A stretch of DNA of 34,297 nucleotides from IMG/VR virus record IMGVR_UViG_3300025684_000730, positions 1 to 34,297 of that record; one strand, given 5' to 3'. The first letter of the stretch is position 1. Every line of letters begins with the position of its first letter. Positions 1 through 34,297 of this stretch are shown piece by piece. A model generated the notes under the pieces. The model made no database searches, was not told where the DNA came from, and saw nothing but the letters and a program-made list of their open reading frames with translations. The translations under genes were made by a program, and so were the position numbers. The DNA is from a virus.

Positions 1-213
1 GGCCAAAAAAACGCAATCCCACACAATAACTTAGACTACTTCATCCATAATATAGGTCTTAGCACTGACAACGACTATACCGATAAACATAACTGGTATG
101 CAATAAACCAAAAGAAAAACCCACACACTCCGAGAGTCATGGAGAGCATGGGCGTAGATCCTGGTGTCGTTAGGAAATATATAGACGAGTGTTTATTTCC
201 TGAAATTACTTAA
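1..213 (+). CDS. 3' end of an unidentified protein (partial)
   Basis: The frame is open from the first base to a TAA at 211-213, giving the last 70 residues of a protein that begins outside the window. The fragment is polar and rich in Asn, Asp, His and Tyr, and ends in PEIT. I see no recognisable domain, membrane segment or catalytic motif. Its stop overlaps by 8 bp the 3' end of the convergent minus-strand HAD-like gene, with no room for a terminator between them. It lies upstream of the structural module, so it might belong to the previous structural or accessory block, but nothing in the fragment shows that. The reading frame is credible because it is open throughout and ends tightly against its neighbour. 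Confidence 0.6.
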   Translation, partial: GQKNAIPHNNLDYFIHNIGLSTDNDYTDKHNWYAINQKKNPHTPRVMESMGVDPGVVRKYIDECLFPEIT

Positions 214-805
214 GATTCTTTTCAAATTCTGAAAGTGATTTAAATATTCGTGTTTTCTTTTTTATCTTTTGATTAGCAAAACTATTAAGTTTCTTAATAG
301 TTTCTTCTGTTGGATTAATTAGAGCGAACCTAGATCCTACTTTGAATGCAGCTTTTGCATCTGCAATAGTATGTCCCACATACCATCCGTTTTTAAATTT
401 TAAATGAGGATGTTCATCTTCGCAGCGCTTAAACATACCAGCGCTGGGCTTTACATATGGATCTGCCTTTTCTGTTCCAACTGAATAAAATATTCCCTCA
501 ATAGAAAATATTCCTGCTTGGCCAAAATCTTCCATCATTTTTAAATTAGCAGCATTTACTTCAGACTCAAGTCTACCTTTTTCATCCATGATTAAAACGA
601 CTTTATATCCTTTTAATCTTAGGCTTCGTATAGACTCAAGAGCTCCTGGCAAATACGAGTAATCGTTATCAGTAAATACATTTTTTCTTTCTAATCCAAT
701 AGTTGTTTTTGGAAAACTCTTCGGCCAATCTTGTTGTATATTCTGATTCTGATTTACTTTATTAGGATCAAAATCTGGCACTTCCATTGATGCTAAATCA
801 ACCAT
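206..805 (-). CDS. HAD-fold, GmhB/HisB-N-like protein, probably catalytically degenerate
   Basis: A 199-residue protein with the layout of small HAD phosphatases of the heptose-bisphosphate phosphatase (GmhB) or HisB-N type. It has a PGALESIRSLRLKGYKVV segment (typical of the pGv.eaL..L...Gy.lv block), VKPSAGM (typical CRKP.pGM) and WYVGHTIADAKAAFKVG (typical vGDk..D..aa..aG). The signature residues are changed. The nucleophile motif LDRDG reads LERKN, so both aspartates are absent; the TNQ motif reads MDEK; and GD reads GH. The zinc-binding cysteines of GmhB are also missing. As read it should not hydrolyse phosphate and may bind a sugar phosphate or act as a partner. It is last of a four-gene operon, with its ATG overlapping the carbamoyltransferase stop by 8 bp. 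M7 is an alternative start. Confidence 0.7.
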   Translation of the reverse strand: MVDLASMEVPDFDPNKVNQNQNIQQDWPKSFPKTTIGLERKNVFTDNDYSYLPGALESIRSLRLKGYKVVLIMDEKGRLESEVNAANLKMMEDFGQAGIFSIEGIFYSVGTEKADPYVKPSAGMFKRCEDEHPHLKFKNGWYVGHTIADAKAAFKVGSRFALINPTEETIKKLNSFANQKIKKKTRIFKSLSEFEKNLK

Positions 806-1703
806 TATTTAAATACGCTAATACTGCGCCCTCTGCTGAACCACTATCGCTTGGATTTGGTGGTATGTATATATTATCAAATATTTTGCTTGCAATGTTT
901 GGTACAGATTTGTTAAATGCGACTCCACCGCTTAACACAATATTGCGGCTATCTGTAATTTCTTTTGCATGAATTAAAACTTTAGTTACTAAACTCTCAA
1001 AAATTGTACGCGTGGCGCTGGCTATTTCTTTTTTACCGCTATCCCACCACATTTGTCTAGCTCCACGGTGAAAGTTTACTCTAAATTTAGGTAGTGGATC
1101 CCATTGTTTTATTATATCATTTTCCATTTGCGTTACTAATTGTGAAAATGGTGTATATGATCTGGACAGTTGTTCAAACGCAGCTTCATCTTGTTGCGGC
1201 TTTAATCCGATGCGATCTGTCATAGCTGAATAGAATAGTCCGATGCTATGAGGATATTTAGTTGACTTTATTTTTTTAAGTTTGCCATTTCTGGCTTTCC
1301 ATATAGATGTACAATCAAATTCTCCAATACTATCAAGAACCACAATAGTGGCATCTTTAAATCCACTATTGTAAAAAGCTGCAGCATGAGATTCATGATG
1401 GCCTACGTATTTCCATTTACAGTTTATATTAAGATCTCGTAAATATCTTTTAATGTTATTTCTTTTAAAAGGATGTTTTTGTCCTGCTATAAATTGTCTA
1501 ATAGATTTAAGATATGGATTTTCATACCAGATAACTAAATCAGGTTTGCCGTTTTTCTTGGCTTCATCTATACATTCTGGCGTGTGTCGAGAGCCTTTAC
1601 CTGAAATAGTATTTACAAGTTTAAATCTATTTCCTAAGTTATTGTCTTTAAAAATAGCTACAGACCAATCATGACCGTTCTTTGACATACCCCATATTAT
1701 CAT
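798..1703 (-). CDS. NodU/TobZ-family carbamoyltransferase, Kae1-like domain only
   Basis: A 301-residue protein matching the N-terminal Kae1-like half of the NodU/CmcH/TobZ O-carbamoyltransferases. Visible motifs are the opening IIWGMSKNGHDWSVAI (family: iLGi..gHdaS.a), HHESHAAAFYNSGF at 102-115 with metal-ligand-type histidines, VVLDSIGE at 122-129, PHSIGLFYSA, SGGVAFN and NPSDSGSAEGA near the C-terminus. In TobZ this domain transfers a carbamoyl group to a sugar hydroxyl, while a C-terminal YrdC-like domain makes carbamoyl-adenylate from carbamoyl phosphate and ATP. Here the protein ends where the Kae1-like fold ends and no YrdC part follows; the next gene is HAD-like. Family members are usually near 550-600 residues. 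The ATG shares four bases (ATGA) with the cupin stop, suggesting coupled translation. The substrate is probably a sugar or glycan. Confidence 0.8.
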   Translation of the reverse strand: MIIWGMSKNGHDWSVAIFKDNNLGNRFKLVNTISGKGSRHTPECIDEAKKNGKPDLVIWYENPYLKSIRQFIAGQKHPFKRNNIKRYLRDLNINCKWKYVGHHESHAAAFYNSGFKDATIVVLDSIGEFDCTSIWKARNGKLKKIKSTKYPHSIGLFYSAMTDRIGLKPQQDEAAFEQLSRSYTPFSQLVTQMENDIIKQWDPLPKFRVNFHRGARQMWWDSGKKEIASATRTIFESLVTKVLIHAKEITDSRNIVLSGGVAFNKSVPNIASKIFDNIYIPPNPSDSGSAEGAVLAYLNNG

Positions 1704-2059
1704 TTTTGACTATTGCCTTTGGCAACCCTATAATTATCTTCTACTGAATCTGGAGTAGAAACTTCTATAATAGTTCCTTTTTTAACGCAGATTACTTGGT
1801 GTGGTGTTAAAGGTTTTATTCTTACCGAATCTCCTGGATTTAACCTTTGTTTTTTAACGTCTGCACTTTCTGTTTCAATAGTAAGTAAATCAAAGACTCC
1901 TTCAAGAACAAAAAATGTTTCGTCCTTTAGCGCATGAAAATGCATTGAAAACCTTGCAGCTTCATTAAATACTAATAATTTCCCTGTGTACTTATCGTTA
2001 GTAGCAAAGATATTTTCATGGCCCCAGCCTTTTTCGACAAAGCCTTCAAGTTGCGTCAT
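1700..2059 (-). CDS. Cupin, phosphomannose-isomerase-like (WbuC/PMI type II C-terminal type)
   Basis: A single-domain cupin of 119 residues. It begins with KGWGHENIFATNDKYTGKLL, which resembles the kpWG.e.....n..y..K.L stretch of the C-terminal domain of type II phosphomannose isomerases. It then has HFHALKDETFFVLEG, supplying two His and one Glu as likely metal ligands, LNPGDSVRIKPLTPHQV with the third His, and IEVSTPDSVEDNYRV, close to the EVSTP...D..R..D..R ending of that family. This fits isomerisation or epimerisation of a sugar phosphate, but the exact substrate cannot be read. An ATG 15 bases upstream (2074) exists, but the AAAGGA it contains makes a good ribosome site for the ATG at 2059, so I use 2059. 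The start lies 14 bp inside the preceding nucleotidyltransferase gene. Confidence 0.75.
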   Translation of the reverse strand: MTQLEGFVEKGWGHENIFATNDKYTGKLLVFNEAARFSMHFHALKDETFFVLEGVFDLLTIETESADVKKQRLNPGDSVRIKPLTPHQVICVKKGTIIEVSTPDSVEDNYRVAKGNSQK

Positions 2060-2444
2060 TACGAATCCTTTCAATAAATTTAGTAGTAGAATACCCTATT
2101 GTATATGGTATAATTTTAACTCTAGCTAAATCGTTACCAACAACATTATCTGGAACATAATCACCGCCTTTTGTAATTATATCCGGTCTTATATATTTAA
2201 TTAACTCATAAGGAGTTGGCTCATCAAAAATATAAACTCGATCGACAAATCTTAAACATTCTAATGCAAGTTTTCTGTCTTCTTCTTTATTTATTGGCCT
2301 ATCTGAACCCTTTAGTTTGCGTATACTGCTGTCGGAGTTAATGCCTACAATAAGTCTTTCTCCCCAAAAGGCAGATTCTTTTAGATATTCTAAATGGCCT
2401 CGATGCAATATATCAAAGCATCCGTTTGTAAATACTGTTTTCAT
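2046..2444 (-). CDS. HldE/RfaE2-type sugar-1-phosphate nucleotidyltransferase
   Basis: A 132-residue nucleotidyltransferase like the C-terminal domain of HldE (RfaE2), which adenylylates D-glycero-beta-D-manno-heptose 1-phosphate to the ADP-sugar. The motif order is nearly textbook: TNGCFDILHRGHLEYL (HxGH signature), GINSDSSIRKLKGSDRPI, a DR.L.L..L..VD stretch, FDEPTPYELIKYIRPDIITK, GGDY, and YSTTKFIERI near the end, equivalent to the STT.ii region. The length is close to the RfaE2 domain alone. It is the first gene of the minus-strand cassette. The frame extends six codons upstream to another ATG, but alignment starts at MKTVFTNGC, which also lies where transcription from the promoter at 2451-2479 should begin. 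No Shine-Dalgarno is visible there, so the mRNA may be leaderless. The real sugar may be something other than heptose. Confidence 0.88.
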   Translation of the reverse strand: MKTVFTNGCFDILHRGHLEYLKESAFWGERLIVGINSDSSIRKLKGSDRPINKEEDRKLALECLRFVDRVYIFDEPTPYELIKYIRPDIITKGGDYVPDNVVGNDLARVKIIPYTIGYSTTKFIERIRNDAT

Positions 2445-2450
2445 GATATT

Positions 2451-2479
2451 ATTATAACACATTTCCTAGTGATTGTAAA
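2451..2479 (-). promoter_or_regulatory. Sigma70-type promoter of the minus-strand sugar cassette
   Basis: On the minus strand TTTACA (2474-2479) and a perfect TATAAT (2451-2456) are separated by exactly 17 bp, with TGTGT just before the -10. Six bases (AATATC) separate the -10 from the ATG at 2444, so the predicted start of transcription is the A of that ATG. The element lies back to back with the late promoter of gp13 at 2482-2489, so an early leftward unit and a late rightward unit diverge from about 40 bp. Confidence 0.82.
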
Positions 2480-2481
2480 CG

Positions 2482-2489
2482 TATAAATA
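2482..2489 (+). promoter_or_regulatory. T4-type late promoter upstream of gp13
   Basis: TATAAATA, the consensus -10 of T4-type late promoters read by the gp55 sigma factor with gp33 and the gp45 clamp, lies 29 bp before the gp13 ATG. As expected for late promoters no separate -35 is needed. It should drive the neck and terminase genes. Confidence 0.8.
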
Positions 2490-2517
2490 GATAAAAGTTT
2501 TTGAAAAAGGAACGAAC

Positions 2518-3273
2518 ATGGCGGCACCCACATCAAGGCAAGGATTAATCGACTATTGTCTTCGTAGACTCGGTGATCCTGTGATAGAGATAAATGTAGA
2601 CGACGATCAGCTTGAAGAAAGAATCGATGATGCTTTACAGCTATACCAAGAATTTCACTCTGATGCAACCGTAAAGACTTATCTAAAGCATCTGGTTACT
2701 GCAGATGATGTAGCTAATGAATACATTCCTATTTCTTCTGATATTATATATGTATCACGGCTCTTACCGACTAATTCTGCGTTTGGTTCATCTAGAAACT
2801 TCTTTGACATTAAATATCAAATGATGCTTAATGATATTGCTGATATGCAAAACTTTGCAGGAGATCTGGCTTATTACGAGCAATTACAACAATATCTATC
2901 GTTGTTAGATTCTAAATTAAACGGACATCCTCAAGTAGAATTTGCACGTAGACAAGATAGACTATATATTCATGGTGCTTTTGCAGACAAAGAAATCAAG
3001 GCTGGAGAATATATCATTGCCGAAATATATCAAATTGTAGATCCGGAGACGTACACGAGCGTCTATGATGATATGTGGCTTAAAGACTATTCTACTCAAT
3101 TGATAAAACAACAATGGGGTGCAAACTTAATTAAATTTGAAGGAATGGTTCTTCCAGGAGGAGTTCAGCTAAATGGTCGTCAACTTTTTGATGATGCTAT
3201 AGCAGAATTAGATAGACTTAGAGAACGCATTCGCTTAGAACATGAACTTCCCCCTAACTTTTTTGTAGGTTAA
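2518..3273 (+). CDS. 13: Neck protein gp13
   Basis: A 251-residue protein recognised as T4 gp13 by sequence style and position. It opens with a helical segment (SRQGLIDYCLRRLGDPVIEI) and a DDDQLEERIDDALQLYQEFH stretch, and ends with a helical region before NFFVG. With gp14, gp13 forms the neck that seals the DNA-filled head and connects it to the tail. It is the first gene after the late promoter at 2482-2489 and has an AAGGA ribosome site eight bases before the ATG. gp14 starts one base after its stop, so the two are surely co-translated. T4 gp13 is about 309 residues; this is shorter and closer to the marine-phage form. Confidence 0.85.
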   Translation: MAAPTSRQGLIDYCLRRLGDPVIEINVDDDQLEERIDDALQLYQEFHSDATVKTYLKHLVTADDVANEYIPISSDIIYVSRLLPTNSAFGSSRNFFDIKYQMMLNDIADMQNFAGDLAYYEQLQQYLSLLDSKLNGHPQVEFARRQDRLYIHGAFADKEIKAGEYIIAEIYQIVDPETYTSVYDDMWLKDYSTQLIKQQWGANLIKFEGMVLPGGVQLNGRQLFDDAIAELDRLRERIRLEHELPPNFFVG

Positions 3274-3274
3274 T

Positions 3275-4147
3275 ATGGCAAGAAATATCTATTTTTCAGA
3301 ATCTGTAAGATCTGAACAAAAGCTCTACGAGAATATAATCATAGAATCTTTAAAGATGTATGGTCAAGATCTGTATTATCTTCCTAGAACTATTGTTAAT
3401 GAGAATAGAATACTTGGCGAAGATGTATCTTCTAAATTTAGTAACTCGTATAAAATTGAAATGTACATAGAAAACACGGATGGATTTGATGGCGAAGGAG
3501 ACTTATTCACTAAGTTCGGAGTTGAAATACGCGATGAAGCAACTTTCATTGTGTCTAAACGACGTTGGAATACTACGGTTGGTAAGGTTGATAACCAAAT
3601 AGACGGTGAACGGCCAAGGGAAGGAGATATTATATTCTTACCTATGTCTAAATCTATGTTTGAAGTTATGCACGTAGAGCATGAACAGCCCTTTTATCAA
3701 CTGGCAAATCTTCCAACATTTAAGATGCGTTGTCAATTATTTGAATATAGTGGTGAAGATCTTGATACAGATTTATCTACGATAGATACTATAGAACAAA
3801 CTAACGCATACGAGTTTGATATGGTATTAAGCGGAGTAACAGGATCGTTTATCGTTGGAGAACGAGTGACACAAACTCTTACTGATGGAACAATACTTGG
3901 AGCTGAAGTATCTAAATGGGTATCCAGTACTAATTCACTTTCTGTTATACACTTAGGTGGAAGTGATGGTAAATTTCATCTACCTTCAACAGCTAAGATA
4001 ATTACTGGCGCAGAATCAAATGCTACAGGAACAGTTACATCGTTTACAGAAGATAATCAGTTACACGGTAATGAGCAAAATGATGATTTTGGCAATCTAG
4101 ACTTTATTGACTTTAGCGAAACAAATCCATTTGGGGATCCTAATTAA
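3275..4147 (+). CDS. 14: Neck protein gp14
   Basis: A 290-residue homologue of T4 gp14, gp13's partner in the neck complex. The N-terminus (RNIYFSESVRSEQKLYENII, then LKMYGQDLYYLPRTIV) is the conserved part. After about residue 185 there is a stretch of repeated beta-type motifs (GSFIVGERVTQTLTDGT, then GAEVSKWVSSTNSLSVIHLG) that looks like an inserted beta domain, which would explain why it is longer than T4 gp14 (256 residues). The C-terminus is acidic, with FGNLDFIDFSETNPFG. The stop shares one base with the gp15 start (TAATG). Confidence 0.85.
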   Translation: MARNIYFSESVRSEQKLYENIIIESLKMYGQDLYYLPRTIVNENRILGEDVSSKFSNSYKIEMYIENTDGFDGEGDLFTKFGVEIRDEATFIVSKRRWNTTVGKVDNQIDGERPREGDIIFLPMSKSMFEVMHVEHEQPFYQLANLPTFKMRCQLFEYSGEDLDTDLSTIDTIEQTNAYEFDMVLSGVTGSFIVGERVTQTLTDGTILGAEVSKWVSSTNSLSVIHLGGSDGKFHLPSTAKIITGAESNATGTVTSFTEDNQLHGNEQNDDFGNLDFIDFSETNPFGDPN

Positions 4148-4932
4148 TGTTTGGTAATTATTTTTATCATCAACGAATACGTAAAGCCGTTGCAACTTTT
4201 GGTGCAATGTTTAATGATGTATACGTTTTGCGTAAAGATTCTAGTGGTGGTATAATTAACACACAGAAGGTTCCGCTATCGTATGGACCACGCGCTAAAT
4301 TTCTCGATAGAATCAGAGAAGTGCCAGATTTACAAGAAGCTAGAGTAGCAATAAAGCTACCACGTATGTCGTTTGAAATAATGAATATATCGTACGATCC
4401 TGCAAGGCAGCTGCCAAAAAATAATATTACTGCTAGACCTAATGTTGCTGGAACCGTCTTATCTAGAAATAAAATTGAAGTAGGTGTTCCGTATATTATC
4501 AGCTTTCAGTTAAGCGTTTTTGCGAAAATGCAAGATGATGCGTTACAAGTGGTTGAGCAGGTTATACCATACTTTAATCCTCAATACACATTATCGATAC
4601 AACCGTTCGAAGACATTGAAACTATTAAAGAAGACGTCCCTATTATTTTGACCGGCGTCACAATGAATGACGATTATGAAGGAGAAGTTGCTTCTAGGAG
4701 AACTATAGTATATACTATGGACTTTGACATGCATGTTAATTTCCACGGTCCAATCTCTAGTTCAGGTATTATCCGTACTGCTATTACAGATATTCTTGAT
4801 ATTAGATCAGGTCTAAACGATTCTGATATTCCTTTAGAAAGAATTACAGTAACTACTAATCCTTCCGATGCCAGCCCAGATAGTGACTTTGGATTTACAA
4901 ATACAATTATAGGAATTGACAGTGCATTATGA
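4147..4932 (+). CDS. 15: Tail sheath terminator gp15
   Basis: A 261-residue protein matching T4 gp15 (272 residues), the hexameric cap that ends the tail tube and sheath and offers the joining surface to the neck. It opens with FGNYFYHQRIRKAVATFGAM and continues with a VPLSYGPRAKFLDRI stretch and RMSFEIMNISYDPARQL, all typical of the family in marine T4-like phages. It sits in the invariant order gp13-gp14-gp15-gp16-gp17. Its last codon overlaps the gp16 start by four bases (ATGA). Confidence 0.85.
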   Translation: MFGNYFYHQRIRKAVATFGAMFNDVYVLRKDSSGGIINTQKVPLSYGPRAKFLDRIREVPDLQEARVAIKLPRMSFEIMNISYDPARQLPKNNITARPNVAGTVLSRNKIEVGVPYIISFQLSVFAKMQDDALQVVEQVIPYFNPQYTLSIQPFEDIETIKEDVPIILTGVTMNDDYEGEVASRRTIVYTMDFDMHVNFHGPISSSGIIRTAITDILDIRSGLNDSDIPLERITVTTNPSDASPDSDFGFTNTIIGIDSAL

Positions 4933-5273
4933 TGGATTCAAATACTGCTAATAACGATTTCGAGTACGCTCGTAAAATATATCACGACCTTTTAGCAAAA
5001 GGATCGGAATCTATGGAAGAAATGATGGAGGTTGCAAGAGCGACTGAACATCCTCGTGCCTTTGAAGTTTTATCTAATATGATGAAAAACATTGCTGACA
5101 TCAATGGTAATCTTATGGATATGCATAAGAAGAAAAAAGATTTTCATCAAAATAATACTAAAGCTTTACAAGGTGGAACTACTAATAATAATGTGTTTGT
5201 AGGATCTACGGCAGATCTACAGCGTATGCTACAAAGTGAGATGATTGATGTTACCCCAAACCCAAAAGAATGA
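4929..5273 (+). CDS. 16: Small terminase subunit gp16
   Basis: A 114-residue, mostly helical protein in the gp16 position. It has an N-terminal helix (DFEYARKIYHDLLAKG), a region with ARATEHPRAFEVLSNMMK that is the most conserved part of the family, a charged helix with KKKKDF, and a C-terminal NNVFVGSTADLQRML segment. gp16 regulates the gp17 packaging motor and helps recognise concatemeric DNA. Two adjacent ATGs (4929 and 4932) could both serve; the first overlaps the gp15 stop by four bases. Its 3' end overlaps the gp17 start by about 26 bases, as in T4. T4 gp16 is larger (164 residues). Confidence 0.82.
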   Translation: MMDSNTANNDFEYARKIYHDLLAKGSESMEEMMEVARATEHPRAFEVLSNMMKNIADINGNLMDMHKKKKDFHQNNTKALQGGTTNNNVFVGSTADLQRMLQSEMIDVTPNPKE

Positions 5274-6855
5274 TACATACCTAGGCAATCCTAATGTAAA
5301 ACGAGACGGAATAGTAGCTCAATGGACAAATGAAGAAGTCCTAGAGTATGCTCGTTGCATGAAAGATCCAGCGTATTTTGCTATAACGTATTGTAAAATT
5401 ATTTCCCTTGACGAGGGATTAGTTCCATTTGAGCTATATCCATATCAAGAGAAAATGTTTAATGAGTTTAACGCTAATAGATTTAACATTGTATTAGCAT
5501 GTCGACAGTCTGGTAAATCCATATCTTCTGTAGCGTATCTGTTATGGTATGCATTATTTCACTCAGAAAAAACTATTGCTGTAATGGCAAACAAGGGTGC
5601 TACGGCTCGTGAAATGCTTGGCCGTATTACGCTTATGCTAGAAAATTTACCCTTCTTCTTGCAGCCTGGGTGTAAGGCTTTGAATAAGGGTTCAATCGAG
5701 TTTTCAAATAATTCGCGTATCGTTGCGGCAGCAACATCTGGATCTTCAATTCGAGGTATGTCTGTGTCGTTATTGTATTTAGACGAGTTTGCGTTTGTTG
5801 AAAATGATGCTCAGTTTTATACATCGACTTATCCGGTTGTTTCCTCTGGTAAAGATACTAAAATTATTATTACCTCAACTGCAAATGGTATTGGTAATGT
5901 ATTTCATAAGATATGGGAAGGGGCTTCTCAGGGCATAAACGACTTTAAGCCTTTTCGCGTTGATTGGTGGGATGTTCCCGGCAGAGATGAGAAATGGAAA
6001 ACCCAGACAGTAGCAAATACGTCTCAGCTACAATTTGACCAAGAGTTCGGTAATACATTTTTTGGCACCGGCGATACGCTAATTAATGCAGAAACTTTAT
6101 TAAAGCTTCGAATGAAAAACCCTGTGCGCTTCCTAGAAGGAGGCGACCTTAAAATATATGAAGAAACACAAAGCGGGCATGAATATATCATGCTAGTAGA
6201 TGTTTCAAAAGGAAGAGGACAGGATTATTCTACATTTAATTTAATCGACATAAGCTCTAGACCTTTTAAACAGGTGGCCGTATATCGCAATAATACTATC
6301 TCTCCATTACTCTTCCCTAATATTATATATAAGTGGGCGAATTCTTATAATAAGGCATATGTCGTAATTGAGTCAAATGATCAGGGTTCGCTTGTGACAA
6401 ATGGTCTTTATCATGATTTAGAATATGAAAATATGCATGTCGAATCTGCGATTAAAGCAAACGCATTAGGCGTAGAGATGACTCGTAAAGTTAAGAGACT
6501 TGGATGTTCGGCGTTTAAAGATATATTAGAAAATAATAAGTTAGATATTGTTGATGATGATACTATATTAGAAATATCTACATTTGTTGCTAAAGGTGTT
6601 TCTTATGAAGCTTCTAGCGGTAATCATGACGATCTAGTTATGAATTTAGTGATGCTAGGTTATTTTGTATCAACACAATATTTCTCGGATATGACAGACA
6701 TTAACTTAAAAGAAATGATGTTTAAAAATAAGATGAAAGAAATTGAAGATGATTTACCTCCTTTTGGATTTATAGATGACGGTCTAGATGGAATTCAAAG
6801 GGAAGAAGATAGAACAGCCGGGCAGTGGGCGATAGAATATTTGCCAGATATTTAA
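5248..6855 (+). CDS. 17: Large terminase gp17 (packaging ATPase and nuclease)
   Basis: A protein of about 535 residues with both catalytic halves of the T4 packaging motor. The ATPase half has Walker A CRQSGKS near residue 86, Walker B LLYLDEFAF with the catalytic Glu, and the coupling motif TSTANG. The RNase-H-like nuclease half has IMLVDVSKGRGQDYS (first Asp), VIESNDQG (second acidic site) and GNHDDLVMNLVM (third Asp). gp17 docks on the portal gp20, drives DNA into the head and cuts the concatemer. The frame also allows a TTG one codon upstream (5245), but I prefer the ATG at 5248. It is a little shorter than T4 gp17 (610 residues). No residue needed for catalysis appears to be missing. Confidence 0.93.
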   Translation: MLPQTQKNDTYLGNPNVKRDGIVAQWTNEEVLEYARCMKDPAYFAITYCKIISLDEGLVPFELYPYQEKMFNEFNANRFNIVLACRQSGKSISSVAYLLWYALFHSEKTIAVMANKGATAREMLGRITLMLENLPFFLQPGCKALNKGSIEFSNNSRIVAAATSGSSIRGMSVSLLYLDEFAFVENDAQFYTSTYPVVSSGKDTKIIITSTANGIGNVFHKIWEGASQGINDFKPFRVDWWDVPGRDEKWKTQTVANTSQLQFDQEFGNTFFGTGDTLINAETLLKLRMKNPVRFLEGGDLKIYEETQSGHEYIMLVDVSKGRGQDYSTFNLIDISSRPFKQVAVYRNNTISPLLFPNIIYKWANSYNKAYVVIESNDQGSLVTNGLYHDLEYENMHVESAIKANALGVEMTRKVKRLGCSAFKDILENNKLDIVDDDTILEISTFVAKGVSYEASSGNHDDLVMNLVMLGYFVSTQYFSDMTDINLKEMMFKNKMKEIEDDLPPFGFIDDGLDGIQREEDRTAGQWAIEYLPDI

Positions 6856-6859
6856 ATAT

Positions 6860-6867
6860 TATAAATA
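6860..6867 (+). promoter_or_regulatory. T4-type late promoter upstream of gp18
   Basis: TATAAATA lies just after the gp17 stop and 68 bp before the gp18 ATG. The leader contains a clear ribosome site (GAGAGGAC) close to the ATG. This promoter should drive the abundant sheath and tube proteins separately from the terminase operon. Confidence 0.82.
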
Positions 6868-6935
6868 AGACTGAGTGAAAAAGAATCCGTATTATGAACC
6901 CGCATATAATTTAAATTTTCGAGAGGACAGAAATT

Positions 6936-8672
6936 ATGGCATTTTCAGAATCTCCAGCAATTACCATTAGAGAGGTTGACGCATCTGGTGTGGTGCCAGC
7001 AGTTTCTTCTTCTACCGGTGCATTTGTTGGTAATTTCCGTTGGGGCCCAGTCGAAAAACCAATTCTGATTTCAAATGAAGCAGAACTGGCAGACACTTTC
7101 GGCACTCCTACGGCTGCAACAGCTGTCGATTTCCATTCGGCAGCGTACTTTCTCAAGTATACAAATGCTCTTCAAGTTGTTCGCGTATTAGGCGATACCG
7201 ACGGTTATAACGCTTATAACCATAACGAAGCAGCAAGTGGAGCAAATGTCAGAATCAAAGACGGTGATGCATGGGATGCAGCGCTTGCAGGATTTGATTC
7301 CGATAAACACACATTTATAGCTAAATGGCCCGGAGCGCTGGGCAATAGCTTAAGAGTTTCCTTGTGCCCACAACAAGGTGCTGATTCAGCATTTGACGCT
7401 TGGGCATATAAAGACAACTTTGACACAGCACCAGGTACTTCACCGTTTGCTGAAGGTAAAACAGCTACTAATGACGAAGTTCACGTCGCTGTAATTGACA
7501 ACCTTGGCAAATTCTCAGGTACTAAAGGCACAGTCTTAGAAACATATCCGTTCATGTCGTTGGCAAAAAATGCTAAGACACCTGACGGATCTACAAATTA
7601 TGTAAGAGACGTAATCAATAGAAAGTCATCCTACATTTGGATGGCTGGGCATGACTCTGATTATACAGTTGCAAATGCTGGGCTAGATGCTGATACAAGC
7701 GTTGATTTCCAACTTTCGGCTGGCGTCTTGGCTGCTAAAAACTACGATCTTACCGAAGGTGATGAATCAGAAAATATGGACGTAGGTGACTATATTACTG
7801 GTTTTGATCAATTTGAAGACAAAGATAATATCCAAGTAGATCTTCTGATTGCTCCTCAAATGACTTCAAGGATAGATACTACTACAATAGTTAATGATCT
7901 TGTAAGTATTGCTCAAGGTCAACGTAAAGATTGCGTTGTCGTTGCATCTCCCGCTAGATCAGATATTGTAGGCTTACAAGCCACCGCTGCTAATACTAAT
8001 GCCGTCGCGACGGCAGCCACGTTTACAGCGTCATCGTATCTAGTAGTTGATAATAACTATCTTAAAGTCTATGATAAATATAACGACGAGTTTATTTTTA
8101 TCCCAGCAAACTCATCAACCGCAGGTGTTATGGCTGCGACTGATGTAACTGCGGCAACTTGGTTCTCACCAGCTGGCCCACGTCGTGGACAATATCTTGG
8201 TGTGACAGGTATCTCATACTCTCCGAACAAATCTCAGAGAGATGTACTATATCGTAACGGCATTAACCCGATTGCGAATATTCCTGGTCAAGGGTTGCTA
8301 CTATTCGGTGATAAGACAAAGCTTGCAAGACCTTCTGCATTCGATCGTATTAACGTACGTCGTTTGTTCTTGACTATCGAAAGGGCGATTGGAATCGCTG
8401 CTCGCAACGTTATGTTCGAATTCAATGATGAATTCACGAGAGCAGAATTTGTTGGCGTGGTTGAACCATTCTTAAGAGACATCAAAGGTCGTCGTGGCAT
8501 AACTGATTTCCGTGTGATTTGTGACGAAACAAACAACACTGGTGCAGTTATAGATAGAAATGAATTTGTCGCGACTGTCTTAGTCAAGCCTGCACGTTCC
8601 ATCAACTTTGTTACTCTTAACTTTGTTGCTGTACGTACCGGAGTTGATTTCGCAGAAATCGCTGGTGTATAG
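6936..8672 (+). CDS. 18: Tail sheath protein gp18
   Basis: A 578-residue contractile tail sheath subunit. The N-terminus (SPAITIREVDASG, then VSSSTGAFVGNFRWGP) is characteristic of gp18-type sheaths, in which this arm interlocks neighbouring subunits. The C-terminal third is the conserved core, with GRRGITDFRVICDETNNTG and SINFVTLNFVAVRTGVDFAE. The middle region carries the variable, surface-exposed domains. It follows its own late promoter and strong ribosome site, as expected for a protein needed in more than a hundred copies. It is somewhat shorter than T4 gp18 (659 residues), with the difference in the variable middle. The tail tube gene follows after 12 bp. Confidence 0.92.
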   Translation: MAFSESPAITIREVDASGVVPAVSSSTGAFVGNFRWGPVEKPILISNEAELADTFGTPTAATAVDFHSAAYFLKYTNALQVVRVLGDTDGYNAYNHNEAASGANVRIKDGDAWDAALAGFDSDKHTFIAKWPGALGNSLRVSLCPQQGADSAFDAWAYKDNFDTAPGTSPFAEGKTATNDEVHVAVIDNLGKFSGTKGTVLETYPFMSLAKNAKTPDGSTNYVRDVINRKSSYIWMAGHDSDYTVANAGLDADTSVDFQLSAGVLAAKNYDLTEGDESENMDVGDYITGFDQFEDKDNIQVDLLIAPQMTSRIDTTTIVNDLVSIAQGQRKDCVVVASPARSDIVGLQATAANTNAVATAATFTASSYLVVDNNYLKVYDKYNDEFIFIPANSSTAGVMAATDVTAATWFSPAGPRRGQYLGVTGISYSPNKSQRDVLYRNGINPIANIPGQGLLLFGDKTKLARPSAFDRINVRRLFLTIERAIGIAARNVMFEFNDEFTRAEFVGVVEPFLRDIKGRRGITDFRVICDETNNTGAVIDRNEFVATVLVKPARSINFVTLNFVAVRTGVDFAEIAGV

Positions 8673-8684
8673 GAGGTCAAATAG

Positions 8685-9215
8685 ATGGTTTTAGGCGTAG
8701 ACGATTTTAAAGCAAAACTAGCAGGTGGGGGCGCTCGTCCCAATCTGTTTAAAGTTACTGTTAACTTTCCAACAGCTATTCCCACCGATGGGGATGCTGA
8801 ATTGACATCTTTCTTGTGTAGAGCTGCGCAGTTGCCTGGCTCTACGATTCCTGCTATGACTGTTCCTTTCAGAGGCAGACAGTTACAAATGGCTGGTGAT
8901 CGAACATTTGAGCCATGGAGCGTAACTTGTATCAATGATACAAACTTCACAATCCGTAACTCTATGGAAAGATGGATGAATGGCATCAATGCTCATTCGT
9001 TGAATACCGGAGAAGTTAATCCAATAAATTATCAAGCTGATTTAAAAGTTGAACAACTAGATAAGGATGAAAAAGTCCTTAAGAGTTATAACTTTGTCGC
9101 TGCATTCCCAACAAGTATCTCACCTATTGAGCTTGCATATGATGCGAATGATCAGATTGAAGAGTTCACAATTGAGTGGACTTACCAATATTGGACATCA
9201 AACACAACTACATAA
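8685..9215 (+). CDS. 19: Tail tube protein gp19
   Basis: A 176-residue tail tube subunit. Landmarks are VLGVDDFKAKLAGGGARPNL at the start, FLCRAAQLPGSTIPA, FRGRQLQMAGDRTFEPWSV, a central NSMERWMNGINAH helix, and IEEFTIEWTYQYW near the end. This is the gp19 pattern and the length is close to T4 gp19 (163 residues). It stacks as hexamers inside the gp18 sheath. It begins 12 bp after the sheath gene with an AGGAGGT ribosome site, so both are made from one late transcript, and a hairpin terminator follows. Confidence 0.92.
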   Translation: MVLGVDDFKAKLAGGGARPNLFKVTVNFPTAIPTDGDAELTSFLCRAAQLPGSTIPAMTVPFRGRQLQMAGDRTFEPWSVTCINDTNFTIRNSMERWMNGINAHSLNTGEVNPINYQADLKVEQLDKDEKVLKSYNFVAAFPTSISPIELAYDANDQIEEFTIEWTYQYWTSNTTT

Positions 9216-9224
9216 GTTGGTATT

Positions 9225-9256
9225 GGAGAGGCTGGTACGCTGGCCTCTCTTTACTT
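9225..9256 (+). terminator. Hairpin terminator after gp19
   Basis: GAGAGGC (9226-9232) pairs with GCCTCTC (9243-9249) around a 10-base loop, followed by TTTACTTATTTT. A seven-pair, GC-containing stem with a moderately T-rich tail is a plausible intrinsic terminator for the sheath-tube transcript, perhaps partly leaky into gp20, which has no late promoter of its own that I can see. Confidence 0.65.
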
Positions 9257-9271
9257 ATTTTAGGATGAATT

Positions 9272-10780
9272 ATGGCCGACAATAATGCATTAAAAATATT
9301 TGGCTTCGAAATTCGAAGAGCAAATAAAAAAGAAGAAGACAAGAAGTTACAGTCTATTGTACCTCGTCAAGATGACGATGGTGCTGGATATGTTACTGCT
9401 TCTGGTTCTCATTATGGTCAGTATATTAATATTGATGGAGATGATTCTAAAGACAATCATCAAATGATTATGAAATACCGTGGCGTCTCAACGCACCCAG
9501 AAGTTGATGCCGCAATCGAAGATATTATCAACGAATCTATTTCAGCGTCAGAGAACGAACAAGCAGTTAAAATTTCGCTCGATAAGGTTGAAGTATCAGA
9601 TCAGATTAAAAAAGGAATTACCGAAGAGTTCGACAATGTCATTTCTATGTTGGACTTTGCCAATAACGGCCACGACATGTTTAAGCGTTGGTACATTGAT
9701 GGCAGATTATATCATCACCTTGTTGTAAATGAATCTAATATTAAAGCAGGTATTCAGGAAATCCGTCCTATCGATTCTGCAAAGGTTCGTAAAGTTAAAC
9801 AAGTAAAGAAAAAGAAAGATTCCATCACTGGAGCTATGATAGTAGAAAGTGTTGATGAATACTACATTTATCAGGAAAAACCTGGAAGTCAAACATCAGG
9901 AGTAAAACTATCTAATGACTCAGTGAGCTATGTTACATCTGGACTTCTGTCAGCTGATAGAAAAAAGGTTGTATCGCATTTACATAAAGCACTGAAGCCA
10001 ATCAATCAACTTCGAATGATGGAAGACTCACTGGTCATCTACCGGCTTGCACGGGCGCCTGAGAGGCGAATATTCTATATTGACGTGGGCAACTTACCAC
10101 GTGGTAAATCAGAACAATATATGAAAGACATTATGGCTCGTTACCGTAACAAGCTTGTATATGATGCAGACACAGGACAAATACGAGATGATCGCAAACA
10201 TATGTCGATGCTTGAGGATTTTTGGTTACCAAGACGTGAGGGCGGTAGAGGCACTGAGATTACTACCTTACCAGGAGGTGAAAACCTTGGACAGATCGAT
10301 GACATCATTTACTTCCAGAAACGCCTTTATAGATCGCTTAATGTTCCTATAGCTAGACTTGAACAAGAACAGCAATTTAGCCTAGGCCGATCTACAGAGA
10401 TAAGTAGAGACGAATTAAAGTTTCAGAAATTTATCGATAGACTTCGTCGTCGTTTCTCAATGTTATTCTTAGAGATTCTAAAGAAACAACTTGTGATGAA
10501 AGGTTTAATTACTGAAGAAGACTGGAACGAGTGGAAAAACGATTTAATCATTGATTACACTAGAGACAATCACTTTACAGAGTTAAAAGATGCTGAACTA
10601 CTAAGAGAAAGATTACAAACTTTAGATCAAGTAAGCCAATATGTTGGAGATTACTTCTCAAAAGAGTGGGTAATGAAAAACGTATTACAATTTGATGATG
10701 ATGATATTAAACAAGTTGCAAAACAATCTGATGAAGAGCAACCTACAGACGATCAACAAAATCTTCCAGATGAAGAATAA
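9272..10780 (+). CDS. 20: Portal protein gp20
   Basis: A 502-residue portal vertex subunit, close to T4 gp20 (524 residues). Family landmarks include KYRGVSTHPEVDAAIEDIIN, LYHHLVVNESNIKAGIQEIR, the conserved core ALKPINQLRMMEDSLVIYRL with RAPERRIFYIDVGNLP, and FWLPRREGGRGTEITTLPGG. The C-terminus is acidic (DEEQPTDDQQNLPDEE). The dodecameric portal nucleates prohead assembly, is the docking site of gp17 and later joins gp13/gp14. It has an AGGATGAATT ribosome region directly before the ATG. It lies between the tail tube gene and the prohead core genes, as in all T4 relatives. Confidence 0.93.
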   Translation: MADNNALKIFGFEIRRANKKEEDKKLQSIVPRQDDDGAGYVTASGSHYGQYINIDGDDSKDNHQMIMKYRGVSTHPEVDAAIEDIINESISASENEQAVKISLDKVEVSDQIKKGITEEFDNVISMLDFANNGHDMFKRWYIDGRLYHHLVVNESNIKAGIQEIRPIDSAKVRKVKQVKKKKDSITGAMIVESVDEYYIYQEKPGSQTSGVKLSNDSVSYVTSGLLSADRKKVVSHLHKALKPINQLRMMEDSLVIYRLARAPERRIFYIDVGNLPRGKSEQYMKDIMARYRNKLVYDADTGQIRDDRKHMSMLEDFWLPRREGGRGTEITTLPGGENLGQIDDIIYFQKRLYRSLNVPIARLEQEQQFSLGRSTEISRDELKFQKFIDRLRRRFSMLFLEILKKQLVMKGLITEEDWNEWKNDLIIDYTRDNHFTELKDAELLRERLQTLDQVSQYVGDYFSKEWVMKNVLQFDDDDIKQVAKQSDEEQPTDDQQNLPDEE

Positions 10781-10786
10781 TTTTAT

Positions 10787-10794
10787 TATAAATA
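10787..10794 (+). promoter_or_regulatory. T4-type late promoter upstream of the prohead core operon
   Basis: TATAAATA begins seven bases after the gp20 stop codon and 19 bp before the next ATG. It should drive the gp67-like gene, the small gene, gp21, gp22 and gp23, none of which shows another consensus late element. Confidence 0.8.
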
Positions 10795-10812
10795 ATAGGA
10801 AACGGAGTTATT

Positions 10813-11085
10813 ATGGAAAACATTGAGCAATTGATACAACAGGCAGCTGATGGTGATTACGCAGGCGGTGGACAAACGTTTGCAGAAATTATGGCTGCTA
10901 AAATGACAGATGCTCTTGATCAAGAGCGCATCAAGGTATCAGGACAAGTATATAATGGACTTGAGGCAGAGGATGAAGAACAGCTAGAATTTGATCTCGA
11001 AGATGACGATTCTGAAGAGGATGACGTAGATGTTGACGACGAAGATGATACAGACGACTCCGATGAAGACACTGAAGACGATTAG
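10813..11085 (+). CDS. Prohead core protein, gp67-like
   Basis: A 90-residue protein in the gp67 position between portal and protease. The N-terminal half is ordinary (IEQLIQQAADGDYAGGGQTF, then AEIMAAKMTDALDQERIKVS); the last 35 residues are almost entirely Asp and Glu. T4 gp67 is a small acidic core protein that is cut to peptides by gp21 during head maturation, and the acidic tail here fits that. It follows a late promoter at 10787-10794 and an AGGAAACGGAG ribosome region. The acidic tail is overlapped in another frame by the next gene. Equivalence to gp67 rests on position and composition more than residue identity. Confidence 0.7.
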   Translation: MENIEQLIQQAADGDYAGGGQTFAEIMAAKMTDALDQERIKVSGQVYNGLEAEDEEQLEFDLEDDDSEEDDVDVDDEDDTDDSDEDTEDD

Positions 11086-11263
11086 AGAAACTGTTACAAA
11101 AGAACGTACGGTATATAAACGAAAATATATGGGCTTTAATTTAGAAATCATACAGAAGTATGACAAGTTTGAAGCATATGTAGACGGTGAGAAATTAGAC
11201 ACTTATGACACGAAAAAGCACGCACAGAAAATGTTAATGCAATTCGTTAGGGAAGTAGATTAA
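11030..11263 (+). CDS. Small conserved basic protein between the gp67-like gene and gp21
   Basis: Up to 77 residues, basic and without a known domain; the coherent part runs from about KRKYMGFNLEIIQKYDKFEA to QFVREVD. It occupies the place of T4 gp68, a prohead core protein, but I cannot show homology. The start is uncertain: the ATG at 11030 has a GAAGAGG nine bases upstream but makes 56 bases overlap the acidic tail of the previous gene; ATGs at 11063 and 11129 are alternatives with weaker ribosome sites. Its stop shares a base with the gp21 start (TAATG), which supports its being translated. Confidence 0.6.
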   Translation: MLTTKMIQTTPMKTLKTIRETVTKERTVYKRKYMGFNLEIIQKYDKFEAYVDGEKLDTYDTKKHAQKMLMQFVREVD

Positions 11264-11922
11264 TGAAGCTTATTGCTGAATACACAGAACAAAATATCGA
11301 ATGCTTGGTGGAAGCCAAGGAGGGCGGTGGTAAAAATTATACTATCGAAGGCGTATTCGCACAAGCTGAACAAAAGAATAGAAATGGACGTATATATCCA
11401 CAGGCCATTATGGAAGCTGCGGTAAATAAATACTCCAAAGAACAAGTTGCAACTAAACGAGCCGTAGGTGAGTTAAATCATCCCGACGGCCCTACTGTCA
11501 ACTTGGATAAAGTTTCCCATCTCATAACCGACCTCAAAGTTGAGGGTAAGGATGTGGTGGGTAAGGCACGCATTTTGGACACACCAATGGGACAGATCGT
11601 ACAAGGTTTGCTTGAGGGTGGAGTGCAACTAGGCGTATCAACTCGTGGTATGGGTAGCCTTGAGAGACGTGGCGATGCCATGTATGTCAAAGATGACTTT
11701 ATGCTTAATACGATTGACATCGTACAAGATCCATCAGCTCCCGGAGCTTTTGTTAATGGAATTATGGAAGGCGTTGACTGGATCTGGAATAATGGCATCA
11801 TTGAAGCTCAAGAAATTGAAAAAATGGAGACTGAAATTAAGAAGGCTCCACGCGCTGATCTCTATGAGACTCAGACACGTGAGTTTAAGAATTTCCTCTC
11901 GTTACTGAAAACTAAACTATAA
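11263..11922 (+). CDS. 21: Prohead maturation protease gp21
   Basis: A 219-residue serine protease of the T4 gp21 family. The His motif GELNHPDGP places His73 as the likely catalytic histidine, and GVSTRGMGS gives Ser126 as the nucleophile, matching the spacing in T4 gp21 (212 residues). An NRNGRIYP stretch precedes them, as is common in this family. It assembles inside the prohead, cuts itself, the core proteins and the capsid protein after a glutamate, and clears the interior before packaging. It begins on the last base of the preceding stop codon and is followed after 15 bp by gp22. Confidence 0.92.
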   Translation: MKLIAEYTEQNIECLVEAKEGGGKNYTIEGVFAQAEQKNRNGRIYPQAIMEAAVNKYSKEQVATKRAVGELNHPDGPTVNLDKVSHLITDLKVEGKDVVGKARILDTPMGQIVQGLLEGGVQLGVSTRGMGSLERRGDAMYVKDDFMLNTIDIVQDPSAPGAFVNGIMEGVDWIWNNGIIEAQEIEKMETEIKKAPRADLYETQTREFKNFLSLLKTKL

Positions 11923-11937
11923 TATAGGAGTCAAGAC

Positions 11938-12990
11938 ATGACTGATCAAATCCAAGACCAGGATGTTGAGCTCGACGAGAATGAAATCGAAGAAGCTCAC
12001 GATCCTAAGAACGCAGAAGCGCAATCAATTGCTTCTGTAAAAGGTGCTGAAGGAAAAGGGACAACCGCTAAAGAGCCAGGTGGCAAAGGCGGAGCCAAAG
12101 ATCCTATGCAAAAACTGCCAGGAACCAAAGCTGGTATGATTAATGCAATGTACATGAAAGCAAGCAAAATGAAAAAAGAAGAGCTTGCTGGAATGTATAC
12201 TAAACTTATGGGCGAAACTGTGGCTGAGGATGTAGCTGAAGTTGAAGGTACTAACCTTCAGTTTGAAGCTGACTTTTCTCAAGATCTAGACGCATTAATC
12301 GAGTCTGAAGCTACTCTTTCCGAAGAGTTTAAAGCTAAAACAGCCGTAATTTTTGAAGCAGCTATTAAATCTAAATTGGCCGAAGAAATCGACCGTTTAG
12401 AAGAATCATATGCCAACGAACTCTCTGAGGAAGTATCAGCAACTAAAGCTGACCTCGTAGAAAAAGTTGACAGCTACCTTAACTATGTCGTTGAAGGTTG
12501 GATGGAAGAAAATAAACTAGCAGTACAATCAGGTCTACGTACCGAAATTGCTGAGAAGTTTATGAATTCTTTGAAAGATCTCTTTACAGAGTCTTACATC
12601 GAAGTTCCAGAATCCAAAATTGACCTAGTTGACGAACTCGCTGAAGAAGTAACTGAGCTTGAAGAAGCTCTTAATGCTTCAACAGCAAGAGCAATTCAAG
12701 TTTCTGAAGAGTTAGAAGTTATGAAGCGTGCATCGGTTATCCGTGAAGCTTCAAAAGATATGGCTCAAACACAAGTTGAAAAACTTGCGAAACTTGTCGA
12801 AGATATTGATTTCGAAGATGAAGATACTTTCGCTGAGAAGGTGAAAACTGTAAAAGAATCATACTTCAAAAAAGAAGCTGTTGAGTCTGTAATTGAAGAC
12901 GCAATTGAAGATGATGATGGCAACATCGTTGAATCATCTGATACAATGGCACAATACCTAACCGCGATCCGCAAAGCGTCGCAGAAATAA
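11938..12990 (+). CDS. 22: Prohead core scaffold gp22
   Basis: A 350-residue acidic scaffold protein. It has an acidic N-terminus, a Gly/Lys-rich linker (residues about 35-65) and then a long charged helical region with many Glu residues, consistent with the coiled-coil core of T4-like proheads. A KAGMINAMYMKASKMKKEEL segment near residue 65 stands out. Position between gp21 and gp23 is diagnostic. It is longer than T4 gp22 (269 residues). It would be assembled with gp23 around the portal and digested by gp21. A TATAGGAGTC ribosome region precedes the ATG. Confidence 0.88.
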   Translation: MTDQIQDQDVELDENEIEEAHDPKNAEAQSIASVKGAEGKGTTAKEPGGKGGAKDPMQKLPGTKAGMINAMYMKASKMKKEELAGMYTKLMGETVAEDVAEVEGTNLQFEADFSQDLDALIESEATLSEEFKAKTAVIFEAAIKSKLAEEIDRLEESYANELSEEVSATKADLVEKVDSYLNYVVEGWMEENKLAVQSGLRTEIAEKFMNSLKDLFTESYIEVPESKIDLVDELAEEVTELEEALNASTARAIQVSEELEVMKRASVIREASKDMAQTQVEKLAKLVEDIDFEDEDTFAEKVKTVKESYFKKEAVESVIEDAIEDDDGNIVESSDTMAQYLTAIRKASQK

Positions 12991-13008
12991 ATTTGGGAGT
13001 CCAAACAA

Positions 13009-14346
13009 ATGCAATCTTATGACAAACTAGTCGAAAAGTGGGCACCGGTACTTAATGAAGAATCAGCGGGTACTATTCAAGATGCTCATAGGAGATCAGT
13101 TACAGCTGCTATCCTAGAAAACCAAGAAATCGCCCTTCGCGAAGAGCGTGCTCAAAACCAAGGCTTCATCACAGAAGCTGCTCCAGCCGGTGCTAACACT
13201 GGTTCAATCGGAACATGGGATCCAGTATTGATCTCATTGGTACGTCGTTCCATGCCAAACCTTATGGCATATGACGTTGCTGGCGTTCAGCCTATGTCCG
13301 GCCCAACTGGTCTCATCTTTGCGATGAAATCACGTTATGACGCTGGTACAACTAGTAATACAGAAGCTCTGTTCAACGAAGCTAACGCACGTCACGCAGG
13401 TACAAAAACTGCTGCGGCTGCTGGTGCAGACGGTTCAGGCCTTAACGTAACAAATACTGGTGGCGGTGCTGCTGCTCTTACGATCGATTCCGATCGTTTG
13501 ACCAACCTTGCCAACATTGGTATGACTACAGACTCTGCTGAAGCTCTTGGCGATGCTGCTAACAATGCTTTCGAACAAATGGGTTTCACCATTGAGAAAG
13601 CAACTGTGACAGCGAAATCACGTGCACTCAAAGCAGAATATACTCTGGAACTAGCACAAGACTTGAAAGCAATTCACGGTCTTGACGCTGAAACAGAGTT
13701 GGCCAACATTCTTTCAACTGAAATCTTGGCTGAAATCAACCGCGAAGTAATTCGTACAATCAACTCACAAGCCAAAACTGGTGCCCTTCAAGCTTCCACA
13801 GCTGTTAACGGTATCTTTAACATGTCATCTGATGCAGATGGCCGTTGGTCTGTTGAGAAATTCAAAGGCCTGATCGTTCAAATCGAACGTGAAGCAAACG
13901 TAATTGCAAAAGAAACACGTAGAGGAAAAGGTAACTTTATTATCTGTTCTTCAGACGTAGCTTCTGCTTTGGCTGCTTCAGGCATGTTGGATTACACTCC
14001 AGCTCTCTCCACTAACTTGAACGTAGATGACACAGGCAACACATTTGCTGGTGTTCTTAACGGTCGCACAAAAGTCTATATTGACCCATATGCAACTGTT
14101 GACTATGTGACTGTTGGTTATAAGGGTACAAACCCATATGACGCTGGTCTCTTCTATTGTCCATACGTACCACTCACAATGGTTCGTGCGGTTGGTGAAG
14201 ATAACTTCCAGCCAAAAATTGGTTTCAAAACTCGCTACGGTATGGCGTCAAACCCATTCGTCGGTGCAACACCTGCAAGTGGTCTTGCTGCTGCGAAATC
14301 AAACCAGTACTACAGAATTTTCCGAGTCGACAACATTATGGCTTAA
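13009..14346 (+). CDS. 23: Major capsid protein gp23
   Basis: A 445-residue HK97-fold major capsid protein. The N-terminal region (residues 1-56) is a delta domain ending in QGFITE, followed by AAPAGANTG; the ITE/A junction at 56/57 is a good gp21 cleavage site (hydrophobic-x-Glu). After it come GTWDPVLISLVRRSMPNLMA and GVQPMSGPTGLIFAMKSRY, which are strongly conserved in gp23. Later landmarks are NREVIRTINSQA and FIICSSDVASALAASGML. It is shorter than T4 gp23 (521 residues), as in marine relatives. No gp24 vertex paralogue is present in this window. A strong hairpin terminator follows the stop codon. Confidence 0.95.
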   Translation: MQSYDKLVEKWAPVLNEESAGTIQDAHRRSVTAAILENQEIALREERAQNQGFITEAAPAGANTGSIGTWDPVLISLVRRSMPNLMAYDVAGVQPMSGPTGLIFAMKSRYDAGTTSNTEALFNEANARHAGTKTAAAAGADGSGLNVTNTGGGAAALTIDSDRLTNLANIGMTTDSAEALGDAANNAFEQMGFTIEKATVTAKSRALKAEYTLELAQDLKAIHGLDAETELANILSTEILAEINREVIRTINSQAKTGALQASTAVNGIFNMSSDADGRWSVEKFKGLIVQIEREANVIAKETRRGKGNFIICSSDVASALAASGMLDYTPALSTNLNVDDTGNTFAGVLNGRTKVYIDPYATVDYVTVGYKGTNPYDAGLFYCPYVPLTMVRAVGEDNFQPKIGFKTRYGMASNPFVGATPASGLAAAKSNQYYRIFRVDNIMA

Positions 14347-14371
14347 GCCAAATAGGAAAAAATCTAACACT

Positions 14372-14397
14372 AGGGTCGCTTCGGCGGCCCTTTTTTT
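14372..14397 (+). terminator. Strong intrinsic terminator after gp23
   Basis: GGGTCGC (14373-14379) pairs with GCGGCCC (14384-14390) around a stable TTCG tetraloop, with one G-T pair, followed by seven T. It ends the capsid transcript, and the next late promoter begins three bases after the T run. Confidence 0.93.
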
Positions 14398-14399
14398 AT

Positions 14400-14407
14400 T
14401 ATAAATA
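14400..14407 (+). promoter_or_regulatory. T4-type late promoter for the gp3-position gene
   Basis: TATAAATA overlaps the end of the T-rich terminator tail of gp23 and lies 21 bp before the next ATG, with AAGGAAG as ribosome site. Terminator and promoter together reset transcription after the capsid gene. Confidence 0.8.
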
Positions 14408-14428
14408 CTGACATATAAAGGAAGTGTT

Positions 14429-14971
14429 ATGGCTATTGGAACAACATCCGTATCGACCGGAATTCTAGAATCTACTATTACATCGAATGCAAACTATCTT
14501 CAACCTACTGGATTTAAGATAGGTATTAATCGTAAGTACTTTCCTAACATAGAATATTTTGCGCAGTCAGTTATGCACCCGGATATGTCTGTAACCCCAA
14601 TAGAAATGCCATACAAGAGAATTGGTGGAGTTCCATTCACAGGGGACAAACTAAATTTTGGCGAATTAACATGCATGATCATTATGGATGAAAGCCTTTC
14701 GGCTTACACTGAAATGTATAATTGGTTAAAATCGTTTGTCGAGGCTCCTAATGTTAACGCATCGGAAGCTTCAAACGGTGCAAGAGGCCCTTCAGAAGCT
14801 GACATAACTCTTTCTATATTAACTAGCCATAACAACGTTGCGAAGAAAATTATATATAGAAGTGCGTTTCCAACATTGTTAGGAGACATAAACTTTGAAG
14901 CTTCTACTGGTGATGTACAATATATCACGTTCCCTATTTCGTTTAGATTTACATACTTTGAAATTGAATAA
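14429..14971 (+). CDS. Tail-tube-like tail completion protein (gp3 position)
   Basis: A 180-residue protein in the place where marine T4-like phages carry the tail completion protein gp3, and the length fits gp3 (176 residues in T4). The central pattern, with FKIGINRKYFPNIEYFAQSV, IEMPYKRIGG and ELTCMIIMDESLSAYTEMYN, also resembles the tube-fold proteins gp19 and gp54. It therefore may be the tube-terminating gp3 homologue or a tube-fold paralogue. It has its own late promoter, so it is expected to be a virion part. It ends FRFTYFEIE, and UvsY follows 14 bp later. Confidence 0.6.
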   Translation: MAIGTTSVSTGILESTITSNANYLQPTGFKIGINRKYFPNIEYFAQSVMHPDMSVTPIEMPYKRIGGVPFTGDKLNFGELTCMIIMDESLSAYTEMYNWLKSFVEAPNVNASEASNGARGPSEADITLSILTSHNNVAKKIIYRSAFPTLLGDINFEASTGDVQYITFPISFRFTYFEIE

Positions 14972-14985
14972 CCTTAGGATTTATT

Positions 14986-15429
14986 ATGGACTTAAAAATG
15001 ATTCTCGACATGTGGTCGAGCGACTGTGCTATTGCACAAACGAGTTTAGACGAATCATCTAGACAAACCCCGATGCTACACGCAAAATATTTAGAGCTTC
15101 TTTCTACTATGAAATTGAGGCTAAAGAAAGCTGAACAACAACAGAAGATATTACTTAAAGACAAATGGCTTTATTATAATGGAAAAATGGATCAGGATCA
15201 AATAATTGAAAAAGGGTGGAAGCCGGACCCTTTTGATGGACTTAAAATTCTTAAAGGTGAAATGGATTACTACTACGATTCCGATCCAGAAATTCAGCAG
15301 TCTGTTGAGAAAATAGAGTATTTAAAAACTATAATAGATACTTTAAATGAGATTATGAACAACGTAAATTGGAGACATCAGACTATTGGTAATATGATCA
15401 AATGGAGGATCTTCGAGAGTGGTGGCTAA
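14986..15429 (+). CDS. uvsY: Recombination mediator UvsY
   Basis: A 147-residue helical protein matching T4 UvsY (137 residues). The N-terminus, KMILDMWSSDCAIAQTSLDE followed by TPMLHAKYLELLSTMKLRL, is the family's recognisable part, and the C-terminal IIDTLNEIMNNVNWRHQTI helix precedes the ending FESGG. UvsY hexamers help UvsX recombinase displace the single-strand-binding protein gp32 from ssDNA. It is first of a run of recombination genes. The last codons (AGT GGT GGC TAA) overlap the GTG start of the next small gene. Confidence 0.87.
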   Translation: MDLKMILDMWSSDCAIAQTSLDESSRQTPMLHAKYLELLSTMKLRLKKAEQQQKILLKDKWLYYNGKMDQDQIIEKGWKPDPFDGLKILKGEMDYYYDSDPEIQQSVEKIEYLKTIIDTLNEIMNNVNWRHQTIGNMIKWRIFESGG

Positions 15430-15589
15430 ATATAATAGAGAGTTTAAACTAAACCCTAAAGATATTGAAATAATTGAAAACGCATTAATAAAATATCAAA
15501 GAGATGATGCTAAAGCAACTGAGATATTAGCAAAACTATATCACCAAAAAATATGGTACAGACCAGATGAGAATTTTGTAAGTGGCTAA
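15422..15589 (+). CDS. Small protein between UvsY and UvsW (uvsY.-2-like position)
   Basis: A 55-residue protein starting at GTG (GTG GCT AAA) and ending AGT GGC TAA. It begins MAKYNREFKLNPKDIEIIEN, has a helical middle (ALIKYQRDDAKATEILAKLY) and ends in IWYRPDENFVSG. T4 carries small genes of similar size (uvsY.-1 and uvsY.-2) next to uvsY; similarity to those is possible but cannot be proven here. The GTG overlaps the UvsY stop by 8 bp, and its own stop overlaps the GTG start of UvsW by 8 bp, so all three genes look translationally coupled. A GGAGG lies 13 bases upstream of the GTG. Confidence 0.75.
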   Translation: MAKYNREFKLNPKDIEIIENALIKYQRDDAKATEILAKLYHQKIWYRPDENFVSG

Positions 15590-17099
15590 CATTAAAATAT
15601 GGAAGAAAAATGAAAGCATTGCACTTATAGACTGCGATGCTGGAATAGCTCAGGAATTAAGCGAGTATTTTTCTTTCTTTGTTCCAGGTTACAAGTACAT
15701 GAAGCTGTACAAACGTAAAATCTGGGACGGTAAAATTAGACTATTTAATAATGTAAGTAGAGAACTTCCGGCAGGGTTATATCCTTTTGTAGATGAATTT
15801 TGTAAACAAAGAAGCTATACTTTAGAAACCGAATCTACTAAATACGGTGCTCCTCAGGATAAGAATGAGCAAGATCCTAAGGAAATTTATGATTACATAA
15901 AAGATTTAAATCTCACCAGTAATGGTAAACCAATTGATGTGCGAGATTATCAGTTTGATGCTATAATGAAAGCGTTAAACATTAATCGTTGTGTTCTTTT
16001 ATCTCCAACAGGTTCTGGTAAATCGTTAATCATTTATTGTCTTGCTCAGCTATGGCTCAAATATATTGCAGATGGATTTAGGTATCCGACAGCTGGAAGA
16101 GTTTTGGTGGTTGTGCCTACAACATCTCTTGTTGAGCAAATGCAAAAAGACTTTATTGATTATGGTATGGGTGAAAGAGGCATACATAAGATATATTCTG
16201 GCAGAGATAAAGATAACATACAATCTTCAGTAGTAATATCCACATGGCAATCAATTTATAAGCTGCCTAAGGAATGGTTTGATCAGTTCGGCATGGTTAT
16301 TGGAGACGAATGCCATGGATTTAAATCAAAGTCTCTTACAGATATAATGAACAAATGTACCGAGGCAAAATATAGAATTGGTACTACTGGTACTCTAGAC
16401 AACGCACAAGTCCATCATCTTGTTCTACAGGGACTGTTTGGAAAAATACACAGAGTGACAACTACCAAGGCTCTGCAGGATAATAATACGCTAGCTAAGC
16501 TTGATATAAATATCATTATATTAAAATATAAAGAAGAGATTCGAAAGTCTCTCGGGAAAATGACGTATCAAGATGAGATTGATTGGATCGTTAGAAATAA
16601 TACTCGTAATACTTTTATTCGGAATTTGGCTTTGGGCGCTAAGGGGAATACTCTCGTCTTATTTAATTTTGTCGATAAACACGGCAAGCCTCTCTTTGAT
16701 ATGATAAACGACAAAGCTGAAGAAGGAAGAAGAATATTTTATGTTTCTGGAGAAGTTGAAACTTCAGATCGTGAAGCCATAAGACAGATAACAGAGAAAC
16801 AAAAGAACGCTATCATTGTTGCTAGTCTCGGAACTTTTAGTACCGGCATTAACATACGTAATTTGCATAACATCGTTTTTGCTTCTCCTTCTAAATCACA
16901 GATTAAAGTTTTACAATCTATTGGAAGGGGATTGCGACAGTCGGACGATGGATCAACGACGACCCTATATGACCTAACAGATGATCTTCATTATAAAGGC
17001 CGTAAAAATTATGCCTTGAATCATGGTGAAGAAAGAGTGAAGATATATAATAGAGAAAAGTTTAACTATAAGCTTATAGAGGTACCAATTGGAAATTAG
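15582..17099 (+). CDS. uvsW: Recombination DNA-RNA helicase UvsW
   Basis: A 505-residue superfamily 2 helicase equivalent to T4 UvsW. The N-terminal 120 residues are the small substrate-binding domain (FVPGYKYMKLYKRKIWDGKI). Motif I is LLSPTGSGKS (141-148), motif Ia VVVPTTSLVEQM, motif II GDECH (DExH, 242-245), motif III GTTGTLDN, motif V TGINIRNLHNIVFASP and motif VI VLQSIGRGLRQ with the arginine finger. UvsW unwinds R-loops and branched DNA, switching replication from origin to recombination-dependent mode. It starts at GTG, within the end of the small gene before it. A downstream small gene begins inside its 3' end. Confidence 0.93.
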   Translation: MANIKIWKKNESIALIDCDAGIAQELSEYFSFFVPGYKYMKLYKRKIWDGKIRLFNNVSRELPAGLYPFVDEFCKQRSYTLETESTKYGAPQDKNEQDPKEIYDYIKDLNLTSNGKPIDVRDYQFDAIMKALNINRCVLLSPTGSGKSLIIYCLAQLWLKYIADGFRYPTAGRVLVVVPTTSLVEQMQKDFIDYGMGERGIHKIYSGRDKDNIQSSVVISTWQSIYKLPKEWFDQFGMVIGDECHGFKSKSLTDIMNKCTEAKYRIGTTGTLDNAQVHHLVLQGLFGKIHRVTTTKALQDNNTLAKLDINIIILKYKEEIRKSLGKMTYQDEIDWIVRNNTRNTFIRNLALGAKGNTLVLFNFVDKHGKPLFDMINDKAEEGRRIFYVSGEVETSDREAIRQITEKQKNAIIVASLGTFSTGINIRNLHNIVFASPSKSQIKVLQSIGRGLRQSDDGSTTTLYDLTDDLHYKGRKNYALNHGEERVKIYNREKFNYKLIEVPIGN

Positions 17100-17517
17100 A
17101 CAGTTTAAATTAGCTAACGACGATGAGATCATGTGCGAAGTGGTAGAGTACCATGAAGAAGATGATGCCATTGTTATACGCAAAACTATGAAAATGGTAC
17201 AAATGGATAATATGGCTAACGGCACCCGATATTATGCGTTTCGCCCGTTTATGTTGTATCAAATGACACCTGAGGCATTTCAGATTATAAACTGCGAGCA
17301 TATTGTAGCCGAGGCCAATCCTGATCAAGAGTTGATACTTGAATATTTTAAAGCAATTGAAGTAGCACTTGACGATGCTGACGGGGACCAAAAAGAAAAC
17401 ATAGATGATATGAAAGAAAAGTATACCGCTTATGTAAAAGATCAAACCTCTAAGTTAGATTCTGATGCTGTAAGTAATATTATTAAATTAAATTTTGATA
17501 AAAGCAAAATGCACTAA
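17089..17517 (+). CDS. Conserved hypothetical protein, possible Sm-like beta-barrel
   Basis: A 142-residue acidic protein, probably starting at TTG (17089): AGAGGT lies about seven bases upstream and no ATG aligns with the clear N-terminal domain. The first 75 residues, IRQFKLANDDEIMCEVVEYH, DDAIVIRKTMKMVQM and YYAFRPFMLYQ, look like a short strand-rich fold of the Sm or LSm type (a ligand-rich ...GDEI.CEV... loop, then a return strand). The C-terminal half is helical and charged. I recognise this as a protein type common next to UvsW in marine T4-like phages, but its function is unknown and the Sm idea is inference. It overlaps UvsW by 11 bp. Confidence 0.7.
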   Translation: MEIRQFKLANDDEIMCEVVEYHEEDDAIVIRKTMKMVQMDNMANGTRYYAFRPFMLYQMTPEAFQIINCEHIVAEANPDQELILEYFKAIEVALDDADGDQKENIDDMKEKYTAYVKDQTSKLDSDAVSNIIKLNFDKSKMH

Positions 17518-17615
17518 TTAGTATACTGTCCTCCCTCAGTGCTTACTCTTTAATTATACACCAGTTTATATGGTTTGTACACAGTTAATTTAGATAAAAT
17601 TAATTATTTTTTTAG

Positions 17616-17644
17616 TGTACATCCGTACCCAAATGTGATAGAAT
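17616..17644 (+). promoter_or_regulatory. Sigma70-type promoter for gp55 and the 47-46 operon
   Basis: TGTACA (17616-17621), 17 bp, then TAGAAT (17639-17644), with TGTGA directly before the -10 (extended -10). The predicted start is about 15 bases before the gp55 ATG. The 148-bp gap upstream (17518-17665) is otherwise AT-rich and shows no gene. Confidence 0.72.
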
Positions 17645-17665
17645 ATATTATATTGAGGATATATT

Positions 17666-18244
17666 ATGAAACCTAAAGATAGACCACACTACGTAAACAA
17701 TGCACAATTTTCACAAGCGGTTGTAGACTATGTCACAATTGTACGTGAAGCAAAAGAAAAGGAAGAACAGCTTCCTATTGTGCCTGACTATATTGCATCT
17801 TGTTTTCTAAAGATTGCAGAAGGACTTTCCCATAAATCAAACTTTATCCGATATACGTATCGTGAAGAAATGGTTATGGACGCAGTCGAAAATTGTCTTA
17901 AAGCCGTAGAAAATTATAATCTAGAAGCAGCAACTCGATCTGGCAAACCTAATGCGTTTGCATATTTTACTCAGATTTCTTGGTATGCTTTCTTACGTCG
18001 TATCGCTAAAGAAAAAAAGCAACAAGATATTAAATTTAAATATATGTCTCAATCAGGAGTAGAGGCTTTCTTATTAGATGAAACTGATAACGCGGTGTCA
18101 GCTAACTTTATGGATATGCTAAAAGGTAGAATTGAAAAGGTAAAAGAATACGATACAGAAGTTAAAGTATTTGCCAAGAAAGAAAAGAAGCGCCGTAGAC
18201 CTATACAAAAGGTAGATTCCGATCTGACTGGCTTTTTTAAATGA
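17666..18244 (+). CDS. 55: Late sigma factor gp55
   Basis: A 192-residue divergent sigma-70-family factor equal in length and pattern to T4 gp55 (185 residues). Recognisable parts are the opening RPHYVNNAQFSQAVVDYV, the region-2-like core YTYREEMVMDAVENCLKAVE with NYNLEAATRSGKPNAFAYFT and QISWYAFLRRIAKEKKQQ, and the lysine-rich C-terminus that in T4 carries the contact to the sliding clamp (here ending DSDLTGFFK, with the hydrophobic FF). gp55 directs host RNA polymerase to TATAAATA promoters, of which five lie in this window. Its last codon overlaps gp47 (ATGA). It has its own early-type promoter. Confidence 0.9.
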   Translation: MKPKDRPHYVNNAQFSQAVVDYVTIVREAKEKEEQLPIVPDYIASCFLKIAEGLSHKSNFIRYTYREEMVMDAVENCLKAVENYNLEAATRSGKPNAFAYFTQISWYAFLRRIAKEKKQQDIKFKYMSQSGVEAFLLDETDNAVSANFMDMLKGRIEKVKEYDTEVKVFAKKEKKRRRPIQKVDSDLTGFFK

Positions 18245-19302
18245 AGGTAGCAATTATTAATGACACTCATTGTGGTATTCGCAATAGCTCTGACATATTT
18301 CTCGATAACGCAGAGAAATTTTATAATGATGTATTTTTTCCTACTCTTTTGGAACGGGGTATTCGCCACATTATTCACCTTGGTGACTACTTTGATCACC
18401 GGAAATTTATTAACTTCCGGGCTCTTAACCGCAACCGTCATGTCTTTCTTGAACGGCTACGGGCGGAACGGATAAGCATGGATATCATTTGTGGTAATCA
18501 TGACACTTACTACAAAAATACAAACGATCTAAACTCACTTAAAGAACTATTAGGTCACTATATGAATGAGGTTCACATCATACGTGAACCTACGGTTATG
18601 GACTATGGTTCTTTAAAGATGGGTATGGTTCCTTGGATATGTCCAGAGAATCAAGATAAAACCATGGAGTTTTTAAAGACTGCTAAATGCGATTGGATCG
18701 GTGGTCATTTTGAGTTTGCTGGTTTTAATGTTATGCGTGGTGTTGTCGCACCTCATGGATTAGATCACAAAGAATTATCACGATTTGAACGAGTATTATC
18801 TGGCCATTTTCATACAAAATCTCAGAAAGACAATGTAACATATCTTGGCACACAAATGGAATTTAGCTGGTCAGATGCTGGAGATCCTAAACATTTTCAT
18901 ATCCTTGATACAGAAACACGTGAGCTAGAAGCCGTACAAAATAATCATACTTTATTTCAAAAAATAGTGTACAATGACGAAGAAACAGATTATAATAAGT
19001 ACAACGTAACTGATTTAGATGGTAAGTTTGTAAAAATTGTAGTCGTCAATAAAAAAGATTTGTTTACATTTGATCGATTTGTTGATAGAATACAGAATAG
19101 AAAGATTCATGATCTTAAGATTGCTGAAAACTTCGATGAGTTTTTAGGATCTAGCGTAGAGGATGAATCTGTTTCTATTGAAGAAACTACTGAATTGTTA
19201 GATACGTATATTGAAGCAGTAGAAACAGAATTAGACAAAGACCGACTAAAACTTTCTATGCGTAATCTTATGACTGAAGCACAGGCTATCGAAACAGTAT
19301 GA
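18241..19302 (+). CDS. 47: Recombination nuclease subunit gp47 (Mre11-like)
   Basis: A 353-residue calcineurin-type phosphoesterase, matching T4 gp47 (339 residues) and Mre11/SbcD. All metal-binding motifs are present: INDTHCG (Asp8, His10), HLGDYFDHR, GNHDTYY, GGHFEF and SGHFHT. It forms a complex with gp46 that resects DNA ends to give 3' single strands for UvsX-mediated recombination and replication restart. The C-terminal part is a charged helical region that should contact the gp46 coiled coil. Start and stop both overlap neighbours by four bases (ATGA), first with gp55 and then with gp46. Confidence 0.95.
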   Translation: MKVAIINDTHCGIRNSSDIFLDNAEKFYNDVFFPTLLERGIRHIIHLGDYFDHRKFINFRALNRNRHVFLERLRAERISMDIICGNHDTYYKNTNDLNSLKELLGHYMNEVHIIREPTVMDYGSLKMGMVPWICPENQDKTMEFLKTAKCDWIGGHFEFAGFNVMRGVVAPHGLDHKELSRFERVLSGHFHTKSQKDNVTYLGTQMEFSWSDAGDPKHFHILDTETRELEAVQNNHTLFQKIVYNDEETDYNKYNVTDLDGKFVKIVVVNKKDLFTFDRFVDRIQNRKIHDLKIAENFDEFLGSSVEDESVSIEETTELLDTYIEAVETELDKDRLKLSMRNLMTEAQAIETV

Positions 19303-21029
19303 TCGTATTTACATCGTTAAAGTTTAAGAATTTCCTATCAACCGGAAATACTTGGACTGATATTAAACTAGATAAATCTAAGTCTACATTAATTGTAGGC
19401 CAGAACGGTGCTGGTAAATCTACCATGCTAGATGCTATTGCATTTGGTCTATTTGGTAAGCCACATCGCAACATTAATAAACCACAGCTAGTCAACACAA
19501 TTAATAATAAGAATTGTGTTGTTGAAGTAAAGTTTGTAATAGGTAAAGCACAATACAAAATTATACGTGGCATTAAGCCTAACGTATTTGAGATTTGGAA
19601 GAACGGTGATATGATTAATCAATCATCGCATTCCAAAGAGTACCAGAAGATCCTCGAGCAAAACATCCTGAAACTTAATCATAAAAGCTTTCACCAGATA
19701 GTTGTTCTGGGCTCGTCATCGTTTGTTCCTTTCATGCAGCTCCCTGCGCAGCACCGGAGAGATGTTATCGAAGATCTTCTGGACATTAACGTGTTCTCAA
19801 AAATGAATAGCCTCCTAAAAGAAAAGACTACTACGTTAAAAGATAAAATGAAAGATTTAGCTTTTAAAATTGACGTTGAAACAAATAAAATTGCTACGCA
19901 GAAAAAATATATCTCAGATATTAAAGCTTTAAATAATTCTGAAAAGGAAAAAAAAGATTCTCGTATTAAAGAATTAAATGTCGAGGTTAAAGATTTACAA
20001 GATGAAAACGCAGCTCTATCGCAAGAAGTTGAAGACAGACAAAAACCGCTTGAAGAAGAACTCAACAAGGTACATGACAAGCGTCAATCGATTGTCCAAT
20101 ACCAAGGGCAGTTCAGGCAGCAAATGTCCCAAGTCGTCAAAGACTCGAAATTCTATGAAGATAACGAGACGTGTCCAACGTGCAGCCAAGATATTAGTAA
20201 TGAACTCAGATCATCGAAGCTGGCTGATTCCAAAGCTAAAGCGAAAGAGCTTAAAGAAGCTATGGACCATGCCTTTGAAAAGTCGACTGATATTCAAACA
20301 AATATTGACCGGATCACAGATGAACTCACTGGAGTGCGATCGAAGCAGTCAGACATTCATTCTAACAATCAGGCAATCACCAGGATCCAAAACGAAATAC
20401 GGAATTTGGAGACAGAATTAAATCAAACTGGTGATATTGAAGCAGCTAAAGACGAATTAGAAGCTTTGCAAAATGCTGCTAATGATTTTAATATGTCTAA
20501 GTTTCAGTTAAATGATGAATATGCATATAATAATGTTATGTCAGAGATGCTTAAAGACACCGGTATCAAGACAAAGATTATTAAGCAATACATTCCTGTC
20601 ATTAATAAACTAGTAAACAAATATCTCCAAATATTAGATTTTTACGTTCACTTTGACTTAGATGAAAGCTTTACTGAAACTATTCGCTCACGCCATAGAG
20701 ATCAGTTTTCATATGACTCTTTTTCAGAAGGTGAGAAACAGCGTATCGATTTAGCGCTTCTCTTTACTTGGAGAATGATTGCTAAAATGAAAAACTCAAT
20801 ATCGACAAATCTTCTTTTACTTGATGAAACATTTGATTCAAGCTTAGATCATGATGGCGTTGAGAACCTAATGAAGATTCTACATTCTCTTGATGAGAAT
20901 TCGAATACGTTTATTATATCGCACAAGGGTGATATTCTTGACGGTAAATTTAAAGATAAGATAGAATTTGTAAAAGAAAAGAATTTTAGCAAAATAAAAG
21001 ATTTACAAACACTGGAAAATGTAGTATAA
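19299..21029 (+). CDS. 46: Recombination nuclease ATPase gp46 (Rad50-like)
   Basis: A 576-residue SMC/Rad50-family ATPase, like T4 gp46 (560 residues). Walker A GQNGAGKS is at 34-41, the ABC signature is FSEGEKQRIDLALLF and Walker B is LLLLDETFD. In between are two long coiled-coil arms separated by the zinc hook CPTC (292-295), which joins two gp46 molecules. The final region has FIISHKGDIL, the H-loop. It works with gp47 in end resection. The last 28 bases of the gene contain the -35 and -10 of the gp45 promoter. No truncation is seen. Confidence 0.95.
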   Translation: MIVFTSLKFKNFLSTGNTWTDIKLDKSKSTLIVGQNGAGKSTMLDAIAFGLFGKPHRNINKPQLVNTINNKNCVVEVKFVIGKAQYKIIRGIKPNVFEIWKNGDMINQSSHSKEYQKILEQNILKLNHKSFHQIVVLGSSSFVPFMQLPAQHRRDVIEDLLDINVFSKMNSLLKEKTTTLKDKMKDLAFKIDVETNKIATQKKYISDIKALNNSEKEKKDSRIKELNVEVKDLQDENAALSQEVEDRQKPLEEELNKVHDKRQSIVQYQGQFRQQMSQVVKDSKFYEDNETCPTCSQDISNELRSSKLADSKAKAKELKEAMDHAFEKSTDIQTNIDRITDELTGVRSKQSDIHSNNQAITRIQNEIRNLETELNQTGDIEAAKDELEALQNAANDFNMSKFQLNDEYAYNNVMSEMLKDTGIKTKIIKQYIPVINKLVNKYLQILDFYVHFDLDESFTETIRSRHRDQFSYDSFSEGEKQRIDLALLFTWRMIAKMKNSISTNLLLLDETFDSSLDHDGVENLMKILHSLDENSNTFIISHKGDILDGKFKDKIEFVKEKNFSKIKDLQTLENVV

Positions 21030-21030
21030 T
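21002..21030 (+). promoter_or_regulatory. Sigma70-type promoter for gp45, inside the gp46 3' end
   Basis: TTTACA (21002-21007), 17 bp, then TATAAT (21025-21030), all within the last codons and stop of gp46. A start about seven bases after the -10 gives a leader of about 20 bases before the gp45 ATG at 21057. It lets the clamp be made separately from the recombination nuclease. Confidence 0.78.
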
Positions 21031-21056
21031 AGTAACATTAACAAACGAGGTATATT

Positions 21057-21731
21057 ATGGAACTGAAAGAATCAACTCTTTCTGTCTTGAAAAACTACGC
21101 TGCAATTAATCCTAATATTGTAGTACAAAAAGGCAATAAGATTAAAACAATGACTGAGGCACGTAATGTGTTGTCCTCAGCCACTCTTGAAGAAGAGTTT
21201 CCACAAGAATTTGGCATCTATGATCTTAATGAATTTTTAGGTGTTATTGGCTTGGTTGGAGAGCCACGTTTAACGTTTGAAGAAAGTTATGTGACTATCA
21301 CTGATAGTAGTAACCGATCTCGTGTTAAGTATTTCTTCTCTGATCCAGAGATGTTGACTACTCCCACACGGGACGTGGCTACTCCACCAACTGATGTAAA
21401 CTTTGTATTAGATAATGATACTCTAAACAAAATTAAAAAAGCATCTAGTACTCTAGGCCATACTGAATTTTCCATTACTGGAAAAGACGGAGTGCTCACA
21501 TTATCTGTTATAGATAGTAAGAACACAACGTCAAATGCATTCTCTATTGATATCAGCGGAGAATTTACAGAAGAGAACTTTAACTTTATATTTGATATTA
21601 AGAATCTAAAAATGATTCCTGGCGATTATCAAGTTGGGCTATCTTCAAAACTCATTTCACATTTTGTTAACAAAGAAACCGGCATCGAATATTGGATTGC
21701 CCTAGAAAAGACATCAACCTTCGGAGTATAA
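21057..21731 (+). CDS. 45: Sliding clamp gp45
   Basis: A 224-residue processivity factor with the length and pattern of T4 gp45 (228 residues): LKESTLSVLKNYAAINPNIV at the start, LNEFLGVIGLVGEPRLTFEE, and the C-terminal region with FNFIFDIKNLKMIPGDYQVG and LSSKLISHFVNKETGIEYWI. It forms a trimeric ring loaded by gp44/62, tethers DNA polymerase gp43, and in T4 also acts as the mobile enhancer of late transcription with gp55. An AACGAGGTATATT ribosome region precedes the ATG. A short unidentified gene follows one base after its stop. Confidence 0.92.
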   Translation: MELKESTLSVLKNYAAINPNIVVQKGNKIKTMTEARNVLSSATLEEEFPQEFGIYDLNEFLGVIGLVGEPRLTFEESYVTITDSSNRSRVKYFFSDPEMLTTPTRDVATPPTDVNFVLDNDTLNKIKKASSTLGHTEFSITGKDGVLTLSVIDSKNTTSNAFSIDISGEFTEENFNFIFDIKNLKMIPGDYQVGLSSKLISHFVNKETGIEYWIALEKTSTFGV

Positions 21732-21732
21732 T

Positions 21733-21957
21733 ATGTCAAATAAAAAAGAAGAAGAGCAAGTAGCAGATCCTCACGCTCCTATTTATGAAACAAGTAATCG
21801 CGCTTCACGTAGTATGATTGCTGTTATTGATACTATGTGTCAGCGAGGTGCCTTTAAAGGAGAAGAACTTTCTACTATTGGGCAGCTACGCGATCAATGC
21901 GTTCAGGTCATTCAATTGGCGGAAAACTATCAGCAGGAGCAAGCTACCGCTAAATAA
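21733..21957 (+). CDS. Small conserved hypothetical protein between gp45 and gp44
   Basis: A 74-residue hydrophilic protein starting one base after the gp45 stop and therefore surely co-translated. It has a charged N-terminus, then SNRASRSMIAVIDTMCQRGA and a predicted helix ending in QQEQATAK. I see no catalytic motif or metal site. T4 places rpbA, an RNA-polymerase-binding protein, upstream of gp45, but this protein is on the other side and much shorter, so I do not equate them. Its position in the clamp operon suggests some link with the clamp or with transcription, as inference only. Confidence 0.7.
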   Translation: MSNKKEEEQVADPHAPIYETSNRASRSMIAVIDTMCQRGAFKGEELSTIGQLRDQCVQVIQLAENYQQEQATAK

Positions 21958-21960
21958 CTG

Positions 21961-21989
21961 TGTACTTTCCTATTGAACTGTGTTACTAT
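21961..21989 (+). promoter_or_regulatory. Sigma70-type promoter for the gp44 operon
   Basis: TGTACT (21961-21966), 17 bp, then TACTAT (21984-21989) preceded by TGTGT (extended -10). The leader would be about 16 bases, with GAAGGAAAG as the ribosome site before the ATG at 22012. It belongs to the same design as the other early-type promoters, though both boxes are weaker. Confidence 0.55.
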
Positions 21990-22011
21990 ATTATATTATG
22001 AAGGAAAGACT

Positions 22012-22950
22012 ATGTCAAATGATTTTTTATGGGTCGAGAAATATCGACCTAAAACTATTTCTGAAACTATTTTGCCTCCGCAGCTAAAAGAGACGTTTCA
22101 GAAAATGGCGGATACCGGTGAATTGCCTAACATGCTTTTCACCGGTACTGCTGGTCTTGGTAAAACAACTGTTGCAAAAGCTTTATGTAACGAACTAGGC
22201 CTAGATTATATTGTAATCAACGGGTCAGAAGATGGCAACATTGATACACTTCGTGGTAAAATAAAACAATTTGCCTCAAGCGTTTCTTTACAAGGTGGCT
22301 TTAAAGTTGTAATACTTGATGAGGCAGACTATCTAAATCCACAATCAACACAACCGGCATTGCGTGGCTTTATTGAAGAGTTTAGCAATAACTGCCGGTT
22401 TATCCTTACTTGTAATTTTAAAAATCGTATTATCGAACCACTTCATTCTCGTTGTGGTGTTTATGAATTTAACACTACTAAGAAAGGAATGGCTGAATTA
22501 GCAGCTCAATTCTTTAAACGATTTATATATATACTAGGTCAGGAAAACGTACCGTTTGAAAAAAACGCTGCGGCAAATCTTGTCATGAAATACGCGCCAG
22601 ACTGGAGGAGGGTGTTAAATGAAGGACAAAGAGGTGGGTTTAGCGATAGCGGCATTAATGGTAATGGTAATAGTAATGGCCTTACTTCCGTTGGTGCTCT
22701 CACCAAGCATCTAAAAGAAAAAGACTTCAAGAAGATGAGGCACTGGGTCGCTAATAATATGGACGTAGATGCTTCAACAATATTCCGCGGTCTATACGAC
22801 AGTATGACTGAAACCGTAGCCAATAGATCAATACCTCAATTAGTTTTGATTTTAGCTGATTATCAATACAAGCATGCTTTTGTTGCAGATCATGAATTAA
22901 ACGTTGTAGCATGTATGACAGAGATTATGGCAAATGTAGAGTTCAATTAA
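22012..22950 (+). CDS. 44: Clamp loader large subunit gp44
   Basis: A 312-residue AAA+ ATPase equivalent to T4 gp44 (319 residues). It opens with FLWVEKYRPKTISETILPPQ, has Walker A TGTAGLGKTT, Walker B VVILDEADYL, the sensor 1 region FILTCNFKNRI and the SRC arginine-finger motif (LHSRCG). Between the lid and the C-terminal collar there is a short, low-complexity Gly/Asn/Ser stretch (about residues 207-217, GINGNGNSNG). It opens and closes the gp45 ring with gp62. The frame runs further upstream, but MSNDFLW with its GAAGGAAAG site is the start supported by alignment and the promoter. Its stop overlaps the next start by one base (TAATG). Confidence 0.93.
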   Translation: MSNDFLWVEKYRPKTISETILPPQLKETFQKMADTGELPNMLFTGTAGLGKTTVAKALCNELGLDYIVINGSEDGNIDTLRGKIKQFASSVSLQGGFKVVILDEADYLNPQSTQPALRGFIEEFSNNCRFILTCNFKNRIIEPLHSRCGVYEFNTTKKGMAELAAQFFKRFIYILGQENVPFEKNAAANLVMKYAPDWRRVLNEGQRGGFSDSGINGNGNSNGLTSVGALTKHLKEKDFKKMRHWVANNMDVDASTIFRGLYDSMTETVANRSIPQLVLILADYQYKHAFVADHELNVVACMTEIMANVEFN

Positions 22951-24002
22951 TGTTAATACTATATACTCAACCTAGATGTCACTTTTGTGAGATTTTAAAG
23001 CGCATGCTCAGTAAGATGGATGGCGCTGAAGATTGTAAGTTTGTTGATATCACTAAAGATCCAGAAGCTAAAGCCTTTCTAAAAAAGAAAGGACATAAAA
23101 CTGTTCCTATGTTATATTGGAGAGTGCCTGGACACGATATATGGATCAATAAGGACATTGATACTAAAAAGCTAACAGGTGAGAATTTAGGTCAACGGAT
23201 AAAAGACGCGGTAGCAGCAACTAAGAAAAATAACTGTCTCGTGTTTGATGTCGATGGAACTATTACTCCTAGTAGAGATAAGATAGATCCTGCTTATGCG
23301 GAAGTACTATTAGAACTTTCTAAAAAGGTTGACATTTACTTTCTTACTGGATCAGACTTTGCTAAAACTAAAGAACAGTTAGGAGATCTAACTAAAGTTG
23401 TAAAGGGTAGCTATCAGTGTGCCGGCAATGAGTTATGGGTAAATGATGAGTTAGTTCAATCTGTACCTGAATTTACAATGTCAAATTCGGCGATGTTAAA
23501 GTGGTGTAAGCAACGACTAGCTGAAAGTCCATTTCCAGTTCGTACCGGTAAAAAGCATATAGACTTACGGCCGGGTATGATGAACTTCTCAATCATTGGC
23601 CGAGGATGTACTAAGAAACAGCGGCAGCAATATATTAAATATGATGAGAAAACTAACGAAAGAGAACAATTAGCAAGAGACTTTAACGAAGTATTTCGCT
23701 CATACTCTGCTCAAATAGCTGGTGAGACTGGCATTGACGTATGTGAAGAAGGAAGAGATAAAGGACAGGTGTACAAACCCCTGCAAGAAGTGTATAATAG
23801 TATTATCTTCTTTGGTGATGATACTCAAGAAGGTGGCAATGATTTTCCATTTGCTAAACAAATACAATCTTTTCCTCATCGATGCTTCCATGTATCTGGT
23901 CCTGAAGAAACATTCGAACTTTTAGAAGGAATCAAAAGATTGTTTGTAGACGTTGTAGACGAATGGCCTGGAATAGACAGTGGAGTTGAAGGACAGTTAT
24001 GA
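22950..24002 (+). CDS. Glutaredoxin domain fused to eukaryote-type phosphomannomutase (HAD)
   Basis: A 350-residue two-domain protein. Residues 1-90 are a glutaredoxin: the redox motif CHFC at 10-13 after LYTQPR, and the cis-proline TVP at 51-53. Residues 96-332 match the eukaryotic phosphomannomutase (PMM) family of HAD enzymes: FDVDGTITPSRD (nucleophile Asp100, acid Asp102), LTGSDFAKTKEQLG at 132-145, RPGMMNFSIIGRGC at 207-220 (sugar-binding loop), DVCEEGRDK at 263-271 and FFGDDTQEGGNDF at 287-299. PMM interconverts mannose 6-phosphate and mannose 1-phosphate, feeding GDP-mannose synthesis. It starts on the last base of the gp44 stop and overlaps gp62 by four bases, so it sits between the two clamp-loader subunits, which are adjacent in T4. 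Whether the redox domain controls the mutase is unknown. Confidence 0.85.
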   Translation: MLILYTQPRCHFCEILKRMLSKMDGAEDCKFVDITKDPEAKAFLKKKGHKTVPMLYWRVPGHDIWINKDIDTKKLTGENLGQRIKDAVAATKKNNCLVFDVDGTITPSRDKIDPAYAEVLLELSKKVDIYFLTGSDFAKTKEQLGDLTKVVKGSYQCAGNELWVNDELVQSVPEFTMSNSAMLKWCKQRLAESPFPVRTGKKHIDLRPGMMNFSIIGRGCTKKQRQQYIKYDEKTNEREQLARDFNEVFRSYSAQIAGETGIDVCEEGRDKGQVYKPLQEVYNSIIFFGDDTQEGGNDFPFAKQIQSFPHRCFHVSGPEETFELLEGIKRLFVDVVDEWPGIDSGVEGQL

Positions 24003-24385
24003 ACCCGTTTGATTATTTAAATTCTATTAATACAACTAAAAAAGATGTTATAACAGATGATATAACAGAAAAAGCCTATAACAGCTTTATGATAAATCGC
24101 TCACTTTCTTACTTTAATGACACTGTTGTACTAGCTAATGAGATGAATCGCTACCACCACATCGATAATAAACTACAATTCGACTTTCTTATAAATATGG
24201 TTAGAAAGCGCAAACGCTTTTCTAAATGGATAAAGCCTCAGATTGAGAGTGACGTCGAAGTGGTTAAAAAATATTATGGCTATAGTAATGAGAAAGCTCG
24301 TCAAATATTACCGCTTCTGTCACCCGAACAAATAAATGGGTTAAAGAAGAAGGTGAATAAAGGTGGAAGAACAAGCACTAGTTGA
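23999..24385 (+). CDS. 62: Clamp loader small subunit gp62
   Basis: A 128-residue protein in the gp62 position with the pattern I associate with gp62 of marine T4-like phages: NPFDYLNSINTTKKDV, the EKAYNSFMINRSLSYFNDTV core, NEMNRYHH, and RKRKRFSKWIK in the middle, then VVKKYYGYSNEKARQIL. One gp62 joins four gp44 subunits to load the gp45 clamp. It is shorter than T4 gp62 (187 residues). The ATG overlaps the end of the glutaredoxin-PMM gene by four bases. Its 3' end contains the GTG start used for RegA. Confidence 0.87.
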   Translation: MNPFDYLNSINTTKKDVITDDITEKAYNSFMINRSLSYFNDTVVLANEMNRYHHIDNKLQFDFLINMVRKRKRFSKWIKPQIESDVEVVKKYYGYSNEKARQILPLLSPEQINGLKKKVNKGGRTSTS

Positions 24386-24773
24386 GTGGTCTCCAGCGTC
24401 TATGCTGGAAATAACTCTAAGCGAACCTGATGATTTTCTAAAGGTTCGCGAAACGTTGACACGCATAGGTGTCGCATCCCGAAAAGACAAAAAACTATTT
24501 CAATCCTGTCATATATTGCATAAGCAAGGCAGGTATTTTATTGTACATTTTAAAGAATTGTTTTTACTTGATGGTAAGAAAGCTAATCTCGAAGAAAACG
24601 ACGTAGCTCGTAGAAACACTATTACGACGCTAATGTCTGATTGGGGATTAGTTGAAATTCAGAATACTGAAGAAGCTAAACTACTAGCCCCGTTAAGACA
24701 GATAAAGATTATTCCATTTAAAGAGAAAGATCAATGGGAGCTTTGTCCTAAATATAATATTGGCAATAAATGA
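24363..24773 (+). CDS. regA: Translational repressor RegA
   Basis: RegA, an RNA-binding repressor that in T4 blocks ribosome loading on early mRNAs including those of clamp and clamp-loader genes. The protein from MLEITLSEPDDFLKVRETL onward aligns with T4 RegA (122 residues), including QSCHILHKQGRYFIVHFKE, RRNTITTLMSDWGL and a KYNIGN ending. The ATG equivalent to T4 is at 24402, but no ribosome site is visible there. A GTG at 24363 has AGAAGG ten bases upstream and would add 13 residues (MEEQALVEWSPAS). I give the longer form; the shorter is possible. The start lies inside gp62, and the stop overlaps the DUF1289 gene by four bases. Confidence 0.9.
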   Translation: MEEQALVEWSPASMLEITLSEPDDFLKVRETLTRIGVASRKDKKLFQSCHILHKQGRYFIVHFKELFLLDGKKANLEENDVARRNTITTLMSDWGLVEIQNTEEAKLLAPLRQIKIIPFKEKDQWELCPKYNIGNK

Positions 24774-24958
24774 ATGATTTATACATAAGCCCGTGCAAAC
24801 AAATATGTCAACTTGATAAGGTTGATAAAGTTTGCAAGGGTTGCGGTCGTACTATTGAAGAAATTACAAAATGGTCAAAAATGACCCATTACGAAAGAAC
24901 AAAAGTTATGCAACGCTTAGGTTATGGGACTAGGCGTAAAAAAAATAATCGGAAATAA
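24770..24958 (+). CDS. DUF1289-family four-cysteine protein
   Basis: A 62-residue protein with the DUF1289 signature: SPCKQICQLDKVDKVCKGCG, then RTIEEITKWSKMTHYERTKV. The four cysteines in a C-x3-C-x8-C-x2-C layout should bind zinc or an iron-sulphur cluster; the family is common as small proteins in Proteobacteria and its function is not established. The C-terminus is very basic (RRKKNNRK), so nucleic-acid contact is possible. The ATG overlaps the RegA stop (ATGA). It is one of several genes suggesting a proteobacterial host. Confidence 0.83.
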   Translation: MNDLYISPCKQICQLDKVDKVCKGCGRTIEEITKWSKMTHYERTKVMQRLGYGTRRKKNNRK

Positions 24959-24961
24959 ACA

Positions 24962-25558
24962 TTGTATATTAAGATTATCGATAATTTTTTATCGGACCAT
25001 ACTATATCTAAAATTGATAAAGAACTTGAAGATATAGTATGGCCTAAACACTTTACTCGTTCTGGGTCCGACATGTATGAAAGTGCTGAGCTTGAAAAGC
25101 TACCAGTACTTAGGCAACTATATTTAAAGTATTCAAGTCCGTCTTGGTTAAAATTTTTAGAAGGTGAAATTGGAATACCAGGTATAGTTCCAGATCCTCA
25201 TCTTATTGGTGCTGGCTATAGCGAAATAAGAAATGGCGGGGATCTTAAACCGCACATAGACTTTAATTGGAACGATTCAATTAAATTATATAGAGTAGCA
25301 TCTTTAATAATATATCTCACAGATGATCACTTAGGTGGAGAGTTCAAACTAGAAGATAGAGAAGCTATAGAAACTAAAAGAAATCGCGCATTATTATTTG
25401 AGCACAGCGAAACTATCCGACATATGGTAATGCCAGTAAGTGGTATACGAAGAAGTGTTAGATTTTTTTACTATGCTTCAAAACTACAACCTCCTGAGGG
25501 TTATCATAGAAGTCTTTACGGTTTAGCTAACGGAATACCTTCAGATGTCGGCGAATAA
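24962..25558 (+). CDS. 2-oxoglutarate/Fe(II)-dependent oxygenase (prolyl-hydroxylase-like)
   Basis: A 198-residue protein of the Fe(II)/2-oxoglutarate oxygenase fold, close to P4H-like enzymes found in many marine phages. IKIIDNFLSDHTISKID at the start is the usual helix, KPHIDFNWN gives the HxD iron ligands, and HMVMPVSGIRRSVRFFYY gives the distal histidine with the arginine that binds 2-oxoglutarate (SVRFF). Between them are a typical LIIYLTDDHLGGEFKLED strand pair. Likely reaction is hydroxylation of a protein or sugar, but the substrate cannot be read. It starts at TTG, three bases after the DUF1289 stop. The next gene begins 14 bp inside it. Confidence 0.85.
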   Translation: MYIKIIDNFLSDHTISKIDKELEDIVWPKHFTRSGSDMYESAELEKLPVLRQLYLKYSSPSWLKFLEGEIGIPGIVPDPHLIGAGYSEIRNGGDLKPHIDFNWNDSIKLYRVASLIIYLTDDHLGGEFKLEDREAIETKRNRALLFEHSETIRHMVMPVSGIRRSVRFFYYASKLQPPEGYHRSLYGLANGIPSDVGE

Positions 25559-26705
25559 ATTTTATATTTGGGACATTAAATTTTATAAAGATCCCTTTGA
25601 TTTTAAAAGAGGTGAAATCTGGAATAGAGATATTATTAAGTTATTAAATAATGAGGTTGAATTCTTATATCCGAATAAAACAGTTGTTAATAACAGACTT
25701 AATAATTTTTTAATATTAAATTATTTGAATATCAAAGAATTTAAGCCTGGAGAAAAAATAGGGCTTAATGAAGAAATAAAAGATTTTTGCTGTAAAAACA
25801 GTATAAGAATTGTAGTTTCGTTCGCTAGAGAACATATTCGAAATGCACGAAAACATAAACCATATGATCCGCAGAACCTTCAAAAATTAGATAATGTGTA
25901 TTATATGTTTAATAAAAAATATTCTGCAAAAGGCACAGACCTCGGAATAAGTTTTTTTGACCATGCGTATAATATAGGTGACGTATTTTCGCACGATAAT
26001 ATTAATATTGAATACGATAAACCAATAGAAAAAACTAAAAAGTTTTCTATTATAACAGGACGACTAGGAGAAACAACCAGAGTAGATTTTGTTTTAAGAC
26101 TTCTCCGCGACAATTTGCATAACGACCCAGAAATATTATTTACTAAAATTAACGGCAAAGGTATTGACTCTGAATATATTCGGAGAAAATTTCCAAAGCA
26201 ACTTAAAGAAATATACGAAAAGAATAAATTGTATCTTGAAGAAGATACCTTTCTAGAAGATGATGTGAATATATCTAACCTATATAAGTCAGCTATTGAG
26301 TGGAGAGTTCCTGATATATTTTATAGTGCATTAATCAATGTCGTATTCGAAACTAGACCATATGCCTGGGCGCATGGATCTTTAACAGAAAAAACATGGA
26401 AGCCGATAATGGCAGGAATTCCATTTATATGGATATCTTTTCCACACCATATGCAGTATCTGAAATCTTTAGGATACAAGTTTTATAGCTTTATAGATTA
26501 TGGGTTTGATTCTATAGAAGATGATTATACAAGGTACAAAGCTGTATATCATGAATTTAAAAGATTAAACAACTTTTCTTTAGAGCAATTAAAGGAAATG
26601 ATTGATAGCGAAAGTCATATTGCAGAACATAATAAAAAAGTATTTTATAATAAAGATTATAAAAAAGAGATAATGAATGTCTTTTCTAGCATTACAAAAT
26701 TTTGA
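25545..26705 (+). CDS. Putative glycosyltransferase (fucosyltransferase-like C-terminus)
   Basis: A 386-residue protein with no clear N-terminal match. The C-terminal third has the motif LTEKTWKPIMAGIPFIWIS at about residues 278-296, followed by LKSLGYKFYSFIDYGFDSIE. This resembles the TEKtykpi..g.Ppi....... lk.lGfk.F...iDesYD pattern of GT10 fucosyltransferase and related GT-B enzymes, in which the Lys and nearby residues contact the nucleotide sugar. The N-terminal half contains IITGRLGETTRVDFVLRLLR. It lies between an oxygenase and a DegT-like gene with overlaps on both sides (14 and 29 bp), consistent with a sugar-modification operon. A fold search would decide. Confidence 0.55.
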   Translation: MSANKFYIWDIKFYKDPFDFKRGEIWNRDIIKLLNNEVEFLYPNKTVVNNRLNNFLILNYLNIKEFKPGEKIGLNEEIKDFCCKNSIRIVVSFAREHIRNARKHKPYDPQNLQKLDNVYYMFNKKYSAKGTDLGISFFDHAYNIGDVFSHDNINIEYDKPIEKTKKFSIITGRLGETTRVDFVLRLLRDNLHNDPEILFTKINGKGIDSEYIRRKFPKQLKEIYEKNKLYLEEDTFLEDDVNISNLYKSAIEWRVPDIFYSALINVVFETRPYAWAHGSLTEKTWKPIMAGIPFIWISFPHHMQYLKSLGYKFYSFIDYGFDSIEDDYTRYKAVYHEFKRLNNFSLEQLKEMIDSESHIAEHNKKVFYNKDYKKEIMNVFSSITKF

Positions 26706-27279
26706 AAATGAAGTAGCTGAATTTTTTGGCGCGCCATATGCCGTTGCAACTGATTGCTGTACGCATGCTATTGAAATGTGCCTTCAGCTTAAATTTTATG
26801 TACACCTGAATATACCAGCAAAAACTTATGTTTCTTTACCTTTCATGCTTGAAAAAATAAAAATGCCATATAGGCTTGTTGACAAAAATTGGATAGATTA
26901 TTACTATGTAGCGGATGACATAATTGATGCCGCGCTTTATTGGGAAAAAAACGGTTACATACCAAAAACTAAAATGTGTTTATCTTTTCATTTTAAAAAA
27001 CATATAAACATTGGTAGAGGTGGTATGATTCTTCTTGATAATAGAGAAGAAAGAGATAGACTCGTACGCATGAGGCATGATGGAAGATCTATATATGAAA
27101 ATAAAAATTATAATGAAGAAGATATTACAGAGATCGGCTATCATTATTATATGACACCTGAAACCGCTGCAATCGGTTCTGAAATATTTAAAAAGAAAAA
27201 AGATCTAAACCCAGAAAGTAAAGGCAGTGCAGACTATCGCGATATAAGAAAATACGCGTTTTTTAAAAAAAATGAATAG
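26677..27279 (+). CDS. Miniature DegT/DnrJ/EryC1-type PLP aminotransferase-like protein
   Basis: A 200-residue protein with DegT-family landmarks in order but compressed: NFENEVAEFFGAPYAVATD (family: fE..fA.y.G.kyaia), CCTHAIEMCLQL (sgTaAL.lal), IIDAAL (Asp84, equal to the PLP-nitrogen Asp of ieDaA), LSFHFKKHINIGRGGMILL with Lys108 in the place of the PLP lysine, and VRMRHDGRS. Full-length family members have about 370 residues, with Asp near 160 and Lys near 185; here about 75 residues are missing before the Asp, and the C-terminal half is missing after YYMTPETAAIGSEIF. The usual GEGG reads GRGG. It may be an active minimal enzyme, an inactive relic or a half that needs a partner. It overlaps the glycosyltransferase-like gene by 29 bp. 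Confidence 0.72.
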   Translation: MSFLALQNFENEVAEFFGAPYAVATDCCTHAIEMCLQLKFYVHLNIPAKTYVSLPFMLEKIKMPYRLVDKNWIDYYYVADDIIDAALYWEKNGYIPKTKMCLSFHFKKHINIGRGGMILLDNREERDRLVRMRHDGRSIYENKNYNEEDITEIGYHYYMTPETAAIGSEIFKKKKDLNPESKGSADYRDIRKYAFFKKNE

Positions 27280-27285
27280 CGGCTA

Positions 27286-27314
27286 TGTACATTTGGCATA
27301 GCAACCACTATATA
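27286..27314 (+). promoter_or_regulatory. Putative sigma70-type promoter nested over the hsp20 late promoter
   Basis: TGTACA (27286-27291), 17 bp, then TATATA (27309-27314), which overlaps the late element TATAAATA (27311-27318). An inverted repeat GCTATG (27282-27287) / CATAGC (27297-27302) brackets the end of the -35 box. The leader would be about 54 bases long, unlike the short leaders of the other early-type promoters. Confidence 0.5.
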
Positions 27315-27318
27315 AATA
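27311..27318 (+). promoter_or_regulatory. T4-type late promoter upstream of hsp20
   Basis: TATAAATA, 57 bp before the hsp20 ATG, in a 95-bp gap after the DegT-like gene. Its presence shows that hsp20 and the DUF1127 genes are expected late, during virion assembly. Confidence 0.78.
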
Positions 27319-27374
27319 ATACGGGTGCAGAATATTCTGACCCAAATAATCTTGCTTGATCTAAGGAGATAACA

Positions 27375-27848
27375 ATGACAGGCGCACACCAACTTTTCCC
27401 ACGTTCATCTTTCGTGGGCTTCGATCATTTATTCAATGAGCTAGAATTTACAGCTAAACATTCGAATGATCATTATCCACCCCACAACATTATTAAAGCT
27501 AATGAAACAGATTATCTGATTGAATTAGCTATTGCTGGGTTTACAAGAGATGAGATCTCTGTAGAAGTTAAAGACAGAACTTTGACTGTTACAGGGGAAC
27601 ACGTTTCTAAAGGTAGAAACTTTATTCATCGTGGTATATCTACGAAGAAATTTAAAAGAACTTTTAGGCTGTCTGAACACGTAAACGTAAACGGAGCAGA
27701 TATTCAGGATGGCATCTTGGCAATCGAATTGCAATATGTTATTCCAGAAGAAATGCGTCCTCGTAAAATTAATATTGGAAAATTTAACGAGGTCGAACAT
27801 GACACAAGCAATACTAACAGCACACAGCTACTCAACGAGGGCAGTTGA
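27375..27848 (+). CDS. hsp20: Small heat shock protein Hsp20
   Basis: A 157-residue alpha-crystallin-type chaperone of the IbpA kind. The N-terminus has SSFVGFDHLFNELEF, the crystallin domain runs from YPPHNIIKANETDYLIELAI through GFTRDEISVEVKDRTLTVTG to KKFKRTFRLSEHVNVNGADI and DGILAIELQYVIPEEMRPRK, with the conserved GI(L)AIEL strand and a PRKINI ending. It binds unfolding proteins and prevents aggregation; phage copies are common in marine T4-like genomes and may protect host or virion proteins during infection. A CTAAGGAGATAAC ribosome site precedes the ATG. The DUF1127 gene starts 50 bp inside its 3' end. Confidence 0.93.
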   Translation: MTGAHQLFPRSSFVGFDHLFNELEFTAKHSNDHYPPHNIIKANETDYLIELAIAGFTRDEISVEVKDRTLTVTGEHVSKGRNFIHRGISTKKFKRTFRLSEHVNVNGADIQDGILAIELQYVIPEEMRPRKINIGKFNEVEHDTSNTNSTQLLNEGS

Positions 27849-28053
27849 ACTAATTATTGAAGCGCTAAAAAGCATTTACAATAATCGAATTGAACGTAAA
27901 GCAATTCGTGAAACTGAAAAAGCTCTAAGCAATCTATCTGATTATGACTTGGCAGACATTGGCATTAGCCGCGGCGAGATCTATGAGATCGCTAGGTATA
28001 AATCGTCCATTGAACTCGTCAAAGTAAATCAAAATTTGCAAGGATGGGTTTAA
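27799..28053 (+). CDS. DUF1127-family small protein
   Basis: An 84-residue protein carrying the DUF1127 (YjiS-type) motif RETEKALSNLSDYDLADIGI followed by SRGEIYEIARYK. This motif is abundant in alphaproteobacteria and occurs in small proteins linked with RNA handling and stress responses; no function is proven for phage copies. The frame runs further upstream, but the ATG at 27799 has GAGG nine bases before it, whereas the upstream ATGs lie deep in hsp20. It overlaps hsp20 by 50 bp. Its stop shares a base with the start of the next small gene. Confidence 0.82.
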   Translation: MTQAILTAHSYSTRAVELIIEALKSIYNNRIERKAIRETEKALSNLSDYDLADIGISRGEIYEIARYKSSIELVKVNQNLQGWV

Positions 28054-28226
28054 TGACAACAGCAGTAATGTCTACTATATTCTCGCCCTTATCGGGCTTG
28101 TGGTCTTCACTAGATCGTACGATCCAAGTTGTGGGATATTCCAAGGCGGCGGCAGAGCTAGCCAGATTGGGATACCACGAGGAGAGCAAAGCCTGTATGA
28201 TGGAAATTGCCAAATTGCGTAACTAA
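28053..28226 (+). CDS. Small hypothetical protein paired with the DUF1127 gene
   Basis: A 57-residue protein starting at ATG 28053 (TAATG with the DUF1127 stop) and preceded by AAGGA. It has a short hydrophobic N-terminus (MSTIFSPLSGLWSSLDRTI) and a helix with YSKAAAELARLGYHEESKAC. The Y-S-K-A-A-A-E-L-A-R-L-G stretch resembles small alphaproteobacterial proteins that often accompany DUF1127, but I cannot name a family. An ATG nine bases upstream (28044) is also possible. A hairpin terminator follows, so it closes the hsp20 transcript. Confidence 0.7.
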   Translation: MTTAVMSTIFSPLSGLWSSLDRTIQVVGYSKAAAELARLGYHEESKACMMEIAKLRN

Positions 28227-28231
28227 CTTAT

Positions 28232-28256
28232 AGAGGGCTGTAATGGCCCTCTTTAA
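28232..28256 (+). terminator. Hairpin terminator after the DUF1127 pair
   Basis: AGAGGGC (28232-28238) pairs perfectly with GCCCTCT (28246-28252) around a seven-base loop, then TT and AACCC. The stem is strong but the T tract is short, so termination may be partial. Confidence 0.65.
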
Positions 28257-28270
28257 CCCTAGGAGATATT

Positions 28271-28471
28271 ATGAAAGAACAACTTGTAAAAGCAGCACGT
28301 ATGCACGCCGAAGGTGAACTAGAACGTGCAAAAACAAATATTATGGTCTACATGAATCATAGTGTAGGCATTGGTGAACATAGCGATATTGTCGAAGCAA
28401 TTCAAGAAGAACTAGACAAGATGGCTATGGCTACAGACAGAATTGAAATGTTAGAAAGACATTTTAGTTAA
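28271..28471 (+). CDS. Conserved small phage protein upstream of gp43
   Basis: A 66-residue helical protein. The pattern MKEQLVKAARMHAEGELERA, then VYMNHSVGIGEHSDIVEAIQ and a C-terminal DRIEMLERHF helix, is one I associate with small proteins of unknown function in marine T4-like phages. No enzymatic motif is visible. It begins after the terminator at 28232-28256 with an AGGAGATATT ribosome region. I see no consensus promoter for it, so it may be read through from upstream. Confidence 0.75.
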   Translation: MKEQLVKAARMHAEGELERAKTNIMVYMNHSVGIGEHSDIVEAIQEELDKMAMATDRIEMLERHFS

Positions 28472-28498
28472 ACACAAACACACACAGGAGACACACAC

Positions 28499-28729
28499 AT
28501 GTCAAATCCATTCCAAATCCGCTATGACGTATTGAACATGGCAAAAGATATGCTTGACAAAGCATATGAAAATCAGATTAACCTAGCACACCAGATGATG
28601 GACATGCATAAGGAAAATGCTGATCAGATGAGGGAAGCATATGAAAAATATATTCCCAAAGCAATTACTCCGGAAGAAATCAAAGCACAAGCTGAAAAGC
28701 TATATGAGTTTGTTTCCGAAAAGAAATAA
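28499..28729 (+). CDS. Conserved small helical phage protein
   Basis: A 76-residue protein, mostly helical: NPFQIRYDVLNMAKDMLDKA, then YENQINLAHQMMDMHKENAD with several Met, then ITPEEIKAQAEKLYEFVSEK. No catalytic motif is visible. The leader is an unusual CA-rich tract (ACACAAACACACACAGGAG) in which GGAG is the ribosome site. It lies 27 bp after the previous small gene and before the terminator at 28756-28780, so it probably shares a transcript with that gene. Related small proteins occur near gp43 in marine T4-like phages. Confidence 0.75.
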   Translation: MSNPFQIRYDVLNMAKDMLDKAYENQINLAHQMMDMHKENADQMREAYEKYIPKAITPEEIKAQAEKLYEFVSEKK

Positions 28730-28755
28730 TCTTACGATTACGCGAATAAAAAAAC

Positions 28756-28781
28756 AAATTGGCGCTTCGGCGCCTTTTTTT
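28756..28781 (+). terminator. Strong intrinsic terminator before gp43
   Basis: GGCGC (28761-28765) pairs with GCGCC (28770-28774) around a TTCG tetraloop, followed by seven T. An A-rich stretch on the left (28748-28758) could extend the stem with the T run, so it may also work in the other direction. The gp43 promoter begins immediately downstream. Confidence 0.9.
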
Positions 28782-28782
28782 G

Positions 28783-28811
28783 TTTACATTCCTCGCAAAG
28801 TATGATAGAAT
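28783..28811 (+). promoter_or_regulatory. Sigma70-type promoter for DNA polymerase gp43
   Basis: TTTACA (28783-28788), 17 bp, then TAGAAT (28806-28811) with TGA before the -10. It starts two bases after the terminator T tract. A start about seven bases downstream gives a leader of roughly 18 bases containing TTGGAGGT, the ribosome site of gp43. Confidence 0.78.
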
Positions 28812-28835
28812 ATACTTATTCGTTGGAGGTTTAAT

Positions 28836-31346
28836 TTGTCATTTTATACATCAGTCAATCGCTATGGGTCTCAGATCCTATATTGTGGCTATAACGACAA
28901 TGGCGTACGTGTCGAAAAGAAAATAAAGTTTGCGCCCACCCTTTTCATTCCAAGTAAAAATAAAAATACGGAATGGGTTTCTCTTGATGGGGTTCCGGTA
29001 GAGCCCTTAGGTTTTCCTACAATGAGAGATGCCAAGAATTTTATCGATCAATACAAAGATGTTGATGGAATGAAAATCTATGGCAACACTAATTATATTC
29101 AGCAATGCATCACAGATATGTATCCTGATGAAATTAAGTTTCGGCCTAACCAAGTTAATATCGTCAATTTTGATATTGAGGTTATGTCCGATGATGGCTT
29201 TCCAAAACCAGAAGAAGCAATTCAACCAATTATTTCTATCGCTCTAAAATCTAGTCAGTCATCAATCTATCACGTTTGGGGTTTAGGAGATTATGATTAT
29301 GAAAAATGTAGTATTGAAATGCATGGTGATCTTATTCAATATCGCAAATTCGATACTGAAGAGGCTTTATTGGCTAGCTTCCATAAGTTTTGGTGCGCTA
29401 ACAGGCCGGACATCGTCACTGGTTGGAACAGTCGCTTTTTCGATATTCCTTACCTTATTAATCGTATCGCACGTATTGGAACTATTGAAGCCGTAAAAAG
29501 ATTATCGCCATGGAATATGGTGAATGAACGTAATACAGAAATCACAGGCCGTATGCAATATGGCTATGAGATTGTTGGCATACAACAAGCCGACTATCTC
29601 GAACTATTTAAGAAATTTGGTTATTCATATGGCGCACAAGAATCATACAAGCTTGATCACATTGCTCACGTTGTTCTCGGTGAAAATAAGTTATCTTACG
29701 AAGAACATGGCAATCTATATACCTTGTATAAAGAAGATCATCAAAAGTTTATAGACTATAACATCAAAGACGTTCAGCTGGTTAATCGCATCGAAGAGAA
29801 GATGGGTCTTATTCAGCTGGCACAGACTATGGCTTATCGTGGTGGTGTTAATCTCGCCGATACCTTTGGCACTACTGCCATATGGGATTCTATTATCTAT
29901 CGCGAGCTTAACAAGAAAAAGATTGCCATACCGCCCAACAATGAAAAGATTAAAAACCCATATCCTGGCGGCTATGTGAAAGAACCTCAAGTTGGTCTAC
30001 ATGACTGGGTTGTATCCTTTGATCTTAATTCTCTGTATCCAAACCTGATTGTACAATATAATATGTCACCAGAGACTCTTATAGGTCAAACAGAGCGGTC
30101 TGGTGTTGATTATTATCTTGAGCTAAACAATAAGGTTTCATCCCAACATTCGGTGGCAGCCAACGGCTCAACCTATCATAAAGAATTTCAAGGCATTCTT
30201 CCTAAGATTATTGAAGCATATTATGCTGAACGTACGCAAATTAAAAAAGAAATGCTTAGTATTGAGCAAGAGTATCAGAAAAACAAAACTGTTGAGCTAG
30301 AGCGAGAAATCAATCGATATAACAATCGCCAAATGGCTATTAAGATTCTACTAAATTCTCTCTATGGCGCGCTCGGTAATAAATACTTTAGATACTTTGA
30401 TATGCGGATGGCCGAAGGTATTACCCTATCAGGCCAGTTATCAGTTATATGGGCCGAAAGAGCCATTAACAAGGAGATGAACAATGTTCTCAAAACTAGA
30501 GACGTGGACTACGTTATTGCGATTGATACTGATTCTCTCTATATTAACATGGGCGCTTTGGTAGAACAATTTAAGCCTAAAGATCCGGTTAAGTTTCTTG
30601 ACAAAATTTGTTCAGAGCACTTTGAGTCAGTGTTAAGTAAGTCTTACGATAAGCTATTCAATCAGATGAATGCCTATAAACCACGTATGGAAATGGGCAG
30701 AGAGGTTATTGCTGATCGTGGTATATGGACTGCAAAGAAGCGTTATATACTAAACGTCCACAATTCTGAAGGTGTTCAGTATGCTGAACCTAAACTTAAG
30801 ATTATGGGCATTGAAGCTATTAAATCTTCAACTCCTGAGGTTGTACGCGATAAGTTTAAAAAGGCATTTAAAATTATCATTAGTGGTAATGAAAAAGACA
30901 CTCAGCAATTTATTACCGACTTCTATAATGAGTTTAGATCTTTACCGCCAGAGAAAATATCTTTCCCTCGGGGTGCACGTGAAGTAACTAAGTGGGCAAC
31001 AAAAAAAGGTGAAAGAATCGCATATAAAAAGGGAACGCCTATTCACATCCGTGGCAGTTTGTTGTATAATGGTCTTATCGATAAATATAACTTACATAAG
31101 AAATATGCCAAGATTCAAAATGGCGAAAAGGTAAAGTTCTGCTATCTTCGAACTCCTAATCCGATTCATGAGAACGTAATTGCTTTTCCTGATTATTTGC
31201 CAAAAGAATTCGGACTAGAAAAATTTGTGGATTACGACTTACAGTTTTCTAAAACGTTTAGCGACCCGCTCAAACCGATTCTAGATCCGACTGGTTGGTT
31301 TATTAATTATGATAACTCAAACACGTTGGAGGATTTCTTTGTATGA
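28836..31346 (+). CDS. 43: Replicative DNA polymerase gp43 (family B)
   Basis: An 836-residue family B polymerase with 3'-5' exonuclease, close to T4 gp43 (898 residues). Exo I is NFDIEVM (Asp113, Glu115), Exo II VTGWNSRFFDIPYL and Exo III YNIKDVQLV. The polymerase motifs are SFDLNSLYPNLIVQYNMSPE (A), KILLNSLYGALGNKYFRYFD (B) and IDTDSLY (C), with TAKKRYIL as the KKRY motif. The C-terminal end (YDNSNTLEDFF) has the hydrophobic tail expected to bind clamp gp45. It starts at TTG with GGAGGT six bases upstream. It has its own early-type promoter and a terminator just before, and leads a run of smaller genes. Confidence 0.97.
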   Translation: MSFYTSVNRYGSQILYCGYNDNGVRVEKKIKFAPTLFIPSKNKNTEWVSLDGVPVEPLGFPTMRDAKNFIDQYKDVDGMKIYGNTNYIQQCITDMYPDEIKFRPNQVNIVNFDIEVMSDDGFPKPEEAIQPIISIALKSSQSSIYHVWGLGDYDYEKCSIEMHGDLIQYRKFDTEEALLASFHKFWCANRPDIVTGWNSRFFDIPYLINRIARIGTIEAVKRLSPWNMVNERNTEITGRMQYGYEIVGIQQADYLELFKKFGYSYGAQESYKLDHIAHVVLGENKLSYEEHGNLYTLYKEDHQKFIDYNIKDVQLVNRIEEKMGLIQLAQTMAYRGGVNLADTFGTTAIWDSIIYRELNKKKIAIPPNNEKIKNPYPGGYVKEPQVGLHDWVVSFDLNSLYPNLIVQYNMSPETLIGQTERSGVDYYLELNNKVSSQHSVAANGSTYHKEFQGILPKIIEAYYAERTQIKKEMLSIEQEYQKNKTVELEREINRYNNRQMAIKILLNSLYGALGNKYFRYFDMRMAEGITLSGQLSVIWAERAINKEMNNVLKTRDVDYVIAIDTDSLYINMGALVEQFKPKDPVKFLDKICSEHFESVLSKSYDKLFNQMNAYKPRMEMGREVIADRGIWTAKKRYILNVHNSEGVQYAEPKLKIMGIEAIKSSTPEVVRDKFKKAFKIIISGNEKDTQQFITDFYNEFRSLPPEKISFPRGAREVTKWATKKGERIAYKKGTPIHIRGSLLYNGLIDKYNLHKKYAKIQNGEKVKFCYLRTPNPIHENVIAFPDYLPKEFGLEKFVDYDLQFSKTFSDPLKPILDPTGWFINYDNSNTLEDFFV

Positions 31347-31555
31347 CAAACTGGCTAAAAAGACTTTTGTATGACAAATACGAAGTCACAATATGGTACA
31401 ATGAAAATGATGGTACTAAGAGAACACAGTTTTTTGAACTATCAGAACTAAGTAAGATTGACCAAACATCTCTTAAAGGTAGAGACATGAAAGGTCATAA
31501 GATTAACATTAAAACTACTGATCAATTTAATTATCAAGTGAGGAAAATATACTAA
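31343..31555 (+). CDS. Small conserved phage protein downstream of gp43
   Basis: A 70-residue protein overlapping the gp43 stop by four bases (ATGA). It has a basic start (NWLKRLLYDKYEVTIWYNEN), a strand-rich middle and a KTTDQFNYQVRKIY ending. The recurring shape (..YEVT.W..... FEfs..... LkG..m.Gh....KTt..FNYQ..KI.) is one I associate with marine T4-like phages, unknown function. Its stop is one base before the next gene's ATG, so translation is coupled on both sides. Confidence 0.75.
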   Translation: MTNWLKRLLYDKYEVTIWYNENDGTKRTQFFELSELSKIDQTSLKGRDMKGHKINIKTTDQFNYQVRKIY

Positions 31556-31965
31556 TGAGTGATTGGGCTAATGACATTTATATGATGCATAATAAGTTTG
31601 GCGTCAAAGAATGGTTCGATAAAAATAAAGATAATAAAGATTTAATGGCTACGTATCTTAAGTTTCGTTTATCAATGTGCCAAGAAGAACTAGGCGAAAC
31701 ATTAGATGCATTTGACAATAAAGATCCAGAAGAGATTGTTGATGGGCTAATTGATATGTGCGTATTTGCTATTGGCACGCTTGATGTATTTGGTGTTGAT
31801 GCTAATAAAGCATGGGATGCTATCTATGAAGCAAATATGTCAAAAGAACCTGGAGTAAAACCTGGTCGACCTAATCCGTTTGGTTTACCAGACTTAATTA
31901 AACCTGCTGACTGGCAGGGTCCTGATCATGAGGGTAACCATGGCGATTTCGCTAACGCTCTTTAA
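31555..31965 (+). CDS. MazG-like nucleotide pyrophosphohydrolase
   Basis: A 136-residue all-helical protein of the MazG / phosphoribosyl-ATP-pyrophosphohydrolase superfamily. The metal motif is CQEELGETLDAF followed by PEEIVDGLIDMCVFAIGTLD, giving the E..E...(n)..E..D arrangement that binds magnesium. The C-terminal KPGRPNPFGLPDLIKPADWQ stretch is characteristic of phage members. MazG-type enzymes hydrolyse nucleoside triphosphates, and phage copies have been suggested to act on (d)NTPs or alarmones. It overlaps the end of the preceding gene by one base, and the next gene starts inside its 3' end, where an inverted repeat covers its stop codon. Confidence 0.83.
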   Translation: MSDWANDIYMMHNKFGVKEWFDKNKDNKDLMATYLKFRLSMCQEELGETLDAFDNKDPEEIVDGLIDMCVFAIGTLDVFGVDANKAWDAIYEANMSKEPGVKPGRPNPFGLPDLIKPADWQGPDHEGNHGDFANAL

Positions 31966-32869
31966 GAGCGTCTTTGATAATAAAACACATCGTAGGATGG
32001 ACTTCGAGAATTGGCAACAGTTCTCGGAGCTTTTCTACAAACTGTCTAAACAACCTTTAAGGAGTAAGAAAGATGCACAACTTATATCGCCAGCTGTATA
32101 CGTTTCTGATACAACTAGGGCCAACAAGAATGTGGATGCTTGGGCAGGTTGGGCTGCTATTGATGTTGACGATCACATTTTTAAGGGCAAACTAGAAGAT
32201 GAACTTAATGAGCGCTTTGGTAATTACACATATGTGTGTTATAGTACCGCTAGTAGCACTCATGAATTTCCAAAGTTTCGTGTGGTTTTCCCGCTTCAAA
32301 CTCCGGTTGAGCAAGATAAGATCAAGCACTTCTGGTATGCGCTCAACTCAGAGCTTGGTAACATGGCAGATAAACAGACTAAAGATTTATCTCGTATGTA
32401 TTATATTCCTGCAACTTACGATAACGCTTATAACTTCATCTTCTCTAATGATAATGGCGAGTATGTTGATCCAGCCAAACTCATGGCAAAATATGAGTAC
32501 GCACAAAAATCAAGCAAAAACTTTATCGACAGACTCCCTGAAGCTTTACAAAAACAAGTTCTTGAACACAAAAAATCAAAACTAGATAACACAAATATAG
32601 TATGGACAAGTTATCGTGACTGCCCTTTCTGGCCAAAAAAATTGGCCAGTGAATATCAGATTATATCTAATACGGGTTGGTATCATAAAATGTACCAGAT
32701 AATGGTTGCGGTTGCTGCAAGAGCAGTCGAACGACAGTATCCGATCACGTCACATGAGATAACTAATCTGTGTCGAGAGTTTGATATGGGAACTGGCAAC
32801 TGGTATGAAAATCGTCCTATGGACGTTGAAGCAGATAGAGCATTAGAATATGTCTACAAAAACATCTAA
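31940..32869 (+). CDS. Primase-like protein of the AEP superfamily
   Basis: A 309-residue protein with a motif series fitting archaeo-eukaryotic primase (AEP)-type nucleotidyltransferases of mobile elements. WAAIDVDD carries Asp75 and Asp77 (DxD, metal site), and VCYSTASSTHEFPKFRVVFP carries His108 and Arg114, the usual s.H.. pR.R...PL arrangement. A conserved SRMYYIPATYD follows. The C-terminal half, with FWPKKLASEYQIISNTGWYH and HEITNLCREFDMGTGNWYEN, could be a PriCT-like helical region. It may synthesise RNA or DNA primers. T4 uses gp61 and gp41; this protein would be additional or alternative, as inference. The frame begins 12 bases earlier, but the ATG at 31940 has GAGGG six bases upstream. 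Confidence 0.55.
   Translation: MAISLTLFKSVFDNKTHRRMDFENWQQFSELFYKLSKQPLRSKKDAQLISPAVYVSDTTRANKNVDAWAGWAAIDVDDHIFKGKLEDELNERFGNYTYVCYSTASSTHEFPKFRVVFPLQTPVEQDKIKHFWYALNSELGNMADKQTKDLSRMYYIPATYDNAYNFIFSNDNGEYVDPAKLMAKYEYAQKSSKNFIDRLPEALQKQVLEHKKSKLDNTNIVWTSYRDCPFWPKKLASEYQIISNTGWYHKMYQIMVAVAARAVERQYPITSHEITNLCREFDMGTGNWYENRPMDVEADRALEYVYKNI
31955..31971. repeat. Inverted repeat across the MazG stop / primase start region
   Basis: ACGCTCTT, one T, then AAGAGCGT: perfect 8-base arms. The MazG-like stop codon (31963-31965) lies in the centre, and the repeat covers codons 6-11 of the primase-like gene, whose ATG is at 31940. No long T tract follows, so it is a weak terminator at best and may instead fold in the mRNA to influence translation. 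Confidence 0.6.
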
Positions 32870-33308
32870 AATCGTTTTAGTTACCGGAGGATTTGATCCT
32901 ATCCATTCAGGGCATATATATTATTTAAATGATGCCAAAAAATTAGGATATAAATTAATAGTTGGTTTAAATTCTGACGAATGGCTAATTCGAAAAAAAG
33001 GAAAAAACTTTCTTTCAATTGAAGAACGTAAGCTTATTGTTGAGAATTTAAAACCGGTTGATTATGTTATAAGCTTTAATGACGAAGATGGATCGGCGTG
33101 CGATGCCATAGAAAGAATATTATCTGATACTTGGGATACAGTGGTATTTGCTAACGGTGGTGATCGAAATAATACAAATACGCCAGAATATATAAAATAC
33201 GAAAAACATCCTGATGTTGAATTTGCATTTGGAGTTGGCGGAAATAAAACAAACTCATCAAGTAAAATTTTAGCTGATTGGCAAAATAACTGTGTACAAA
33301 CGAAATGA
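32850..33308 (+). CDS. HxGH-type nucleotidyltransferase (RfaE2/TagD-like)
   Basis: A 152-residue nucleotidyltransferase. It has IVLVTGGFDPIHSGHIYYLN with the HxGH signature (HSGH), IVGLNSDEWLIRKKGKNFLS as the KkG segment, then LSIEERKLIVENLKPVDYVI, the usual block, and a late NKTNSSSKIL with the ST-type ending. It resembles the ADP-heptose synthase (RfaE2) domain or TagD-like cytidylyltransferases, without identifying the sugar or alcohol phosphate. It is the second HxGH enzyme in the window; the other (2046-2444, minus strand) is a better RfaE2 match. It starts 20 bp inside the primase-like gene and its 3' end contains the promoter of the next gene. Confidence 0.82.
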   Translation: MSTKTSKIVLVTGGFDPIHSGHIYYLNDAKKLGYKLIVGLNSDEWLIRKKGKNFLSIEERKLIVENLKPVDYVISFNDEDGSACDAIERILSDTWDTVVFANGGDRNNTNTPEYIKYEKHPDVEFAFGVGGNKTNSSSKILADWQNNCVQTK

Positions 33309-33321
33309 AATGTGATATAGT
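33293..33321 (+). promoter_or_regulatory. Sigma70-type promoter for the GIY-YIG gene
   Basis: TGTACA (33293-33298), 17 bp, then TATAGT (33316-33321) with TGTGA directly before the -10. The leader is about 14 bases to the ATG at 33342. The -35 is inside the 3' end of the nucleotidyltransferase gene. Confidence 0.7.
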
Positions 33322-33341
33322 GGTCTCAAATGGAGGACACC

Positions 33342-33746
33342 ATGCATATAAAAGAAGTATCAAAATTATTTGTTGAAGCTAATATCAGTAAACAAAAAAC
33401 TTTAAATCATAAAGTTAATAGATTTCAAAAATACGTTCGCTATCCAATCGATAAAAAAATATGGGGTATTTATTTTATATATTTAGAAGATGGAAGATTG
33501 GCATATATTGGAGAAACTATTAATTGTATTTTAACAAGAATTGGTCGCCATAAAATGTCTATGAACGATCCAACCTGGTCAGGTGAGCGATCAGGATATA
33601 AGTTTGTAAAAAATGATTTACAAGATGAAGATTTTATGATAAAATATATTACAGCAGAAGATTTAAATATAACTACTAAACACGATTTGTTAGCAGTTGA
33701 AGGTCTATTTGTACAGCACTTAAAACCTATTGTATATTCGGAGTAA
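33342..33746 (+). CDS. GIY-YIG nuclease-like protein
   Basis: A 134-residue protein with the GIY-YIG nuclease core: WGIYFIYLEDGRLAYIGETI (GIY at 42-44, YIG at 55-57), an arginine in LTRIGRHK (Arg66) and a C-terminal glutamate in LLAVEGLFVQHLKP (Glu120), the expected metal ligand. It lacks any obvious extra DNA-binding domain such as those of homing endonucleases, so it may be a stand-alone DNA-cutting or repair protein rather than a mobile element. The ATG at 33342 has GGAGG six bases upstream; an earlier ATG at 33330 overlaps that ribosome site. It has its own promoter. Confidence 0.78.
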   Translation: MHIKEVSKLFVEANISKQKTLNHKVNRFQKYVRYPIDKKIWGIYFIYLEDGRLAYIGETINCILTRIGRHKMSMNDPTWSGERSGYKFVKNDLQDEDFMIKYITAEDLNITTKHDLLAVEGLFVQHLKPIVYSE

Positions 33747-33748
33747 AC

Positions 33749-34093
33749 ATGAAAGAATCACTAAAAGTCCTGCAAGAATGTGCAGAAATTCAAGCAAGAA
33801 AATCTAACGATTATCAGAACGAAAACTCACGTATTCGTCAAGCTGATTATTATCCACGTGGCGTTATGTCAATCATGGAATTGATTAACACAAAGACTAT
33901 TCGTCTATGGTCTGTACTCGAAGCTATGGAGAATGATCCTAACTATGAACCTAACTTTGAAGGCGTCGAAGACTCACTCAAAGATTTAATTAACTATTCT
34001 TCGTTTGCTGTCGCATACGCTCGTGGTAAGATTGACGGTCAAGACCCTAATCGCGATTTTTTAAATAGGACCAGAAAAAATGACCAAGGATGA
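33749..34093 (+). CDS. DUF1599 / Nmad1-like protein
   Basis: A 114-residue helical protein resembling DUF1599 (nucleotide modification associated domain 1): a KSNDYQNENSRIRQADYYPR stretch (the K..DY region), SIMELINTKTIRLWSVLEAM and VEDSLKDLINYSSFAVAYAR, equal to the usual DslkDL.nYa. This family is MazG-like in fold and associated with modified-base pathways in phages, but a role here is not proven. It begins two bases after the GIY-YIG stop. Its 3' end overlaps the small coiled-coil gene by 14 bp. Confidence 0.72.
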   Translation: MKESLKVLQECAEIQARKSNDYQNENSRIRQADYYPRGVMSIMELINTKTIRLWSVLEAMENDPNYEPNFEGVEDSLKDLINYSSFAVAYARGKIDGQDPNRDFLNRTRKNDQG

Positions 34094-34184
34094 AGAGATA
34101 GAAATACTAAAAGAAAACATTAAGTTTTTACAAGGGCAACTAAATGCTGCTCAAAAACGAATCAAAGAATTGTTGGATGTATAA
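34080..34184 (+). CDS. Very short coiled-coil protein (34 residues)
   Basis: An ATG-started frame of 34 residues, MTKDEEIEILKENIKFLQGQ followed by LNAAQKRIKELLDV. Leucine and isoleucine recur with heptad-like spacing among charged residues, so it should form a short coiled coil. It overlaps the previous gene by 14 bp and the next ATG follows its stop after one base, the compact spacing seen throughout this region. AGGA lies 11 bases upstream. No function is suggested by sequence. Confidence 0.6.
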   Translation: MTKDEEIEILKENIKFLQGQLNAAQKRIKELLDV

Positions 34185-34185
34185 T

Positions 34186-34297
34186 ATGAAATATTGGGTG
34201 AAAGACTGTTGGGATACAGTAATGTGCATGGATAAAAATCCATTGAAAAATATTAACGACTTGGCTACACGGCATATGATTATGCAAATATTGGCTT
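34186..34297 (+). CDS. 5' part of an unidentified gene (partial)
   Basis: The frame starts at ATG 34186, one base after the preceding stop codon, and is still open at the end of the window. The 37 visible residues begin MKYWVKDCWDTVMCMDKNPL and end in MIMQILA. They contain no recognised motif. Spacing against its neighbour supports it as a real gene; its length and function are unknown. Confidence 0.55.
   Translation, partial: MKYWVKDCWDTVMCMDKNPLKNINDLATRHMIMQILA

Follow-up and report, generated by a model that had tools for sequence, protein, structure and literature searches.

Is a virus-encoded DegT-type protein of 200 residues a minimal enzyme, a subunit of some other kind, or what is left of a larger gene? 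Fold type I aminotransferases, as characterized in PMC9309667, consist of a large seven-stranded domain and a small C-terminal domain and are dimers when active. DegT-type members usually have about 370 residues, divided between a large PLP domain and a distinct C-terminal one, and form homodimers whose subunits share the active sites; the protein considered here has 200 residues and a single domain in its predicted model. An earlier note, made from the letters of this DNA alone, proposed that it is either a minimal or half enzyme or a decayed copy that is still translated.

The window, meaning the whole 34,297-base virus record, encodes a terminase, tail sheath, UvsW-like helicase, late sigma factor, SbcC-like nuclease subunit, sliding clamp, clamp loader, RegA-type repressor, DNA polymerase and primase, as identified by Pfam and PHROGs. 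This gene set is T4-type, and the genes are named here in T4 style. The mini-DegT gene lies between the RegA-type repressor and Hsp20 genes, in the order repressor, 2OG-Fe(II) oxygenase, 386-aa gene, mini-DegT (Table 1). In the ORF list it runs from ATG to TAG, which bears out the normal stop described in the earlier note, and its start overlaps the upstream 386-aa ORF (end 26705) by 29 bases. That upstream gene has no PHROG and no credible match among PDB sequences. The note had also placed a promoter region behind the gene, which did not hold up: promoter-like sites across 24700-28100 number 20, against 17.8 (sd 4.0) in shuffled sequences, so the best site in the 95-base gap 3' of mini-DegT (27293-27320) is no more than expected by chance.

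Table 1. The half-size DegT gene, its active-site positions and its upstream neighbours in the window. Residue roles are putative, transferred by alignment from Spr1654; residue counts are from 150 family sequences.
Feature	Position	Strand	Support
Glutaredoxin-phosphomannomutase fusion	22911..24002	+	PF03332 E 8e-29, PF00462 E 1.3e-8
2OG-Fe(II) oxygenase, second gene upstream of mini-DegT	24962..25558	+	PF13640 E 5.6e-13
Overlapping upstream gene, 386 aa, without family	25545..26705	+	Pfam G1_gp67_C only, below cut-off
Half-size DegT-fold protein (predicted), 200 aa	26677..27279	+	PF01041 E 3.6e-16; model pLDDT 95.0, pTM 0.91; Foldseek and VIA-align matches to sugar aminotransferases
T29, phosphate-binding Thr/Ser (Thr59 of Spr1654)	26761..26763	+	T 86, S 62, C 2 of 150; role from PMC5936713
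Y51, PLP-contacting/stacking aromatic (Tyr84 of Spr1654)	26827..26829	+	Y 150/150; role from PMC5936713
D84, PLP N1 aspartate (Asp170 of Spr1654)	26926..26928	+	D 150/150
S103, phosphate-binding serine (Ser194 of Spr1654)	26983..26985	+	S 149/150
K108, Schiff-base lysine (Lys199 of Spr1654)	26998..27000	+	K 150/150
R114, replaces Glu205 of Spr1654 (Lys+6)	27016..27018	+	R 84, K 66 of 150
C-terminal tail, residues 186-200, motif D-x-[PR]-D-L, replaces C-terminal domain	27232..27276	+	D186 145, P188 146, D189 142, L190 141 of 150

The glutaredoxin-phosphomannomutase fusion is eukaryotic-type in its phosphomannomutase part and has clamp-loader genes on both sides; it is possibly relevant to mini-DegT through a putative route from phosphomannomutase to GDP-mannose. 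The record also has a cytidylyltransferase-like gene and a NodU-like carbamoyltransferase gene that is partial: its 301-aa ORF, at 798-1703 on the minus strand, contains the N-terminal part of a carbamoyltransferase (PF02543, 1.6e-23), is short for a NodU-type enzyme, and is possibly another half-size sugar-modifying gene.

By homology, the mini protein is a member of the DegT superfamily. The earlier note had named a DegT profile search as a test, and PF01041 (DegT/DnrJ/EryC1/StrS) matches the window protein in two stretches with 59.8 bits against a cut-off of 19.8; it also matches all 123 aligned mini members at E <= 0.01. Using 15 full-length DegT proteins from neighbouring loci as the reference for profile alignment, hhalign placed residues 4-177 on positions 38-254 of a 378-position template (probability 99.4), pairing D84 with the PLP aspartate and K108 with the Schiff-base lysine. 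The family blocks therefore occur in order, and the missing parts lie where they had been reported, before the Asp (about 40 residues) and after the lysine region (template 255-378, the last 124 positions); about 34 N-terminal residues, the arm, are gone too. Judged by this alignment, the absent C-terminal stretch is most of the C-terminal domain. NCBIfam equivalogs (PseC, LegC, WecE, ArnB, DesI) all scored the window protein far below their cut-offs (PseC 32 vs 423.5, LegC 30.2 vs 420, the rest lower). In architecture and at two active-site positions, the protein departs from the usual enzymes of its superfamily.

The predicted structure agrees with the profile results. The AlphaFold2 monomer, built on the 123-sequence alignment, is one confident domain (Table 1), and a Foldseek search with it returned 141 PDB chains at E <= 0.001. 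DegT-type enzymes fill the top 50, with ArnB (3.1e-9) and GDP-perosamine synthase (9.2e-9) at the head. VIA-align superposed the predicted monomer on 7b0d with Z 18.7 over 190 residues at 2.7 A. Because this alignment reaches residue 325 of the 7b0d chain, going by its end points, the C-terminal tail overlies part of the usual C-terminal domain. Structure prediction, which had been suggested as a check and was done here on the monomer, thus indicates that the DegT-type PLP-domain fold is present.

Residue roles were transferred from Spr1654, a solved relative, using PMC5936713, and residues were counted in 150 sequences that are <90% identical (pairwise identity from 26%, median 43%; L007, L023, L024, L025 and L152 left out). 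The Schiff-base lysine, PLP N1 aspartate, ring aromatic and phosphate-binding Ser/Thr are all present in the family alignment (Table 1). The patterns used to fetch relatives spanned D26-I33 and G154-T160, and in the cellular search also T98-F106, and conservation in these stretches is partly by construction; this applies to T29, which sits inside a search pattern. K108, D84 and Y51 lie outside the patterns that fetched the two large viral sets.

The substrate side is different. Gln is known from other DegT enzymes at Asp+3, three residues after the PLP aspartate. In Spr1654 this residue is His173, which holds PLP O3' (PMC5936713); the minis have neither His nor Gln at this position, 87 (V 82, L 66, T 1, K 1 of 150). 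Glu205 of Spr1654, at Lys+6, is described in the same paper as conserved among all sugar aminotransferases and tied to donor binding, and all 150 minis have Arg or Lys in its place. Position 105, equivalent to His196 of Spr1654, is variable (Q 81, T 63, H 5, S 1 of 150). The substrate-binding His344-Tyr345 of the Spr1654 C-terminal domain and its nucleotide contacts 28 and 30 of the other subunit (PMC5936713) have their counterparts in regions lost from the minis. Since the K/D/Y/S/T positions are conserved, positions 87 and 114 are changed and the substrate regions are lost, the cofactor-holding set has been retained and the substrate side rebuilt. Such a residue pattern is what one would expect of a PLP enzyme whose mode of binding has changed, without amounting to proof of transamination.

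To place the gene in a family, we searched phage, uncultured viral and cellular sequences. In the phage collection, 7 of 50,697 records matched with each of three queries, each over >= 80% of the query in a single piece of about 600 bases, so other phage genes of similar length do occur, as the earlier note had suggested looking for. Against these seven stand at least 587 uncultured viral relatives (tblastn): a first scan of uncultured viral contigs gave 20 loci, and two profile scans found at least 587 and at least 584 relatives among the 600 stretches listed in each, of which the first 80 of each were kept. In cellular genomes, 19 of 59 stretches matched. The mini gene was found in 3 of 100 relatives of one alphaproteobacterial genome (E <= 1e-30) and is therefore sparse in cells. 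The resulting 204 loci, the window copy among them, have one mini ORF each; that all of them carry it is by construction because loci were fetched for matching.

Among these kept loci, 195 of 204 homologous ORFs are 185-225 aa long. The nine outliers include L007 and L023, which are cut by contig ends; L154 (321 aa), which has a longer N-terminal extension; L118 (872 aa) and L152 (858 aa, cut by a contig end), which are fusions at the end of a large protein; and four ORFs of 234-250 aa. In L118 (1249-3867) and L152 (2997-5573), the mini-DegT is the tail of the long protein, and the front part of L118 matches glycosyltransferase group 1 and FkbM methyltransferase. L024 (524-1084), though counted among the 195, loses its frame after about residue 157, through an assembly error or as a broken copy. 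We distinguish clades A and B by H or N at position 156, and the window lineage (window, L019, L021, L022), which is set apart by the tree. In this tree, made by a quick method, a 100% branch parts the mini family from the 15 full-length DegT proteins; it came with a long-branch warning and so does not prove a single origin. Altogether, mini-DegT is a conserved half-size family of many uncultured viruses and a few microbes.

Gene neighbourhoods were counted in the 150-sequence set, which includes 81 loci of clade A (the sister lineage of the window), 65 of clade B and 4 of the window lineage. In clade A, the +1 gene is an SDR in 60/81 loci and bears the GDP-mannose 4,6-dehydratase (GMD) signature TGxxGQDG[SA] in 51/81; GMD is absent at +1 in the other 30. 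The SDR beside L029 has GDP-mannose 4,6-dehydratase as its best PDB match (2.4e-92), and SSSEMFG occurs in 66 of 69 SDR genes at +1, near-copies included. Of the 60 loci where GMD follows directly, 32 have it overlapping the mini gene by 4 bases, and in a small control sample a full-length DegT gene was followed by GMD in 0 of 10. PF16363 is a broad model, so its matches in 31 of 40 records are not a GMD count; it found nothing in the window record. A small methyltransferase lies directly upstream in 19/80 clade A loci, and a cupin-like gene is often nearby. The latter belongs to a conserved family of 138 aa upstream of mini-DegT (L029 4069-4485 and 57 further loci), whose representative has no Pfam or PHROG match. 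The cellular contigs L187 and L196 also have the order cupin, methyltransferase, mini, GMD, with a full-length DegT gene alongside, and their neighbours, read by eye, resemble surface-polysaccharide genes.

In clade B, GMD is at +1 in 0/64 loci, and a PglD-like gene is found at +1 in 26/64 and within four genes in 38/65. A representative of these acetyltransferases has VioB (1.6e-24) and perosamine N-acetyltransferase (6.2e-21) as its nearest matches, and the SDR in L109 is closest to dTDP-glucose 4,6-dehydratase (1.4e-100). Overall, 163/204 loci encode at least one of the following no more than four genes away: an SDR, a hexapeptide transferase, a glycosyltransferase, a WbqC-like protein or a full-length DegT protein. 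PHROGs name few of the neighbours. These neighbours point to 4-amino-sugar synthesis in the related lineages. In the window lineage itself, neither GMD (0/3) nor PglD (0/3) is at +1. A window-like phage record, L208, has at 874-1653 and 8151-9898 a DAHP/KDO8P-synthase-type gene (PF00793, 1e-51), a sugar-nucleotide epimerase and, by eye, a UDP-glucose dehydrogenase-like gene.

We lean towards the view that the gene encodes a complete, functional mini DegT sugar aminotransferase, for which a 4-keto-6-deoxy-hexose would be the likely acceptor in related lineages. Its best reading, from sequence and model, is a minimal PLP-dependent nucleotide-sugar aminotransferase. The protein, presumably as a dimer, would bind PLP via the retained K108, D84, Y51, S103 and T29 and aminate a keto sugar nucleotide, at C4 in lineages where it lies beside GMD or VioB/PerB-like genes. 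There, the adjoining GMD would make GDP-4-keto-6-deoxymannose, the likely acceptor, and the product would be a GDP-perosamine-like sugar that other neighbours may then acylate or methylate and transfer. R/K114 possibly holds the donor carboxylate or a sugar phosphate. The weakest step in this account is the putative substrate of the window protein, since the partner genes in its phage differ from those of the related lineages.

Another possibility, which we consider unlikely but worth weighing, is a PLP enzyme that carries out other chemistry or attacks elsewhere on the sugar. It might aminate C3 once a cupin-type ketoisomerase has acted, or supply a radical SAM enzyme in the way that DesI supplies DesII. 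The donor site, with Glu replaced by Arg or Lys, would reflect such chemistry, and two active-site positions are changed family-wide. In clade A, a cupin-like gene is within four genes in 49/81 loci, and its model (pLDDT 90.7) has weak Foldseek matches that include 3,4-ketoisomerases (E ~0.02); however, nothing reaches E <= 0.001, and the model superposes poorly on the ketoisomerases (TM ~0.4, rmsd ~13). A radical SAM gene directly follows mini-DegT in L022 (6588-8393, with a B12-binding domain), L021 (6588-7793), L019 (6600-7307) and L001 (8588-9388), i.e., in the window lineage and Synechococcus phage S-SCSM2R, but these are only 4 of 149 loci. Amination at C4 is also the simpler fit to the GMD and VioB/PerB-like neighbours.

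We regard as improbable a non-catalytic or helper role, in which the protein would be a partner for GMD or for a full-length DegT enzyme, or would simply bind a sugar nucleotide. About half of the enzyme is gone, including the known substrate-binding parts, and both the 4-base overlap with GMD and the L118 fusion to a glycosyltransferase/FkbM methyltransferase protein would suit a helper; yet a pure scaffold gives no reason for invariant K108 and D84. A PF01041 search of 13 large viral records, all classed as linear and possibly incomplete, found a full-length DegT protein in 7, which favours such a role, and none in the other 6, which speaks against it; we set aside a compulsory full-length partner in the same phage.

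Selection on the gene speaks to whether it is intact. Estimates of dN/dS are 0.047-0.060 against five close relatives (L008, L009, L010, L014, L016), 0.084 and 0.116 for L021 and L022, whose dS approaches saturation, and 0.044-0.169 across all 28 pairs; mini-DegT is under purifying selection. The half size, the lost N- and C-terminal parts and the frame loss in L024 might point to decay or truncation of a gene still being translated. This reading is effectively ruled out by the dN/dS against close relatives and the conserved length, and it is at odds with the family's own conserved C-terminal motif. The minimal or half enzyme of the earlier note is thus the alternative that stands, on profile, predicted fold, invariant PLP residues and conserved length, and the decayed copy falls, given that dN/dS and the fact that even highly diverged relatives keep a closed frame of this length.

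The reading of mini-DegT as a minimal aminotransferase can be set against known systems. GDP-perosamine synthase of C. crescentus (3bn1/3dr7) is the best PDB match of the family profile (3bn1, E 8.9e-14) and among the best fold matches, and its PLP Lys, Asp, Ser, Thr and aromatic positions are aligned or kept in the minis. It uses the product of GMD, which adjoins the mini gene in clade A (51/81) and in none of the window lineage (0/3) or clade B (0/64) loci. It differs in having 373-391 aa and two domains, against 195-215 aa and one domain, and the mini has other residues in place of the conserved Glu and at Asp+3. ArnB, the best Foldseek match of the window model (TM 0.66 by query; VIA-align Z 17.8, 192 residues), is twice as long, has the C-terminal domain and has Glu at the R114 position (conservation per PMC5936713). 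Named phage minis, from Synechococcus phage S-SCSM2R (PQ898602), Flavobacterium phages immuto (MW353175-7, NC_055915) and the uncultured LR756502 and LR756511, resemble the window protein in length class and motifs. They are annotated as 3-amino-5-hydroxybenzoic acid synthase or WecE transaminase, with their size unremarked, and the LR records are without annotation. In the open-licence PMC literature we found no paper on a half-size DegT protein.

For the family as a whole, we propose, about as ready to doubt as to believe it, that the minis are virus-enriched, active PLP enzymes of about 195-215 aa without the C-terminal domain, with the donor site rebuilt on an invariant Arg/Lys, and that phages and a few marine bacteria use them for 4-amino-sugar synthesis together with GMD or with acetyltransferases like VioB/PerB. 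In that case, active mini-DegTs would, to our knowledge, rank with the smallest enzymes that have the aminotransferase fold. Database names hide the half size of these proteins. A stable, natural half-length aminotransferase would make clear how large a part of the enzyme is essential, and enzymologists would gain a small scaffold. The mini-DegTs probably take part in making unusual amino sugars that go into surface glycans, and they give a concrete lead on amino-sugar synthesis by uncultured marine phages.
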